A stretch of DNA of 64,000 nucleotides from an uncultured Pelagibacteraceae bacterium (GTDB taxonomy: Bacteria; Pseudomonadota; Alphaproteobacteria; Pelagibacterales; Pelagibacteraceae), in NCBI GenBank assembly GCA_902557775.1, contig CACEBD010000002.1, positions 74,144 through 138,143 of the forward strand. Reading direction: 5' to 3'. Positions 1 to 64,000 of the stretch are shown here, one piece after another. The notes below the pieces were generated by a model. It ran no database searches, was not told the origin of the DNA, and worked only from the letters and a program-made list of their open reading frames with translations. Every line of letters begins with the position of its first letter. The first letter of the stretch is position 1. A program made the position numbers and the translations under genes.

Positions 1-1
1 T

Positions 2-25
2 CCATTTACAAATATAGTCAATTAG
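2..25 (+). CDS. 3' tail of an upstream gene, cut by the window edge
   Basis: From base 2 a frame reads seven codons ending ...TNIVN and then a TAG stop at 23-25. The stop shares its last base with the GTG start of the following permease gene, a TAGTG junction typical of translationally coupled genes. Too little remains to identify the product. By analogy with polar amino-acid ABC operons it could be the partner permease or the binding protein, but this is inference only. Confidence 0.35.
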   Translation, partial: PFTNIVN

Positions 26-759
26 TGAAATTTTTAAAAATAATTTCTATTCTATTTTTGCTTCAAGGATGTAGTTCTAACTATGAATGGGGTTGGTATA
101 TTCTAAGTCCAGATAATATAGATGGTTTAACTAATCTTAAATTTTTAATTAGTGGAATTACAACTACGATTTATATTTCAGTAGTTTCAATCATTCTAGC
201 TATGATTATCGGTTTGATAGTTGCTCTACCTTCATTGTCAAATAATAAATTCTTAACTTATTTTAACATAACATACGTAGAAATTGTTAGAGCCATCCCT
301 TTATTAGTTTTAATTCTTTGGATTTATTATGGCCTTCCAATCATGATTGGAGTAAGTTTCTCGCCATTCGTATCTGGAATAATAGCTTTGACCATTAGTG
401 AAAGTGCGTTTCAAGCAGAAATTTTTAGAGCAGGAATTAATTCAATTTCAAAAGGTCAACATGAAGTGTCAGAGTCTTTAGGAATGGATTTCTGGAGAAA
501 GATGAGATTAGTAATTCTTCCGCAAGCGATTAAAGTTGTATTGCCAGCCATGGGAAATCAATTTGTTTATGTTTTAAAAATGTCCTCTCTAGTATCAATT
601 ATAGGTATAGGAGATTTAACAAGAAAAGCTAATGAGCTGGTCACCACCACTTACAGGCCCTTAGAAATTTATACTTTTTTAATTCTAGAATACCTGGTGC
701 TAATCCTAGTAGTGTCCTATTTTGTGAGAAAATTAGAGAATAAACTAGAATACAAGTAA
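25..759 (+). CDS. polar amino-acid ABC transporter permease (HisM/GlnP type)
   Basis: This is an inner-membrane permease subunit of an ABC importer for polar amino acids. After residue 35 it shows the usual pattern: LISGITTTIYISV opens the permease domain, VEIVRAIPLLVLILWIYYGLP is the conserved second segment, and the cytoplasmic EAA loop lies around residues 148-175 (SESLGM...ILPQAIK). About five membrane helices are visible. The GTG start at 25 is supported by overlap with an upstream stop codon. The N-terminus is odd: residues 1-16 form a lipoprotein-like signal (FLLQGCSS, Cys16) before the first normal permease helix. The 3' end overlaps the convergent MATE gene by 15 bases. Substrate is unknown; the ATPase and binding protein lie outside the window. 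Confidence 0.88.
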   Translation: MKFLKIISILFLLQGCSSNYEWGWYILSPDNIDGLTNLKFLISGITTTIYISVVSIILAMIIGLIVALPSLSNNKFLTYFNITYVEIVRAIPLLVLILWIYYGLPIMIGVSFSPFVSGIIALTISESAFQAEIFRAGINSISKGQHEVSESLGMDFWRKMRLVILPQAIKVVLPAMGNQFVYVLKMSSLVSIIGIGDLTRKANELVTTTYRPLEIYTFLILEYLVLILVVSYFVRKLENKLEYK

Positions 760-2106
760 TTTTTTTAAAGAAATCCTAAATACTCTCTTTAAAAAAAATG
801 GTACGAAAGTTAATACAACTAATCCCATCATCCAATTTGTTACTAAAATCGTATAAAAAATATCTTGATACTCGCCATTTCTAATATTTATTACATACCA
901 TAACGACATAAATGGTATTAACGTTAATCTTAGGATTGTCATGTACAAACTAAAAATTGGTCTTTTCAGTGCCTGGAATAAAGCAGAGGTAATAAAGAAA
1001 ACTGGATACACTGGCCCAATTAAAGCTGCTACCTGTAAGTAAAGTGCGCCTCTTCGGATTACTTCTAAATCATTAGTAAAAAAAGATATTATAATTTCTG
1101 AAGTTAAATAAACAAATATACCTGCTAATACCATAAATCCTGAACCGAACAACAGAGCTTTTCCATATACTTCTTTTACTCTGAAATACATTTTTGCTCC
1201 AAAATTTTGACCTGCAATTGATAAAACAGCAGTATTTAAACCTATGACTGGTAACAATAAAACTTGTTCTATTCTTACAGCAGTACCATAACCCGCTGTT
1301 GCTAATTCTCCAAACTGACCAACAAAATAGAAAATATTGAATACTCCAAACATTATCATCAACATAGTAAACATTATTGGCACTGATTGTTTGAAGAGAG
1401 AGCTTAAGTAATCAATTTTTGGTTTGAAACATTCTAGATAAAGGAATTTTTTTAATTTACAGCAATAAACTTTATTAGCTAAATATATTAAGCCGATACA
1501 CTGAGAAACAAGCGTAGCGATAGCTAAACCAGCAATTCCAAATGCTGGTATAAATGCATAACCAAAAATAAATAATGGATTTAAAAAAATATTTAAGAAA
1601 AAGGTAACAATCAAAACATTTCTATAACTTTTTGTATCGCCTTGGGCATTTAAAGTTCCGTTTAAAGATAATTGAACTAATACAATGATAGCTCCAAAAA
1701 AAATAATATCTAAATATTCGCGTGTTAAGATTATACTTTCTTCAGTAGAGCCCATAATTCTCAAAAGTTCATCAGAAAAATTTAAGCCAAATAAAGTTAC
1801 AAAAATTGAAATTACGATTGCTAATACTATCGACTGAGCAACGTACATTGAGGCTTTTCTGTCTTCCTTGGCCCCAATTGAATTACTAATTAGAGCTGTA
1901 GTTCCGGCTCCAATACCGACCGCAACAGCTATTGCTATGAAGTATATTGGCCATGATTTTGCAATAGCTGCTAACGCTTCTGGTGAAATTCTACCTGCAA
2001 AATAAGTATCGACTAGATTATAAAAAGTTTGAAATAGGGATCCTGTGCTCGCAGGTATAGTCACTTTTCTTAAGAGTTGCCATATTGAACCTTTAGTCAA
2101 ATCCAT
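745..2106 (-). CDS. MATE-family multidrug/toxin exporter
   Basis: A 453-residue polytopic inner-membrane protein of the MATE (NorM/DinF) family, which exports cationic drugs or metabolites in exchange for Na+ or H+. The N-terminal motif QTFYNLVDTYFAGRISPEAL is characteristic of the first two helices, and about twelve hydrophobic segments follow in two similar halves. It is the last gene of a minus-strand run (gatC, gatA, gatB, O-methyltransferase, trhO, MATE) and begins 2 bases after the trhO stop, so it is probably cotranscribed. Its 3' end overlaps the convergent permease gene. Substrate cannot be deduced. Confidence 0.88.
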   Translation of the reverse strand: MDLTKGSIWQLLRKVTIPASTGSLFQTFYNLVDTYFAGRISPEALAAIAKSWPIYFIAIAVAVGIGAGTTALISNSIGAKEDRKASMYVAQSIVLAIVISIFVTLFGLNFSDELLRIMGSTEESIILTREYLDIIFFGAIIVLVQLSLNGTLNAQGDTKSYRNVLIVTFFLNIFLNPLFIFGYAFIPAFGIAGLAIATLVSQCIGLIYLANKVYCCKLKKFLYLECFKPKIDYLSSLFKQSVPIMFTMLMIMFGVFNIFYFVGQFGELATAGYGTAVRIEQVLLLPVIGLNTAVLSIAGQNFGAKMYFRVKEVYGKALLFGSGFMVLAGIFVYLTSEIIISFFTNDLEVIRRGALYLQVAALIGPVYPVFFITSALFQALKRPIFSLYMTILRLTLIPFMSLWYVINIRNGEYQDIFYTILVTNWMMGLVVLTFVPFFLKRVFRISLKKLLVF

Positions 2107-2108
2107 AA

Positions 2109-3014
2109 TTAATAATCCTTTTGAAATTTATGCTTTCTTCCATCTTTTTTAGCAAGATTAATTTGATTTTGCCTCATACGAAATCTTGTTTTTTGTGAAT
2201 TTGAGAGTGTGTCATAACACCTTGGGCACGAAACACCCTCCTCATATTTATAAGATTTTTTATCTTTTATTGAAAAAGTCATTCGACATCCACTACATAC
2301 AGAGTAAGTTCCTTGTTTTAATTTGTGTTTAAGAGATACTCTATTATCAAAAACAAAACATTCTCCTTTCCATAGACTGTCTTTCCTCTCAGTTTTTTTC
2401 AAATAATTAAGTATTCCACCTTTTAATTGAAAAACATTTTTAAAACCTTTTCTTTTTAAAAATATGGAGGCCTTTTCACATCTAATACCTCCTGTACAGA
2501 ACATTGCTACAGCTTTAGCTTTATCGACTTTTTTTAGATATTTTGGAAAATCTCTAAAATTTTGAATATTTGGATTTATAGAATTTTTAAATGTGCCTAC
2601 TTCATATTCAAATGGTTTTCTAGCGTCTATAACTAAAGTTTCTTTATTTGAAATAAGTTTATTCCATGACTTTCCAGAAACATATCTATTAAGTTTTTTA
2701 TTCTTTGGGTTTATTTTTAAACCCAATGGAACAACTTCATTTTTGATTTTTATTTTACCTTTGTGGAATGGTTGAAAAAGGCTCTCAGAAATATTTTTAC
2801 TATCAAAATCCTTTAAACGATATTGTCTTTTTATAATCTTTATTATTTTACTAATATCATCTTTTTTGCCTGCAATTGTTCCATTTATGCCCTCTGCTGA
2901 TAAAATTATTGTGCCTCTGACATTATTTTTAAAAATTTCTTTTTGAAATAAAGATTTATATTTTTTCAAAAATTTAATCTTTTTAAACTTATAAAAACCG
3001 AAAATTGTATACAT
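2109..3014 (-). CDS. trhO: tRNA uridine(34) hydroxylase TrhO (rhodanese-like, YceA family)
   Basis: TrhO proteins hydroxylate U34 of tRNAs on the way to 5-methoxy- or carboxymethoxyuridine. The 301-residue product has an N-terminal ferredoxin-like domain (SAEGINGTIAG near residue 45), a central rhodanese domain from about 120 to 210 with the active-site loop CTGGIRC (Cys173, Cys179), and a Cys-rich C-terminus (CSGC and CPRC pairs) that may bind zinc. Length and domain order fit the family. The start overlaps the stop of the upstream O-methyltransferase in a TAATG junction. Confidence 0.87.
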   Translation of the reverse strand: MYTIFGFYKFKKIKFLKKYKSLFQKEIFKNNVRGTIILSAEGINGTIAGKKDDISKIIKIIKRQYRLKDFDSKNISESLFQPFHKGKIKIKNEVVPLGLKINPKNKKLNRYVSGKSWNKLISNKETLVIDARKPFEYEVGTFKNSINPNIQNFRDFPKYLKKVDKAKAVAMFCTGGIRCEKASIFLKRKGFKNVFQLKGGILNYLKKTERKDSLWKGECFVFDNRVSLKHKLKQGTYSVCSGCRMTFSIKDKKSYKYEEGVSCPRCYDTLSNSQKTRFRMRQNQINLAKKDGRKHKFQKDY

Positions 3015-3667
3015 TATTTTTTAATACAAATTGTAAGTCCATCACCTATTGGAATAATATTTTTTGCAACTCTGCTATCTTTTTTAATGTGTGTATTAAA
3101 TTCCCTTATAATATTTGTAAATTTATCGTTTTTCGTATCATCTATTACTTCTCCATGCCATAAAACATTATCTATAACAATAAGTCCATTTTTATTAATA
3201 AGATCCATAGATGCTTCATAGTATTTAAGGTAATTTTCCTTATCAGCATCAATAAAAATTAAATCAAATCTTTGACTTGAGTCTTTCAATTCATTCAGAC
3301 TTTCAGTAGCAGGTTTTACAATTTGCTTTATTTTTTTTTCATTTGCTTTTTTATAAAATGATTGTGCTTTAATACTGAATTCAGGACTTTTATCTAAGCT
3401 AATTAGAAGACCATCAGATGGAAGGGCTAAGGCCATTGATAAAGCGCTAAAACCTGTAAAACTTCCTATTTCTAAAATCTTTTTAATATTAGAGATTTTA
3501 ATTAATGTTTGTAGAAATTGTGCTTGAGAAACTGATATCTGTAATCTCTGTTGATCACCAAGACTTATATTATATTGAATTATCTCTTTCTGAACATCAG
3601 TTAAAGATTCTGAATGATCAATAATGTATTTTTCAAGATTTTCAGTTAAATCTAATTTCTTAGGCAT
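3014..3667 (-). CDS. class I SAM-dependent O-methyltransferase (COMT/CCoAOMT-like)
   Basis: A 217-residue cytoplasmic methyltransferase. Motif I (ILEIGSFTGFSALSMALAL, from about residue 70) binds S-adenosylmethionine. FDLIFIDADKENY holds the metal-binding aspartates typical of cation-dependent catechol-type O-methyltransferases, and VIDNVLWHGEV is the next conserved segment. It sits between gatB (2 bases upstream) and trhO (1-base overlap). The neighbouring tRNA hydroxylase and tRNA amidotransferase make an RNA-modification role conceivable, since known 5-methoxyuridine synthesis needs a methyl transfer after TrhO, but CmoM/TrmR-like identity is not proven here. Natural substrate unknown. Confidence 0.82.
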   Translation of the reverse strand: MPKKLDLTENLEKYIIDHSESLTDVQKEIIQYNISLGDQQRLQISVSQAQFLQTLIKISNIKKILEIGSFTGFSALSMALALPSDGLLISLDKSPEFSIKAQSFYKKANEKKIKQIVKPATESLNELKDSSQRFDLIFIDADKENYLKYYEASMDLINKNGLIVIDNVLWHGEVIDDTKNDKFTNIIREFNTHIKKDSRVAKNIIPIGDGLTICIKK

Positions 3668-3669
3668 AA

Positions 3670-5135
3670 TTAGCCTTTTAAAAGTTTTTTTAGAATTTCA
3701 TTTGTCAATTGAGGGTTTGCTTTCCCACTAGATAATTTCATAACCTGTCCAACAAAAAAACCAAACAATTTTTCTTTTCCAGCTTTATATTGATCAACTT
3801 TATCTTTATTTTTTGATAATATTTCATTAATCATTTTCTCTAATTCTTTAGGATCGCTTTGTTGTTTCATCCCTTTCGACTCTATGATTTTTTTTGGGTT
3901 ATCACCGCTTTCAACCATAATTTCGAAAACTTCTTTTGCTATTCTTCCTGAAATTTCCCCAGATTTAATTGTTTGTACTAATTCAGCAAAATTTTTAGCA
4001 GAAATTGGTGAGTTAGAAATATTAAGTCCTTTGTCGTTGAGCATTGCAAATAAATCACCTATCATCCATGTAGCTGCTAGTTTTTTGTCAGATAATTTTG
4101 CAACTTCCTCATAATAATCAGAGATTTCTTTTTCGGAAACCAATACATTTGCTTCGTATGAGTTAAGCCCATATTCTTGAATAAATCTCTCCTTCTTATT
4201 ATCTGGCAACTCAGGCAAAGATTTTTTTAAATCATCAATTAATTTTTGTTCAAGTTTTAAGGGTAAAAGATCTGGATCAGGAAAGTATCTATAATCGTGA
4301 GCATCTTCTTTTGATCTCATTGATCTTGTTTCATTTTTTTTTGTATCAAATAATCTTGTTTCTTGATCTATTTCTTTTCCATCTTCTAGTAATTCAACCT
4401 GTCGATTAGCCTCATATTCAATCGCCATTTGCATAAATTTAATTGAATTTACATTTTTAATTTCACATCTTGTTCCGAAATTTTTATCGCCTACTTTTCT
4501 TACTGATACATTTACATCTGCTCTTAATGAACCTTCTTGCATATTGCCATCACATGTACCCAAGTATCTCATAATGGTTCTTAATTTCTTTATATAAGCA
4601 TTTACTTCATCGGGCGAACGAAGATGGGGTTTGCTAACGATTTCCATTAAAGCTATTCCAGAACGATTTAAATCAACATAGGTGCTTGAAGGATCCATAT
4701 CATGGATACTTTTACCTGCGTCCTGTTCTAAATGAAGCCTTTCAATGCCAATTTCTTTTGAACCATAAGGCATATCCAGTAAAACTTTTCCTTCACCAAC
4801 AATAGGATTTTTATATTGGGAAATCTGGTAGCCCTGTGGAAGATCTGCATAAAAATAATTTTTTCTATCGAATACTGAATAATTATTTATTTTTGCATTT
4901 AAACCTAAGCCTGTTCTTACAGCTTGTTTCACACACTCCTCATTGATAACTGGTAGCATTCCGGGAAAAGCAGAGTCAATTAAACTTACTTGTTTGTTAG
5001 GATCAGCTCCGAATTTAGTTGAGGAGCCTGAAAAAAGTTTAGAATTAGAAAGGACTTGAGCATGAACTTCTAAACCTATAACTACTTCATACTTCCCTTT
5101 CTCGCCATTAATAAAATAATCAAATTTTTCTTTGC

Positions 5136-5139
<4 letters not shown>
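3670..5139 (-). CDS. gatB: aspartyl/glutamyl-tRNA amidotransferase subunit B
   Basis: GatB is the tRNA-binding and kinase subunit of the GatCAB complex, which converts Glu-tRNA(Gln) and Asp-tRNA(Asn) to the amidated forms. The N-terminal cradle shows [24 protein letters not shown] and [12 protein letters not shown]; the C-terminal helical and YqeY-like tail ends with [17 protein letters not shown] place the start at the ATG at 5139, which overlaps the gatA stop as ATGA; a GTG three codons upstream is possible. All three subunits are adjacent. This implies the indirect pathway to at least Gln-tRNA in this organism. Confidence 0.96.
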
Positions 5140-6592
<1,453 letters not shown>

Positions 6593-6593
<1 letters not shown>

Positions 6594-6880
6594 TACTCAA
6601 CCACCTTTGGAACTACAAAAAACTCCTCATTTTTTTTTGGAGAATTTTTAAGAATTTTTTCTCTTATCTTGCCATCACTGATTTCGTCTTTCCTTGATCT
6701 CAATGACTGGTTTAAAATCGATGTTAATGGTTCAACTTTATCAGTATTCAGTTCATTTAATTGTTCAATAAACTTGAAAATTGAGTTTAAATCTTTGGTT
6801 AAGCTGTCTACTTTAGCTTCATCAACTGAAATTCGAGCTAATTTTGCTACATGTTTAATTTTTTCTTTATCTAAGGACAT
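6593..6880 (-). CDS. gatC: aspartyl/glutamyl-tRNA amidotransferase subunit C
   Basis: A 95-residue helical protein that bridges GatA and GatB. The start [17 protein letters not shown] and the central [16 protein letters not shown] are the family hallmarks. It is the first gene of the six-gene minus-strand run and lies back-to-back with ruvX, leaving a 51-base divergent intergenic region (6881-6931) that must contain both promoters; no strong consensus promoter is obvious there. Confidence 0.93.
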
Positions 6881-6931
6881 TTGTGCAATAAGTTAATTTA
6901 AATGTGTTTTATCACAAATTAGGTAAATTTC

Positions 6932-7396
6932 ATGCTCGATATTGACGTATTTATTGAAAAAACTAAGAAAAAATCAAGATTAATAGGTATTGATCCTGGT
7001 GGTAAAAGAATAGGAATAGCTCTATCAGATGAAAATAAAATTGTAGCTACGCCATACACCACAATTATTAAAGAAAATTATAGAGACCTAGTTGATCAAA
7101 TTAAGAAAATTGTCAAAGAATATGACATAAACGGAATAGTTATAGGTAATCCAATTAATATGGATGGAACAGAAGGGCCTTCTTCACAATCAGCTAAAGA
7201 TCTAGCTAAAAATCTCTCAAAAGATATTACAGAAAATATCACTTTATGGGATGAGAGACTATCTAGCCAGGGAGCCTTTAATCTATCTAATGATTTAGCA
7301 ATAAATTCTTCAAAAAAAGTGAAGAAATTAGACGAGAATTCTGCTCAATTTATACTTCAAGGGGTGCTTGATTATTATCATAAAAAAAATACTTGA
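6932..7396 (+). CDS. ruvX: Holliday-junction resolvase-like RNase YqgF/RuvX
   Basis: RuvX/YqgF is an RNase H-fold nuclease implicated in pre-16S rRNA 5' end processing. Motifs: IGIDPGGKRIGIALSDE near residue 20 with the first catalytic Asp, NIDGTEGPSS-like segment GNPINMDGTEG in the middle, and WDERLSSQGA with the later acidic residues. The 154-residue length is normal. It opens a plus-strand run toward pyrB, 35 bases ahead of the pyrB ATG. Confidence 0.9.
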   Translation: MLDIDVFIEKTKKKSRLIGIDPGGKRIGIALSDENKIVATPYTTIIKENYRDLVDQIKKIVKEYDINGIVIGNPINMDGTEGPSSQSAKDLAKNLSKDITENITLWDERLSSQGAFNLSNDLAINSSKKVKKLDENSAQFILQGVLDYYHKKNT

Positions 7397-7431
7397 TATA
7401 ATACAGTAAAAGGCCTATAGAGTTGATTTTA

Positions 7432-8376
7432 ATGGCAACTGCTAAAAAAGTTTCAGCTATTAAAAACACTCCAAAACATCTATTAGGTATTCAAAATTTA
7501 TCAGTTCTCGAAGCAAAAGAAATTTTAACCGAAGCAAAATCCTTCATAAAACTAAACAGAGGAAGTTCTAAAAAACTAGATATCCTTAGAGGAAAAACTC
7601 AAATTAACTTATTTTTTGAACCCTCTACGAGGACACAGAGTTCATTTGACTTAGCTGGAAAAAGACTAGGTGCAGATGTGATGACGATGAATATGAGTAA
7701 CTCTGCATTAAAAAAAGGAGAAACATTAATTGACACTGCTATGACGTTGAATGCAATGCATCCAGATATAATTGTTATAAGGCATCAAGACTCAGGTGCA
7801 CCAAATCTTCTCTCACAGAAAGTTAATTGTACTGTAATAAATGCTGGTGATGGAAGGAGAGAACATCCTACACAAGCCTTACTTGATGCTTTAACAATTA
7901 TTAATAGAAAAGATAACATTGAGGGATTAAAAATTGCAATATGTGGAGATATTCTTCATTCAAGAGTTGCTAGATCTAATATTTATTTAATGAATATGTT
8001 AGGTGCAGAAGTAAATGTCATTGCACCAAAAACTTTAATGCCTACGGGTATAGATAACTTAGGAGTGAAATCATTTACGGACATGAAAAAAGGATTAGAT
8101 GGATGCGATATTGTTATGATGCTGAGATTACAAAATGAAAGAATGCAAGGATCATTTCTTCCATCTAAGCGAGAATATTATGAATTTTTTGGACTGACTC
8201 CTGAAAAACTAAAGTTTGCAAAAAAAGATGCTTTGCTGATGCATCCTGGCCCAATGAACAGAGGAGTTGAAATTGATACTAAACTAGCAGATGACATTAA
8301 TGTCAGCCTGGTAAAAGAACAAGTTGAATTAGGTGTGGCTGTCAGGATGGCGTGTTTAAAATTGTACTGTAAATAA
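7432..8376 (+). CDS. pyrB: aspartate carbamoyltransferase catalytic subunit
   Basis: PyrB makes carbamoyl-aspartate from carbamoyl phosphate and aspartate in pyrimidine synthesis. The carbamoyl-phosphate loop [11 protein letters not shown], the [10 protein letters not shown] motif, and the aspartate-side RLQNERM and HPGPMNRG motifs are all present. I chose the ATG at 7432; an in-frame TTG at 7423 would add three residues. No regulatory pyrI lies nearby. The next gene is a dihydroorotase homologue without zinc ligands, matching the arrangement of ATCase complexes that use a non-catalytic dihydroorotase chain as scaffold. Confidence 0.96.
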
Positions 8377-9657
8377 ATGAACGAAAAAATTTTAATGAAT
8401 TTAAGAATTATCGATCCATCTCAAAAAATGGACGAAATAGGTAATATAGTAATTGATAAAAATGGGAAAATAAAATCAATTGGAAAAAAAACTGATTCAT
8501 CAAAAACAGCAGAAAAAATTGATTTGAAAGGCCTTATAGCTATTCCTGGGTTAGTTGATATGAAGGCTTTTGTTGGTGAACCTGGCTTTGAGTATAAAGA
8601 AAATTTTAGAACACTGAGTCAAGCAGCTTTGGCAGGTGGAGTAACTTCTATTGTAACAATGCCAAATACTAAGCCAATTATAGACAATGTATCTATGGTG
8701 GACTTTATAATCAGAAGAGGCAGGGATAAAGCTAAGGTAAATCTTTTTCCATGTGCTTCAATTACCAGACAGAAGGAAGGTAATCAAATGACTGAATTCG
8801 GATTATTAAAAGCTAGGGGAATCATCGGATTTAGTGATGTTAATAAAACTATTCAAAATACTGAATTGATGTCTAGAATAATGAATTACGCCTCAGACAT
8901 TGATGTTCTGATTATGCAACATGCTGAGGACTACGAATTAGCTAGAAATTCTTGCATAAATCAAAGCGAAGTAGCAACAAGATTGGGTTTGCAAGGTGTT
9001 TCAGATATTGCCGAAAAGATTATTATTGAAAGAGATTTATCTTTATTAAGTGAGTATCCTTGCAGATATCATATAAATCAAATTTCCTCAAAAAATTCTC
9101 TTGATGTTATAAAAAAAAATAAATCTAACGGAATTAAATTTAGTACAGGGGTTTCTATAAACAATTTATCGTTAAATCAAAATGACATAGGAGAATTTAG
9201 AACTTTTTTAAAACTATCTCCCCCTCTAAGGAGTGAAGAAGATAGGCTTTCATTAATAGAAGGTATAAAAAATGATCTCATAGATGTAATAGTATCAGAT
9301 CACATACCTGAAGATGAAGAAAGTAAAAGGCTTCCATTCGCACAAGCAGCCACTGGTTCGATTGGAATAGAGACATTGCTATCTCTATCCTTAGAACTTT
9401 ACCATAATGAATCTTTACCTTTAGATAAAATAATCAAGTGTTTAACAATTAATCCAGCTAAAATACTTAAGATAAATAAAGGAACTCTTAAAGAAGGATC
9501 GGACGCAGATATTTGTATATTTGACTTAGAAAAACCATGGGTGGTTAAAGCTGAAGAGTTAAAATCAAAATCAAAAAATACCGCAATTGAAAATAGAAAG
9601 TTACAAGGTAAAGTAAAAATGACTTTTCTTAATGGTGATTTAGCATATTCTAACTAA
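8377..9657 (+). CDS. dihydroorotase-like protein, probably non-catalytic (PyrC')
   Basis: The 426-residue product belongs to the amidohydrolase superfamily and aligns by eye with type I dihydroorotases (IAIPGLVDM, EPGFEYKENF, TMPNTKP, MQHAEDY, SDHIPED). The metal-binding DxHxHLREPG is here D61-M-K-A-F-V-G-E-P-G: both zinc-ligand histidines are replaced (Lys63, Phe65) and the Arg is Gly67. Such proteins next to pyrB are known as PyrC' chains that stabilise ATCase without dihydroorotase activity. It starts immediately after the pyrB stop. A functional PyrC must therefore be encoded elsewhere. Confidence 0.85.
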   Translation: MNEKILMNLRIIDPSQKMDEIGNIVIDKNGKIKSIGKKTDSSKTAEKIDLKGLIAIPGLVDMKAFVGEPGFEYKENFRTLSQAALAGGVTSIVTMPNTKPIIDNVSMVDFIIRRGRDKAKVNLFPCASITRQKEGNQMTEFGLLKARGIIGFSDVNKTIQNTELMSRIMNYASDIDVLIMQHAEDYELARNSCINQSEVATRLGLQGVSDIAEKIIIERDLSLLSEYPCRYHINQISSKNSLDVIKKNKSNGIKFSTGVSINNLSLNQNDIGEFRTFLKLSPPLRSEEDRLSLIEGIKNDLIDVIVSDHIPEDEESKRLPFAQAATGSIGIETLLSLSLELYHNESLPLDKIIKCLTINPAKILKINKGTLKEGSDADICIFDLEKPWVVKAEELKSKSKNTAIENRKLQGKVKMTFLNGDLAYSN

Positions 9658-10238
9658 TGGACATAAATTTAATTATTGTAGCGGTTTATTCATACTTGCT
9701 GGGATCAATTCCATTTGGATTATTGTTGACTAAAATATTTCTCAAAAAAGATATTAGAACAGTTGGCTCTGGAAATATAGGAACTACAAATGTTTTAAGA
9801 ACTGGAAATAAATTTCTTGCAATTGCTACATTAGTGCTTGATTTGTTTAAAGGATATATTTCAGTTTATATAACAATGTTTTATTTTGAAAGTTTAACAT
9901 CTTTATCTACATTAATTTGTTTTATTGGACATATTTTTCCTATTTGGTTAAAATTTAAAGGAGGAAAAGGCGTAGCAACTTACCTTGGAGTAATTTTAGC
10001 TCTATCTTATAAATTTTTTTTAATTTTTGGCATATCATGGATTTCTTTTTCATTATTATTTAGATTTGCATCATTATCTTCTATGATTTCAACATTAATA
10101 GTTTTTCTTTATGCATATTTTTTTGAGATCAATAACAACGTTTTAATACTTTTTATTTTTTTTGTGATGATTCTTTTTACCCACAAAGAAAATATTTTAA
10201 GACTTAAAAGTTCTACAGAAAATAAAATTAAGTTATAA
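9657..10238 (+). CDS. plsY: acyl-phosphate:glycerol-3-phosphate acyltransferase
   Basis: PlsY is the inner-membrane enzyme that transfers the acyl group from acyl-phosphate to glycerol-3-phosphate, the first step of phospholipid synthesis. The conserved cytoplasmic loops are visible: GSIPFGLLLTKIF, the VGSGNIGTTNVLRTGNK loop, and GHIFPIWLKFKGGKGVAT. About five membrane helices fit its 193 residues. Its start overlaps the last base of the preceding stop codon. Confidence 0.95.
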   Translation: MDINLIIVAVYSYLLGSIPFGLLLTKIFLKKDIRTVGSGNIGTTNVLRTGNKFLAIATLVLDLFKGYISVYITMFYFESLTSLSTLICFIGHIFPIWLKFKGGKGVATYLGVILALSYKFFLIFGISWISFSLLFRFASLSSMISTLIVFLYAYFFEINNNVLILFIFFVMILFTHKENILRLKSSTENKIKL

Positions 10239-10306
10239 GTACTGTCTTTTCTAGTTTTTCAATAATAAATTTGACAAACTCGTTTAATTTTGAAAATAAA
10301 TAATTA

Positions 10307-12874
10307 ATGAACTTAGTAATTGTTGAAAGTCCAGCTAAAGCAAAAACTATAAATAAATATTTAGGAAAAGATTATTTAGTTTTAGCCAGTTATGGTCATA
10401 TACGAGATTTGCCCTCAAAAAATGGATCTGTGGATCCTGAGAATAAATTTCAAATGGAATGGGAAATTGACTCTTTCTCAAAAAAATATTTAAAAGAAAT
10501 TACAAATGCTGCTGAAGATTCTGATAAAATTATTTTAGCAACGGATCCGGACCGAGAAGGAGAAGCTATCGCCTGGCATGTAAAAGAGGTTCTAGAAAAA
10601 AAGAAATTACTCAAAGATAGAAATTTAGAAAGAGTTGTATTTAATGAAATCACAAAGAAAGCAATACTTGATGCTATAAAAAATCCAAGACAAATTCATT
10701 TACCTTTGGTTGAAGCCTACTTAGCTAGACGAGCATTAGATTATCTTGTTGGATTTAATATTTCTCCAATACTTTGGACTAAACTTCCTGGGTCAAAATC
10801 AGCAGGAAGAGTTCAATCCGTAGCCTTAAAACTTATAACTGAAAGAGAAAAGGAAATAGAATTATTTAAACCAGAAGAATATTGGACACTTACATCAGAC
10901 TTTACTAACAAAGATAATAAGAATATTTTTTCAAAATTAAGTTTATTTAATGGAGAAAAAACTGAAAAATTCTCATTCAAAAGTAAAGAAGAAATTCAAA
11001 AAGCAGTCGATGTTATCAATAAAACAAAATTTAAAATTGCGGATGTAAGCACAAAATTATTTAGACGTAACCCCCTAGCTCCTTTTACAACTTCAACCTT
11101 ACAACAAACTGCTTCAGGACGATTTGGCTTTGGAGCATCCAGAACAATGCAAATTGCACAAAGACTGTATCAAGGAGTAGATATCGAGGGAGAAACTACT
11201 GGATTAATTACTTATATGAGAACTGATGGAACTAATATTTCAAAAGAAGCTATTGATGACTTTAGGAAATTTATTACTGAGGATTATGGTGATAAATATT
11301 TACCAAAGTCACCAAATAGTTATACAGGAAAAAAAGCAAAGAATGCTCAAGAAGCTCATGAAGCAATTAGACCAACTAATATAAGTAGGAAACCATCTGA
11401 TATCAAAAAATATGTGAATGCAGATCAATTTAAACTCTATGAATTAATTTGGAGTAGAGCCTTATCATCTCAAATGAACCCAGCGGAGTTTGACAGAAAT
11501 ACAATAATTATTTCTTCTAATGATAATAAGATAAACTTTAGGGCTAGTGGCTCAGTAGTAAAATTTGATGGATTTTTAAAAGTTTATCAAGTTCAAGAAA
11601 CTGATGAGGATGCAAAGAATATTTTGCCTGAAGTTAAAGTTGGAGAAGAAATTAGTATACTTAAACTTAATGACGAGCAACATTTTACAGACCCGCCGCC
11701 ACGATATTCTGAGGCCAGTTTAGTGAAAAAGATGGAGGAATTAGGCATAGGGAGGCCTTCCACTTATGCTAGTATTATCTCAGTATTATCAACGAGAAAT
11801 TATGTCGAGTTAATTAATAAAAGGTTTAATCCAACTGATAGAGGTAAGCTAATTTCAGCTTTTTTAGAGAAATTATTTTCTAAATACGTAGATTATAATT
11901 TCACTGCAGACCTAGAGAATCAACTTGATGAAATCACTAGTGGTAAAATTGAGTGGGTTCAGGTTTTAGATAATTTTTGGAAGGATTTTTATGAAAATGT
12001 TGGGAAGGTTAAAGAAAAGAGAACAAGAGAAGTTTTAGATTTATTAAATGAAAGTTTAGGAGCTTTAATTTTTGAAAGAGATGATAAAGACGCTATAGAT
12101 CGAAAGTGCAAGTTATGTTCCAATGGTGAATTAAGTCTGAAGAATAGTTTTAGAGGTGGGGCTTTTATAGGATGTTCAAATTATCCGGAATGTAAATTTA
12201 CTAGACCTTTGTCTAAAGCTAAAGCTGCAGCTCAATATAATTTAGCAGAGCCTAAATTACTTGGTCAAAATGAAAAAGGTAAAGATATATATTTAAAAAA
12301 TGGTAGATTTGGCCCCTACTTGCAATATGAAAAAGAAAAAGAAGAATTAGAAACAAAAAAGAAAAAAGGTAGAAAGAAAAAGAATGAAAATGAACAACTT
12401 AAGAATGTTTCAATTCCAAAAGGTATTGATGTTGACAGTGTTGATTTAGAAAAAGCAAAATATTTATGTTCTCTACCTAGAATATTAGGACAACATCCTG
12501 ACAATGGGCAAGATATAACTTTAAATTCTGGAAGATTTGGTCCGTATCTAAAATGTGAAAATAAATCTGCAAGACTTGAAAATGTTGAAGATCTTTTTTC
12601 TATTGGAATTAATCGAGCAATAACATTAATTGCTGAAGCTAAACCAGGAAGAATTTCTTCTTCACTAATTAAAGATTTAGGAGAACATCCTGAAGATAAA
12701 AAACCTGTTAGAATTATGAAAGGGCAATATGGTCCTTATATTAAGTACAAGTCTCTAAATGCAACTATCCCAGAAGAGAAAGATCCAAATGAACTTACTA
12801 TGGAAGAAGCGCTTATATTAATTGAAAAAAGAAAAGAATACGATAAAACAAAAAAAAAAGGTAAAAGAAAATGA
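10307..12874 (+). CDS. topA: DNA topoisomerase I (type IA)
   Basis: Relaxes negative supercoils via a 5'-phosphotyrosine intermediate. The TOPRIM domain starts at residue 1 (VIVESPAKAKTI) with DPDRE at 80-84; the catalytic tyrosine is Tyr303 in ITYMRTDGT. After the core, one four-Cys zinc motif (CKLC...GCSNYPEC) is followed by three C-terminal repeats of the form GRFGPYL/GQYGPYI, separated by lysine-rich linkers. At 855 residues it is typical for alphaproteobacteria. In many relatives dprA stands between plsY and topA; here only 68 bases separate them. Confidence 0.97.
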   Translation: MNLVIVESPAKAKTINKYLGKDYLVLASYGHIRDLPSKNGSVDPENKFQMEWEIDSFSKKYLKEITNAAEDSDKIILATDPDREGEAIAWHVKEVLEKKKLLKDRNLERVVFNEITKKAILDAIKNPRQIHLPLVEAYLARRALDYLVGFNISPILWTKLPGSKSAGRVQSVALKLITEREKEIELFKPEEYWTLTSDFTNKDNKNIFSKLSLFNGEKTEKFSFKSKEEIQKAVDVINKTKFKIADVSTKLFRRNPLAPFTTSTLQQTASGRFGFGASRTMQIAQRLYQGVDIEGETTGLITYMRTDGTNISKEAIDDFRKFITEDYGDKYLPKSPNSYTGKKAKNAQEAHEAIRPTNISRKPSDIKKYVNADQFKLYELIWSRALSSQMNPAEFDRNTIIISSNDNKINFRASGSVVKFDGFLKVYQVQETDEDAKNILPEVKVGEEISILKLNDEQHFTDPPPRYSEASLVKKMEELGIGRPSTYASIISVLSTRNYVELINKRFNPTDRGKLISAFLEKLFSKYVDYNFTADLENQLDEITSGKIEWVQVLDNFWKDFYENVGKVKEKRTREVLDLLNESLGALIFERDDKDAIDRKCKLCSNGELSLKNSFRGGAFIGCSNYPECKFTRPLSKAKAAAQYNLAEPKLLGQNEKGKDIYLKNGRFGPYLQYEKEKEELETKKKKGRKKKNENEQLKNVSIPKGIDVDSVDLEKAKYLCSLPRILGQHPDNGQDITLNSGRFGPYLKCENKSARLENVEDLFSIGINRAITLIAEAKPGRISSSLIKDLGEHPEDKKPVRIMKGQYGPYIKYKSLNATIPEEKDPNELTMEEALILIEKRKEYDKTKKKGKRK

Positions 12875-13335
12875 GTGACATAGAAAACAAAATTAAAAGT
12901 TTAAATATAAAATTACCTGAACCAAAAGCACCAGTAGGTGCTTATGTTGCCACAAAGATTGTTGGAAAACTATTATATATTTCTGGTCAAATATCTATTG
13001 ATGAAAATTCAAATCTTATAACAGGTAAGATTGGAAAAGATTTAGATTTAGATGAGGGTTATAAAGCGGCCGAGAGATGTGGTTTAAGTATTGTTGCACA
13101 TGTTAAAAATGCTTGTGAAGGTGATTTAAATAAAATTAAATCTTGTATAAAATTAACAGGTTATGTCAATTCAACGGATGATTTTAAAGATCAACCAAAG
13201 ATTATAAATGGTGCCTCAGATATTATAGCAAAGATATTTGATAAAAAAGGTGAGCATACACGCGCTGCAGTTAGTGTAAATAGTTTACCTTTAGGAGTAG
13301 CAGTAGAAGTTGATGCTATCTTTGAACTTAATTAA
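12871..13335 (+). CDS. RidA/YjgF-family protein
   Basis: A 154-residue member of the RidA superfamily, whose best-known members hydrolyse reactive enamine/imine intermediates from PLP enzymes. The N-terminal part (APVGAYVATKIVGKLLYISGQI) and C-terminal part (RAAVSVNSLPLGVAVEVDAIF) are diagnostic; the length places it in the longer, YjgF-like subgroup found next to various genes, so enamine deaminase activity is not certain. ATG overlaps the topA stop as ATGA, suggesting coupling. Convergent with ugd, overlapping 8 bases. Confidence 0.85.
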   Translation: MSDIENKIKSLNIKLPEPKAPVGAYVATKIVGKLLYISGQISIDENSNLITGKIGKDLDLDEGYKAAERCGLSIVAHVKNACEGDLNKIKSCIKLTGYVNSTDDFKDQPKIINGASDIIAKIFDKKGEHTRAAVSVNSLPLGVAVEVDAIFELN

Positions 13336-14632
13336 TGTTAGGTCTGCCAACAGAGAAATATTTGATTTTATTTTTTTTCATTTCTTCAGCGGAATAAAGG
13401 TTTCTTAGGTCGTATATTTTTAATTTACCATTTTTTACAATTTTTTTAAAATCTAATGATTTAAATTCGTCCCATTCAGTGAGTAAAACTATTAAATCTG
13501 CACCACTACAATTCGATTTTATATTTTTTGTGTATTTACAGTTTTTGATTTTTTTAAATTCCTTCTTTTCTCCAGAAGGATCATAATAATTAACTTTAGC
13601 TCCTTTTTTACATAAATAAGGTATCATTTTGAGGCTAGTAGAATCTCTCATATCATCAGTGTTAGGTTTAAATGTAACGCCTAAAAAAGAAATCTTTTTA
13701 TTTTTTAAATTTGATCCTAAAATTTTATGAATTCTTTGAGTGAGTAAATTTACCCTTTCTTGATTAGATTTAATAACTGATTTTACAACTGATAAATTTA
13801 TTTTATACTTATCTGCAGCTGATACGAGACCTTTGGTATCTTTTGGAAAACATGATCCACCGTAAGCAGGACCTGCTCTTAAAAATCTGCTCCCTATTCT
13901 GTTATCTGATCCCATTCCAAGAGATACGTCTTCAATATTTACCCCTGATTTTTCGCATAAATTTGCAACTTCATTTATAAATGTAATTTTGGTAGCTAAA
14001 AAAGCGTTAGAAGCATATTTTATCAATTCAGCACCTCTTCTCGTTGTAGTAATAAATTTTGTTCCTTTGTTTATTGAAGGTAAATATAGTTTTTTCATTA
14101 TTTTAAAAACATTTTTATCATTAGAGCCAATAACAATTCTATCAGGATATCTAAAATCTCTTATCGCCTCACCTTCTCTTAAAAATTCTGGATTAGAAAT
14201 AATTGAAAAATTTTTTTTTCGTTTCTTTAAGATTTTTTCAATTTCATCACCTGTTCCAACTGGGACAGTTGATTTTGTAACAATTATCTTTTTTTTTTTT
14301 GAAAATCTTAAGATATCTTTAGTGCATTTAAATACGAATGACAGATCTACTTTCAAAGAACCTTTTTTTGTTGGTGTCCCAACACATATAAATATTATAT
14401 CTGATGAATTAATTGCATCTTTTAAATTTGTAGTAAACCTCAGTCTTTTAGCTAAAAAATTTTTTTTAATTAACTCATCTAAGCCAGGTTCGTAAATAGG
14501 TGAACTTCCCTGATTAAGTTTTTTGATTTTTTTTTCATCTTTATCTACACAAACTACTTCGTTTCCAATATCTGCAAAACAGGTCCCGCTAACTAACCCA
14601 ACATAACCTGTTCCAATCATACATAATTTCAT
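13328..14632 (-). CDS. ugd: UDP-glucose 6-dehydrogenase
   Basis: Oxidises UDP-glucose twice with NAD+ to UDP-glucuronate, a precursor for surface polysaccharides. The N-terminal Rossmann motif is MIGTGYVGLVSG; the catalytic cysteine is Cys261 in AYGGSCFPKDTKGL; the C-terminal UDP-binding domain contains LGVTFKPNTDDMRDS. The 434-residue length is typical. Its start overlaps the stop of galU by four bases, so substrate-producing and substrate-consuming enzymes are coupled. Confidence 0.95.
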   Translation of the reverse strand: MKLCMIGTGYVGLVSGTCFADIGNEVVCVDKDEKKIKKLNQGSSPIYEPGLDELIKKNFLAKRLRFTTNLKDAINSSDIIFICVGTPTKKGSLKVDLSFVFKCTKDILRFSKKKKIIVTKSTVPVGTGDEIEKILKKRKKNFSIISNPEFLREGEAIRDFRYPDRIVIGSNDKNVFKIMKKLYLPSINKGTKFITTTRRGAELIKYASNAFLATKITFINEVANLCEKSGVNIEDVSLGMGSDNRIGSRFLRAGPAYGGSCFPKDTKGLVSAADKYKINLSVVKSVIKSNQERVNLLTQRIHKILGSNLKNKKISFLGVTFKPNTDDMRDSTSLKMIPYLCKKGAKVNYYDPSGEKKEFKKIKNCKYTKNIKSNCSGADLIVLLTEWDEFKSLDFKKIVKNGKLKIYDLRNLYSAEEMKKNKIKYFSVGRPNIN

Positions 14633-15447
14633 TTTTTTCCTTTATAAATTTCTATACACGAATTGATATAGCCATTGATTGTTCCACAATCTAAATATTT
14701 CCCTTTAAAAATGTTTCCATAAAACTTATTATCTTTATAAATTAAGTTTCTAATAGCATCAGTGATATGTATTTCTCCTCCTTGACCTGGTTTAAGTTTT
14801 TTTATTTCTTTAAAAATTTTTTTTGGCAAAATATATCTTCCTATAATTGCAAAATTTGATGGCGCTTTCTTGACACTCGGTTTTTCAACTACATCACTTA
14901 TTTGAAAATAATTTTTTTTTTTATTTGTAACTGATAATATTCCCCATCTAGAAACGTCCTTTTTCTGCACTTTCTTAGTTGCTATGATAGAAGATTTTGT
15001 TTTTTTGTGGAGATTAATCAATTCCTTTGAACAATTAGTATTGATAATTAGATCATCTGCTAACAACATAAGAAAGTATTTATCTTTTATGTATTTTTGA
15101 CATTTTAAAACTGCATCGCCAGTTCCTTCTGGTTTATTCTGATATACAAATTTAATCATTTTTTGATATTTTTTTATTTTCAAAAATTCATTTTTAATTC
15201 TTTTATCTTTTTTCTTATTGATGATTTTTTTGTAAAATTTATCATTAAAAAAATATTTTTTAATTGCTGATTTATTTTCTGAGATTACAAATATAAATTC
15301 TTTAATTCCTGCATTTACGCATTCTTCCATTATATATTCTAAGTTAGGTTTTCCATTGATCGGTATTAATTCTTTAGGCATCACACTTGTTAAAGGCAAC
15401 ATTCTTGTTCCCAACCCTGCCAATGGAATAATAGCTTGTTTTATCAT
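14629..15447 (-). CDS. galU: UTP-glucose-1-phosphate uridylyltransferase
   Basis: Makes UDP-glucose from glucose-1-phosphate and UTP. The nucleotide-binding signature IPLAGLGTRMLPLTSVMPKEL is followed by the GalU-specific KPNLEYIMEECVNAGI, and the catalytic-site segments YQNKPEGTGDAV and GKYLDCGTINGY are present. At 272 residues it is slightly shorter than the E. coli enzyme (about 300). It is the first gene of galU-ugd and is divergent from panC with only 38 bases between the two starts. Confidence 0.92.
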   Translation of the reverse strand: MIKQAIIPLAGLGTRMLPLTSVMPKELIPINGKPNLEYIMEECVNAGIKEFIFVISENKSAIKKYFFNDKFYKKIINKKKDKRIKNEFLKIKKYQKMIKFVYQNKPEGTGDAVLKCQKYIKDKYFLMLLADDLIINTNCSKELINLHKKTKSSIIATKKVQKKDVSRWGILSVTNKKKNYFQISDVVEKPSVKKAPSNFAIIGRYILPKKIFKEIKKLKPGQGGEIHITDAIRNLIYKDNKFYGNIFKGKYLDCGTINGYINSCIEIYKGKK

Positions 15448-15485
15448 TAGATTCTTATAATAGTTATTATCATTGCTTTAAAGAA

Positions 15486-16301
15486 ATGAAAATATTTAAA
15501 GACAAACAAAGTCTGCAAAAAGAGATTTTTCAAAATAATGGGATTTCTTTTATACCTACTATGGGTGGTTTACATAAAGGACATATTTCTTTAATAAAAA
15601 AGTCAAAAAAGTATAAATTTAAAACTTTAGTATCAATATACGTTAATCCAAAACAATTTGATAATAAACAAGAATTTAGCAGATACCCTAAAAATCTTAA
15701 AAAAGATATTGAAATTTTAAAAAAGTTAAAAGTTGATTATTTATACACGCCGTTATTTAAAGATATCTACGGGTTTAAAACCAAAAATAAAATCTATTTG
15801 GATAAATTTTCCAAACAATTATGCGGAAAATTTAGAAAAAATCATTTTAAAGGTGTTGTACAAGTGATGAATCGTCTTATAGAAATTATAAAACCGAAAT
15901 ATATTTTTATGGGTAAAAAAGATTATCAACAACTATTTTTAATAAAAAAACTAATTTCTAGAAGAAATATTAATTCTAAAATTATTGCTTGTGATATTAT
16001 TAGAGAACGTAATGGTGTTGCAGCTTCAACTAGAAATTTAAAATTAACAAAAAATGAATTTAAAATTGCTTCAAAAGTTTATCAATATATTGTTTACATT
16101 AAAAAAAAATTGAGAACAAAAAAAATTTTTATCTCAAAAAAAGAAATTGAAAAAAAAATAAATGCTTTGGGTGTAAAAAATATTAATTATATCGAATTTC
16201 GTGATTTGAAAGATTTAAAAAAAAGAAATAAGATAAGTAATACAACCAACATATTTATTGCTTATTATTTAAGAAATATTAGATTGATTGATAACATTTA
16301 A
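15486..16301 (+). CDS. panC: pantothenate synthetase
   Basis: Joins pantoate and beta-alanine with ATP to give pantothenate for coenzyme A. The HxGH-type nucleotide-binding motif is TMGGLHKGHISLI near residue 25; GKKDYQQLFLI and RERNGVAASTRN are the other family motifs, slightly diverged (Val in place of the usual Leu, Ala in place of Met/Ser). The protein is extremely Lys/Ile-rich. panB is not adjacent. The stop overlaps the convergent mgtE stop by four bases. Confidence 0.92.
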   Translation: MKIFKDKQSLQKEIFQNNGISFIPTMGGLHKGHISLIKKSKKYKFKTLVSIYVNPKQFDNKQEFSRYPKNLKKDIEILKKLKVDYLYTPLFKDIYGFKTKNKIYLDKFSKQLCGKFRKNHFKGVVQVMNRLIEIIKPKYIFMGKKDYQQLFLIKKLISRRNINSKIIACDIIRERNGVAASTRNLKLTKNEFKIASKVYQYIVYIKKKLRTKKIFISKKEIEKKINALGVKNINYIEFRDLKDLKKRNKISNTTNIFIAYYLRNIRLIDNI

Positions 16302-17677
16302 CTTAAAAAATAATACGAACCTAAGCCTAGAAAAGATAAAAATCCAATCACATCAGTAATAGTTGTTACAAAGACACTTGAAGCTAAAGCTGGATCAATA
16401 TTTAATTTTTTTAACGAAACGGGTACTAAGATACCAAATAGACCAGCTACAATCATATTTAATATCATTGATATTCCTATTAATAGTGACAAATTAATTT
16501 CTTTAAACCAAAGTTGTACTATTATAGCTGTAATTATAGCAAATATAATTCCATTTAAAATACCAATCAAAAACTCCTTACCGACTACTCGATTAAAATT
16601 ACTTTTTGATAATTCTTTAGTTGCAATTGCTCTTATTGTAACAGCTAAAGTTTGCATTCCTGCGTTTCCTCCCATTGATGCAACTATTGGCATTAAAAAA
16701 GCAAGTGCAACCATTTGCTCAATAGAGGCTCCAAAAAAACTAATTACCCAAGTAGCTAATAATGCAGTAAATAAATTTAATAATAACCAATTAAATCTTC
16801 TTTTTGTTTTAAGCATCACACTGTCAGTTATTTCTTCATCACCAACTCCGGCCAAACGCAAAGCATCCTCTTCGGCCTCTTCTTGTACTACTGTAACAAC
16901 ATCGTCTGCAGTAATCATGCCAACTAGTTTATTTTCTTTATTAACTACACCAGCAGATACTAAATTATAGTTTTCAAAGGTTAAACCAACTTCCTCTTTA
17001 TCCATATTTACTGATATTAAAACTGGCATCTCTTTCATAATAGAATTCATTTTTAAGTCTCTTGATGTTCGTAATACTCTTGATGATGGAACAGTACCAA
17101 TTGGCTTAAAATCATTGTTCACAATAAATATTTCTAAAAATTCCTCTGGCAAATCTTTATTTTCTCTTAAGTAATCTATTGTTTGACCCACAGTCCAATC
17201 ACTTGGTACCGCTGTGAACTCTCTTTGCATTATTCTTGCTGCTGAATCCTCAGGATAACTTAGTCCTTCTTGTAATAAAAATTTATCTTTTGGTGGTAAT
17301 TTTTCTAGTACTTTTTCTTTTATTTCTTTTGATAAGTTTTCAAGTATTTTAATAGCATTATCTGACTCTAAACGTTTTATAATTTTTGTCAGAGACTCAA
17401 TCGAAAGTAATTGTAAAACCTCGCTTTGAATTGACTCGTTCAATTCGATAAAGATTTCTGGTTCAATGTTAAATGACTCGATTTCTATTAATTTATTTCT
17501 AGTATCAGGGCTCAAGTTTTCAATCAAGTTTGCCACGTCTGCATCGTGAAGATCTTTTAAAGTTTGATTTATAAAATCAGTGTTTCTGCTTTCAATATTT
17601 TGGCTAAAAGTACTTATAAACTCTTTATTAAAATCTAAATTGACTTTTTTGGTTTTTGATAGTTTTGGTGAAGTCAT
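16298..17677 (-). CDS. mgtE: magnesium transporter MgtE
   Basis: A homodimeric Mg2+ channel of the inner membrane. Domain order: N-terminal helical domain (about 20-140, with LLQEGLSYPEDSAARIMQ linking), a CBS-domain pair (about 145-270, MKEMPVLISVNMDKEEV and VGMITADDVV) that senses cytoplasmic Mg2+, and a C-terminal five-helix channel from about 290 with MPIVASMGGNAGMQTLAVTIRA, which holds the pore signature. The 459-residue length is standard. Convergent with panC, divergent from lipB. Confidence 0.95.
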   Translation of the reverse strand: MTSPKLSKTKKVNLDFNKEFISTFSQNIESRNTDFINQTLKDLHDADVANLIENLSPDTRNKLIEIESFNIEPEIFIELNESIQSEVLQLLSIESLTKIIKRLESDNAIKILENLSKEIKEKVLEKLPPKDKFLLQEGLSYPEDSAARIMQREFTAVPSDWTVGQTIDYLRENKDLPEEFLEIFIVNNDFKPIGTVPSSRVLRTSRDLKMNSIMKEMPVLISVNMDKEEVGLTFENYNLVSAGVVNKENKLVGMITADDVVTVVQEEAEEDALRLAGVGDEEITDSVMLKTKRRFNWLLLNLFTALLATWVISFFGASIEQMVALAFLMPIVASMGGNAGMQTLAVTIRAIATKELSKSNFNRVVGKEFLIGILNGIIFAIITAIIVQLWFKEINLSLLIGISMILNMIVAGLFGILVPVSLKKLNIDPALASSVFVTTITDVIGFLSFLGLGSYYFLS

Positions 17678-17737
17678 AAATACCTCTTAAAGTTTTTTTG
17701 AGACTATTAGTCTATAAAATGGTAAAATTCAATTAGA

Positions 17738-18349
17738 ATGAGTATAGAAATTAAAATTAGTAAAAAACGTGTATCCTACAAAAAGGCAATGCTTTATCTC
17801 AATAAAAGAGTAGAAGAGGTAAAATATGGTAAAAATAGAGAATTATTATGGATCTTGGAACATCCAACTACATATACAGCCGGAGTAAGTTACGATAAAA
17901 AAGAAATCATAGACAAAAACATTAAAGTAATTCAATCAAATAGAGGTGGTAAAATTACACTACACAACCCTGGTCAAAAAATTATTTATTTTGTAATCAA
18001 TTTAAACAATAGAAAGAAAGATATTAGAAAATTAATTAATATACTAGAAATTAGTATAATAAATTTTTTAAAAATTTTTAAGATTAAATCACAGAAAGAT
18101 AAAAAAAATATTGGAATTTGGGTTAATAAAAAAAAAATAGCAGCCATCGGTATAAGAGTATCTAGATGGGTAGCATATCATGGTTGTTCGATAAACATAT
18201 CAAATGATTTGAGCCAATATTTAAAAATTATTCCATGTGGATTAAGTAATAAAAAGATAACTTCTATATTAATAGAGAAAGGAGTTAGCCCAAAAAATTA
18301 TGAAAACAAATTGGCTAATATTTTTATTAAAAACATTAATAAACTTTAA
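17738..18349 (+). CDS. lipB: lipoyl(octanoyl) transferase
   Basis: Transfers octanoate from acyl carrier protein to lipoyl domains of 2-oxoacid dehydrogenases. The RGGKITLHNPGQ motif, Lys133 in KIAAIGIRVSRWVAYHG and the catalytic Cys167 in IIPCGLS are all visible. The length of 203 residues is normal. lipA is not adjacent. Its 3' end overlaps the convergent pseudouridine synthase gene by 14 bases. Confidence 0.93.
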   Translation: MSIEIKISKKRVSYKKAMLYLNKRVEEVKYGKNRELLWILEHPTTYTAGVSYDKKEIIDKNIKVIQSNRGGKITLHNPGQKIIYFVINLNNRKKDIRKLINILEISIINFLKIFKIKSQKDKKNIGIWVNKKKIAAIGIRVSRWVAYHGCSINISNDLSQYLKIIPCGLSNKKITSILIEKGVSPKNYENKLANIFIKNINKL

Positions 18350-19244
18350 AATTTTTCTTTAAGAAATCTTCAAACTTACTACTATACCTAGCTTTAAAAT
18401 TGTACTGAACATTGTTAATCATAAATTTTATTTTATATGCGTGTAACATAAGATTTTTTGTTTTTATTCTCTTTTTAAAATTAAAACAATATTTATCATC
18501 TCCTATAATTGGGTTTCCTATGTTTAATAGTTGTTTTCTTAATTGATGTTTTCTTCCTGTAATTGGATTTAACTCTATATATGAATATTGTTCATTTGAT
18601 CTTATAATTCTTAAGTTTGATACAGCTTTTTGAGTTATTTTCTTATTATTTTCATAATAGATTAAATCATCTTTCATTTGTTTAACTGATTTATTAATTT
18701 TACCATAAACTAATGCAAGGTAAGTTTTGTGAATTTTTCTTATCCTAAATAAAGTGGTAAAAAGTTGCGCAAACTTCCTATTCTTAGCGATTATCAATAT
18801 TCCTGAAGTATCTTTGTCTATTCTGTGCACAATAAATGGCTTTGAATTATCAAAATATTTTGTATTTTTTAATATATCTATTATATTTTTAAAAGATTTA
18901 GTCCCAGACTGAACAGGAATTCCAGAAGGTTTATTTATTACTATAAAATTTTCATTATTTTCAATTATATAATCGTCATATTCGCCAATCTCTTTTTTTT
19001 TAGGCAAATACTTAATTTTCATTTTATTATTGGTAGGCTTTAATTTAGAAATATCATAAATTTCTATTAGGTCACCAGTTTGTAATCTGTAGGAAGACTT
19101 CGTTTTGGATTTGTTAACTTTGATTTTATTTTGTCTAATAATTTTTTCTATTAAAGAGTGTGGAAGATTAATTACCTTATTTCTAAGCCATTTATCCAGA
19201 CGACATTCATTATAATCCTCATCAACGGTATAAGAATTTGGCAT
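18336..19244 (-). CDS. RluA-family 23S rRNA pseudouridine synthase
   Basis: A 302-residue RluC/RluD-type synthase. An N-terminal S4 RNA-binding domain (about 12-65, RLDKWLRNKV...IKVNKSKTKSSYRLQTGD) precedes the catalytic domain with INKPSGIPVQSG, the HRIDKDTSG motif holding the catalytic Asp143, and LNPITGRKHQLRKQL. The S4 domain and overall length favour RluC (U955/2504/2580) but RluD cannot be excluded. It follows rplQ after 10 bases in the same direction, so it probably rides on the ribosomal transcript. Confidence 0.87.
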   Translation of the reverse strand: MPNSYTVDEDYNECRLDKWLRNKVINLPHSLIEKIIRQNKIKVNKSKTKSSYRLQTGDLIEIYDISKLKPTNNKMKIKYLPKKKEIGEYDDYIIENNENFIVINKPSGIPVQSGTKSFKNIIDILKNTKYFDNSKPFIVHRIDKDTSGILIIAKNRKFAQLFTTLFRIRKIHKTYLALVYGKINKSVKQMKDDLIYYENNKKITQKAVSNLRIIRSNEQYSYIELNPITGRKHQLRKQLLNIGNPIIGDDKYCFNFKKRIKTKNLMLHAYKIKFMINNVQYNFKARYSSKFEDFLKKNFKVY

Positions 19245-19254
19245 TAAACTTTGA

Positions 19255-19704
19255 TTATTTTTTTGCTATTTTTTGTTCTGCTTGAACTTCTTTAGTTTTT
19301 TCTTTTGTTTCAGTTTTTTTTGGTTTATCAGTTTTTTTTGCTTCAGGATTTCTGTCTACTAACTCAATCACAGCCATCGGTGCATCATCGCCTGTTCTAA
19401 ACCCAGCTTTTAAAACTCTTGAATAACCGCCTTTTCTAGAACTATATCTTTTTGAAAGCTCATCAAATACTTTTGTTACTGATTTTTTGTCTTGTAATTT
19501 AGAAAATAATTTTTTTTTATTACTTAGGATGTTTTTTTTTCCTATTGTAATTACCTTATCAATCTGAGGTTTTAGTTCTTTCGCTTTAGGTAATGTAGTG
19601 ATAATTTGCTCATACTTAATAAGGGAATTGAGCATATTTTTAAATAAAGCTTTCCTGTGCTCACTTGTTTTATTTAATTTTCTATAACCAATCCCATGTC
19701 TCAT
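19255..19704 (-). CDS. rplQ: 50S ribosomal protein L17
   Basis: The last ribosomal protein gene of the cluster. The conserved start [17 protein letters not shown] lies at 19704, directly after the rpoA stop; an upstream in-frame start inside rpoA is spurious. The core ends near residue 118 ([12 protein letters not shown]) and is followed by a Lys/Glu/Thr-rich tail of about 30 residues that is absent from E. coli L17, a common alphaproteobacterial extension. Confidence 0.96.
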
Positions 19705-19705
19705 A

Positions 19706-20740
19706 TTAATAACTATTTTCCTCAAGTTTTTTAGATAATTCGGCAATATTATCTGGAGGCCAATTTGGTATTTCCATGCCTAAATACAAAGACATTGTAT
19801 TTAAAACTTCTTTGATTTCATTGAGAGATTTTCTACCAAAATTTGGGGTTCTTAACATTTCTGGTTCTGTTTTTTGAACTAAATCTCCGATATAAATTAT
19901 ATTATCGTTTTTAAGGCAATTCATTGATCTAACTGATAATTCAAGCTCTTCAACTCTTTTTAACAAATTTCTATTAAATTCTGGCTCAGATGATTTTACC
20001 TCTTTAACTATCTCTTGTGGATCTTCAAAATTAACAAACATTGATAATTGATCTTGAAAAATTCTCGCTGAATAAGCAATAGCGTCCTCCGCATCAACAG
20101 TTCCATTAGTTTCAACTGTCATAACTAATTTATCATAATCAAGTGCACTACCAGCTCTTGTATTTTCAACTGAAAAAGAAACTTTTTTCACTGGACTAAA
20201 TAAAGAATCTATTGAAATTAAACCCAATGGACTGTCTTCAGATTTATTTTTAGGTGCTTGAACATACCCTTTTCCAGTACTAACCATTAATTCCATATGA
20301 AAATTAGTTTTTTCATCTAAATTACATATTGTTTGTTCAGGGTTTAATATTTCAATCTCTGGCACTAAAGTAATGTCTTTAGCTTTAACCTCTCTTGGTC
20401 CTTTTATATCTAAAATAATTTTTTTTGGAGACGATGAGGAAGATTTTATTGCTAAATTTTTAACATTTAAAACTATGTCAGTTACATCTTCTCTCACGCC
20501 TTTTATAGAGGAAAATTCGTGTAGAACTCCATCAATTTGAATTGCAGTAACCGCAGCCCCTTGAATAGAAGATAATAGAATTCTTCTTAATGAATTTCCA
20601 ATAGTTTGACCAAATCCTTTTTCCAATGGTTCAGCTATTACTTTTGCAATTGTTTTGTCGTCATTACTTGTTATATCCAATTTGTTAGGTTTTATTAAAG
20701 CTTTCCAATTTTTGTCTATAACATTTGATGTTGCTTGCAT
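19706..20740 (-). CDS. rpoA: DNA-directed RNA polymerase subunit alpha
   Basis: Alpha dimerises to seed polymerase assembly and its C-terminal domain contacts UP elements and activators. The N-terminal domain carries [17 protein letters not shown]; the C-terminal domain begins near 255 with [16 protein letters not shown] and ends with [12 protein letters not shown]. At 344 residues it is standard. It lies directly after rpsK; rpsD, which stands between these genes in E. coli, is absent here, as is common in alphaproteobacteria. Confidence 0.98.
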
Positions 20741-21184
20741 TTATACTCTCCTTCTTTTTGGTGGTCGCGCACCATTATGTGGCATTGGGGTTGTGTCTTT
20801 TATTGATAATATTTTAAATCCTCTTGATTGAAGCGATCTTAAAGCAGTTTCTCTACCTGATCCAGGACCTTTTACTTGGACGGTCAAAGTTCTTAATCCT
20901 TGTTCAAAAGCTTTAGATCCAGCATCGTCAGCCGCTACTTGCGCAGCGTATGGTGTTGACTTTCTAGATCCTTTAAAGCCTTTTGCTCCTGCAGAAGACC
21001 ATGAAATTACATTGCCACTTTCATCAGCAATTGAAATTATTGTGTTATTGAAAGTTGAGTATACGTATGCAATACCTGAAGTGATATTTTTTTTAACTTT
21101 TTTTTTCTTTTTAAATGTACTTACTTTTTTATCTACTTTTTTTACTTCAATTTTTTTATCAGCTTTTTCTTTAATTTTTGACAT
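20741..21184 (-). CDS. rpsK: 30S ribosomal protein S11
   Basis: S11 forms the platform of the 30S subunit near the E site. The body starts at about residue 32 ([17 protein letters not shown]) and contains [11 protein letters not shown] and the C-terminal [13 protein letters not shown]. About 18 extra, strongly Lys-rich N-terminal residues lengthen it to 147 compared with roughly 129 in E. coli. No better internal Met exists at the conserved boundary, so the long form is likely real. Confidence 0.96.
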
Positions 21185-21187
21185 TAA

Positions 21188-21571
21188 TTATTTTTTAAGA
21201 GGGGTTAATTTTTTTCCAGCTATAGCAATGGCTTTACCTTTTCTTGTTCTTGCATTGCATTGTGTTCTTTGACCCCTAACTGGTAACTTTTTTTTATGTC
21301 TTGATCCCCTATAACAAGCAAGGTCTACTAATCTCTTAATATTTACTGAAACTTCTCTTCTTAAATCACCCTCAACTTTATGATTGGCATCAATAAATTC
21401 TCTTATTTTCAAAACTTGTTCTTCAGTTAATTCATTTACTCTTTTTGAAGAAGGTATATCTAACTTTTTACAAATTTTTTTAGAAGAATATAGGCCTATT
21501 CCATGAATATAAGTTAATGCGACACTAACAACTTTATTTTGTGGAATATTTATTCCTGCTATACGAGCCAT
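21188..21571 (-). CDS. rpsM: 30S ribosomal protein S13
   Basis: S13 binds the head of 16S rRNA and the intersubunit bridge. [20 protein letters not shown] and the C-terminal [15 protein letters not shown] are canonical; length 127. It begins the alpha-operon part of the cluster. A promoter-like TTGACT-16-TATAAA lies just upstream over the adk stop. infA and rpmJ, often between secY/adk and rpsM, are not here. Confidence 0.96.
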
Positions 21572-21601
21572 ATATATAATGAGTTAAAGTTTTACTGCGT
21601 A

Positions 21602-21629
21602 TTTATATTGTGAAATCATTTAAAGTCAA
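21602..21629 (-). promoter_or_regulatory. putative sigma70-type promoter for rpsM-rpsK-rpoA-rplQ
   Basis: On the minus strand TTGACT (21629-21624) is separated by 16 bases from TATAAA (21607-21602). The -35 hexamer overlaps the adk stop codon, and the expected start point would give an rpsM leader of roughly 25 bases. Five of six -35 bases and a near-consensus -10 make it the best internal promoter candidate in the cluster, though AT-rich sequence gives chance matches. Confidence 0.5.
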
Positions 21630-22198
21630 CCCTTGATAGCCTCAATTAAATCGCTAATTTCAACATTAATTTCAGATATTGATGCCTCTCCTTTAACTAC
21701 TTTCAATAAATTTGATTGTTTATAAAAATCTATAACGGGTCTTATATTTTTTTCATAAGTTTCATATCTCTTAATAGCTATATCTTCTTTGTCATCAGCT
21801 CTTTTTTCTTGGCTTTGTCTTTCTAAAATTCTTTTTTTTATTGTTTTTAGACTGACAGATAGCTCTATAGCGAGGTCTATTTTTTGATCATATTTTTGTA
21901 ATAAATTATTTAAATTTTGGGCTTGTTCAATATTTCTTGGGTATCCGTCAAAAATTAATTTATTTTTAAATTCTTTATTACCTATAAACGATTCAATCAA
22001 TTCACTTACAATTTGATCAGAAACTAAATTTCCAGAATTTATTATTGATAAAATTTCACCACCAAGCTTAGTCTTATTATCTATTTCTCTCCTTAATAGA
22101 GCTCCTGTAGATAATTGAAAAAGATTAAATTTTTTAGCAATAAAATTTGATTGAGTTCCTTTACCTGCGCCAGGTGGGCCAAATATTACTAAATTCAT
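21626..22198 (-). CDS. adk: adenylate kinase
   Basis: Interconverts ATP+AMP and 2 ADP. The P-loop is GPPGAGKGTQ at residues 7-16; FDGYPRNIEQA and the RADDKEDIAIKRYETY lid segment follow. It is the short-lid form of 190 residues without a zinc-binding lid. The position after secY matches the common secY-adk arrangement. Confidence 0.96.
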   Translation of the reverse strand: MNLVIFGPPGAGKGTQSNFIAKKFNLFQLSTGALLRREIDNKTKLGGEILSIINSGNLVSDQIVSELIESFIGNKEFKNKLIFDGYPRNIEQAQNLNNLLQKYDQKIDLAIELSVSLKTIKKRILERQSQEKRADDKEDIAIKRYETYEKNIRPVIDFYKQSNLLKVVKGEASISEINVEISDLIEAIKG

Positions 22199-22210
22199 CT
22201 TTTATATAAT

Positions 22211-23515
22211 TTACTTACCAAATTTTGTTTTTCGAATTAATGACTCGTATTGTGAGCTCATTAGCCTAGTTTGCACTTGAGTAACAGTATCCATTGCAAC
22301 TACAACTACTATCAAAATAGATGTACCACCTAAGTAAAAAGGTATAGGATATTTAGCTATTAAAAACTCTGGCATTAAACATACAAAAGTTAAATACATC
22401 GCTCCAACTGTCGTCAGTCTGATTAATATCGTATCTATATATTCAGCAGTCCTTTCTCCGGGTCTAATACCTGGTATATACCCACCATATTTTCTTAAAT
22501 TTTCTGCAGTTTCCTTAGGATTAAAAACTATTGACGTATAAAAAAAGGAAAAGAAGATTATACCAGATGCATATAACAACATGTAAAGAGGTTGTCCTTG
22601 CGTAAACATTGACGATATCTTTATAAAAGTATCTGACTCAGCGAAACCAAAATTTGAAATTGTAATAGGTAACAAAAGTAACGCTGAAGCGAATATGGCA
22701 GGAATAACTCCTGCAGTATTAATTTTTAAAGGAAGATGGGATGACTCACCCCCATACATTTTGTTTCCAACTTGTCTTTTTGGATAATTTATCAAAATTT
22801 TTCTCATCGCCCTTTCAAAAAATACAATAAACAAAACGGTTAAAATCACTAAAACAAAAATACCTACTATCATTAACGCAGATAATGCTCCAGTTCTTCC
22901 TAATTCAAATGTTGATGCCAAAGCTCTTGGAATTTCAGCTACAATTCCAGAAAATATAATTAAAGATATTCCATTTCCTACTCCTCTCAGAGTAATTTGT
23001 TCACCTAACCACATTAAAAAAGTAGTTCCAGCTACTAATGAAATTGTTGTTATTATTCTAAAAGACATGCCTGGCTCAATAACTAAATTACCTGCATTTT
23101 CTAAACCAACTGAAACTCCATATCCCTGAAGGATTGATATTAATACAGTACCATATCTTGTAATCTGAGTTATCTTTTTTCTACCTATTTCACCTTGTTC
23201 TTTTAAATTTTTAAAATAATCTGAAGTACCCGTTAAAAGTTGAACTATAATAGCAGATGAAATATAAGGCATAATTCCCAAAGCAAAAATTGCCATTCTT
23301 GTAACAGCGCCACCAGAAAACATATTAAACATTCCTAGTAATCCTTTTTGACTAGAAGCCATTATTTCTTTTAAAGCTAAAGGATCTATACCAGATAAAG
23401 GGACATACGTACCCAATCTATATATAATTAAAATTAATATTGTAAAAAAAATTCTACTCTTTAGGTCTTTTGCCTGACTAAATGCACCTGTAGTATTTAG
23501 AGCTTCACTTGACAT
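22211..23515 (-). CDS. secY: preprotein translocase subunit SecY
   Basis: The channel subunit of the Sec translocon. The 434-residue protein has ten hydrophobic segments; diagnostic parts include the plug region after TYVPLSGIDP, GIMPYISSAIIVQLLTG, and the cytoplasmic loop NPKETAENLRKYGGYIPGIRPGERTAEY-type segment (NPKETAENLRKYGG; RPGERT). It sits between rplO and adk. Given the many exported proteins at 49-63 kb this is their inner-membrane route. Confidence 0.97.
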   Translation of the reverse strand: MSSEALNTTGAFSQAKDLKSRIFFTILILIIYRLGTYVPLSGIDPLALKEIMASSQKGLLGMFNMFSGGAVTRMAIFALGIMPYISSAIIVQLLTGTSDYFKNLKEQGEIGRKKITQITRYGTVLISILQGYGVSVGLENAGNLVIEPGMSFRIITTISLVAGTTFLMWLGEQITLRGVGNGISLIIFSGIVAEIPRALASTFELGRTGALSALMIVGIFVLVILTVLFIVFFERAMRKILINYPKRQVGNKMYGGESSHLPLKINTAGVIPAIFASALLLLPITISNFGFAESDTFIKISSMFTQGQPLYMLLYASGIIFFSFFYTSIVFNPKETAENLRKYGGYIPGIRPGERTAEYIDTILIRLTTVGAMYLTFVCLMPEFLIAKYPIPFYLGGTSILIVVVVAMDTVTQVQTRLMSSQYESLIRKTKFGK

Positions 23516-23521
23516 ATTTTT

Positions 23522-23974
23522 TTATTTTTTTGATAAACTTAATTTTCCACCTGCTTTGGAAACTTTTTCCAAGGCTTGTTTTGATGCATAATTTGCAATT
23601 ATTTCTATATTGTTTTTTATTTCACCAGTTCCTAGAATTTTAAGTTTAGAATATTTTTTATTAATTAGTTTTTTCTCTTTTAGTATTTTTAGATCCAATA
23701 TATTTTTAAGATTATTCTCTTTCTTATCTATCATATTTTGGATTTTCGCTAGGTTAAGTATAGCGGTAAATTGTTTTTTTATCTTTTTAAAACCTCTTTT
23801 AGGTAATCTTCTATAAAGAGGCATTTGACCTCCCTCAAAGCTTTTAATTGATACACCAGAACGCGATTTTTGACCTTTATGCCCTCTAGAAGAAGTTTTT
23901 CCTTTACCAGATCCAATTCCTCTGCCTACTCTAATTTTTTTTTTATTAATTTTTGATAGATTATTTAGCTCCAT
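23522..23974 (-). CDS. rplO: 50S ribosomal protein L15
   Basis: [35 protein letters not shown] is the conserved glycine/lysine-rich start (only its GRGIGSGKGKTSSRGHKG core is diagnostic), followed by FEGGQMPLYRRLPKRGF. Length 150. Its start shares one base with the rpsE stop, leaving no room for rpmD (L30), which occupies this position in most bacteria. Confidence 0.95.
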   Translation of the reverse strand: MELNNLSKINKKKIRVGRGIGSGKGKTSSRGHKGQKSRSGVSIKSFEGGQMPLYRRLPKRGFKKIKKQFTAILNLAKIQNMIDKKENNLKNILDLKILKEKKLINKKYSKLKILGTGEIKNNIEIIANYASKQALEKVSKAGGKLSLSKK

Positions 23975-24492
23975 TAGTTTGCCTCTCTCTTTGAAACTAT
24001 TTCGGATATTTTTTTTCCTCTTATAGCAGATAAAATTTTTGGAGAGTTCTGCGATTTTAAACCGTTAACACATGCCTTTAACACATTATGCGGATTAGCA
24101 GAGCCCAAAGATTTTGCTACAACATCCTGAATTCCTAAAACTTCGCATACCGATCTAATAGCACCACCTGCAATAATTCCTGTACCAGCAGGAGCAGCTC
24201 TAAGAAAGACCTTTCCTGATCCATTTTTACCTTTAACATCATGATGAAGCGTTCTACCGTCTTTAAGTGGTATCTTGATTAAATTTCTTTTTGCAACTTC
24301 TGTTGCTTTTTTTATTGCATCAGGAACTTGTTTTGATTTACCTTGACCTATACCGATTGAACCTTTTTGATTTCCAACCACTACAAGTGCTGCAAACCCA
24401 AATCTACGCCCTCCTTTAACAACTTTTGTAATTCTGTTAATGGCAACTAACTTTTCTTTTATTTCACTATCTATCTTTTTATTTTCATTCAT
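23974..24492 (-). CDS. rpsE: 30S ribosomal protein S5
   Basis: S5 contributes to decoding accuracy. The double-stranded RNA-binding-like N-domain has [17 protein letters not shown], and the C-domain has [17 protein letters not shown] and [11 protein letters not shown]. The length of 172 is typical. Overlaps rplO by one base and follows rplR after two bases. Confidence 0.96.
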
Positions 24493-24494
24493 AT

Positions 24495-24848
24495 TTAAAA
24501 TTTTAAACCATTTTTTCTTAACGTTTCTGCAAAAACTTTTACTCTTCCATGATATTTGTGTTCACCTCTATCAAAATAAACTTCTTTAATATTTTTATCT
24601 TTTGCTCTCTTCGCTAATATTTCTGCAATAAGAGTAGATTTTTCAATTTTTTTAATTTTCTTCGACTTAACATCTTTTTCAATTGATGATGCTGAAACAA
24701 TTGTTCTTTTATTTAAATCGTCTATTATTTGTGCAGATAAATTATTTAGTGATTTTGTCACAGAAATTCTTAGTTTGTTATGACCCACATCTTTTAGTTT
24801 CTTTCTGTTTCTTACTTTTCTTTTTATCTTGTTGTTAAGCTTTTTCAT
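24495..24848 (-). CDS. rplR: 50S ribosomal protein L18
   Basis: 5S rRNA-binding protein of 117 residues. [19 protein letters not shown] and the C-terminal [27 protein letters not shown]-type end ([12 protein letters not shown]) are diagnostic. The start shares one base with the rplF stop. Confidence 0.95.
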
Positions 24849-25390
24849 TATTTCTTTTTGCCCTCTTTTCTTAAAACAAATTGGCCTTTCTCTTTAATAC
24901 CTTTAGCTTTATAAGGTTCAACAGGCTTAAGGTTCTTAATGTCAGCTGCAATTTTTGAAACCAATTCCTTGTCTACGCCGCTAATCTTAATTACTGTTTG
25001 TTTTTCAACTGATATTTTAATATCTTTTGGAATTTTAAAATTAATATCATGACTAAATCCTAATTGTAAATTTAATATTTCACCTTTTAAATTCGCTCTA
25101 AAACCCACACCGGTAAGCTCTAAAATCTTTTCATGTCCTTTTGAAACTCCAAAAACAGCGTTATCAATTAAACTTCTATAAGTTCCCCATAATATTGAAG
25201 TTTTTTTATCTACTTTTTTTTGTAATGGCTCTAAAAGAAAATTATTTTCATTAAGCTTTGATGAAAAAATCTTATCATTAATAGTGAGTTTTTTTGTGCC
25301 TTTTGGGCCGGAGATAGTTAGATTTGCTCCCTCGATCTTAATCGAAGATTCTTTAGGTATTAAAATATTTTTTTTCCCAATTTTAGACAT
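24848..25390 (-). CDS. rplF: 50S ribosomal protein L6
   Basis: Two-domain protein at the factor-binding site. The start MSKIGKKNI, the middle VSKGHEKILELTGVGFRA and the C-terminal YKAKGIKEKGQFVLRKEGKKK-like tail (EPYKAKGIKEKG) identify it. Length 180. One-base overlaps join it to both rpsH and rplR. Confidence 0.95.
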   Translation of the reverse strand: MSKIGKKNILIPKESSIKIEGANLTISGPKGTKKLTINDKIFSSKLNENNFLLEPLQKKVDKKTSILWGTYRSLIDNAVFGVSKGHEKILELTGVGFRANLKGEILNLQLGFSHDINFKIPKDIKISVEKQTVIKISGVDKELVSKIAADIKNLKPVEPYKAKGIKEKGQFVLRKEGKKK

Positions 25391-25788
25391 TAAAAAACCC
25401 TACAAATTATTTCCCCACCAACATTATTTCTTCTAGCTTCGGCATCGCTCATTACACCTTTAGGAGTAGATAAAATAGCTAAACCAAGACCATTCATAAC
25501 TTTTGGAATGCTAGTCGCTCTTGAATAAACTCTTCTACCAGGTTTGGATATTCTTTTTATCTCTTTAATTACCGGATCCCCTTCATAATATTTTAAGTTT
25601 ATTTTTAAACTAATTTTGTTGTTTTCAGATTTTTCAATAAAGAAATCCTTTATATATCCCTCTTTTTTTAAAATTTCTAAAATATTTTTTCTAAAATTAG
25701 ATGATGGTATTTCTACAGAATTCAGCGATCTCATCTGTCCATTTCTAATTCTTGAAAACATATCTCCTATTGGATCTGTAAATGTCAT
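25390..25788 (-). CDS. rpsH: 30S ribosomal protein S8
   Basis: MTFTDPIGDMFSRIRNGQM and the C-terminal GLAILSTPKGVMSDAEARR with GGEIICRVF are family signatures; 132 residues. In E. coli S8 represses the spc operon by binding its mRNA near rplE; no clear mimic of the 16S helix was recognised here by eye. Confidence 0.96.
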   Translation of the reverse strand: MTFTDPIGDMFSRIRNGQMRSLNSVEIPSSNFRKNILEILKKEGYIKDFFIEKSENNKISLKINLKYYEGDPVIKEIKRISKPGRRVYSRATSIPKVMNGLGLAILSTPKGVMSDAEARRNNVGGEIICRVF

Positions 25789-25795
25789 AATTCTC

Positions 25796-26101
25796 CTACC
25801 AACTTGATTTAGTTACTCCTGGAATTTTACCTGAAGACGCCATGTCTCTAAGTGCAATCCTTGAGATTTTTAATTTTCTATAAACTCCGTGAGGTCTTCC
25901 TGAGACTTCGCATCTATTTCTTATTCTTATTTTAGCTGAATTCTTTGGTAATTTATTAAGCTTTAGTTGAGCTTCAAATCTTTCAGATAATTCTAATTTT
26001 TTATTGTTAATAATTTTCTTCAATGCAGCTCTCTTTTTTGCATACCTTTTTACTAGTCTTATTCTTCTTAAATTTTTTTCAATTGCACTTTTTTTAGCCA
26101 T
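25796..26101 (-). CDS. rpsN: 30S ribosomal protein S14 (zinc-independent form)
   Basis: [13 protein letters not shown] starts the protein, and the C-terminal [23 protein letters not shown] is conserved. With 101 residues and only one Cys in the usual zinc-ribbon region it is the C-minus form typical of proteobacteria. Confidence 0.95.
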
Positions 26102-26108
26102 ATATTCC

Positions 26109-26660
26109 TCAATTTTTTTTATTATTAATTGGAAAATTAAACTCCTTCAAAAGTTCTAACGTTTCCATTTTACTTCTACCAGATGTAACAATAGTGATAT
26201 CTAAACCCCTTATCTTATCAACTTTATCAAAGTTTACCTCTGGAAAAACGATATGTTCTTTTATTCCAAAAGAGTAATTATTAGATTTATCTATTCCTTT
26301 TTCTGATAGTCCCCTAAAATCCTTGATACGTGGCAACGCTATGTTTACTAGTCGATCAAGAAATTCATACATTTTAAAAGATCTTAATGTAACTTTAATA
26401 CCCGCATTAGATCCTTTACGTGTTTTAAAATTAGATATTGATTTTTTAAATTTTGTAATAACAGGTTTTTGGCCTGTAATTAATGACATATCCTCCACAC
26501 AAGCTTTGAGTTTTTTCCCGTCAGATGCATCATCGCCCAGACCCATATTTAATACTATTTTTTTAAATTTAGGTACTTCGTGCTTATTTTTAAGTGAAAG
26601 TTTGCCCATTAACTTTGATATGATTTCCTTTTCATAAGCAATTTTTAACCGTGGTATCAT
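26109..26660 (-). CDS. rplE: 50S ribosomal protein L5
   Basis: 5S rRNA-binding protein. [42 protein letters not shown] and [14 protein letters not shown] are canonical; 183 residues. The start overlaps the rplX stop by four bases. Confidence 0.96.
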
Positions 26661-26905
26661 TTTTTAACCGCCTTTTTGTCTTGTTTTTTTACATCTATAT
26701 TTTTTATATTAGATTGATGTATAAAACTTTCTTTAGAAATTATTCCGCCTTTATTTTCTTTCGTTGGTTTTAGGTGTTTCTTAATCATGTTAATTGTTTT
26801 TATTTTTACTTTATTAAGCTTTCTATTTATTTCTAAGATTTCACCAGTTTTCCCTTTGTCTTTACCAGTTAAAACTTTTACTTGTATTCCTTTTTTTAAT
26901 AACAT
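26657..26905 (-). CDS. rplX: 50S ribosomal protein L24 (short form)
   Basis: L24 initiates 50S assembly. The KOW motif is visible as KKGIQVKVLTGKDKGKTGEIL; IKHLKPTKENKGGIISKE follows. At 82 residues it is about 20 shorter than E. coli L24: the C-terminal zone that normally carries the second half is trimmed and ends in a Lys-rich tail. This fits streamlining rather than damage, since the reading frame is intact and coupled. Confidence 0.93.
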   Translation of the reverse strand: MLLKKGIQVKVLTGKDKGKTGEILEINRKLNKVKIKTINMIKKHLKPTKENKGGIISKESFIHQSNIKNIDVKKQDKKAVKK

Positions 26906-26906
26906 T

Positions 26907-27275
26907 TTAAAGCACCTCCGGAGCTAGTGAAATTATTTTTGTATGACCTCTTGATCTTAATTCTCTAGTTACAGGACCAAAAATTCTTGTTCCAATAGGT
27001 TCTCCCTTATCATCTGTTAAAACTACAGCATTATTGTCAAATTGAACTTTGGAACCATCATTTCTGTAAATTTCTTTCCTTGTTCTTACTACTACCGCTT
27101 TATGTACTGCTCCTTTTTTAACTTTCCCTTTTGGTATAGCATCTTTTACACTAATTACTATTATATCACCTACTGAAGCATATCTTCTTTTTGATCCACC
27201 AAGAACTTTTATGCATTCTACTCTTTTAGCGCCGGTGTTGTCTGCTACATTTAATTCTGTTTGAATTTGAATCAT
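26907..27275 (-). CDS. rplN: 50S ribosomal protein L14
   Basis: The start [17 protein letters not shown] at 27275 gives exactly 122 residues, the canonical length, and overlaps the rpsQ stop as ATGA. A TTG five codons upstream is therefore rejected. Further motifs are [18 protein letters not shown] and GPVTRELR. Confidence 0.96.
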
Positions 27276-27499
27276 TCCATTACCTGCCAAGTTTTTTTCT
27301 TTGAAAATGGTTTGCTCTCAATAATTGAAACTTTTTCACCCTCTTTAAATTTATTCTTTTCATCGTGTGCGTGATATTTTTTTGACCTTTTTATTACTTT
27401 TTCATAAAAAGGATGTTTAAATTTTCTTGTAACTTCAACAACAATTGTTTTGTTGTTTTTTGCACTTTTAACTACACCTTTTAAAATTTTTTTAGTCAT
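27272..27499 (-). CDS. rpsQ: 30S ribosomal protein S17
   Basis: [20 protein letters not shown] and [19 protein letters not shown] are the diagnostic OB-fold segments. Length 75. ATG overlaps the rpmC stop by four bases. Confidence 0.95.
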
Positions 27500-27684
27500 T
27501 TAGAATTTTTTATATTTGTATATAATCTAGCAATGCTTCTCTTAATTTGATTATATTGAGCTGGATTACTTATTTGATTATTAATTTTTTTAAATCTTAT
27601 ATTAAATAAGTCCTTTTTTAACGTTAATATTTTTTTTTCTGCTTGGTCCTTAGTCAGTTTTTTTTCTTCTTTTATTTTTGCCAT
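27496..27684 (-). CDS. rpmC: 50S ribosomal protein L29
   Basis: A 62-residue two-helix protein at the exit tunnel. The central [19 protein letters not shown] and C-terminal [13 protein letters not shown] match the family. Overlaps rpsQ by four bases and follows rplP after two. Confidence 0.93.
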
Positions 27685-27686
27685 TA

Positions 27687-28091
27687 CTATCTCTTAATAA
27701 ATTTAGTTTTAATTGGTAATTTTGCTGATGCTTTATATAAAGCCTCTCTAGCAACTTCTTCTGTAACACCATCAATCTCAAAAATTATTCTTCCTGGTTT
27801 TACTCTACACGCATAATATTCTGGTGATCCTTTACCTTTACCCATTCTTACTTCTGTAGGTTTTTTTGAAACTGGAATATTAGGGAATATTCTTGTCCAC
27901 ACTTTTCCTGTTCTTTTCATATATCTTGTAAGAGCGACTCTAGCAGCTTCGATTTGTTTTCCAATAATTCTCTCAGGTTCAATAGCTTTGAGTCCGTATT
28001 GGCCATAGTTCAAAGAAATAGCTCTTGATGCTTTTCCATGAATTCTACCTTTAAATGCTTTTCTGTATTTAGTTCTGACCGGCTGTAGCAT
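27687..28091 (-). CDS. rplP: 50S ribosomal protein L16
   Basis: [39 protein letters not shown] and [18 protein letters not shown] identify L16; 134 residues. It begins 23 bases inside the end of rpsC, an unusually long overlap for a ribosomal operon. Confidence 0.95.
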
Positions 28092-28755
28092 TTTTTACCC
28101 TTTCTTTTTTTTCTTTTTCAACATCCTTCGCCATCAATTCACCTTTATAAATCCAAACTTTGACACCGATAATCCCGTAGGTAGTTAGTGCCTCAGCGAA
28201 TCCATAATCTATATCTGCTCTTAAAGTATGTGAAGGTATACTTCCTTCTCTCAACCACTCTGTTCTAGCAATCTCATTTCCAGCTAATCGTCCGCTAAGC
28301 ATTACTTTAATGCCTTTTGCGTTTAATCTCATTGCAGATTGCATCGCTCTTTTCATTGCTCTTCTGTAAGCTACCCTTTTAACTAATTGCTGAGCAATAT
28401 TTTCTGCTACTAGATTTGAATTTAACTCAGGTTTTTTAATTTCTTTAATATTAACATTCACATCACTATCAGTTATTTTCATTAAGTTTTTTTTAATTTT
28501 TTCAATATCTGCACCTTTTTTTCCAATTACAAACCCAGGTCTTGAAGTATGAATTGAAACTGTACATTTTTTAGAAGATCTCTCAATTATAATTTCAGAT
28601 ACACCTGAGTTAATTATATTTTTTTTTATATAATTTCTTATTTTAAAATCTTCAATTAAATATTTACCAAAGTCCTTTTTCTTTGCGAACCAAGTAGAGT
28701 CCCAGCCTCGATTAATACCAAGTCTTAAGCCTATTGGATTGATCTTTTGACCCAT
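28069..28755 (-). CDS. rpsC: 30S ribosomal protein S3
   Basis: Part of the mRNA entry channel. [20 protein letters not shown] starts it, the KH domain has [18 protein letters not shown], and the C-domain has [20 protein letters not shown]. Length 228. The 3' end overlaps rplP by 23 bases. Confidence 0.97.
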
Positions 28756-29129
28756 TATTTGTTTCCTTTCTTTTTGATGTCTTTTTTCTCTTGAAGGATT
28801 ACAGTTATTCTACTAAAAGGTTTTTTAATTGGGCTAGCTCTTCCTTTTGCTCGTGGTCTATATCTTTTCATTACTAAAGATTTTCCTACATATGCCTCTT
28901 TTATAAATAAATTATCAATATCGTACTGATAATTATTTTCAGCGTTGGAAATTGCTGATTTGACTGTTTTACTTACTTCTTTAGCTATTCTTTTTCTTGT
29001 AAATTCTAAATCTCTAAGTGCAATGTCAGCTTTTTTCCCTTTAATAAAATTACAAATTAAAGAGATTTTTCTAGGACTAGATCTTACGTTCTTGTTTATA
29101 GCTCTCACTAATGAATTGCTTTTATCCAT
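28755..29129 (-). CDS. rplV: 50S ribosomal protein L22
   Basis: [33 protein letters not shown] and [24 protein letters not shown] identify it; the extended hairpin residues line the exit tunnel. Length 124. One-base overlaps on both sides. Confidence 0.96.
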
Positions 29130-29443
29130 TATTTTTTATCTCCTGTTGAGGGTTTTTCTGGTGCAGCAGCTGCAGCTTTTTTATCCGCCGGTGTGTGTCC
29201 TTTAAAAGTACGTGTTGGTGCAAACTCACCAAGTTTATGGCCAACCATCTCTTCAGAAATTGTTATTGGAATAAATGATTTTCCATTATGAATCATAAAA
29301 CTGTGTCCTACAAAATCTGGGATAATTGTAGAATTTCTTGACCAAGTTTTTATAGGTTTTTTATTTGAAGACCCTTTAATTTTATCGATCTTCTTTAATA
29401 AACTTGGATGTACGAACGGTCCTTTCCAAACTGATCTAGTCAT
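29129..29443 (-). CDS. rpsS: 30S ribosomal protein S19 with C-terminal extension
   Basis: [40 protein letters not shown]-type core and [13 protein letters not shown] are canonical. After residue 85 an Ala/Lys/Pro-rich tail ([17 protein letters not shown]) replaces the usual short end, giving 104 residues instead of about 92. Confidence 0.96.
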
Positions 29444-29445
29444 AA

Positions 29446-30279
29446 TTATTTATTTCTTTTCTTTCTTCTAGTTATTATTAATTTGTCACTTCTTTTTGGT
29501 CTTCTTGTCTTTAATCCTTTTGCAGATTGTCCCCATGGTGATACGGGGCTTCTTCCTCCAGAAGTTTTTCCCTCACCTCCACCGTGTGGATGATCTACTG
29601 GATTCATTGCAACTCCTCTTGTTTGAGGTCTCTTACCTCTCCATCTATTTCTGCCAGCTTTACCAACCTTAATATTTTTTTGATCAGGATTAGATACAAC
29701 GCCTATTGTTGCACTACATGACTTATTAACTTTTCTCATCTCGCCTGAGGAAAGTTTTAAAATCGCATAATCCCCATCATAACCCGATAAAGTGACAGAA
29801 GAACCTGCTGATCTTGCTAGTTTACCACCATTTCCGGGAATTAATTCTACATTATGCAATGAGGTTCCAGGCGGTATATCTTTTAATTCTAATGAATTAC
29901 CAATTTTTATTTCTACATTGTTACCCGATTCTATTACATCACCTTTTTTTAATCCTTGAGGACAAATAATATATGTTTTTTCATTATCTTTATAATTTAT
30001 TAATGCTATATAAGCTGTCCTATTAGGATCATATTCAATTCTCTCTACTGTTCCTGGTATTTTTTTCTTTTTTCTGTAAAAATCAATTATTCTATATTTG
30101 TGTTTTGAACCCCCTCCAATATGTCTTGAAGTGATTCTTCCATTGTTATTTCTTCCTCCAGTAAAATTTTGACCTTTTGTTAATGCTTTATAAGGAGCAC
30201 CTTTCCACAAATTGCTTTTATCAATAACTACTGTTCCTCTTGTAGATTTTGTATATGGTTTAAAAGTTTTTAATGCCAT
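29446..30279 (-). CDS. rplB: 50S ribosomal protein L2
   Basis: L2 is required for peptidyl-transferase assembly. [32 protein letters not shown], and the C-terminal [21 protein letters not shown] are diagnostic. Length 277. Confidence 0.98.
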
Positions 30280-30282
30280 AAG

Positions 30283-30576
30283 TTATATTCCAGTTGTAAG
30301 GTCTATACTTTGACCTTTCTTTAAGGTAATTATCGCCTTCTTATATCCACTTTTGAAAGACTTTTTTCCCTGTTTCATTTTTGTTTTTCTTTTTTGATTT
30401 ATAATATTCACTTTGATAACGTTCACTTTAAATAATTTTTCAATATTTTTTTTAATTGTTTTTTTATTAGCGTCCTCATGCACTTTAAAAACAGTCTTAT
30501 TCTGTTCAGACAAAATTGTAGCTTTTTCAGTTATTATTGGATGCCTAATTGAGTCAATATAATTAATTTTTTTCAT
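30283..30576 (-). CDS. rplW: 50S ribosomal protein L23
   Basis: Docking site for SRP and trigger factor at the tunnel exit. IRHPIITEKATIL and FKVHEDANKKTIKKNIEKLF are conserved; 97 residues. Its start lies 14 bases inside the end of rplD. Confidence 0.95.
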   Translation of the reverse strand: MKKINYIDSIRHPIITEKATILSEQNKTVFKVHEDANKKTIKKNIEKLFKVNVIKVNIINQKRKTKMKQGKKSFKSGYKKAIITLKKGQSIDLTTGI

Positions 30577-31198
30577 TTAAAACTCTTTCTTGAATTTTTT
30601 TTGCAGACGAAGACGTTATAATTAAGTTCTTATATTTTAAAATATCATATATATTTGTTCCCTCGTCTTTAATAAGTTTAACGTCTTTAATATTTCTTGC
30701 TGATTTATTTATATTTTTTAGAGTATCGGTATCTGAAATTATCAGTGAATTTGACAAGTTGTTGTTAACTAAAAATTTATTAAATTCTTTTGTTTTTTTA
30801 ATTTCTTTCTTAACATCTGCTAAAATATGTAAATTTTTATCTAGATTTTTTTTGGATAATGTTTGTGCCAGAGCCAATTTTCTTACTTTTTTATTTATTT
30901 TCTTAATTTTATAAACTCTTCCTTTTGGACCATGTGCAACTCCACCTCCAACGAATAATGGTGCTTTTTTACTAGCATGTCTAGCTCCACCACTTCCTTT
31001 TTGAGCAATAATTTTTTTTGTTGATCCTTTAATTTGATTTCTTTGTTTAGTTTTTGCAGTTCTGGGTTTTGAGTGGTTTAACTGCCAATCTATAACATAT
31101 TTAATGAGTTTATAATTTACTTTAAGCTTTATTAACTTATCAGAAATTTCAATAGATGTTGGTTTCGTTCCATCAATATTAAGTAGAGGTAATTTCAT
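30563..31198 (-). CDS. rplD: 50S ribosomal protein L4
   Basis: RTAKTKQRNQIKGSTKKIIAQKGSGGARH is the tunnel-loop region (core GSTKKIIAQKGSGGARHA), followed by GGGVAHGPKGR. Length 211. In E. coli L4 autoregulates the S10 operon through a leader; no leader precedes rpsJ here because rpsJ follows fusA directly. Confidence 0.95.
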   Translation of the reverse strand: MKLPLLNIDGTKPTSIEISDKLIKLKVNYKLIKYVIDWQLNHSKPRTAKTKQRNQIKGSTKKIIAQKGSGGARHASKKAPLFVGGGVAHGPKGRVYKIKKINKKVRKLALAQTLSKKNLDKNLHILADVKKEIKKTKEFNKFLVNNNLSNSLIISDTDTLKNINKSARNIKDVKLIKDEGTNIYDILKYKNLIITSSSAKKIQERVLNEKN

Positions 31199-31903
31199 TT
31201 ACTTTTTTCCTTTTTTTACAGCAGTCTCTTTGATTTTAGCATCATGCTTTTCTTTAATTGTTTTTCTTGTAATATTTTTAACTGCCTCCCTTAACAAAAC
31301 TGTTGAATTCTTTGCACCTGGTATTGAACCTTTAAGATATAAAAGATTATTTTCTAAATCTGACTTAATAACTTCAAGATTTAATATCGTTCTAGATTTA
31401 TCTCCCATATGTCCTGCCATTTTTTTTCCTTTAAAAACTTTACCAGGATCTTGCCTTTGTCCGGTAGAACCATGAGATCGATGTGATACTGATACTCCAT
31501 GAGATGCCCTTAAACCACCAAAATTCCATCTTTTCATAACCCCAGCAAATCCTTTTCCTATCGTTTTAGCTTTAACATCCAAAAACTTTTTATCTTTAAA
31601 TATTTCTAGGCCGATTTCATTGCCCTCTTTATATTGTTCGTTATTTTCCACTCTAAATTCTTTTAATATTTTTTTTGGTTCCGTATTTTTTTTAACAAAA
31701 TATCCTTTCATTTGCTTTTTAACTTTTGAGTTTTTTATTTTAAAAAAACCAATTTTGACTGCGTTGTATCCTCTCTTTTCTTTGGTAATAACATCTAAAA
31801 CTCTACCTTTTTCTATTTTTATAACTGTTACAGGAACAGATTGACCTGTTTCCATAAATTCTCTAGTCATACCTAATTTTGTTCCTATCAATCCAATACT
31901 CAT
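31199..31903 (-). CDS. rplC: 50S ribosomal protein L3
   Basis: GLIGTKLGMTREFMETGQSVPVTVI starts it (core IGTKLGMTREF), and the central loop near the peptidyl transferase centre reads HRSHGSTGQRQDPGKVFKGKKMAGHMG-like (GSTGQRQDPGKVFKGKKMAG). Length 234, including a Lys-rich C-terminal tail. Confidence 0.96.
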   Translation of the reverse strand: MSIGLIGTKLGMTREFMETGQSVPVTVIKIEKGRVLDVITKEKRGYNAVKIGFFKIKNSKVKKQMKGYFVKKNTEPKKILKEFRVENNEQYKEGNEIGLEIFKDKKFLDVKAKTIGKGFAGVMKRWNFGGLRASHGVSVSHRSHGSTGQRQDPGKVFKGKKMAGHMGDKSRTILNLEVIKSDLENNLLYLKGSIPGAKNSTVLLREAVKNITRKTIKEKHDAKIKETAVKKGKK

Positions 31904-32211
31904 TATATTTTTATCTCTATATCTACTCCAGAAGCTAAATCTAATTTCATTAAAGCCTCTACAGTTTGTGGTGTTGGTTCAATTATATCAATTAATCTTT
32001 TGTGAGTCCTTGACTCAAACTGTTCTCTGCTTTTTTTATCTATATGTGGTGATCTTAAAACAGTATATCTTTCTATCCTAGTTGGTAAAGGTATCGGGCC
32101 TTTGACTTGAGCGCCTGTTCTTTTAGCGGTATTGACAATTTCCTCTGTAGATAAATCCAGAATTTTATTATCGTAAGCTTTTAGGTGAATTCTTATATTT
32201 TGATTTTCCAT
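31903..32211 (-). CDS. rpsJ: 30S ribosomal protein S10 / NusE
   Basis: [37 protein letters not shown]-type middle ([19 protein letters not shown]) and SGVDIEIKI are canonical; 102 residues. It follows fusA after three bases, so the tuf gene usually found between them is missing and the str and S10 operons are merged. Confidence 0.97.
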
Positions 32212-32214
32212 AAA

Positions 32215-34287
32215 TTAAGCTAATTTCTTTGTTACCTCATCTTGAACATTTTGCGGGACTTTATCATAGTGGCTAAATTGCATAGTATATTGAGCTCTCC
32301 CTTGCGTCGAGGATCTTAAATTATTTATATATCCAAACATATTTGCTAAAGGTACGACTGCATTAATTGCGGTTGCGTTTCCTCTTGGCTCTGTAGATCC
32401 TACTTGGCCTCGCCTACTGTTTAAATCTCCAATAACATCTCCCATAAACTCTTCTGGTGTGACTACTTCTACTTTCATCATTGGTTCCAGTAATTTTAAA
32501 GTTGCTTTTTGGCATGCATCTCTAAAACAAGATCTACTTGCAATTTCGAAAGCTAAAACACTAGAGTCAACATCATGATGTAATCCATCTAAAATTTTAA
32601 CTTTATAATCTATTATTGGGAAACCAGCTAATATTCCGCTGTCTGCAACACCTTCAACACCTTTTTCGACACCGGGAATATATTCTTTAGGAATAGCTCC
32701 ACCTTTAATTAGATTTTCTATTTCTCTACCTTTTCCTGCATCTAAAGGTTCAACGCTTAGCCTTACTTTTGCAAACTGCCCTGCACCTCCACTTTGTTTT
32801 TTATGTATGTATTCTACTTCTGCAGAACCTAAAATTGTTTCTCTGTATGCTACTTGCGGTGCGCCTACATTTGCTTCGACTTTAAACTCTCTCTTCATTC
32901 TATCTACGATGATATCTAAGTGTAATTCTCCCATCCCTTTTATAATTGTTTGTCCAGACTCTTCGTCTGAAGAAACCCTAAATGAAGGATCTTCTTTAGC
33001 TAATCTAGCTAAAGCTTCTCCCATTTTTTCCTGATCTCCTTTTGTTTTTGGCTCAACTGCAATTTCTATTACTGGATCAGGAAATTCCATAGGTTCTAAT
33101 AAAACTGGATTTTTAGAGTCACATAAAGTGTGACCTGTAATAGTATGTTTTAGTCCGGCTAAAGCTACAATGTCTCCTGCGCTTGCTGACTTAATATCTT
33201 CTCGACTGTTTGCGTGCATTAAAAGCATTCTGCCTATTCTTTCATCTTTATCTTTAGATGAATTTAGAACTGAAGTACCTGCATTAAGTGTGCCAGAATA
33301 TATTCTTATAAAAGTCAATGATCCAACAAAAGGGTCATTAGCAACTTTAAACGCTAAAGCTGAAAACTTTTCATTAGCATCAAATTTCATTGTAATTTTT
33401 TCCTCAGTTCCAATCTTAGTTCCTTCAATTGATTTTAGGTCACTTGGACTAGGTAAATAGTCAATAACCGCATCAAGTAGAGGCTGGACACCTTTATTTT
33501 TGAAAGCTGAACCTGTAAGTATAGGAACAAAATTGAAAGATAAAGTTCCTTTCCTTATACATCTGATTAGATCCGTCTCTGATGGCTCTTTTCCTTCAAG
33601 GTATAGCTCCATAAGTTTTTCGTCTTCTTCGACAGCAGTCTCTACTAATTCTTTTCTATATTTTTCAGCTTTTTCCTTTAAATCAGGCGGTATTTCCACA
33701 TACTCAAATTTTGCACCTAAATCCTCATTTTGCCAAACCACTCCCTTCATTTTAATCAAGTCAACTATTCCTTTTAGGTCAGCTTCAGATCCAATCGGAA
33801 TCTGTAATGGTAATGGTTTACATCCTAACCTATCTTTAATCATATCTACGCATCTGTAAAAATCAGCGCCAGTTCTGTCTAATTTATTTACGAAACATAT
33901 TCTCGGAACTTTATATTTATCTGCTTGTCTCCAAACAGTCTCTGATTGAGGCTCAACACCAGCTACACCATCAAATACAGCTACAGCTCCATCCAAAACT
34001 TTTAGTGATCTCTCTACTTCTATAGTAAAGTCTACGTGACCTGGAGTATCAATAATATTTATTCTATGATCTCGCCAAAAACAAGTAGTTGCAGCTGAAG
34101 TGATAGTAATCCCTCTTTCTTGTTCTTGCTCCATCCAATCCATTGTTGCTGCACCATCATGTACTTCTCCTATCTTATGACTTTTTCCTGTATAATATAA
34201 TACTCTTTCAGTTGTAGTTGTTTTGCCAGCATCTATATGAGCCATGATACCGATATTTCTATATTTATCTAAAGTGTATTTAGTCAT
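32215..34287 (-). CDS. fusA: translation elongation factor G
   Basis: GTPase that drives ribosomal translocation. G1 is [18 protein letters not shown], the switch II motif [15 protein letters not shown], and [10 protein letters not shown] gives base specificity; domains IV-V carry [27 protein letters not shown]-like sequence ([20 protein letters not shown]). Length 690. It sits in the classical rpsL-rpsG-fusA order. Confidence 0.98.
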
Positions 34288-34293
34288 GATTTT

Positions 34294-34764
34294 TTACCAT
34301 CTGAAATGAGCGAAAGCCTTATTAGACTCTGCCATTTTGTGTGTATCTTCCCTCTTTTTAATAGCTGACCCTTTATTTTGTGAAGCATCCATTATTTCAG
34401 CATAAAGTTTATCAGCCATTGTTTTGTTTTTTCTTTTTCTTGTTGCATCCATTATCCATCGTAAAGCTAAAGCTTGAGCTCGTTTTGATTTTACTTCCAC
34501 CGGAACTTGATAAGTTGCACCACCAACTCTTCTTGATCTACATTCAAGATTTGGTTTTACATTACTAATCGCCGAATTAAAAATTTTTAAGGGATCTTCG
34601 TTATTTTTTGATTTAATCTTCTCGAGAGCATCATAAAGAATTTTTTCAGCTGTTGAGCGCTTTCCATCGTACATTATTGAATTAATAAATTTTGAGATTA
34701 CTTCAGAATGAAACTTTGGATCGGGATATACTTTTCTAATTGGTGCCTTTCTTTTTCTAGACAT
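34294..34764 (-). CDS. rpsG: 30S ribosomal protein S7
   Basis: [50 protein letters not shown] and [15 protein letters not shown] are diagnostic. Length 156. S7 is the translational repressor of the str operon in E. coli; the short rpsL-rpsG spacer of 7 bases leaves no room for that site in the same place. Confidence 0.97.
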
Positions 34765-34771
34765 AATGGTT

Positions 34772-35143
34772 TTATTTTGGTTTTTTAGTTCCGTAGAGAG
34801 ATCTTCTTTGCTTTCGATTGGCTACTCCTTGTGTATCTAAGTTACCTCTCAATATATGATATCTTACCCCTGGTAGATCTTTTACTCTTCCTCCGCGAAG
34901 TAAAACAACTGAGTGTTCTTGTAAATTATGACCTTCGCCTGGGATGTAAGCTGTTACTTCAAAACCATTCGATAGTCTAACTCTTGCAACCTTTCTTAAA
35001 GCAGAGTTTGGTTTTTTAGGAGTAGTGGTGTAAACTTTTACACAAACACCTCTTTTCAAGGGTTGTTTCTCCAAAGCAGGAACTTTATTTCTAGCTAATG
35101 GTTTTACTCTACTTTTTTTAATCAACTGATTAATTGTCGGCAT
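34772..35143 (-). CDS. rpsL: 30S ribosomal protein S12
   Basis: Decoding-centre protein and the streptomycin-resistance locus. [32 protein letters not shown] and [20 protein letters not shown] are canonical; the Lys residues where resistance mutations arise (TPKKPNS and GRVKDLP) have the wild-type sensitive form. Length 123. Confidence 0.97.
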
Positions 35144-35238
35144 AATAATATTTTGAAGAAAAAGTAGGGTAACCTAAGAATTATTTGGTTAGTGTTTAAG
35201 GTTATAAAGACCTTACTTCTAACATTCAAAATTGCCGT

Positions 35239-35266
35239 AAACTAGCATTGAATTGTAAAAAGTCAA
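35239..35266 (-). promoter_or_regulatory. putative internal promoter upstream of rpsL
   Basis: In the 147-base gap between rpoC and rpsL the minus strand reads TTGACT (35266-35261), 16 bases, then TAGTTT (35244-35239), preceded by TGC so that TGCTAGTTT resembles an extended -10. It would give rpsL an untranslated leader of about 90 bases, which contains a small inverted repeat (AAGGTC...ACCTT). The gap is the longest inside the cluster, which supports a transcription restart here. Confidence 0.45.
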
Positions 35267-35290
35267 TGTTTAATAAGGTATTTTATACTT

Positions 35291-38200
35291 TTAGGATGGC
35301 TGATCAGGCGCTGTAGAAGCGGATTCTAGCTCTTGCTTTTTAAGTTCTTCCAATCTAATCTTATCTTGCTCTCTAGCTTGTTTATCCCATTCAATTTTTG
35401 TTAACCCAGTACCAGCTGGCACAAGTCTACCAACTATTACATTTTCTTTTAAACCTTCTAATGTATCTACTTTACCTTTTATCGAGGCATCAGTTAAAAC
35501 TCTAGTTGTTTCTTGGAATGAAGCAGCAGAAATAAATGAGTTTGTTTGTAATGAGGCTTTCGTGATTCCTAATAATACTCTCTCGAAAGCAGCAGGTTTT
35601 TTCTTATTTTTAACCAACTCATCATTAATAATATTAATTTCAAGAAGATCTATAACTTCACCAACTAATAATTCAGAGTCACCTGGATCTTTCACCTCAA
35701 CTCTCTTTAACATTTGTCTCACAATAGTTTCTATATGTTTGTCATTTATAACCACACCCTGCAGTCTATAAACTTCTTGTACTTCAGAAACAAAATACTC
35801 TGTTAATTTTTCTACTCCCAATATTCTCAAAATATCATGTGGAGCCGGACTTCCATCAAGTAGGTATTCACCTTTTTTGATTTTTTCTCCTTGATTGAAG
35901 TTTACATGCTTTCCTTTAGGTATTAGATAGTTAGAAGTGTCACCATTATTTGAGACTATAGATATTTTTTGTTTTCCTCTCACCTCTTTTCCAAATTCAA
36001 TTACACCATCATTCTCAGCGATTATAGCACTATCTTTAGGTCTTCTAGCTTCAAACAATTCAGCAACTCTTGGTAAGCCACCAGTTATGTCCTTTGTTTT
36101 GGAAGTTTCTTTTGGTAACCTAGCTAAAACATCTCCTGCTGAAATTTTTTGTCCATCTTTTACAGACAAAATCGTATCAGGCACTAAATAATACCTAGCC
36201 TCATTACCATCAGCTTTTTTTATAATTTCTCCTTTTTCATTTCTTAAAGTAATTCTTGGTTTGAGTTCAGAATTTTTAGATGATGATTTCCAATCTGTTA
36301 CTGACTTAGAAGATAGTCCAGTGGCATCATCAAGTGTTTCTGTTAATGAACTTCCTTCCATTAAATCCATATAATTAGCTATACCACTAGTCTCTGCTAT
36401 AACTGGAAGCGTATATGGATCCCACTCAGCAATTTTTTTACCTTTATCAATTAAATCTCCGTCTTTGAAAAATAATTTTGATCCATAATTTACTTTATAT
36501 ATTGCTAATTGCCTTCCATTATCATCTTCTATACTTAATTGAGTATTCCGACCCATTACAATAATATTTTTTTTTGAGTCTTCTATTAAATTTTTATTAA
36601 TTATATTTAGTTTCCCTTTAGTTTGAGAAATTATTTGTGACTCTTCTTTAATTTGAGCAGTTCCTCCCACGTGAAATGTTCTCATCGTTAATTGAGTACC
36701 GGGTTCCCCAATTGATTGAGCTGCTATCATTCCAACTGCTTCTCCAACACTCACTAATTTACCTCTAGCTAAATCTCTTCCATAGCAAATTTGACAAACA
36801 CCTCTTGTGGAGGCACATGTAATTACAGAGTAAACATTCACTGATTTTACTCCAGCTGCATCTATTTTTTCACAATCAAATTCATCAATTAATTTATCTT
36901 TTTTAATAATCACTTCTCCAGTAACAGGATTTTTTATATTTTCAGCAATAACTCTTCCTAGAACTCTTTCTGATAAACTAACTAGTATGTTACCTCCCTC
37001 TATAATTTCAGAAATATTAACAAAAGATCTCTTTTTAGGATCACAAGCCTCTTTAGTAACTTGTACATCCTGCGCAACATCACACAATCTTCTCGTTAGA
37101 TACCCTGAATTTGCAGTTTTTAATGCAGTATCAGCTAATCCTTTTCTTGCACCGTGGGTAGAATTAAAATATTCTAAAACTGATAATCCTTCTTTAAAAT
37201 TTGAAATAATAGGAGTTTCAATAATTTCTCCTGATGGTTTAGCAATAAGTCCTCTCATGCCTGCCAATTGTTTCATCTGAGCTTGGGAGCCTCTGGCTCC
37301 GGAATCTGCCATCATATAAACAGAATTCGTTTCAATTCTATCGTCTTCATAAATTTTTTCAGCTGAAGATATTTCTTTCATCATTTCATTTGCAACTGTA
37401 TCAGTACACTTAGACCAAATATCTACAACTTTATTATATTTCTCGCCTCTTGTGATTAATCCATCGGAGTATTGTTTTTCATACTCCTCTATTTGTTTTT
37501 TTGTATTATTAATTAAATTTTCTTTTGTGTTAGGAATAAGTAAATCATCTTTTCCAAACGATATTCCAGCTTTGAAGGCATGTTTAAATCCTAATGTTTT
37601 TATTTTATCACAAAAAATAACAGTTTCTTTTTGACCGCAATATCTGAAAATTGTGTCTATAACTTCTGAAACATTTTTTTTAGTCAATAATTTATTAACC
37701 AAGTTAAATTTTATATTTGTATTTTTTGGTAATACATTTGCCAATAAAAATCTTCCTGCTGTGCTGGTATATTTTTCAGATACTTTATTGCCGGCTTTAT
37801 CAATTGTTTCGTAAGTTGAGATTATTTTTGAATGTAAGCTTATTGATTTATTTTCCAAAGCTTGTTCTATTTCTTCTACACTTGAAAAAACTCCTTTTGG
37901 TTTGTTATCTCCTTCAGCAGCTTGGGAAAGATAATAAATACCTAAAACAATGTCCTGACTTGGCACAATGATAGGTTTTCCATTTGATGGACTTAATATA
38001 TTATTAGTAGACATCATTAATACTCTTGCTTCTAATTGTGCCTCTAAACTCAGCGGTATATGAACAGCCATTTGGTCACCATCAAAATCAGCATTAAATG
38101 CAGCACAAACTAAAGGGTGAAGTTCAATCGCATTTCCCTCAATTAATTTTGCCTCAAAAGCCTGAACTCCTAATCTATGCAAAGTCGGAGCTCTGTTTAA

Positions 38201-39478
38201 AAGTATTGGATGCTCTCTAATGATATGTTCTAAAGAATCCCAAACTTCACTTTTCTCTTTTTCAACTAATCTTTTTGCCTGTTTAATTGTTGTAGCTAAT
38301 CCTAATTTATCTAATCTTGCATACAAAAATGGTTTAAATAATTCTAAAGCCATTTTTTTTGGTAATCCGCATTGATGAAGTTTAAGCTCTGGTCCAACTA
38401 CAATTACCGATCTTCCAGAGTAATCAACTCTTTTACCTAACAAATTTTGTCTAAATCTACCTTGTTTACCTTTTAACATCTCTGCTAAAGATTTTAATGG
38501 TCTTTTACCAGTTCCAGTTATTACCCTTCCCCTTCTACCATTATCAAAAAGAGCATCTACAGACTCTTGCAACATTCTTTTCTCATTTCTTACAATGATG
38601 TCTGGAGCCTTTAGGTCTAATAGTCTTTTTAATCGATTATTTCTATTTATTACCCTTCTGTACAAATCATTAAGGTCTGAGGTAGCAAATCTACCGCCGT
38701 CAAGTGGCACAAGAGGTCTTAATTCAGGAGGTATAACTGGTACAGATGTTAAGATCATCCATTCAGGTTTGTTTCCAGAAGATATAAAAGACTCAATCAA
38801 TTTTAATCTTTTAATCGTTCTTTCCTCCGTTACTTTTGATTTAATATCCGCAAGAGACTCTCTTAATTTTTTTTGTTCTTTTTTCAAATCTAAGCTTACT
38901 AATATTTCTCTAACCGCTTCGGCTCCAATACCTGCAGTAAATGCATCTTCACCAAATTCTTCTTGGGCTTTAAGTAATGACTCTTCTGAAATTAATTGAC
39001 CCTTTTTAAGAGTTGTTAAACCTGGTTCTATAACTATAAAACTTTCAAAATATAAAACTTTTTCGACCTCTTTAAGTTTCATGTCAATTGCTAATGAAAT
39101 CCTACTAGGTAAAGACTTCAAGAACCAAATGTGAGCCACTGGACACGCCAAATCAATATGACCCATTCTTTCTCTTCTAACATTTGATTTTGTTACTTCA
39201 ACACCACATTTTTCACAAATTATCCCTCTAAACTTCATCCTTTTGTATTTTCCGCATAAACACTCATAATCTTTCACGGGGCCAAAAATCCTTGAACAAA
39301 ATAAACCATCTTTTTCAGGTCTAAATGTACGGTAATTAATTGTTTCAGGCTTTTTTATTTCTCCGTAAGACCATGACTTAATTTTTTCTGGACTTGCTAA
39401 TGTGATTTTAATGCTATCAAAACTATTTTCTAAACTTGGAGTTTGATTATCAAAATTTTTAGTAATATTTTTTTCCAT
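35291..39478 (-). CDS. rpoC: DNA-directed RNA polymerase subunit beta'
   Basis: The N-terminal zinc site is [20 protein letters not shown], the lid/rudder region has [21 protein letters not shown]-type sequence, and the catalytic Mg2+-binding loop is [12 protein letters not shown]. The trigger loop/bridge region has [19 protein letters not shown], and a second zinc site is built from Cys in [13 protein letters not shown]. At 1395 residues it is typical for alphaproteobacteria. It follows rpoB after two bases. Confidence 0.98.
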
Positions 39479-39480
39479 AT

Positions 39481-42400
39481 CTAATTTAATTCAATATTTA
39501 AACCTAATGCTCTTATTTCTTTAACTAATACGTTAAATGACTCAGGTACACCTGATTCAAAATTATTATTTCCTTTGACTATAGTTTCATAAACCTTTGT
39601 TCTTCCAGCAACATCATCAGATTTTACAGTTAAAATTTCTTGTAATGTATACGAAGCACCATAAGCCTCTAATGCCCATACCTCCATTTCACCAAATCTT
39701 TGGCCACCTAATTGAGCTTTACCACCCAATGGTTGTTGAGTGACTAAACTATAAGGTCCAGTTGATCTAGCATGAATTTTATCTTCAACTAGATGGTTTA
39801 ATTTTAGCATATATATAATTCCTACAGTTACCGGTCTATCAAATCTTTCTCCTGTTTGCCCATTCCATAAATGAGTTTGTCCCGAATTAGGTAATCGAGC
39901 TAAGTCTAACATTTCAGTTATATCTTTTGTGCTAGCTCCATCGAAAACAGGTGTTGCGATTGGAACACCATTTGACAAATTTTGAACTAGTTCTGCTATC
40001 TCTTTATTTGATAGTTTAGATATAATTTGTTCATAATATGCTTTTCCATATATTTCTTTAAGTTTAATTTTTACTTTTTCTAATTCCAATTCAAAATCTT
40101 TAAGATATTTTTTAAATTGGTCACCTAGTTCAGAACAAGACCAACCAAGATGTGTTTCTAAAATCTGACCTACGTTCATACGGCTTGGAACTCCAAGTGG
40201 ATTTAACACTATATCTACTGGTTTACCATTTTCCATATATGGCATATCCTCCACTGGAACAATTTTACTTACTACACCTTTATTTCCATGTCTGCCTGCC
40301 ATTTTATCACCGGGCATTAAACGCCTTTTTACAGCAACAAAAACTTTTACTACTTTCATAACTGTTGGTAATAAATCATCACCTTGTTGGATTTTTGTAA
40401 CCTTATCCTCAAATCTCAGTCTAATATCCTCGGATGCTTCCATAAATTGGTTTTTTAGTTTCTCCAAGTTACCCAATATATCTGGCTTTGTGAAAGAAAT
40501 TTTCCAAAGGTCCTTTAAAGTAAGTTTTTCAAAATCATTTTTGTTTAAAGTTGTGCCTGGTTTTAAATCTTTAAACTGCTTACTTATACTTTGGCCGTTA
40601 AGTAGGTCTATGGCTCTAAGTTTTATGTTTCTATTTAATATTTCTTCCTCAACTTTTTTATCCTCTTGAACTGACTCAATCTCTGCCCTTTCGATCGCGA
40701 TTGATCTTTCATCCTTTTCAATTCCATGTCTATTAAAAACTCTTACATCAATAACCACACCTGTGCTTCCTGATGGTAACTTCAATGATGAATCTCTTAC
40801 ATCAGTTGCTTTTTCTCCAAAAATAGATCTGAGAAGTTTTTCCTCTGGGCTAGAAGAGGTTTCACTTTTTGGAGTTACTTTTCCAACCAAAATATCACCT
40901 GGTTTTACTTCCGCACCTACATAAACTATACCTGACTCATCAAGATTTCTTAGACTCTCTTCACTTACATTTGGTATATCTCTCGTGATTTCTTCAGCTC
41001 CTAATTTTGTGTCTCTGGCCATAGACTCGTACTCTTCTATATGGACAGAAGTAAAAACATCGTCAGTAACACATCTTTCTGAAATTAATATTGAGTCTTC
41101 AAAATTATACCCTTGCCATGGCATAAAAGCCACTGTAACATTTTTACCTAATGCTAATTCACCCAGTTTAGTTGCAGGACCGTCTGCGATTATATCTCCT
41201 TTTTTAATTTTATCTCCAACTTTAACTAATGGTTTTTGATTTATACATGTATTCTGATTTGATCTTTGAAATTTTGAAAGATTGTATATATCTACAGCTG
41301 ACTGGGATAGATCTGTTGCTTCAGTAGCTTTAACAACTATTCTTTTTCCATCAATTTTATCGACTGTACCATTTCTTTTAGCGACTATTGTAACTCCTGA
41401 GTCCAATGCCACATCTGACTCAATGCCTGTTCCTACTAAAGGTGACTCGGGCTTCAATAAAGGAACTGCTTGTCGCATCATATTAGATCCCATTAAAGCT
41501 CTATTAGCGTCATCATTTTCTAAAAAAGGTATCAAAGCTGCTGCTACAGAAACTAACTGCTTTGGTGAGACATCTATAAACTCAATATTGTCTCTATTAG
41601 ATAGCTCGAAGTTTAAATTTTTTCTGCATGCGACTAGTTCTTCAATAAATGATCCATCTTTATTTAAAGGAGAGTTAGCTTGAGCAATTGTAAATTTTTC
41701 CTCTTCAATTGCTGATAAATATTTTATTTCGGATGTAACTTTACCATTTACAACCTTTTTATAAGGGCTTTCTATATAACCAAACTTATTTACCCTGCAG
41801 TAGGTAGCTAAGCTATTTATTAATCCAATATTAGGACCTTCTGGGGTCTCGATTGGACAAATTCTTCCATAATGTGTTGGGTGAACATCCCTTACTTCAA
41901 ATCCAGCTCTCTCTCTAGTAAGACCTCCAGGACCGAGTGCTGAAACTCTTCTTTTATGTGTAATTTCAGATAATGGATTAGTTTGATCCATAAATTGAGA
42001 TAATTGCGAGGTTGCAAAAAAATCTTTCAAAGAGGTAGTAATTGGTTTTGCGTTTATTAAATCTTGTGGCATCGCAGACTCGATCTCTAAGAACGTTGAC
42101 ATTTTTTCTTTTACAGTACGTTCCATTCTTAATAAACCAATTCTGAATTGATTCTCAACTAGCTCTCCAACTGATCTAACTCTTCTATTACCTAAATGAT
42201 CAATATCATCAACATCGCCTTTTCCATCTCTTAAATCCAGCATGAATTTAATAATTGCAATTACATCGGCGGTCTCTAAAATTGTCTTCTTTGGGCTAGT
42301 AGTTAAATTTAATTTTGAATTAAGTTTAACTCTTCCTACTTCCGAAAGATCATATCTTTCTTTTTTAAAATAAAGATTGTTGAATATTTCTTCAGCAATT

Positions 42401-43572
42401 TCTATAGACGGTGCTTCACCTGGTCTTAAAACTTTATAAATATCATTTAAAGCATCTGTTTTGTTTAAATTTTTATCTACTTTTAATGTCTCAAGAATGT
42501 AAGGACCTTTATTTATTGGGTCTATATTTACTATATTTAAAGACTTTTCACCTTTCAAAATTACTTTCTCTAATTGCTCCTCAGTGATATCAAAACCAGC
42601 AGATACTATTACTTCACCATTTTTTTCTTTTAAATCTTTTCCTATATATTTTCCTATTATTTCATTGTTTGATATTAAAATTGATTTTAATCCTTTTTCT
42701 TGGAGTTTTTTTGCGATTACTATATTAAGTTTTTCCCCTTTAGATAAAACTTTCTTATCATTAGTGGCGTCAACTAAATCATTAGATAGTTTTATCGGTC
42801 TTTTATAATTTTCTGGTATAAAATCGGTAATCCAACATTTTTTTTCCGAATTATAATTATATTTATTAGTTGTATAGAAGGTTTCTATAATTTTTTCTTT
42901 AGTAAAACCTAACGCAAATAAAATAGTAGTAATTGGTAATTTTTTCTTTCTATCAATTCTAAAATATAAAATGTCTTTGGGGTCAAATTCAAAATCTAAC
43001 CATGATCCTCTACCTGGTATAATTCTGCAATTGAAAAGAAATTTTCCACTAGCATGAGTTTTTCCTTTATCATGATCAAAAAATACACCTGGACTTCTAT
43101 GCATTTGATTTACTACTACCCGTTCGACTCCGTTTGTAATAAATGTTGCGCTAGGTGTCATTAAAGGCAAATCACCTATAAAAACTTCTTGCTCTTTAGC
43201 AGAAAGAATTTGCTTTGTATTATTTTCAGCGTCAATATCATATACGACTAATCTAAGATTTGCCTTAAGAGCTGCAGAGTAGGATAGACTTCTTTGTTTA
43301 CACTCGATAACATCAAATTTAGGTTTCTCTAATTTATATGAGATATATTCTAAGGTTGATTTATCATTTCCATCTTCTATTGGAAAAATGCTTTTAAAAA
43401 CTTTATCGATACCTTTAGATAAATCAGCTAATTGCTCATTAATTGATTTAGACTCTAAAAATTCGTTGTATGAGTTTTTTTGAACTTCAATTAAATTTGG
43501 TATTGACAGACCTTCAACGAGTTTTCCAAAGTTCTTTCTAATATTTTTTTTTTGAGTAAAAGATAACTGCAT
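39481..43572 (-). CDS. rpoB: DNA-directed RNA polymerase subunit beta
   Basis: The rifampicin-binding region is intact: [21 protein letters not shown] with [22 protein letters not shown] following (core FMDQTNPL and [12 protein letters not shown]). C-terminal [13 protein letters not shown] and [16 protein letters not shown] are canonical. I start at the ATG at 43572 (1363 residues, [10 protein letters not shown]...); a TTG three codons upstream is less likely. The start lies only 8 bases beyond a hairpin with T-tract, and I see no convincing ribosome binding site. Confidence 0.97.
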
Positions 43573-43579
43573 CAAATAC

Positions 43580-43615
43580 AAAAAAACTTTATTGCAAAAT
43601 TAACTTTGCAATAAA
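43580..43615 (-). terminator. rplL-rpoB intergenic hairpin with T-tract (attenuator)
   Basis: An 11-base perfect inverted repeat (TTTATTGCAAA, 43615-43605 and 43598-43588 on the minus strand) with a six-base loop is followed, after one G, by seven T residues on the minus strand. This is the form of an intrinsic terminator in the transcription direction of rplL toward rpoB. Partial termination at this junction is known in E. coli and balances L7/L12 against RNA polymerase; the position here is the same. Confidence 0.75.
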
Positions 43616-43634
43616 ATTTAGTTTCTAAATTTAT

Positions 43635-44006
43635 TTACTTTAATTCTACTTTAGCGCCCGCTGCTTCAAGTTTTTTCTTAAATTCTTCAGCTTCTTTTTT
43701 AGCTACACCACCTTTAATTTCTTTCGGTGCTCCCTCAACTAAATCTTTAGCCTCTTTTAAACCTAAACCAGTTATTGCCCTTACTTCTTTAATAACGTTA
43801 ATTTTCTTATCCCCGGCTGCTGCTAAAAAAAGAGAAAATTCTGATTTTTCTTCTCCTGCTGGAGCTGCTGCTCCTCCTGCCGGTGCTGCTGCTACTGGTG
43901 CTGCAGCTGTTACTCCCCATTTTTCCTCAAGTTGTTTGGAAAGCTCCGCAGCCTCTACAACTGTTAAATTTGAAAGTTCATCGATGATCTTATTTAAATC
44001 TGCCAT
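43635..44006 (-). CDS. rplL: 50S ribosomal protein L7/L12
   Basis: The stalk protein that recruits GTPase factors. The N-terminal dimerisation part ([25 protein letters not shown]-like; [12 protein letters not shown]) is followed by an Ala/Gly/Pro hinge near residues 36-50 and the globular domain with [20 protein letters not shown] and [10 protein letters not shown]. Length 123. An attenuator-like hairpin follows it. Confidence 0.97.
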
Positions 44007-44021
44007 TGTTATTCCTATGAA

Positions 44022-44534
44022 TTAATTTTTTAAACTCTTTGCGCGGGCTAAATTAGCAATTTTTGAGCCTGGTGCAAGTAAAATACTCACTAATTTCTGT
44101 GCTGGTGAGGCCAAAATACCCACGATTTTAGCCCTTGCTTCTTCTAAAGAAGGAAGTGTGGCTATTATAGACACCTCTTTTTCATTCAAAACTTTCCCAT
44201 CCATGAATCCTGCAATAATTTTTAACTTATTATTTGTCTTTGAAAATTTTGTTAAAATTTTTGCAGTAGAAATTGGATCTGATGAAATAGCTGCAGCAGT
44301 AGGTCCAGTAAAATATTTTTCTAGATCTTTCTTTGCTGTATCCTTTAAAGCTATTTTAGTTATTCTATTCTTGGTAATTTTAAATAAAATACCTTTTTCT
44401 CTTAATTCTTTTCTTAGGGCGTCTAGTTCATTTACATTAAGACCTTGATATTGAGCTATCATCACTGACTCGTTAGCAGTAAAGTTTTTTTTCATTTCCT
44501 CAACGTAATTTTTCTTTGCTTCTTTATTCATCAT
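44022..44534 (-). CDS. rplJ: 50S ribosomal protein L10
   Basis: Anchors L7/L12 dimers. Conserved parts are MIAQYQGLNVNELDALRKELRE, KNRITKIALKDT and the C-terminal QKLVSILLAPGSKIANLARA-like end (LVSILLAPGSKIAN). I start at the ATG at 44534 (the next codon, 44531, is also ATG) because a GGAG lies 12 bases upstream and a TTG farther up lies inside rplA. About 170 residues. Confidence 0.94.
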   Translation of the reverse strand: MMNKEAKKNYVEEMKKNFTANESVMIAQYQGLNVNELDALRKELREKGILFKITKNRITKIALKDTAKKDLEKYFTGPTAAAISSDPISTAKILTKFSKTNNKLKIIAGFMDGKVLNEKEVSIIATLPSLEEARAKIVGILASPAQKLVSILLAPGSKIANLARAKSLKN

Positions 44535-44538
44535 AAAT

Positions 44539-45225
44539 TTATTTAGCTCCAACTTTAAAAGAAATACCCATGGTTGATGAAATGAAGGTATTTTTAATAA
44601 ATTCTCCTTTAATAGTATCCGGTCTTTCTTTTTTTATACTCTCAATAAAATAATTATAATTTTCTAAAAGTTTTTCACTTGTATAGCTTTTTCTTCCTAT
44701 TGTTGAAGCTAGATTTCCATCTTTATCATTTCGAATTTCCACTAATCCTGTTTTAAAATCTTTTACTGCCTTAGAAATATCATTAGAGACAGTCCCAAGT
44801 TTTGGATTTGGCATTAAACCTTTTGGTCCTAGAACTTTTCCATGTTTACCTATTTTTCCCATCATAGATGGAGTGCATATAAGTTTTGTAAAGTTAATTT
44901 TCCCAGCAGAAATTTTTTCAATTAAGTCATCAGAGCCAAAGACTTCAGCACCACTTTTTTTTGCTTCCTCAATTTTTTCTGGCTCACAAAGAACAGCTAC
45001 TTTTTCCTTTTTTCCTGATCCATTTGGAAGTTTTACAACAGTCCTCAAACTAAAATCTCCTCCTTTTGATTGTTTAAGATTCATCTTTAAAGAAACATCA
45101 ACTGACTCGTCAAATTTTAAATTTGAGCTTTTTTTTACCAATTCTAAAATTTCTTTTGTAGAAAGTTTTTTTCCTTTGGTTTCTGCTTTTAACAAACTTC
45201 TATATCTTTTAGATCTTTTTTTCAT
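44539..45225 (-). CDS. rplA: 50S ribosomal protein L1
   Basis: Forms the L1 stalk at the E site; in E. coli it represses the L11 operon. The conserved start MKKRSKRYRSLL lies at 45225, immediately after the rplK stop, giving 228 residues; an upstream start inside rplK is rejected. Motifs: KQSKGGDFSLRTVVKLPNG-like and GPKGLMPNPKLGTVSNDI. Confidence 0.96.
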   Translation of the reverse strand: MKKRSKRYRSLLKAETKGKKLSTKEILELVKKSSNLKFDESVDVSLKMNLKQSKGGDFSLRTVVKLPNGSGKKEKVAVLCEPEKIEEAKKSGAEVFGSDDLIEKISAGKINFTKLICTPSMMGKIGKHGKVLGPKGLMPNPKLGTVSNDISKAVKDFKTGLVEIRNDKDGNLASTIGRKSYTSEKLLENYNYFIESIKKERPDTIKGEFIKNTFISSTMGISFKVGAK

Positions 45226-45227
45226 TT

Positions 45228-45653
45228 CTACTCTTTCACCTCTATGCCCATAGATCTTGCTGAACCGCAAATAATTTTTGTAGCTTCTTTTAAATCATAA
45301 GCGTTTAAATCTTTCATTTTTTCTTTAGCGATTGTTTCGGCTTGTTTTATAGTTATTGATCCAGCGACAACTCTTCCGGGTTCGCTTGATCCACTTTTTA
45401 ATTTTGCAGCTTCTCTAATAAAATGTGAAGCTGGTGGTGATTTAATAACAAAATCAAATTTTTTGTCCTTATAGACAGTTATTATTACAGGAACTGGTTT
45501 ACCCATGAACGCTTTTGTTTTTTCATTAAATGCTTTACAAAATTCCATAATATTAATTCCTCTTTGACCTAACGCTGGTCCAACAGGTGGAGCAGGGTTA
45601 GCCTGACCACCTTTGATTTGTAATTTTACATAACCTGTGATTTCTTTAGCCAT
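45228..45653 (-). CDS. rplK: 50S ribosomal protein L11
   Basis: [38 protein letters not shown] contains the canonical [16 protein letters not shown]; the C-domain ends [13 protein letters not shown]. Length 141. It binds the GTPase-associated rRNA; directly follows nusG. Confidence 0.97.
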
Positions 45654-46178
45654 CTAATTTTTCTCCACTTGATTAAATTCTAAGTCAACTGGTGTTGCTC
45701 TACCAAATATAGAAACTGAGACTTTAAGTCTAGATTTTTCTTCATCAATTTCTTCAATTAAACCATTAAATGAGGCAAATGGACCATCGCAAACCTTTAC
45801 TTTCTCTCCGATTTCAAAATTAATACCAGTTTTTTGAGTGACTGCGCTCTCTGAAACTTGTCCAAGAATTCTTTTAATTTCACTATCTGAAATTGGGGTA
45901 GGTTTATCTTCAGACCCTAAAAATCCACTTACTTTTTGAAGATTTTTAATTAAATGATAAATTTGTTTAGTCAACTCAATCTTAACAAGAACGTATCCAG
46001 GAAAAAATTTTTTTTCTTTTTTTGTTCTTTTTCCTTTTTTTACCTCGGTAACTTGGTGTGTTGGAACCAAAATTTCCTCTAAATTTTCAGATAACTTATT
46101 TTTCTTTAATTCCTCTTTAATAGACTCAACAACTTTTTTTTCAAATCCAGAATAAGCTTGAACAATATACCAATTCAT
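45654..46178 (-). CDS. nusG: transcription termination/antitermination factor NusG
   Basis: The N-terminal NGN domain starts NWYIVQAYSGFEKKVVESI and contains FFPGYVLVKIEL; the C-terminal KOW domain has GEKVKVCDGPFASFNGLIEEI. Length 174. NusG couples polymerase to Rho or to S10, and sits in the standard secE-nusG-rplK order. Confidence 0.97.
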   Translation of the reverse strand: MNWYIVQAYSGFEKKVVESIKEELKKNKLSENLEEILVPTHQVTEVKKGKRTKKEKKFFPGYVLVKIELTKQIYHLIKNLQKVSGFLGSEDKPTPISDSEIKRILGQVSESAVTQKTGINFEIGEKVKVCDGPFASFNGLIEEIDEEKSRLKVSVSIFGRATPVDLEFNQVEKN

Positions 46179-46181
46179 AAA

Positions 46182-46373
46182 TTAAAAATTAATGGTTAAA
46201 ATTAGGTTTAAAAAAAACCTTAATATTTGATCTAATATTAAAAAAAATATTGCTGCGATCGAAGCTAAAGCGAAAACCATCACAGCGCCCATCATAGTTT
46301 CCTTTTTAGTAGGCCATGTGATTCTAAAAGCTTCTTGCTTTACTTCTTGAAAAAATCTTAGTGGGTTTTTCAT
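46182..46373 (-). CDS. secE: preprotein translocase subunit SecE
   Basis: A 63-residue single-helix subunit that clamps SecY. FFQEVKQEAFRITWPTKKE precedes the membrane helix (VMVFALASIAAIFFLILDQIL). The short single-span form is normal outside the gammaproteobacteria. Confidence 0.94.
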   Translation of the reverse strand: MKNPLRFFQEVKQEAFRITWPTKKETMMGAVMVFALASIAAIFFLILDQILRFFLNLILTINF

Positions 46374-46386
46374 ATCATTTTAAGTT

Positions 46387-46462
46387 TGGCAGGAGCGGAG
46401 GGACTCGAACCCACAACCTCCGGTTTTGGAGACCGGCGCTCTACCAATTGAACTACGCTCCT
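46387..46462 (-). tRNA. tRNA-Trp (CCA anticodon)
   Basis: On the minus strand a 76-base cloverleaf starts AGGAGCG and ends CGCTCCTGCCA, with the 3' CCA encoded. The anticodon stem CCGGT/ACCGG encloses loop CTCCAAA, giving anticodon CCA. The T arm GGTTCGAGTCC is regular. It lies between tuf and secE, the classical place for tRNA-Trp. Confidence 0.97.
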
Positions 46463-46467
46463 AAGCG

Positions 46468-47667
46468 TTACTTTATTATTTTAGTTACTACTCCAGCTCC
46501 AACTGTTTTTCCACCTTCTCTTATTGCAAAGTTTAAATTTTCATTCATTGCAATTGGTGTAATTAATTTTACTGTGAACTTACCATCATCACCCGGCATA
46601 ACCATTTCTGTTCCTGAAGGCAAAGTTACTTCACCAGTAACGTCTGTAGTTCTAAAATAAAATTGCGGTCTATATTTAGTGAAAAAAGGAGTATGTCTTC
46701 CACCCTCTTCTTTTTTCAAAATATATGCCTGACACTCAAATTCAGTATGTGGTGTAATAGAACCTGGCTTGCAAAGCACTTGACCTCTTTCAACATCGTC
46801 TCTTTCAACTCCTCTTAGCAATGCTCCAATGTTATCTCCAGCTTCACCACTATCCAAAAGTTTTCTAAACATTTCAACACCAGTGCAAACTGATTTTTTT
46901 GTATCTCTAATACCTACAATCTCTATTTCTTCACCAACTTTGATTACTCCTGACTCTACTCTACCAGTTACCACCGTACCTCTTCCTGAAATAGAAAATA
47001 CGTCTTCAACTGGCATCAAGAAAGGTTTATCCTTAGGTCTATCAGGTTGTGGGATGGTTTCATCAACTGCTTTCATCAATTCCATAATTGCGTTTTTACC
47101 AGTAGCTTCATCTTTTCCTTCTACAGCATTTAAAGCTGAACCTTTAACTATTGGAATTTTATCGCCAGGGAATTTGTAAGATGTTAACAGTTCTCTTATC
47201 TCCTCTTCAACTAGATCAACAAGCTCTTTATCTTTTACTGTGTCAATCTTGTTTAAGAAAACTACAATTGCGGGAACACCTACTTGACGAGCTAATAGAA
47301 TATGCTCTCTTGTTTGAGGCATTGGGCCGTCAGCTGCATTAACTACTAAGATTGCACCGTCCATTTGAGCTGCACCTGTAATCATATTTTTTACGTAGTC
47401 AGCGTGACCAGGACAGTCGACGTGAGCATAGTGTCTTTTTTCAGTTTCATATTCAACATGAGCTGTAGAAATTGTTATACCTCTCTCTTTTTCTTCAGGT
47501 GCTTTATCTATCTGATCATACGCAACAAAATTAGCGCTACTTGATCCTCCAGCTTCTGATAATACTTTTGTAATTGCTGCTGTTAATGTTGTTTTTCCAT
47601 GATCCACATGTCCAATAGTACCAATATTACAATGTGGTTTGTTTCGGTTAAACTTTTCTTTTGACAT
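46468..47667 (-). CDS. tuf: translation elongation factor Tu
   Basis: G1 motif [14 protein letters not shown], switch [23 protein letters not shown], and domains 2-3 with [12 protein letters not shown] and [11 protein letters not shown] identify it. Length 399. It stands between tRNA-Gly and tRNA-Trp. No second tuf occurs at the fusA-rpsJ junction. Confidence 0.98.
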
Positions 47668-47704
47668 CTATTTATTCCTCACTTTAATTTTTAATTTTAA
47701 TTTT

Positions 47705-47778
47705 TGGAGCGGGTAAAGGGAATCGAACCCTTACATCCAGCTTGGAAGGCTAGCGTTCTACCATTGAACTACACCCGC
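47705..47778 (-). tRNA. tRNA-Gly (TCC anticodon)
   Basis: Minus-strand cloverleaf of 74 bases starting GCGGGTG and ending with an encoded CCA. The anticodon loop CTTCCAA between CTAGC and GCTGG gives anticodon TCC. T arm GGTTCGATTCC. It lies 37 bases upstream of tuf in the same direction. Confidence 0.96.
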
Positions 47779-47825
47779 AATATCCAAACTTATCGCGCTC
47801 TTAATTATCAAACACCTTTAAAAGT

Positions 47826-47912
47826 TTGGTGGAGGGGGAAAGATTCGAACTTTCGAAGACCGAAGTCAACGGGTTTACAGCCCGCCCCATTTGACCGCTT
47901 TGGTACCCCTCC
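47826..47912 (-). tRNA. tRNA-Tyr (GTA anticodon)
   Basis: Minus-strand, 87 bases with a long variable arm, as expected for bacterial tRNA-Tyr. It starts GGAGGGG and ends with an encoded CCA. The anticodon loop CTGTAAA lies between GCGGG and CCCGT, giving GTA. It is the first gene of the supercluster; a GTGGG-GATA-CCCAC hairpin (47925-47938) sits just upstream. Confidence 0.96.
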
Positions 47913-47967
47913 TAATTATCAATTGTGGGGATACCCACTAACTTAAAAAGCATTTAACAACAAGCGT

Positions 47968-47995
47968 TTTATAAGCATTTATCAAATAATTGCAA
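47968..47995 (-). promoter_or_regulatory. putative promoter of the tRNA-tuf-ribosomal supercluster
   Basis: In the divergent gap between tRNA-Tyr and rlmB the minus strand reads TTGCAA (47995-47990), 16 bases, TATAAA (47973-47968). It points toward tRNA-Tyr, whose 5' end is about 55 bases farther. Hexamers are near consensus but the AT-rich background lowers confidence. Confidence 0.4.
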
Positions 47996-48049
47996 TAAAT
48001 CATTTTGCCTTGAAATATGCTAGTAATTTGAAAAAATTGCTTAAAAATC

Positions 48050-48793
48050 ATGAAAAAAACCACTTTTTTAATAGTAGGAAAACATGCTGTTCTAGAGGCA
48101 TTGAAGAATCCGAATAGAAAAATAGAGAGAGTTTTTTTAACAGAAGATGCTCAAAAAAAACTTAATAAAGAAAATCAATCTTTAAATTTATTTAAATCGA
48201 TCAACGTATTTTATAAGTCTCAAAGAGAGTTAGATAATATGTGTGGAAGAGATGATACTGCACATCAGGGTCTAGTAGCGGAAGTTGAACAATTAGATGA
48301 AATCACTCTTAAAGAATTTATAATTGAAAATAAAAAAGATAACGTAAATTTAATTGTTTTAGAGGGAGTAACCGATCCAAGAAATATTGGCTCAATTATA
48401 AGAACTGCTGTTGCATTTAATATTGACGGGCTAATAGTTAAAGAGCGATCTTTTCCATCAAAAAGTAAATTATTATACAAAAGTGCAAGTGGTGGTGTTG
48501 AACATATGAAAATTTTTAAAGTTTCAAATTTAAATTCTGCTCTAAGATATTTAAAAAGTAAAGATTTTTGGGTGAGTGCTTTTGATGTATCTGCTACAAA
48601 AGATTTCACAACGAATAATTGGAAAGGAAAGAATGTACTCTTATTTGGATCTGAGGGTTTTGGAATTAAAGCCAAAACACTAGAAAATTCGGATTTTAAA
48701 TTTAAGGTTTATATAAATAGAAATATTGAAAGCTTGAATATATCAAATACGGTATCTGTTGTGTGTCACCATATTTTTCAATCAATTAAATAA
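48050..48793 (+). CDS. rlmB: TrmH-family rRNA 2'-O-methyltransferase (RlmB-like)
   Basis: A SPOUT-class methyltransferase that methylates a ribose 2'-OH; family members of this architecture modify G2251 of 23S rRNA. The N-terminal substrate-binding part has VGKHAVLEALKNPNRKIERV; the SPOUT knot has VLEGVTDPRNIGSIIRTA, LLFGSEGFGIK and SLNISNTVSV. Length 247. Divergent from the tRNA-tuf cluster and followed by tRNA-Thr. Confidence 0.9.
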   Translation: MKKTTFLIVGKHAVLEALKNPNRKIERVFLTEDAQKKLNKENQSLNLFKSINVFYKSQRELDNMCGRDDTAHQGLVAEVEQLDEITLKEFIIENKKDNVNLIVLEGVTDPRNIGSIIRTAVAFNIDGLIVKERSFPSKSKLLYKSASGGVEHMKIFKVSNLNSALRYLKSKDFWVSAFDVSATKDFTTNNWKGKNVLLFGSEGFGIKAKTLENSDFKFKVYINRNIESLNISNTVSVVCHHIFQSIK

Positions 48794-48847
48794 AAAAAAT
48801 TTATTTTTATTGTTTTTTTTGTAAATTTATTTTAAAGAGACGGTTAA

Positions 48848-48923
48848 GCCCTCATAGCTCAATTGGTAGAGCAATTGATTTGTAATCAATAGGTTCGCGG
48901 TTCGAGTCCGTGTGAGGGCACCA
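48848..48923 (+). tRNA. tRNA-Thr (TGT anticodon)
   Basis: A 76-base cloverleaf, GCCCTCA...TGAGGGC plus discriminator A and encoded CCA. Anticodon stem ATTGA/TCAAT around loop TTTGTAA gives TGT. A degenerate copy of its 3' half (from the anticodon stem to the acceptor) lies at 49801-49843, so this tRNA is probably the left boundary of an inserted element. Confidence 0.96.
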
Positions 48924-49010
48924 CAAACTAAGTAAATCCTAAACTTTTTAATTTATAAACAAATTATCTTTAAGAACATCTATGATACAAGTGATGAACA
49001 TGTATTTCGT

Positions 49011-49038
49011 TGTGGTGTCTATGTGGTGTCCGAGATTA
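49011..49038 (+). repeat. 28-bp direct repeat, left copy
   Basis: Identical to 49701-49728. It begins TGTGGTGTCTATGTGGTGTC and continues CGAGATTA. Internally it contains TGTGGTGTC twice with 11-base spacing. The last three bases form the stop codon of the secreted protein gene at 49036-49677. Confidence 0.9.
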
Positions 49039-49677
49039 TTTATAAATAGCGTGCAACCAATCATTTACACCATCTGTTTTAATTGTAACGCCGACGTTAG
49101 TAACATAATCTTTTCTTACTTTACCTTTATAAAATAAACAAAGTGCCTCCACTTCTAAATATTTAGACTTTGGTGTTAGTTGAATAGCACTTCTAAAATA
49201 CTTGCTCTTTCCATACTTGTCTGTTGGTGGCACGCCCTCATCACTCTGTATCAAAGGATTGTTAAAAACAGCTTTTATATCATTAAAGATTTTATCTTTT
49301 TGTTTTTTGCAATCTTGAACATTTTTAATATTTTTTCTTTTTTCATTTGTAATTGCTCCAGCTACAGCTTCTATCACATAGTTTTTATCATTTTTTTTGT
49401 AAGTTATTTCTACAGCCTCAAACACTGCGAAATCAAAATCTGCAACATTTATATAATTTCCAGTTTTTTTTGTATAAATAGTTGTCACTTCATATTTTTG
49501 ATTAGGAGAGTTTATAGGGTTATTTTTAGTTCCGTTTTTAATTAATGACTCGGGAAAAAAATCTAAAGCACTATCACCAATACTCATTCCTTCAATCTGT
49601 AAGTCTCTAATATCATCTGCTTGAGATAGGTTTATTAAAAATAAGCTTAGAATAATTATAGCTAAAAATTTTTTCAT
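49036..49677 (-). CDS. secreted protein, paralogue A of an undescribed family
   Basis: No function is recognised. The 213-residue product has a signal peptide (hydrophobic 4-18, cleavage likely after SQA at 20) and then DDIRDLQIEGMSIGDSALDFF, the family hallmark shared with four other proteins in this window. Further shared traits are a central YVIEAVAG segment, a cysteine near the middle followed by a Lys-rich helix, KYGKSKY (TGKSxY in the others) and a second cysteine in a late strand. It is the longest of the five, with an insert after the hallmark. It is the only gene in the tRNA-Thr element and lies precisely between the two 28-bp repeats. Confidence 0.8.
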   Translation of the reverse strand: MKKFLAIIILSLFLINLSQADDIRDLQIEGMSIGDSALDFFPESLIKNGTKNNPINSPNQKYEVTTIYTKKTGNYINVADFDFAVFEAVEITYKKNDKNYVIEAVAGAITNEKRKNIKNVQDCKKQKDKIFNDIKAVFNNPLIQSDEGVPPTDKYGKSKYFRSAIQLTPKSKYLEVEALCLFYKGKVRKDYVTNVGVTIKTDGVNDWLHAIYK

Positions 49678-49700
49678 TTTACTATTATAAATAAATTCAT

Positions 49701-49728
49701 TGTGGTGTCTATGTGGTGTCCGAGATTA
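49701..49728 (+). repeat. 28-bp direct repeat, right copy
   Basis: Identical to 49011-49038, 690 bases apart. It lies 23 bases upstream of the start of the secreted protein gene, so one repeat plus the gene forms a 690-base unit. Confidence 0.9.
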
Positions 49729-49800
49729 AACTTCTTGACCGATGACTCCACTATCCTTTATTGTCAATGATAATAGAAAGAATAATGTACCTCGCTTGAA

Positions 49801-49843
49801 GATTTGTAATCAATAGGTGAGATTCGAGTCCCTTTGAGGGCAC
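49801..49843 (+). pseudogene. tRNA-Thr 3'-half remnant (attachment-site copy)
   Basis: Aligned with 48877-48922 of tRNA-Thr: GATTTGTAATCAATAGGT is identical, TTCGAGTCC and TGAGGGCAC are retained, and two bases are lost in the T-stem. It lacks the 5' half, so cannot be a functional tRNA. It ends three bases before the stop codon of nadK. Confidence 0.85.
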
Positions 49844-49846
49844 TAT

Positions 49847-50614
49847 TTAAAAAACTTCTTTTCTTAACTGTTCTAATTTTATTTTTTTTTGTAAACTCTT
49901 ATTTTTGTCATATAGAAGATTAAATTTAATTTTATTTTGAACAGATATAATTATTTTCCTCGCGTTTCTTACCTCTACATTATCAGCAACAGCACTAACA
50001 GGTCTTTTTAAAGGATTTAGATTAGTGATAATAATTTTTGATTTATAACTAACTATTTTTCCTAACCATCTTCTTGGTCTAAATGCGCTTATAGGTGCTA
50101 TAGAAATTTTTTTGGAATTTAAATTTAAAATTGGGCCATGAACTGATAAATTATAAGCAGTACTTCCAGCCGGAGTTGAAACTAAAACACCATCTGAAAC
50201 TAATTTTTTCATAATAAAATTTGATTTATTTTTTAAAGATAAATTGGCTGCTTGTCTGCTTTGTCTTAAAATTGAGACCTCATTTATTGCCAAACATTTT
50301 TTGGTTTTTTTCTTTGCATGAACAATCATTTCTAATGGTGATATACTTATCATATTTGAGTTTTGAATATTTTTTATAAGATTTTTTTTTGAAAATTTGT
50401 TCATCAAAAAACCATAATTACCAGAATTTATTCCATAAAATAATTTCTTTGTTTTTTTGTTTTTTTTTAAAGTTTTCAACATGAAACCATCGCCACCAAC
50501 GACTAAAACAATATCTTTTTTTATGAGTTGTTTTTTTTTAAAAATTTTTAATATCTGTTTTTTAATCTGTGTAGATTTAAAATTTTTATCAGAAATAATT
50601 AATTTTTTATTCAT
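49847..50614 (-). CDS. nadK: NAD kinase
   Basis: Phosphorylates NAD+ to NADP+. The diacylglycerol-kinase-like GGDG motif is at residues 40-43, NSGNYGFL at 63-70, and STPAGSTAYNLSVHGPIL in the C-domain. The 255-residue length fits the short alphaproteobacterial form. It lies six bases downstream of tRNA-Leu in the same orientation and may be cotranscribed. Its stop is next to the tRNA-Thr remnant, so it is backbone DNA between two insertions. Confidence 0.92.
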   Translation of the reverse strand: MNKKLIISDKNFKSTQIKKQILKIFKKKQLIKKDIVLVVGGDGFMLKTLKKNKKTKKLFYGINSGNYGFLMNKFSKKNLIKNIQNSNMISISPLEMIVHAKKKTKKCLAINEVSILRQSRQAANLSLKNKSNFIMKKLVSDGVLVSTPAGSTAYNLSVHGPILNLNSKKISIAPISAFRPRRWLGKIVSYKSKIIITNLNPLKRPVSAVADNVEVRNARKIIISVQNKIKFNLLYDKNKSLQKKIKLEQLRKEVF

Positions 50615-50620
50615 CTACTG

Positions 50621-50706
50621 TGGTGCCCTCGGCCAGACTCGAACTGGCACTCCCAAAAGGGCAAGGATTTTAAGTCCTTTGTGTCTACCAATTTCACCAC
50701 GAGGGC
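50621..50706 (-). tRNA. tRNA-Leu (TAA anticodon)
   Basis: Minus-strand, 86 bases with a long variable arm (class II), starting GCCCTCG and ending with an encoded CCA. The anticodon loop CTTAAAA between AAGGA and TCCTT gives TAA. A degenerate copy of its 5' half lies at 62906-62944 in the same orientation. Confidence 0.96.
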
Positions 50707-50785
50707 ACGTCGTTATTTTTATTGTTATTGTTAATATATTAATACACAAGTGTTTTAAATAAGTAAAAATAATTAATTTTCCGTC

Positions 50786-50811
50786 TATCTCCTAGTCTGT
50801 TCACTAGTTTG
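50786..50811 (+). repeat. island-internal end repeat, left copy
   Basis: TATCTCCTAGTC, five bases, ACTAGTTTG. The same framework occurs at 62858-62882 near the other island end. It overlaps the stop codon of the adjacent secreted-protein gene. It is imperfect and short, so chance or gene-family homology remains possible. Confidence 0.4.
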
Positions 50812-51388
50812 CTTCTTCATTCCTCCATTTTAAAAAATAATTTGGTGAAATTGCTACAGAAAGATTGTCATTAAAATTCCGTTTCTTTTCTGTAACTTTT
50901 GACCAATTCACACACCAAACTCTAAGTGAGGAACCGTCTTTCAAATCGAAATCACTTACATAGGCTATACTTTTAAGATCGTCAATTTTATATTTAAAAT
51001 CATATTCATTAAACTTTAATTTTTTATAATTAGATCTAATAGAGTCAACAATTTTCTTTTTTTTAAGCAAACAATCATTAAAATTTTTTTTATAAAATAT
51101 GCCACCTGATAAGGAATGTATTATATATTGATTATCATTTTTTTTAAGATGAAATGATAAAACTTCGTATTCTTTTTGATTTTTGATTTTGATGCCATCT
51201 AGCAAATAATATTTATCACTTTTAGGATAGTAAGTTTTCTTCGCATTTTTAATCTCTTTCTTGTCATAATAGTTTAATAAACTATCTCCAATACTTATCC
51301 CTTCAATTTGAAAGTCCTTGATATCATCAGCCTGGGATAGGACTGTGGAGCATAAACTTAAAACTATTATCAAAGAAATTTTTTTCAT
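50804..51388 (-). CDS. secreted protein, paralogue B
   Basis: A 194-residue member of the same unnamed family: signal peptide (start MKKISLIIVL, cleavage after SQA), then DDIKDFQIEGISIGDSLLNYY. YIIHSLSGG in the centre and cysteines in NDCLLKKKK and VWCVNW match the family. TGKS is not conserved here (DLKSIAYVS). I chose the ATG at 51388 because it begins the signal peptide; in-frame starts up to 51409 exist. It is the last gene of the nine-gene minus-strand run, 30 bases after paralogue C. Confidence 0.78.
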   Translation of the reverse strand: MKKISLIIVLSLCSTVLSQADDIKDFQIEGISIGDSLLNYYDKKEIKNAKKTYYPKSDKYYLLDGIKIKNQKEYEVLSFHLKKNDNQYIIHSLSGGIFYKKNFNDCLLKKKKIVDSIRSNYKKLKFNEYDFKYKIDDLKSIAYVSDFDLKDGSSLRVWCVNWSKVTEKKRNFNDNLSVAISPNYFLKWRNEEAN

Positions 51389-51418
51389 TAATAATCTTAA
51401 CATATACATCTAGTTTGG

Positions 51419-52012
51419 TTAGTTTAACCATCTATCGACTTTTGTCGAACGTATAGTCATGTACAAATGATCTGCTTTATTTTTAATATGGTCACTCCAG
51501 TCATAACATGAAATAGCTACATGGTAGTTATCCGCTAATGAAAAATATATGTCAGTATAACTAGACTTACCTGTTGGGTCTGCATTTTTAAAAATTGTTT
51601 TTACGGGTCCAATTTGCTTAGACTTTTTAAACATTGATTTAATTTCATCTGCAATAATAATTTGTTTTTTATAACAATTATTTATATCTTTTATTTCTTT
51701 ATCATTTCCGAAATACATAACGCCAGCTATAGTAACAATTTTATAACTTTCATCCCCATACTTCGTAAATATATCAACAAAATCATATTGTTTAAATTTA
51801 TCGCTTTCTAAAGCGAGTGCTGTAAATTTATTCTTTTCTAATCTATCATACCAATTAACAATACTTGTCGTAATTTTTTTTTTTGTAAAATGATCTAATA
51901 AACTATCACCAATACTCATTCCCTCTATTTCGAAATCTCTAATATCATTAGCGATAGATTTTTCAATGTTGATAGTGAGGAGAAAAGCAAATATTAAAAA
52001 CTTTTTAATCAT
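51419..52012 (-). CDS. secreted protein, paralogue C
   Basis: A 197-residue exported protein: signal peptide to about residue 21 (EKSIA), then NDIRDFEIEGMSIGDSLLDHF. Family features: YKIVTIAGVMYF, a cysteine in INNCYKKQ, ADPTGKSSYTDI and the late ISCYDWS cysteine. It follows the Sel1-repeat gene after six bases and precedes paralogue B; B and C probably arose by duplication but have diverged widely. Function unknown. Confidence 0.8.
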   Translation of the reverse strand: MIKKFLIFAFLLTINIEKSIANDIRDFEIEGMSIGDSLLDHFTKKKITTSIVNWYDRLEKNKFTALALESDKFKQYDFVDIFTKYGDESYKIVTIAGVMYFGNDKEIKDINNCYKKQIIIADEIKSMFKKSKQIGPVKTIFKNADPTGKSSYTDIYFSLADNYHVAISCYDWSDHIKNKADHLYMTIRSTKVDRWLN

Positions 52013-52018
52013 ATAATT

Positions 52019-52600
52019 TTATATTGGCTCAGATTTTAAGAGATTGATAAAAAAATCTCTTAATTTTTTCATTTCTATTGATGGGTTTTGATTATACTGG
52101 TTTATTTCCTTAAGCAATTCGTCAGGGTCTGCCCGACATGTGTTTTTTGGTTCAATATATTGAGATGCGCTCAACAGCCAAAATTTTTTTGCCTCATTTA
52201 AATTTTGATCTAAATTGGCCAACCCTCCATAATAAAATAGGCCCATATTGTAACTTGCAGTAGAGCATCCCAGCTCTGAAGCTTTTTTATTCCATCCGAT
52301 TGCTTCTTCATAATCAACTGGCGCACCATGAGAACCTTCAAAATACACCCATCCAACAGTAGTCATCGCATTGACTTGATTTTGAGCAGCTGCTTTATTT
52401 AAATAATAGATAGCTTTACTGTCATTTTGTTCAATATTATAATCAGGAAATCCATATAAATACATGTGTCCTAAATCATTTTGAGATTGTGCATCCCCCC
52501 GATCAGCTTTTTTTTTTAAATTTGTATGAAAATCGTCTGAGTATAAACTTGAAAAATTAAAAATATAAAAGACCAATAAAACATAAGTAAGCTTTTTCAA
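52019..52600 (-). CDS. exported Sel1-repeat (SLR/TPR-like) protein
   Basis: A 193-residue protein with a signal peptide (about 1-20, ending SSLYS) and about three Sel1-like repeats between residues 34 and 147: DAQSQNDLGHMYLYG, NAMTTVGWVYFEGS with DYEEAIGWNKKASELG, and TASYNMGLFYYGG with EAKKFWLLSAS. Sel1 repeats are helical protein-binding scaffolds, often in periplasmic signalling. In this tightly packed run it could be the adaptor that binds neighbouring secreted proteins; that is inference. Confidence 0.82.
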   Translation of the reverse strand: MKKLTYVLLVFYIFNFSSLYSDDFHTNLKKKADRGDAQSQNDLGHMYLYGFPDYNIEQNDSKAIYYLNKAAAQNQVNAMTTVGWVYFEGSHGAPVDYEEAIGWNKKASELGCSTASYNMGLFYYGGLANLDQNLNEAKKFWLLSASQYIEPKNTCRADPDELLKEINQYNQNPSIEMKKLRDFFINLLKSEPI

Positions 52601-52601
52601 T

Positions 52602-52796
52602 TTATCTTTTCTTTTTTATTATTTTCTTTTTCTTTGGTAAAGATTTACAACAAGCTAATATTATTATGAGAATTATAGGGGATATTAAAATACTTGGCAA
52701 AATCCAATTCCAAGGATTTCTATTTTTAGATAACGCCAATCTATACATCCCATAATAAATTCCTCCGACAACTAGAATTATAATGATCCATTCCAT
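52602..52796 (-). CDS. small two-helix membrane protein
   Basis: A 64-residue protein with two predicted membrane segments (residues 3-22 and 32-50), the linker KNRNPWNW between them, a CC pair at the end of helix 2 and a strongly basic tail (KKKKIIKKKR) that should stay in the cytoplasm. Gaps of one to two bases to both neighbours show it belongs to the operon. I do not recognise the family. Confidence 0.65.
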   Translation of the reverse strand: MEWIIIILVVGGIYYGMYRLALSKNRNPWNWILPSILISPIILIIILACCKSLPKKKKIIKKKR

Positions 52797-52798
52797 AA

Positions 52799-53383
52799 TT
52801 ATTTTCCTCTATTATTTACGATAAATTCCATAAATTGATGAGTATTAACAGATACCTTTAAATTTGCTCTCAATTTACTTTCTTTTGTAAAATCATAACA
52901 ATTTATATTTATCGATTCAAGACTGGGGTAAGGCTTGAGATAATTCTGTATACCATAAATCATTGATTTTCCTGTCTTATCATAAGAACTAGGAAATTTA
53001 GTTTCTTCACTTTCATTTATTTTAAATTCCTTTTTTATATAAGACTGAATTTCTTTTTTTATTGAATTGCATTCCTCTAAATTTTCATAATAATAAATTC
53101 CTGAAATACCTACTATTATATATTTTCTATCATCCTTTTTAACGCTAACATTTAATTTATCATATTGTTTAAGATTGTGTATTTTCTCAAACCTATATGT
53201 AACAAATTTATCAGTTTTGTAATTAAAATTGGCATTTATAGATTGAATTTCTTCTTCAGTTGCATAATCTAAAAGACTTTCACCAATTATAATACCCTCG
53301 ATTTCAAAATCTTTTAAATTATCAGCTATTGAATGCCTAACGGTAATCAATAATAGAATTAATATTAAAAAAAGTTTTTTCAT
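52799..53383 (-). CDS. secreted protein, paralogue D
   Basis: A 194-residue family member: signal peptide to RHSIA (about 20), then DNLKDFEIEGIIIGESLLDYA, where Glu replaces the usual Asp of IGDS. Retains YIIVGISGIYYY, cysteines in LEECNSIKK and NINCYDF, and DKTGKSMIYG. Encoded between prsW-like and the small membrane protein genes, three bases from the former. Confidence 0.8.
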   Translation of the reverse strand: MKKLFLILILLLITVRHSIADNLKDFEIEGIIIGESLLDYATEEEIQSINANFNYKTDKFVTYRFEKIHNLKQYDKLNVSVKKDDRKYIIVGISGIYYYENLEECNSIKKEIQSYIKKEFKINESEETKFPSSYDKTGKSMIYGIQNYLKPYPSLESININCYDFTKESKLRANLKVSVNTHQFMEFIVNNRGK

Positions 53384-53386
53384 AAA

Positions 53387-54232
53387 TTAAAAAAGTATAG
53401 CTGACATAACTATTAAAGTTACTAAAATAGCAGCTGATACATATGAATATAAAACTTCGATATTTTGTACTCGAGCTTTATCTATTGATTCAGTAATTTT
53501 TTTTAACTGCTCTCTTCTATAATAGTAAATAAGACTAATCATAAAAATGACGGATAAAAGAGGAAAAATACTTGCCGCTCCATAGTAATTATACGCGCCG
53601 TGAAAAACTATTGGCAAAGATAAAGATAGAATTAACATTATCCTTCTTTTAAAAATATTTCTCTCTTCAAATAAATTTAAACTCAGTAACCACCCCATTA
53701 AAACTCCAAAACCCATATGCATAACAAGTGGATAATATCTTGTTTTAACCATTTCTATTGTCCATGCATTTTCTAGACTTGAGCTAGATAAATAGCCTAC
53801 ATTTTCTATTGCTGCATAACCAAGACCTATAGCGGCACCATAAACAATTGCATCCATTGGTTCATTTAAAGCTGATAATCTGACACAAAAGAATATAAGT
53901 AACGCAAATTTTATTCCCTCTTCCAGGAAAGCTGCTCGAAAAAAGCTTTGAAAAGCATTTTCTGCTACAGGAAAAGTAGCTCCTGCTACTTTATAACCGC
54001 CATCAATATATTCATTGTAAGCGTTTATATCTAAACCTAATAAAGGGCCTAAGTGATCCTCAGCAAGCATTATGAATAGTTGCAATGGCAAAACTATAGA
54101 TGCGCCTAATAAAAATGAAGAAAATAAAAATTTACCTGGTTCAGGAAATCTATCTGATTTCCAAACTGCAATTCCTAGCAATATAGGTGGTAGTACTGTT
54201 GAAATATAAAGAAAGGAAGGATCGGTAAACAT
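53387..54232 (-). CDS. PrsW-family intramembrane protease
   Basis: A 281-residue polytopic membrane protein. All PrsW-type motifs are visible: the EEGIK motif (Glu104, Glu105, Lys108), DAIVYGAAIGLGYAAIENVGY (Asp127, Glu143, Asn144), MHMGFGVLMG (His172) and FHGAYN (His211, Asn215). Bacillus PrsW performs site-1 cleavage of an anti-sigma factor. No sigma/anti-sigma pair is encoded nearby, so the target is unknown; the single-span or signal-bearing proteins of the same operon are candidate substrates. It overlaps the vWA-like gene by one base. Confidence 0.88.
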   Translation of the reverse strand: MFTDPSFLYISTVLPPILLGIAVWKSDRFPEPGKFLFSSFLLGASIVLPLQLFIMLAEDHLGPLLGLDINAYNEYIDGGYKVAGATFPVAENAFQSFFRAAFLEEGIKFALLIFFCVRLSALNEPMDAIVYGAAIGLGYAAIENVGYLSSSSLENAWTIEMVKTRYYPLVMHMGFGVLMGWLLSLNLFEERNIFKRRIMLILSLSLPIVFHGAYNYYGAASIFPLLSVIFMISLIYYYRREQLKKITESIDKARVQNIEVLYSYVSAAILVTLIVMSAILF

Positions 54233-55146
54233 TATTGAATATCTAGTTGTTTAATCACCTCATAATTATCAACACCGATGTAATTGAATAAATCTTCCCA
54301 GAGTTTTACTAGTGAACTTGATAGACCATCTCTAGTTTCATAATCATGATTAATATATAAAATTGTTACTTTTAAATTTTTTAAGGTTTGTTTATTTGGT
54401 TTTCTATCATCTATATAATTCTTTACTTTTTTATTTTTTATTAAACTTGCAAATGATTTACATTTATTTGGTTTTAAAATTTCTAAACTAGTTTTGCAGT
54501 GGTTATAAAATGAAAATCTTTTAGAAAATTGCATTAAATCTGAAACAATAATTAATTCTCTCTCTGGATAGTCAGGAGTAAAATCTACTTTTGCTTCTCT
54601 TAAAACATGAAAGAAATATTCAAATATTAAACTTTGTTTTCCTTCGGGAGCGTTTACACTTAAGAAATTTTTTTCAAATTTATTAGTCAATTCATTCCAA
54701 ACAAAAAATGCTTCTTTTATTCTCTTGTATCCTTCACACTTTGTATTTGCTTCTTCACCTTCAAATTTAGATTTATCGCCAGTTTTAAATCTACATTTTG
54801 AGTAATTAATAGTTTGTGATTGAGGCGGAGTATCGTCAATTTTCATGTAAGAAATCTTATGATAAGGAGGGGTGTTTTTTATTAAAACGTCTCCAAAAAT
54901 TCTTCCTTGAATCCAATCAACTTGGGCTTGTTTTAAGGGAGATGTAAAATCGACTAAAAAAAACTTGTGACCTAGTTTTGAATTTAAAGGACAAAATTGG
55001 TTAGGATCTTCAAAATCAATTATAATAGGATTCTTGCTATCCTGCCAACATTTAGGGTAACCTTTGGGAAGTTCCGCAAAAGACTTAACAGAAATTGATA
55101 ATAAAAGAATTATAAAAATAGATAATTTAACAGTATTAAATTTCAT
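54232..55146 (-). CDS. exported protein with a von Willebrand factor A-like fold (putative)
   Basis: A 304-residue protein with a signal peptide (about 1-24). FFLVDFTSPLKQAQVDWI at 62-79 resembles the first strand and metal-site loop of vWA domains (D66, T68, S69), and ELIIVSDLMQFSKRFSFY at 197-214 resembles the later strand with Asp203. VTILYINH (260-267) could be a further strand. Several cysteines may form disulfides. The classification rests on pattern recognition and is tentative. It overlaps the downstream PrsW gene and the upstream coiled-coil membrane gene, so these three are translationally linked. Confidence 0.6.
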   Translation of the reverse strand: MKFNTVKLSIFIILLLSISVKSFAELPKGYPKCWQDSKNPIIIDFEDPNQFCPLNSKLGHKFFLVDFTSPLKQAQVDWIQGRIFGDVLIKNTPPYHKISYMKIDDTPPQSQTINYSKCRFKTGDKSKFEGEEANTKCEGYKRIKEAFFVWNELTNKFEKNFLSVNAPEGKQSLIFEYFFHVLREAKVDFTPDYPERELIIVSDLMQFSKRFSFYNHCKTSLEILKPNKCKSFASLIKNKKVKNYIDDRKPNKQTLKNLKVTILYINHDYETRDGLSSSLVKLWEDLFNYIGVDNYEVIKQLDIQ

Positions 55147-56635
55147 ATTTCTTTCTTATATCTTCAATCTTTGAATTAATTTCACTTTCATAAGTGTTAA
55201 TTAAATTAATATGATCATTAGCAGCAGATTGTATTTTATTTTGATAACTTTCTATTTTTTTTTCAATTTCATCTTTGCTTAAATATAAAACTGCAACGTC
55301 AGAAAATACTTCTTTAGGATCACTTTTTCTTGGACTTAAATTATAATAACGAGTTTTCATTTTACCATTAGCATCTTTCCAATATTTTGGTACGTCATCT
55401 GTTCTGAAGTTTGCATTGATGGATCTATATTCGCCTAAAGCGTGGTCTATAGAGTCATCAATTTCATTAGCGAATCTTTTATAGCTTGAAAATGTGTTCT
55501 CTAAAGATGTTATATTCGGTCTCCACTGTGCTCCTAATATGTTTGATAAAATTTTGTCTCTTTTTTCGCCGGTATTTTTTATCTCATCTTTAAATATTTT
55601 TTGAACTTCTGTGGCTAAATGTTCTCTTATTCTATTAATTTCTTTTTTATCCTCATTTCTTGTTTTACCAATATTTCCAAATTCAGGGTATGTGTCTCCA
55701 AAAAAGTATCCATCAATTAAAGATGCTATCGCAAATCCAATTCCTAAAAAAATTAATACCATTGAAATAAAATTTAGTTCAACAGTCCAAGGTAAAAGTT
55801 CATTTGCTGTTTGGGCTGCTTGATCTACACTTGAAGTAGTTCCTCTCATCTTATCAAGCTGTGATACACCACCTGTATCGTGAATTGCTCTATATGCTCC
55901 TAAAATCCAATTTAAATAAAATATAAAAACTAGGTAAACGGTTAATCCTATTTTACCTATTACTCTTCTACTTTGCTTAATATGATTAAAGTTTTTTAAT
56001 GCAAAGAAACCAATTCCAAAAGAGACCAAAACATTGAGAGCGGCTACAGTAATAGAAACAGCTAAACCTGCTTTATCACCACCACCAAACGCTGGACCAA
56101 GAATTCTTCCGTTTGCTTGATACTCAATAAGAAATAAAATTAAGATTACTGAAAGACCAATTATTATATTCAATGTTGTTAACGACTTTGGCTCTCTATT
56201 TAATTTATTTTCCAATTTAAAATTTCTCACTTCTCTATCATGAGTATTGTATGAGTCTTTTAAACTAGATAATCTTCCCTCAGCACTTACTAATGTCTGT
56301 TGTATCCTCCCTTTAAAATCTTCAATATAAAAGTTTTTTTGTCCAAGCTTGGCAGTGCTATCGATAATTTTGTCTTTAATTGAATTTAAATAAGAGGCGG
56401 CTTTTGAAACTTGATCATTTCTTATTTCATCTGCGTATACAATTGCTTCATTTTCACAGATAGAAAAATTTTCAGAATTTGACCTTGGAATATTGTTTTT
56501 GCCATCTGTAGTGGCATTTTCTTTTAGACTTATTTTATCTTCTAAAGCTTTAACTTTTATATTTTCAAAATCGTAGCTCATATTATTTTTTTTAAAAATT
56601 CTCTTAATTTTATTTATTAGTTTTTTTAATTTCAT
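55136..56635 (-). CDS. four-helix membrane protein with coiled-coil flanks
   Basis: A 499-residue protein of unknown family. Residues 20-150 are soluble and helical with coiled-coil character; four membrane helices lie at about 153-172, 189-213, 227-247 and 284-308; the C-terminal 180 residues are again charged and helical. The loop between helices 1 and 2 contains GPAFGGGDKAG. The start may be at 56635 or at the internal Met19 (56581). Its topology suggests a scaffold or anchor for the vWA-like and PrsW-like proteins encoded in overlap, but nothing shows an enzymatic activity. Confidence 0.7.
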   Translation of the reverse strand: MKLKKLINKIKRIFKKNNMSYDFENIKVKALEDKISLKENATTDGKNNIPRSNSENFSICENEAIVYADEIRNDQVSKAASYLNSIKDKIIDSTAKLGQKNFYIEDFKGRIQQTLVSAEGRLSSLKDSYNTHDREVRNFKLENKLNREPKSLTTLNIIIGLSVILILFLIEYQANGRILGPAFGGGDKAGLAVSITVAALNVLVSFGIGFFALKNFNHIKQSRRVIGKIGLTVYLVFIFYLNWILGAYRAIHDTGGVSQLDKMRGTTSSVDQAAQTANELLPWTVELNFISMVLIFLGIGFAIASLIDGYFFGDTYPEFGNIGKTRNEDKKEINRIREHLATEVQKIFKDEIKNTGEKRDKILSNILGAQWRPNITSLENTFSSYKRFANEIDDSIDHALGEYRSINANFRTDDVPKYWKDANGKMKTRYYNLSPRKSDPKEVFSDVAVLYLSKDEIEKKIESYQNKIQSAANDHINLINTYESEINSKIEDIRKKYEI

Positions 56636-56675
56636 AATAATTTTATTCTTATTTCAACCTTTTATTTGAATTTTT

Positions 56676-56699
56676 CTCCCTCTTTTTACAAAGAGGGAG
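56676..56699 (-). promoter_or_regulatory. strong stem-loop between the 70-residue gene and the downstream operon
   Basis: CTCCCTCTTT and AAAGAGGGAG form a perfect ten-base stem with a four-base loop, 10 bases past the stop of the 70-residue gene. Neither strand has a T-tract after it, so a typical intrinsic terminator is unlikely. It could stabilise the upstream mRNA end or act as an attenuator giving more of the small protein than of the eight genes behind it. Confidence 0.6.
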
Positions 56700-56709
56700 T
56701 AATCAATTA

Positions 56710-56922
56710 CTAGTCACCGTCCTTTCCTGCGCTCATTAATGCAGCTCCAATAAATCCAAAGATCATTGGAGAAAATCTCGAAGCAGCACCCATAAAGCTA
56801 GTAAGGTTAACTCCAGCCCAAGACATTGCAAAGTCTGCTATTGCGAAGGCTATTAACAAGAAGCCTAATACCTGCAAACCTGATGTAGAACTAGTCTCAT
56901 TTTGTACTTTTGCTTTTTTCAT
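56710..56922 (-). CDS. 70-residue hydrophobic membrane peptide
   Basis: A short polar N-terminus (MKKAKVQNETSSTSG) is followed by two hydrophobic stretches (about 17-34 and 40-64) rich in Ala, Gly, Phe and Met, and an acidic end (GKDGD). It resembles small oligomer-forming membrane proteins in composition only; I do not recognise the family. A good AAAGGAAAAA Shine-Dalgarno region precedes the ATG. First gene of the minus-strand run, separated from the rest by a stem-loop. Confidence 0.65.
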   Translation of the reverse strand: MKKAKVQNETSSTSGLQVLGFLLIAFAIADFAMSWAGVNLTSFMGAASRFSPMIFGFIGAALMSAGKDGD

Positions 56923-56980
56923 TTTTTTCCTTTTGTTTGTGTTTTCATGATTTGAATATAGTTGTACTTATAAAAAATTC

Positions 56981-57049
56981 TTGTCCACCTTTTATAAAAA
57001 AATTGGACAATTAAATTTAAGTCCAAAATTAAAAATAATATTGGACAAG
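56981..57049. promoter_or_regulatory. array of four TGGAC-core sites in the divergent promoter region
   Basis: Between the divergent genes starting at 56922 and 57082 lie TTGTCCA (56981-56987), TTGGACAA (57003-57010), AGTCCAA (57020-57026) and TTGGACAAG (57041-57049), alternating in orientation with 18-22 base spacing, close to two helical turns. They could be operators for one regulator controlling both directions, or could pair as RNA hairpins. The 159-base gap holds nothing else I can support. Confidence 0.5.
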
Positions 57050-57081
57050 AAAAATAAATAAAAATTTAGTATTATTTATTT

Positions 57082-57315
57082 ATGAAAAACATAATTTTAT
57101 CAATTTTTATAATTTTTGGTTCAAGCTCTTTATATGCTTCAGAAATGAATGAGCTATTAGATCAAAATTATAAAATAATCAAAACTGAGATAATAAAATT
57201 TGATCAAGATGCTCAAAAAATTTTTACTTTGCAAAATGGTAAAAATATTTTCATATGCTCTGTTCAAATAGAAGACATGAGCGGTTTAATTGGCTCTGAA
57301 TGCATAAAACCGTAA
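57082..57315 (+). CDS. small secreted protein (77 residues)
   Basis: Signal peptide of about 20 residues ending YAS, then a 57-residue mature domain (LLDQNYKIIKTEIIKF...FTLQNGKNIFICSV...SECIKP) with two cysteines that could pair. The pattern of an N-terminal helix, a 'yki' strand and a late 'iyiC' strand is seen in many small proteobacterial periplasmic proteins of unknown role. It opens the plus-strand run toward the caspase gene. Confidence 0.65.
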   Translation: MKNIILSIFIIFGSSSLYASEMNELLDQNYKIIKTEIIKFDQDAQKIFTLQNGKNIFICSVQIEDMSGLIGSECIKP

Positions 57316-57319
57316 AATA

Positions 57320-57517
57320 ATGAAAAAGATTTTAATTATAATAGGTTTTAGTTTGTTAATATCGTGTGATCGCGCGGAGCCATTAGTAAAGAAATCTAAG
57401 ACTGGTATTTGTCATAAAGCTGGCACTAGATATTACGACCAAACGAAATACTTTAAAAATTTCTCATCAATTGAAGATTGTATAAAAAGTGGTGGTAGAT
57501 TACCAAAAAGAAGATAA
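57320..57517 (+). CDS. small lipoprotein with CH...YY...C...GGRLP motif
   Basis: A 65-residue protein with a lipobox LISC (Cys16), so probably membrane-anchored in the periplasm. The mature part GICHKAGTRYYDQTKYF and IEDCIKSGGRLPK has Cys/His residues in a spacing recurring in small modules attached to various bacterial proteins; metal binding is possible. It starts four bases after the preceding stop. Confidence 0.65.
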   Translation: MKKILIIIGFSLLISCDRAEPLVKKSKTGICHKAGTRYYDQTKYFKNFSSIEDCIKSGGRLPKRR

Positions 57518-57559
57518 ATAAATAATAGAATTTTTAAAAATTTTATCTAAAATATTATT

Positions 57560-58975
57560 ATGTTAAAAAATTGTAAAAAACTTAGCATACTGATTTTATC
57601 AAGTATTTTTCTATTTTCATCAGTTGAGGCTAACTGGATTACTAAAAAAAGTAACAAATCTAAAGAGATAATTAAGGAAGAAAAAAAACAAAAGTCTGAA
57701 TGGATTAAACTTAAAAAAAAAGAAATCAAAGCAAATCAAAAAGAATTTAAAGAAAATAAAAAGAATATCTCTGATGAAACTAAGACATGGATTACAAAAA
57801 AATCTAAGAAAGATACCTACATACAATCCATAGAAGAGATTCCATACAATAAAGATCGAATATATTTAATTGCTAATAGTTTAAGTACAGGAAAAGTTAT
57901 TTATGGTTATTTAAATTGGAATGACGATAAATTTAAAACGGGTCTAGATATGGCAAACATCAAAGGTAAAAGTTATATAAATGATGGTAAAACTATATGT
58001 AATATTGGAATTGACATAAATTTTAGAAATAAAATGATTGGAACTTTAAACGGAGATTGTACTAACAAAACACAGTACAACGCTGTTTTAGAATTTGCGG
58101 AAAAGCAATCAGCTGGGCTAATGGTATCCTCAACTGGTGAAAGGTTTGTTTTTGATTTGGTGAGTGTAAAAAATGATGCAATAAAAAAATTTGCCTCGCT
58201 TAAAAATAATGACACTTTAATCAACCAGCCCATTAGATCTAAATTGAACGTAAGCCCAAAAGGTAATTACTATGCTTTACTCATTGGAAATAGTGATTAC
58301 AAAAAATGGAGTTCTTTATCCTCTCCAATAAACGACGTAAAAGAAATTGGAAAAATTCTTAAAACTAAATATAATTTCAAAAGCGTTACTACACTTGAAA
58401 ATGCCAATCGTGCTGAAATTTTTCAATCTTTGAAGAAACTGAAGTCTTCTGTAACCGACGAAGACTATGTTTTAATTTATTATGGCGGACATGGAGATCA
58501 GGAAACGCAAAGAGCTTATTGGATACCTGTTGATGCTGGAAAGGAGTGGGATGAAAATTGGATTGACACAATCACAATCACTACTGCTGTTCAGAGAATA
58601 AAAGCGAAACATATATTGGTAATGATTGACTCTTGTTATTTAGGAACAAGCTTTAAAGGAAAACAAAATATTAATGTATCTGAGGCTGATATAAGTGCTA
58701 AAGAGGCTATTAAAAGTTTAAATAATAGAGCGGGATTAGTAATGGCTTCAGGGGGCGCTACTCCTGTAGTAGATGCAAATATAGACAATAAACATTCATT
58801 GTTTGCTTATAAGTTTATAGACATTTTAAAAAAAAATTCAGATTTCATAACTTCACAAAATATCTATTCACAAATAAAAAAATACCACGCAAATGAAAGA
58901 CAAACTCCTCAATTTTATGGAGTAGCTAATTGGGGTCATTTAGAGGGAGATTTTGTGTTTAAAGTAAAAAAATAA
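57560..58975 (+). CDS. exported caspase-like cysteine protease (peptidase C14, orthocaspase type)
   Basis: A 471-residue protein with a signal peptide (1-24), a Lys-rich region with coiled-coil character (26-100), a small beta domain (about 100-225) and a p20-like caspase domain (about 234-468). The catalytic dyad is intact: His311 in YYGGHGD and Cys359 in IDSCYLG. ALLIGNSDYKKWSSL and INDVKEIGKIL open the domain as in bacterial caspase homologues. Metacaspases cleave after Lys/Arg, and the linker is full of Lys, compatible with self-processing. The motif WITKKSxK occurs at 26-33 and 77-84 and again as WITRKDNK in the next protein. The stop overlaps the start of the HtrA-like gene (TAATG). Confidence 0.88.
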   Translation: MLKNCKKLSILILSSIFLFSSVEANWITKKSNKSKEIIKEEKKQKSEWIKLKKKEIKANQKEFKENKKNISDETKTWITKKSKKDTYIQSIEEIPYNKDRIYLIANSLSTGKVIYGYLNWNDDKFKTGLDMANIKGKSYINDGKTICNIGIDINFRNKMIGTLNGDCTNKTQYNAVLEFAEKQSAGLMVSSTGERFVFDLVSVKNDAIKKFASLKNNDTLINQPIRSKLNVSPKGNYYALLIGNSDYKKWSSLSSPINDVKEIGKILKTKYNFKSVTTLENANRAEIFQSLKKLKSSVTDEDYVLIYYGGHGDQETQRAYWIPVDAGKEWDENWIDTITITTAVQRIKAKHILVMIDSCYLGTSFKGKQNINVSEADISAKEAIKSLNNRAGLVMASGGATPVVDANIDNKHSLFAYKFIDILKKNSDFITSQNIYSQIKKYHANERQTPQFYGVANWGHLEGDFVFKVKK

Positions 58976-60252
58976 TGAAAAAAATATTTTTTTTTCTAAT
59001 CATCAATCTATTAATGTTGCCAGCTTATTCGGAGATTAATAGTAAATTAATTTTAGAGTCAAAAGTAAAAGGGAAAGAGTCTATTATAATTGCAGTTACT
59101 CCTCTCACCAGTAAAAAACAAATTAAGGAATTAAAAGTAAATGTAGAGTCTAATAGAAATTTCTTAAATGTTATAAGGCCAAAATTAATCAGCAAAAATA
59201 AAAATAGACCTCCTAGAACTAAATTCAAAGGACCGGCTGAGGAAATTTTTAAAGATTATGCGAAAAGTGTTGTTTTTATAGGAAACTATAAAAAAAATGG
59301 CTCAGGTTCTGGATTCGTTATTAATCATAAAGGAAAAAAAATAATTACAAATTGGCATGTTATTGAAGGCTCAAAAAAAGTAAGGGTGTGGTTAAAACCT
59401 AAAAATTTAGTGAATGAAAGATACATGTTAGATAATTTAGACTCGTATGAAGCAAGAGTAATAAAGATAGATAAAGAGAAGGACTTAGCTTTATTAGAAA
59501 TCGTTGATATGCCAGATGATATTAAACCTGTACAATTTGGTGATTTTGAAAAGGTAAATGTTGGTGAAACAGCTTTTGCTATTGGCCATCCAGGAGATTT
59601 AATTTGGACTTTCAGTAATGGGATGGTGAGCCAATTAAGACAAGATTATAAATGGAAATATAAAAATTCTCATCACTTTGCAGATGTAATACAAATCCAG
59701 GTTCCGATAAATCCTGGAAACTCAGGTGGCCCTTTATTTAATAAAAATAAAAAATTAATTGGAGTAAATACTTTTACTGCTGATGGCGAAAATTTAAATT
59801 TTGCTGTATCAGTAAATGATATGATTGAGTTTTTAAATAAGCCTGAAAAAAAAATAAAAGATAATAAATATATTCAAAAGAGAAAAAAGAGTCCTACCTG
59901 GATCACTAGAAAAGATAATAAAACTAAAAACAATAATATAGATAAAAAGTATCCTAATGCTCAAAAAGGAGATATGAATGAAAACGGATCTACCGATATA
60001 TGGTTTTTAGATGAAAATAAAAATGGAAAAATAGACACTGCAGTTATAGATGCGAATGAAGATGGTATTATTGAAACAGTTGCGTTCGATGAAAATGAAA
60101 ATGAAAACTTTGAAATATTTCTTTTTGATGATGACTTAGATGGCAATGCCGACAGAGCGGAAATTGATGAAGATGATAACGGTTCTTCAGATATTATGGC
60201 ATTCGATACTGATCAAGATGGTAAATGGGATAAATATGAAAAAATATCTTAA
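58975..60252 (+). CDS. exported HtrA-like serine protease with calcium-binding-like repeats
   Basis: A 425-residue protein with a signal peptide (about 1-19) and a trypsin-fold domain (about 88-288) with the triad His128 (NWHV), Asp170 (KEKDLALLEI) and Ser250 (GNSGGP). No PDZ domain follows. After a basic linker, residues 333-419 hold seven tandem 13-residue repeats starting at 333, 346, 359, 372, 385, 398 and 411, each of the form D-x-[DN]-x-[DN]-G-x-x-[DE], like calcium-binding EF-loop or thrombospondin-3 repeats. Translational coupling to the caspase-like gene suggests the two proteases act together; calcium dependence is inference. Confidence 0.9.
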   Translation: MKKIFFFLIINLLMLPAYSEINSKLILESKVKGKESIIIAVTPLTSKKQIKELKVNVESNRNFLNVIRPKLISKNKNRPPRTKFKGPAEEIFKDYAKSVVFIGNYKKNGSGSGFVINHKGKKIITNWHVIEGSKKVRVWLKPKNLVNERYMLDNLDSYEARVIKIDKEKDLALLEIVDMPDDIKPVQFGDFEKVNVGETAFAIGHPGDLIWTFSNGMVSQLRQDYKWKYKNSHHFADVIQIQVPINPGNSGGPLFNKNKKLIGVNTFTADGENLNFAVSVNDMIEFLNKPEKKIKDNKYIQKRKKSPTWITRKDNKTKNNNIDKKYPNAQKGDMNENGSTDIWFLDENKNGKIDTAVIDANEDGIIETVAFDENENENFEIFLFDDDLDGNADRAEIDEDDNGSSDIMAFDTDQDGKWDKYEKIS

Positions 60253-60253
60253 A

Positions 60254-60733
60254 CTATCTTTGCTGCTTACTTTTGCTATCTATTGTAAGTTTAATTTTTA
60301 GAATTTTATTCTCTAAATCTTTTATAGCTTCAAAAATATCTTTTTTTTCTAAAGCCGATATCTCAACACCCTTCTCACCTTTGGGATCCTTGGCCTCTTT
60401 AACTAGTTCCGTGAGTTTTCCATGTAATATTGTAGATTTAACCAGCATTTCATTTATATCTTTATTCTCAAAGTTATCAGCTTTATCCAACAATTGAACA
60501 ATCATATATTCGTAAGCTGTTAACAAAGGTGGTGCTTTACCCTTTTTAATACAAGCTTGGTCAAGTTTAAATGAGTCGTTATGATCTATTTCTTGAGCTA
60601 AATCAGGATTACTGCATTTTCTTATATAAGAAGAAGTTTTACCTATCGCCTCATTGATTTCATCATCAGATAATATTTTTAAAACCTCCATTAAACCACT
60701 CTCTATAGAGGCATTTTTTCTTATTTTTGCCAT
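60254..60733 (-). CDS. helix-turn-helix-like regulatory protein (putative, phage-type)
   Basis: A 159-residue cytoplasmic protein, the only soluble non-exported product in the island. ILSDDEINEAIGKTSSYIRKCSNPD looks like a helix-turn-helix of the kind in phage CII-like regulators (core EINEAIGKTSSYIRKCS), followed by IDHNDSFKLDQACIKKGKAPPLL, a pattern shared by prophage-borne proteins of alphaproteobacteria. The C-terminal half is a charged coiled-coil. It is convergent with the HtrA-like gene and divergent from the ion-channel gene, and could regulate either divergent region. Confidence 0.55.
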   Translation of the reverse strand: MAKIRKNASIESGLMEVLKILSDDEINEAIGKTSSYIRKCSNPDLAQEIDHNDSFKLDQACIKKGKAPPLLTAYEYMIVQLLDKADNFENKDINEMLVKSTILHGKLTELVKEAKDPKGEKGVEISALEKKDIFEAIKDLENKILKIKLTIDSKSKQQR

Positions 60734-60777
60734 TTCAAATATTATGATTATAATAAATCAAACTCAACTTATTGTTT

Positions 60778-62241
60778 ATGAATTTTACTAAATATAAATA
60801 TATAATTTTGCTTTTTTTAAGCACTATATTTTCAAATATTTTTCAAGCCAATGCTAGTATAGAGTTAGAATTTAATAATCGTATACTTCAAAGTAATATA
60901 ATTAAATCTTACCCATTCCAAGAAACAAGGTATGATATAGGTTTGTTTTATGATTTTTCTTGGGATCATAATAAAAAGCAAATAATTATCAAGAGAGATA
61001 AAGAAAACTATCCAGTGATAAGGTTCTCTTTGTTCGATAAAAAAAATTTTCCTCAAGGTATTTCAGTGCAAAAATATAATGATTTAGATTTATCTAAGGT
61101 TTCTGACAAAATAATTAATGAATTAAATAAAAAAAAGGAGAAAGCTAAAATTACTTTAAATAATAATAAAGTAATTAATCTTAAACCCCGCATCTATGAC
61201 TTCAATGATGTAAAGCTTTCAAGTTTTAATTTAGATTACATAAATAATATAGACACTAATAAAGGTTTGCTTGAAATATCATTTAGTGCTGATTTTACAA
61301 ATAAAAGACCAGAATTAAATAAATTTGCTAAAGATTTACTTAAAGATGATTTTTACCAAGCTATGAATGAGAACGCGCCTTATCCTATTCAAGAAGTTGA
61401 AATTAAAGAGTATAAATATGATGTTGATATTAGAAAAGGCGTAAATACTCCAGATGTCGCTAATAGATCTCAAATTGATTTTACTTACGACAATGGGGAA
61501 GTAAGAACTGTGCGTCAGGAGTCTGGTATAGGTCAGTTTAGACAAACGTTCGACTTTAAAAATTTTCCTTTTGACAAACAAATACTAAAAATTAAAATTG
61601 CCTCTGGAGCTAGAAGCACTGCAAATATTAATGAGGCTTGGCCAAAAACTGGAAAAGCCGCCGTTCATTTTATAACACCAGCTGAAGGAGCTTTTTTAGG
61701 ATTAGAAAATTATTTAACTAATGTATCAGAGAATTACTTAAAAGAATGGACAGTAAAAAACATTAATATAGAAAGCGATGAAATAATAGTTGAAAATTTT
61801 TATAACAAATATTTAGATAAGACTCATTCTTATAATGAAAATTCAATCGACTTAATATTAAATATTGAAAGAAATTCAGCTCATTATATTTATAAAATTA
61901 TAATACCTATCTTTTTAATTCTAAGTATAGCTTGGTACGTATTATGGATTCCCACTGAAAAACTTGACGCAAGGTTAAACACCTCTATTGTGGCTCTTTT
62001 GGCTTTAATAGCTTATAATTTTGTTTTTTTAGATGACATACCAAAATTAAATTACCTTACAGCTTTAGATAAATATATTTTACTATCTTACATTTGGTGC
62101 TGTATTCCAATATTTATGAGTATTGGATTTAGTAAATTTATAGTCAAGAATCAGAGAAAAGTTGTTGTAATAAATAAAAAATTAAGATCGTGGCTGGGAA
62201 TTATTTACTTCTTGTTTACAATTCAGATATTTAATTTTTAA
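60778..62241 (+). CDS. prokaryotic pentameric ligand-gated ion channel
   Basis: A 487-residue protein (ATG at 60778; an upstream TTG is possible). Signal peptide to about 26, an extra N-terminal domain to about 205, then the ligand-binding beta-sandwich with the loop FRQTFDFKNFPFDKQILKI, whose FPFDxQ core marks the family. Four membrane helices follow: M1 with a central Pro (KIIIPIFLILSIAWYVLW), M2 after RLNTSIVALLALIAYNF, M3 (YILLSYIWCCIPIF) and M4 (WLGIIYFLFTIQIF). The two Cys of the eukaryotic Cys-loop are absent, as in GLIC and ELIC. An N-terminal extra domain is known from DeCLIC. Ligand and ion selectivity unknown. Confidence 0.85.
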   Translation: MNFTKYKYIILLFLSTIFSNIFQANASIELEFNNRILQSNIIKSYPFQETRYDIGLFYDFSWDHNKKQIIIKRDKENYPVIRFSLFDKKNFPQGISVQKYNDLDLSKVSDKIINELNKKKEKAKITLNNNKVINLKPRIYDFNDVKLSSFNLDYINNIDTNKGLLEISFSADFTNKRPELNKFAKDLLKDDFYQAMNENAPYPIQEVEIKEYKYDVDIRKGVNTPDVANRSQIDFTYDNGEVRTVRQESGIGQFRQTFDFKNFPFDKQILKIKIASGARSTANINEAWPKTGKAAVHFITPAEGAFLGLENYLTNVSENYLKEWTVKNINIESDEIIVENFYNKYLDKTHSYNENSIDLILNIERNSAHYIYKIIIPIFLILSIAWYVLWIPTEKLDARLNTSIVALLALIAYNFVFLDDIPKLNYLTALDKYILLSYIWCCIPIFMSIGFSKFIVKNQRKVVVINKKLRSWLGIIYFLFTIQIFNF

Positions 62242-62258
62242 TACATAGATTTTTCTCA

Positions 62259-62834
62259 TTATTTATAATGTACATTATCTAAAAAATCTCTAAATTCATT
62301 TAATCCAAGAGTAACTGAAAAACGATCATATTTTCCTTCAGCTTCTAATTTTTTACTCATGTCAAAACAAATTATTTCTGCATAACCATTTGAAAAATGA
62401 TAAGAAATTCTCTCATAAGTACTTTTACCAGTTTTATCCATTGGGTGCTTACCTTTATCAATTATACTTTTTGATGATGATATCTTTTTAAAATCATTTG
62501 ATACATTTTCCATTTTCATTTTGCATTCTTTAAAATTATCAATCCATGTAATGCCATCTAAGTTATAAATTTTATAATTTGGATCGTTATTTTTTACTGT
62601 CACTTGAACACCATCGTAGGGTTTAAACTTAGTAGTATTAAAAAAATAATATTTAAAAGTTTTATTTTTATAAAAGAACTCTTCGTCTGAATTTTTTAGC
62701 TCATTTTTTGTAAAATATTTAAGAGCACTATCGCCAAGACTAATAACATCTAATTGAAATTCTTTGACGTCATCAGCATATGAATGAACAAATGTGCATA
62801 AAATTATAATCAGTATCTTTAGAAGTTTTTTCAT
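62259..62834 (-). CDS. secreted protein, paralogue E
   Basis: A 191-residue family member: signal peptide to VHSYA (about 20), then DDVKEFQLDVISLGDSALKYF, the most diverged hallmark of the five. It keeps YKIYNLDGITW, a cysteine in FKECKMKM, MDKTGKSTYERI and the late EIICFDMS cysteine. It stands alone at the right end of the island, convergent with the ion-channel gene, just inside the tRNA-Leu remnant. Confidence 0.8.
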   Translation of the reverse strand: MKKLLKILIIILCTFVHSYADDVKEFQLDVISLGDSALKYFTKNELKNSDEEFFYKNKTFKYYFFNTTKFKPYDGVQVTVKNNDPNYKIYNLDGITWIDNFKECKMKMENVSNDFKKISSSKSIIDKGKHPMDKTGKSTYERISYHFSNGYAEIICFDMSKKLEAEGKYDRFSVTLGLNEFRDFLDNVHYK

Positions 62835-62857
62835 TAATATTTTATATTACTATTATT

Positions 62858-62882
62858 TATCTCTTAGTCGATGACTAGTTTG
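62858..62882 (+). repeat. island-internal end repeat, right copy
   Basis: TATCTCTTAGTC, four bases, ACTAGTTTG; counterpart of 50786-50811. Lies upstream of paralogue E and 23 bases left of the tRNA-Leu remnant. Confidence 0.4.
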
Positions 62883-62905
62883 TATAATTAAGCTTTATCC
62901 TCAAT

Positions 62906-62944
62906 ATTTTGAGTGCTTTGTGTCTAAATATTTCACCACGAGGG
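62906..62944 (-). pseudogene. tRNA-Leu 5'-half remnant (attachment-site copy)
   Basis: Matches 50667-50705 (anticodon loop through D arm to the 5' acceptor strand of tRNA-Leu) at 34 of 39 positions by eye, including ATTTCACCACGAGGG without a break. It lacks the 3' half and cannot be a functional tRNA. It marks the right island boundary, about 70 bases before the glycosyltransferase gene. Confidence 0.8.
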
Positions 62945-63014
62945 AATATTTATTTTTGTAAAATAATTATGACATTTATATTATTATTTAAATCTTATAA
63001 AGTATATTTGTCTA

Positions 63015-63968
63015 ATGGAAAAAATCTTATTATATAACTCGGGTGGCGGCTTAGGAGACTCTATCCAATTATTCCCTCTTATAATAAGTCTAAAAAGTCA
63101 TTTTAAAAAAACAAAGTTTTATTATTTAGGGGCGCACACAAATCACTTTAACGGAAAATTAAAAGAATACAACATAGAATTAGAAACCCTGGATTTAGGA
63201 TTGAAATATTTTGGTTTTAGATGGTGGCATATTTTTTTTGCTAACAGAAGAGCTGTAAAAAAAGGTTATGGTAAATTTGACTTAATTATTGATTTACAAT
63301 CAAAATTTCGAAATACTTTTATCTTAAAAAAAATTCCTCATAATCTTTTTTATTCAAATACTTTCAATGGTTTTTTTTCCTCAAAGAAAATTAAATCCTA
63401 CTCTTCTAATCATTTAGAAAATTTAAGTTTATTTTTAGAAGAGGATGTAATTGAATTAGATTTTAAAGTAAATAAATTGCCAAAATCAATTCTCTCTGAG
63501 GCTAAAAGATTATTACCTAACTCAAATTATGTTGGCTTTTCAATTACTCAAGGAAATGAATATAGAAAAAAAAGTTGGTCAATTTATAAATTTACTGCAT
63601 TAGCAAATAAGATACTTAAAAAAAATAAAGTTCCTGTTTTTTTTATTGAAAAAGAAAAAGTTGATCTTATTGAAAAAATTAAAAATCAAGTACCAACTGC
63701 AATTTTTCCTGAATTAAACTCTAAATTTACTTGTCCAGCTTTAGTAACTGCTTTAGCTGCAAGATTAAACATAGCAGTGTCTATTGACAATGGCATTATG
63801 CATATGATGGCATTATCTAATATACCAATGATAGTTTTATTTGGACCAACTAATTCTAAAAAGTTTGCACCCAAAAATAGATTTACTCAAATATTAGATA
63901 GTAAAAAAATGCATAAGACAAAAAATATAAATTCGATTGAGGTGGATGAGGTCCTCAGTTTAATTTAA
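63015..63968 (+). CDS. glycosyltransferase family 9 (heptosyltransferase-like)
   Basis: A 317-residue GT-B enzyme of the lipopolysaccharide heptosyltransferase family. The N-terminal GGGLGDSIQLFPLI loop and the C-terminal SIDNGIMHMMALSNIPMIVLFGPTN (core DNGIMHMMA and LFGPTN, then the nucleotide-binding KFAPKNR) are diagnostic. It probably adds a sugar to lipopolysaccharide or another envelope glycan; sugar identity is open. It is the first gene after the island boundary and ends 32 bases from the window edge. Confidence 0.85.
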   Translation: MEKILLYNSGGGLGDSIQLFPLIISLKSHFKKTKFYYLGAHTNHFNGKLKEYNIELETLDLGLKYFGFRWWHIFFANRRAVKKGYGKFDLIIDLQSKFRNTFILKKIPHNLFYSNTFNGFFSSKKIKSYSSNHLENLSLFLEEDVIELDFKVNKLPKSILSEAKRLLPNSNYVGFSITQGNEYRKKSWSIYKFTALANKILKKNKVPVFFIEKEKVDLIEKIKNQVPTAIFPELNSKFTCPALVTALAARLNIAVSIDNGIMHMMALSNIPMIVLFGPTNSKKFAPKNRFTQILDSKKMHKTKNINSIEVDEVLSLI

Positions 63969-64000
63969 ATCTTTAGTACTTTAATTTTTTTTGATTTGAT

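Follow-up and report, generated by a model that had tools for sequence, protein, structure and literature searches.

We found that a SAR11 genome encodes an exported caspase homologue directly upstream of an exported HtrA-like protease with an Asp-rich repeat tail, that this pair occurs in at least 32 SAR11 loci belonging to several genera, and that one motif, [W/Y]-I-x-[K/R]-K, is present in the linkers of the two proteins. The reading that we favor, tentatively and chiefly from sequence, is that of a SAR11-specific periplasmic protease pair in which the caspase would recognize the motif in its own sequence and in the linker of the HtrA-like protein, and would probably cut there.

The caspase and its HtrA-like partner

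The window (the whole stretch of 64,000 nucleotides that was analyzed) contains, on its forward strand, an exported C14 caspase homologue (57560..58975, an ORF of 471 aa) and an exported, trypsin-fold, HtrA-like protease lacking a PDZ domain (58975..60252, 425 aa), both assigned by Pfam, alignment, and structural model. As the original prediction had it, the two ORFs share bases of a TAATG stop-start junction (58973..58977, forward strand), the overlap proper being a single base common to both. Both proteins were also correctly predicted to have signal peptides, since their N-termini are of the Sec type by inspection (MLKNCKKLSILILSSIFLFSSVEA before N in the caspase, MKKIFFFLIINLLMLPAYS before E in the HtrA-like protein) and a crude hydropathy rule concurs. 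In the caspase, the signal peptide is followed by a helical linker, a beta domain (residues ~95 to 205), and the caspase domain (~236 to 471), the protein matching Peptidase_C14 (PF00656) with an E value of 8.9e-23. The HtrA-like protein (Trypsin_2, E value of 4.6e-28) consists of a signal peptide, a protease domain (~85 to 290), a linker, and a tail of seven 13-residue D-x-N-x-[DN]-G repeats (333 to 423). The predicted catalytic residues are in place, the dyad H311/C359 being unvaried across 26 aligned caspases and the triad H128/D170/S250 across 29 aligned HtrA-like proteins, and none of the close homologues has lost them.

AlphaFold models were built from the proteins of the window and of the genome contigs. 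The caspase model (pLDDT of 77) is strand-rich at residues 100 to 201, and its domain at 232 to 471 has AtMCA4 and MALT1 as nearest folds (6w8r and 4i1r; Z of 23.3, 2.4-2.5 Å over ~200 residues). The same domain aligns to MALT1 residues 338 to 564, a stretch possibly including a p10-like part, and MALT1 is also the nearest PDB sequence (E value of 4.5e-14). With its His-Cys dyad in a caspase fold, the protein belongs to the C14 family. The acidic S1 pair, D259 and D357, is unvaried as well and, with the equivalence taken from sequence alignment, corresponds to a pocket for Lys or Arg at P1; the S1 pocket residues of TbMC2 are Asp95 and Asp211 (PMC6426788), and, apart from caspases, C14 members cleave after Arg or Lys (PMC5756287). 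The dyad, the fold, and the acidic pair are thus common to the prokaryotic C14 homologues (ortho- and metacaspases), MALT1, and the plant metacaspases, whereas the signal peptide, the motif-bearing linker, the beta domain, and the tailed HtrA-like partner are additions of the SAR11 caspase.

The name "HtrA-like" of the original prediction fits only in part. The exported trypsin fold with its His-Asp-Ser triad is shared with the HtrA/Deg proteases (S1C; Deg1, DegS, DegQ), and a fold search with the model (pLDDT of 73) places its protease domain closest to the solved domains of Deg1 and HtrA. However, no PDZ domain was found at an E value of ≤1, the repeat tail standing in its place, and the score against the Do family of NCBIfam (TIGR02037) is 134.7 bits, far under the cut-off of 416.2. 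The tail is modeled as one strand per 13 residues across the seven repeats; it matched no Pfam repeat, and the fold search listed the protease domain only. Going by the repeat pattern, the tail probably binds calcium. This Asp/Asn-rich tail had been overlooked in the original prediction, as had the motif common to both proteins and the wider envelope module described below.

Trypsin-like and caspase-like domains are likewise joined in the trypsin-p20(QC)-DUF4384 fusion proteins of Alphaproteobacteria (PMC6426788). Those are single polypeptides with a pseudo-caspase (QC dyad), whereas the SAR11 pair is made of two ORFs with an HC dyad in the caspase, both proteins being catalytically intact as judged by their residues, and it falls outside that class.

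Distribution of the pair and export of caspases

Adjacent genes for an exported C14 and an exported trypsin-fold protease were sought in other genomes, and the pairing is not unique to this one; the count of loci given above covers 30 same-strand pairs read in named genomes, several of which are genomes met again, together with the window and G526. The tailed HtrA-like protein was found in 14 of the 169 genomes of the genus (E value of ≤1e-40), and the caspase lies directly upstream of it in 10 of these (10/169). Sampling of the family gave the pair in 21 of 397 genomes, distributed over five genera, while caspases are otherwise rare in the order (10/347 sampled genomes). Those named relatives in which the gene order recurs are single-cell genomes of Pelagibacteraceae (L100, for example, is AG-913-I14), which places the host of the window in SAR11 (Pelagibacterales). 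Identity to the window protein is 34-49% for the caspases and 43-87% for the HtrA-like proteins, the latter range excluding a 34% row of the alignment that comes from a locus without this pair (L142). For the 30 same-strand pairs read at other SAR11 loci, the overlap is four bases (ATGA) in 16 and one base in two, and the rest are spaced from -98 to +6 bases; the overlapping junction is more than chance. Given the patchy occurrence, the unvaried catalytic residues, and the rarity of caspases in the order, the pair is accessory, spread over several genera, and under selection. A single-sequence scan of the genome contigs with the caspase gave no match, but an alignment-based scan did find relatives. 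At one locus (L093 5631-7122/L111, genome G424), the caspase is interrupted, apparently by a frameshift in the Lys-rich stretch, and reads as a 74-aa N-terminal frame plus a 326-aa ORF; this may be an assembly error.

The original prediction had regarded export as the unusual property of this caspase. This did not hold, since signal- or lipoprotein-type N-termini were called by a crude hydropathy rule in 35 of the 40 nearest non-SAR11 full-length caspases; 46 metacaspases with a single N-terminal helix, possibly a signal peptide, have been described before (PMC3501461). Export is common in this caspase branch and the trypsin-fold partner is the unusual part: such a gene adjoins the caspase in only 1 of 44 non-SAR11 loci (L144), where it is an ordinary PDZ-bearing DegP-like gene. 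Many gammaproteobacterial caspase homologues (among L129-L176) have lipobox-type N-termini, such as LLAACASP in L129 or LLLGCTT in L153, and are predicted to be lipoproteins.

A motif common to both proteases

In the caspases, the motif begins one or two residues past the predicted signal-peptide cleavage site and recurs downstream (in the window, WITKK at 26-30, WIKLKKK at 48-54, and WITKK at 77-81). In the HtrA-like proteins it is a tandem, (Y/F/W)IxKK and then (W/Y)Ix[KR]K ten residues apart, located between the protease domain and the tail; the window protein has YIQKR (299-303) as the first and WITRK (309-313) as the second. The strict form W[IL]x[KR]K was counted 106 times at the pair loci, 73 times in caspases and 33 in HtrA-like proteins, and not once in the 70,493 aa of the other ORFs at these loci, and its three copies among the window ORFs (20,047 aa) are all in this pair. 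The relaxed aromatic form does have a background (21 in the same 70,493 aa), so that the case depends on the strict form and on how well the motif is conserved, its columns showing 95-97% conservation versus 62-65% for the remaining linker. Tyrosine replaces tryptophan in the motifs of both partners in G535 and on the HtrA side in G473. We also considered whether WITKK might be a tag that sorts exported SAR11 proteins in general and rejected this for the present genome, given that counts of the pattern are near control in genomes without the pair and that, in the whole genome of the window, only three other ORFs contain an in-frame WIxKK, one copy each.

The motif is present in 31 of 31 HtrA-like proteins from loci with this caspase and absent from the six tailed ones without it (G027, G320, G156, G431, G513, and G408). 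The Fisher probability of this co-occurrence, 4e-7, is overstated, because the six form one clade with long branches in the tree and the co-occurrence counts as one evolutionary contrast. That contrast, together with the generally Lys-rich linkers, would suit a lineage-specific linker feature with no functional link behind it, the pair simply traveling together in an island. We consider this very improbable, since the same motif occurs in two non-homologous proteins, far above the conservation of their linkers, and is practically absent elsewhere. Its presence in both proteins suggests instead a physical or an enzyme-substrate link between them. The original prediction of a periplasmic cascade, in which one protease may activate the other, is supported in part, by the conserved pairing and by this motif.

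As an enzyme-substrate link, which is our preferred reading, the caspase would cut after Lys or Arg, as characterized non-animal C14 proteases do. Recognition of the motif in its own N-terminal linker would result in self-processing or in pseudo-substrate inhibition, while recognition in the linker between the HtrA-like protease domain and the Asp-rich, probably calcium-binding tail would allow a cut freeing the protease from the tail, so that the HtrA-like enzyme would be switched on or able to move. Cutting is favored by the unvaried S1 pair, by the likeness to MALT1 and AtMCA4, by the confinement of the motif to the pair, and by linkers that are probably flexible, given their low model confidence (pLDDT below 50 at 293-306 of the HtrA-like protein, low also at the first caspase motif); in G027 and G320, relatives of pair members have ECF sigma/anti-sigma genes next to them, which was counted in its favor too. 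Against this reading, the K/R-rich linkers offer many other sites, the contrast described above involves a single clade, and a second type of exported SAR11 caspase (G306 and G272) bears the motif without a motif-bearing HtrA neighbor.

Docking without cutting is a close rival, to which we give a sizeable but minor share of the probability. The motif would then be an anchoring element and not a cleavage site, holding the proteases together or to a shared membrane partner while they act side by side on other substrates. Its copies are repeated at variable spacing, the combination of an aromatic and an aliphatic residue with KK suits an interface, and the first caspase copy is at the mature N-terminus, where cutting would take off no more than about six residues, which fits docking better. 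The two genomes with the second caspase type add to this. G306 codes for an 87-aa exported protein (L098 4993-5256) that has WIKKK, WITKN, and WITKK and then, at its C-terminus, a membrane helix; its gene lies 1.7 kb upstream of that for the motif-bearing caspase (a search for relatives of the 87-aa protein gave only weak matches, and those inspected were unrelated). In G272 (L338 4464-7444), a YIQKK lipoprotein lies directly upstream of, and overlaps, an exported caspase with several YI[TK]KK copies, so that the motif may be common to a different kind of partner there. However, these are single examples, and K-K pairs in an open linker should be prone to attack by a C14 protease whose S1 pocket is acidic. 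In the g9 and g10 caspases and in G306, the first motif is followed by a SHOCT-like stretch that is also found in unrelated proteins, there without the motif.

An envelope module with a channel homologue

Around the pair lies a recurrent envelope module, to which the two proteases are an addition; it includes a pLGIC-like channel, a PrsW-type protease, a small cytoplasmic protein, and a small lipoprotein. Upstream on the forward strand, a gene for a small exported protein of 77 aa with a signal peptide (57082..57315), which has relatives in the corresponding position in L100, L102, L103, L105, and L116, is probably the first of the transcription unit of the pair; a promoter and terminator scan at the locus gave nothing above shuffles. 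It is followed on the same strand by the small lipoprotein (57320..57517, 65 aa, lipobox LLISC, ...GICHKAGTRYYDQTKYF..IEDCIKSGGRLPKRR), whose gene ends 42 nt before the caspase ATG; about 12 other loci have it as well, 42-54 nt ahead of the caspase gene. The gene for the small cytoplasmic protein is p156 (60254..60733, reverse strand), which converges on the HtrA-like gene; the protein had no Pfam family at an E value of ≤0.01 and only a weak YmfL-type match (0.061). Next to it, a homologue of pentameric ligand-gated ion channels of the ELIC/GLIC type with a signal peptide (60772..62241, forward strand) matches ELIC in the PDB (6hjy, E value of 1.3e-13), which establishes the homology, and NCBIfam LGIC_1 (9.5e-24, below the cut-off of that family). 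A divergent operon on the reverse strand codes for the PrsW-type intramembrane protease (53387..54232; PF13367, E value of 5.3e-25), the exported protein s304 (54232..55146), and the membrane protein m499 (55136..56635), and these three recur together at pair loci. Most pair loci are also surrounded by copies of an exported family of ~200 aa (..DFEIEGMSIGDSLLDYF..), up to six or more in a row; those of the window are at 62259-62834, 52799-53383, 51419-52012, 50804-51409, and 49036-49677.

Both p156 and the pLGIC accompany nearly all pairs. Within the genus, the pLGIC is present in 11 of the 14 genomes with the tailed HtrA-like protein versus 9 of the 155 others (Fisher probability of 9e-10, relatedness ignored). 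Several pLGICs without the HtrA-like gene have p156 and/or PrsW beside them, and three genomes (G156, G431, and G513) show the order PrsW, pLGIC, HtrA without a caspase. Given these groupings without HtrA or without caspase, the module seems to have been built in layers, the caspase being an added part. In SAR11, a channel homologue of the neurotransmitter-receptor type thus recurs next to PrsW, p156, and a tailed protease; a text search of a study of bacterial pLGIC neighborhoods (PMC549065) found no mention of proteases. In alphaproteobacterial contigs without a tailed HtrA, caspases were also seen near a pLGIC and p156 (L149) and near m499 and s304 (L164).

DegS/DegP-type enzymes are envelope sensors. 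The HtrA-like protease could accordingly be the sensor and process the caspase, and since relatives of it accompany pLGIC and PrsW without a caspase in the three genomes just mentioned, it may be the older member. We regard this reversed order as improbable, because HtrA enzymes cleave after small aliphatic residues, a preference that mismatches the K-K motif, and because the PDZ sensing domains are absent.

Little probability likewise goes to a cell-death or anti-phage set in which the proteases kill the infected cell, perhaps with the channel as pore. Gasdermin systems are cytoplasmic defense systems with caspase-like or trypsin-like proteases. Caspase-nuclease and trypsin-nuclease pairs are found in cytoplasmic defense too (PMC12799240), and these canu and trypsin-nuclease pairs and the bacterial gasdermin operons resemble the SAR11 pair in combining a caspase- or trypsin-type protease with a partner that is possibly activated. 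The patchy distribution at different chromosomal sites and the PADLOC matches (3.4e-12 for the caspase, 8.4e-22 to RT-Protease) would fit such a role. However, those systems are intracellular and immune, whereas the SAR11 pair consists of two proteases, each of them exported; among the genes beside the pair we recognized no sensor NTPase, nuclease, or gasdermin; and the PADLOC matches are confined to the protease domains. Viral contigs gave no relative of the caspase, their matches to the HtrA-like protein covering essentially the trypsin domain only, and PHROGs gave generic protease matches.

Under our preferred reading, the setting would be an envelope-sensing module with a pLGIC-type channel, PrsW, and p156, and the pair would have more in common with the regulated proteolysis of DegS and PrsW than with a death effector. 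The locus resembles DegS-type anti-sigma proteolysis and PrsW systems in having an exported HtrA-like protease and PrsW in one neighborhood; it differs in adding a caspase and a pLGIC and in having no recognized sigma/anti-sigma pair in the window. Such a pair does adjoin relatives of the pair members elsewhere: exported MORN-repeat caspases or MORN proteins lie with ECF sigma/anti-sigma genes at L042 (G027:C15), L097 (G320:C14), and L178, and at the first two loci a tailed HtrA-like gene is part of the same locus. Operons of metacaspase and sigma-70 genes have been reported (PMC3501461). The most elaborate form of the proposal, a periplasmic caspase cascade in SAR11 signaling, in which a Lys/Arg-specific caspase with a tetrapeptide-like W-I-x-K preference would free a serine protease from its calcium-binding tail under the control of the pLGIC and PrsW, appears rather unlikely as a whole.

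Among the open-licence papers searched, none mentions caspase, SAR11, and HtrA together, and none mentions SAR11 together with a ligand-gated ion channel. SAR11 cells have small genomes that keep few accessory systems. Few substrates of bacterial caspase homologues are known, and this genome itself points to a possible substrate together with a possible recognition sequence. If the preferred reading is true, a caspase-family protease would act in envelope signaling, not in cell death, beside a channel of the neurotransmitter-receptor type.

Follow-up and report, generated by a model that had tools for sequence, protein, structure and literature searches.

A pentameric ligand-gated ion channel with a putative PDZ-type domain and its conserved gene company in Pelagibacterales

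Bacteria of the SAR11 group are among the most abundant in the ocean. The PDZ domains of HtrA/DegS and RseP recognize misfolded or cleaved envelope proteins by their carboxy-termini, and, to our knowledge, the physiological roles of bacterial pentameric ligand-gated ion channels (pLGICs) are largely unknown. Channels of this type in Pelagibacter were mentioned in 2016 (accessible part of PMC4795631), and their presence alone is not the surprise that the original prediction for the locus described here had taken it to be. By 2025, the extra N-terminal domain of the channel DeCLIC was the only one characterized, as jelly rolls, according to the accessible parts of two sources (PMC9897478; PMC12664993); the second of these states that "little is known" about the extra N-terminal domains of bacterial pLGICs. 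In a census of microbial PDZ proteins, the word "channel" is absent from the main text (PMC6411480). Among open-licence papers, we found nothing relevant that links PrsW-family proteases with ligand-gated ion channels and none on PrsW in SAR11.

In this work, we analyzed a stretch of 64,000 nucleotides (hereafter the window) from an uncultured Pelagibacteraceae genome (957 kb in 23 contigs; 82% complete). The gene of interest (60778..62241, + strand) encodes a 487-aa pLGIC subunit, in which a signal peptide, a PDZ-like domain, a ligand domain, and four transmembrane (TM) segments follow each other. Its reading frame is open from ATG 60778 (or TTG 60772) to the stop codon at 62239-62241, and no comparable frame was found on the opposite strand. 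All parts lie on the + strand. The putative signal peptide (60778..60855, residues 1-26) has a cleavage site set by eye and a hydrophobic start that is common to the orthologs. It is followed by the extra N-terminal domain (60856..61212, residues 27-145), the ligand-binding domain (61213..61872, residues 146-365), and the pore domain with M1-M4 (61873..62238, residues 366-487).

By homology, the window protein is a pLGIC, and assembly into a pentamer with a gated pore is predicted. The proposed kinship with GLIC, ELIC, and DeCLIC was confirmed: the NCBIfam model LGIC_1 matches residues 146-462 with an E-value of 9e-24 (84 bits; cut-off 500), and matches in the PDB were obtained for ELIC (E 1e-13) and DeCLIC (E 3e-13). 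The Pfam model Neur_chan_memb gives 24.8 bits (E 3e-5; cut-off 28.1), and the relatives L016 (29.3 bits) and L018 (34.8 bits) exceed this cut-off. The landmarks named in the original prediction were also recovered, namely the Pro-loop FPFDKQ (61564-61581, residues 263-268), the M1 proline (Pro377), and four hydrophobic C-terminal segments, judged to be TM segments from sequence. Both Pro377 and the pre-M1 Arg365 are invariant in alignments of 13 and of 35 rows. The cysteine pair of animal Cys-loop receptors is missing, and the only cysteines, Cys441 and Cys442, are in the TM part. The position of Asp397 ahead of the M2 residue Arg399 suggests a cation pore. The nearest two named proteins, both from uncultured Pelagibacteraceae, are 92% and 86-87% identical to the window channel, and an AlphaFold monomer computed from three sequences (the protein and two relatives) had a pLDDT of 31. 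We consider it highly probable that the protein is a Pro-loop pLGIC subunit with a periplasmic PDZ-type domain that follows the signal peptide and precedes the ligand domain.

Because the LGIC_1 match starts at residue 146, the extra part has about 119 mature residues; with the signal peptide, about 145 residues precede the ligand domain, fewer than the approximately 180 first proposed. In an alignment of 35 long family members, only Gly55, apart from the start, is nearly invariant ahead of the ligand domain. This glycine sits at the place of the PDZ carboxylate-binding loop, within a PDZ-like core of about residues 52-140, and many of the 35 members carry after it a motif of the "GD.I..ING" type, which we take to be a PDZ signature. 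A profile of 17 N-terminal domains (NTDs) matched best, among all PDB chains, the tandem PDZ domains of an RseP-like protease (E 3e-8), followed by Do/DegQ proteases, GRIP1, and PSD-95. The Pfam PDZ model was matched by 13 of the 35 members at E-values up to 1 (best 7e-6), with one member, L066, above the cut-off (26.7 bits). It was matched by none of 30 control pLGICs, which were chosen as judged PDZ-free and of which 12 matched a periplasmic-binding-protein model (Peripla_BP). We also built an HMM from the NTDs of 20 divergent members, with the subgroup of the window excluded, and searched it against 701 neighbouring ORFs. Besides pLGICs, this HMM matched a DegQ-like protease at each of its two PDZ repeats (E 9e-10; repeats confirmed by Pfam), and its hits to the window's subgroup were weak (best E 4e-6; E 0.018 for the window's own domain).

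When taken by itself, the window copy gives weak scores. No Pfam PDZ match was found for its NTD, its GD and ING signatures are worn, and a nine-member profile of its subgroup retrieved from the PDB a single chain at E 0.89, itself a PDZ. AlphaFold modelling of residues 27-145 alone reached a pLDDT of 40 and a pTM of 0.36, and Foldseek with this low-confidence model returned no match at E <0.001. The weak sequence scores would also fit a small beta domain of another kind, for which the profile of the family would be misleading. We consider this quite unlikely, given that the window's subgroup was joined by hhalign to the divergent NTDs with a probability of 97 (E 6e-11, for a single comparison) and that the controls were negative. 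The extra domains are best read as a divergent PDZ family, in which the window copy is a degenerate member linked only through its relatives. Of the 35 members, 28 combine a cysteine in the ligand domain with one at the beginning of the extra domain, two have the ligand-domain cysteine only, and five have neither. The window channel lacks both. This pattern suggests a disulphide tie between the extra domain and the ligand domain that was lost in the branch of the window.

The occurrence of pLGICs is patchy, with at least 45 positive genomes among 397 of the order; this is a lower bound, as the search scored the best three first-look candidates per genome. In a sample of the class, 10 of 385 genomes have a pLGIC, the window's genome included. 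G672 and G749, which belong to another family, have a PDZ-pLGIC with an HTH gene directly before it, and the pLGIC locus of G654 is cut by a contig end. In the other six genomes, the NTD model detects no PDZ-type domain, and the stretches fetched contain neither partner (PrsW or the HTH protein, see below). Among 19 fetched loci of a phylum sample, this model found no PDZ-type NTD, and it misses the PDZ of L134/L135 that Pfam finds. Scans of viral contigs with the channel protein and with the alignment yielded no relative, and no match to the channel was found in phage and plasmid records. When the PDZ label is placed on a tree of 58 pLGICs, three changes suffice, and none of 500 shuffles needed as few; the count is approximate, since L134/L135 and L021 escape the model behind the label. 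The PDZ-bearing branches fall in a single group of 47 rows (support 94/93; the program stars 95). Its other members are a PDZ-free second-subunit class (10 rows, of which six lie next to a gene with PDZ), the G672/G749 pair, and two long proteins of G048. The window's genus also has another pLGIC lineage that lacks PDZ and is far from the others in the tree (L024 7481-8530, genome G029).

Comparison with the three closest orthologs gave whole-gene dN/dS values of 0.15, 0.11, and 0.15, which indicate that the channel gene is maintained under purifying selection. Values for the extra domain were 0.16-0.19, and the ligand domain was the most constrained part (0.06 against the two closest orthologs). 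A patchy presence could also reflect a decaying gene without function. This is very improbable in view of the purifying selection seen, and internal stops were absent in all 12 matches of the homolog search.

For the gene company, we compared 43 neighbourhoods, namely 42 loci and the window; G303, G237, G208, G148, G072, G401, G348, and the second G408 piece are omitted, and L014 stands for G205. In the window, the channel gene does lie beside proteases, as the original prediction had it. One is an exported HtrA-type trypsin (58975..60252, + strand; Pfam Trypsin_2 E 5e-28; degP_htrA_DO E 4e-39, below cut-off) in which PDZ was not detected. Its C-terminus has, in place of PDZ domains, acidic DxDxDG-like repeats that resemble calcium-binding loops. 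The other is an exported caspase-fold (C14) protein (57560..58975, + strand; Pfam E 9e-23), whose cluster is found in 10 of the 43 pLGIC loci. A CII-like helix-turn-helix (HTH) protein of 159 aa (60254..60733, - strand) is encoded divergently to the channel, and the start codons of the two genes are separated by 44 bp; the HTH family was identified through divergent members that match phrog_101 CII-like (best E 5e-8). A PrsW-family intramembrane protease (53387..54232, - strand) is encoded approximately 6.5 kb from the channel on the other strand, with PF13367 above cut-off (E 2e-25) and the conserved Glu and His positions aligned. The same strand encodes an exported 304-aa protein (54232..55146; no Pfam match; cluster in six of the 43 loci), a 499-aa membrane protein (55136..56635; no confident family), and a small membrane protein (56710..56922; cluster in 12 of the 43 loci).

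The window also contains five copies of a family of exported paralogs (49036-49677, 50804-51409, 51419-52012, 52799-53383, and 62259-62834), which start with a "DDIxDFxIEGMSIGDSLLD"-like segment. Their cluster numbers 37 copies across 10 of the pLGIC loci, and no Pfam match was found for the one member tested. A promoter scan gave its best match (11/12) at 60727-60754, ahead of the channel gene. We dropped this site as evidence, as 35 sites were found and 37.9 were found in shuffles.

Two of these neighbours, neither of which the original prediction had picked up, recur across the order: a PrsW-family protease is present in 28 of the 43 pLGIC loci and a CII-like HTH protein of approximately 155 residues in 25. 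Independent searches, each of 397 Pelagibacterales genomes, found the HTH protein in 43 and PrsW in 47. In genomes that also hold a pLGIC, PrsW is within 10 kb of a pLGIC at 26 of 27 places (approximately 0.02 expected for each) and the HTH gene at 22 of 25; two of the 57 pLGIC rows (G299 and G384) were left out of this distance analysis as second pieces of genes already counted. Co-occurrence with pLGICs is strong for both PrsW (Fisher p 3e-16) and the HTH protein (p 1e-13), values that overstate independence because the genomes are related. At nine pLGIC loci, the HTH and PrsW genes abut, with 81 bp between the matched parts, and the channel gene is usually next.

Both partners are also found with no pLGIC near, at 22 of 48 places for PrsW and 23 of 45 for HTH (the other 22 being near a pLGIC). 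The idea that such solo loci hide a missed pLGIC was rejected, as none was found in 39 of them (20 of the 22 PrsW loci and 19 of the 23 HTH loci as separate loci; three more HTH loci are inside PrsW loci, and one fragment was omitted). PrsW and the HTH protein therefore also work elsewhere. Beside PrsW without a pLGIC (L085-L104), a DUF2167-type protein, its family named from one member, was observed in 10 of 20 loci. Near the HTH gene without a pLGIC, an 850-aa Castor/Pollux-type ion channel, also named from one member, was observed in five of 19 loci (e.g., L119 3235-5787). Near pLGIC genes, a TerB protein and two coiled-coil membrane proteins were observed in five loci (e.g., L061 5082-5582), and a flavin amine oxidase in seven (L062, L063, L065, L067, L068, L069, and L071). 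PDZ-bearing and PDZ-free subunits are encoded together in six of these seven amine-oxidase loci, and mixed pentamers are possible.

Based on these patterns, our working model, which we hold at a little under even confidence, is an envelope sensor channel with a PDZ cap that binds the C-termini of periplasmic proteins and that is wired to PrsW and the CII-like regulator. The gene product would be one subunit of a cation channel in the inner membrane. Its PDZ cap may recognize exposed carboxy-termini, either on envelope proteins that are misfolded or cleaved or on fragments released by the neighbouring proteases. Binding of a C-terminus would shift the ligand domain and open or prime the pore, such that envelope damage would be converted into an ion signal; PrsW and the CII-like HTH protein would turn this signal into proteolysis and gene control. 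The sensing step itself is somewhat more tentative. The original idea of a sensor on the envelope is supported as an interpretation. The data establish pLGIC homology, the PDZ-type profile of the NTD family, the gene company, and purifying selection; the ligand, gating, cation selectivity, the substrate and coupling of PrsW, and the role of the HTH protein are inferred.

An ordinary pLGIC gated by a small molecule, such as a receptor for amines or similar compounds, in which the PDZ domain anchors or clusters the channel and has no part in gating, is a possible but distinctly less probable explanation. It would fit the strong constraint on the ligand domain and the amine oxidase (Pfam Amino_oxidase E 3e-45) found with pLGIC genes in seven of the 43 loci, and primary amines open ELIC (accessible part of PMC3119659). 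However, all seven of those loci carry the PDZ-less subunit class, the enzyme was not found in the window stretch examined, and PrsW and the HTH protein are left unexplained. The caspase and the trypsin, both with PADLOC matches (E 3e-12 and E 8e-22, respectively), together with the patchy distribution, could instead point to an anti-phage or cell-death device, in which a signal would pass through the two proteases and the channel would act as the killing pore. Known defence systems of this kind are cytoplasmic, whereas both proteases here start with signal-peptide-like sequences. Moreover, PADLOC gave no match at E 0.1 for the channel, the HTH protein, or PrsW, and no relative was found in phage and plasmid records, which makes this device rather unlikely.

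Returning to the envelope sensor, a PDZ-pLGIC found with PrsW and an HTH protein hints at an unrecognized way of sensing cell-envelope trouble, and the PDZ cap with its conserved company of protease and regulator leads to a concrete, testable hypothesis on the stimulus of the channel and on the route by which its signal is passed on. Among channels of the neurotransmitter-receptor family, it may even be the first that is gated by protein carboxy-termini, and with PrsW and the CII-like HTH protein, it may form an unrecognized SAR11 envelope signalling system, in which peptide recognition would open the channel and be turned into gene control via intramembrane proteolysis; this broader claim is doubtful at present.

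The closest known systems each share a part of this arrangement. HtrA/DegS and RseP have the same type of PDZ profile and a periplasmic setting, but their output is proteolysis, and here it would be a channel. The window PrsW belongs to the same family (PF13367) as PrsW of Bacillus subtilis. Bacterial pLGICs with a fused PBP-I, Cache, or MCP-N domain likewise have a sensor domain before the ligand domain; those fusions bind small molecules, and the accessible part of the source names no PDZ fusion (PMC549065). ELIC and GLIC share the Pro-loop ligand domain and the four TM segments, but both lack an extra domain. DeCLIC (6v4a, with 9ftg), also a prokaryotic pLGIC, likewise has an additional N-terminal domain in the periplasm, and of all PDB entries it gives the best match to the family profile (E approximately 1e-28), a match that covers the ligand domain and the TM part only. 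The comparison with DeCLIC that was first suggested holds for these two parts and not for the extra domain, which consists of two jelly-roll lobes in DeCLIC (accessible part of PMC9897478) and is shorter and PDZ-like in the window.
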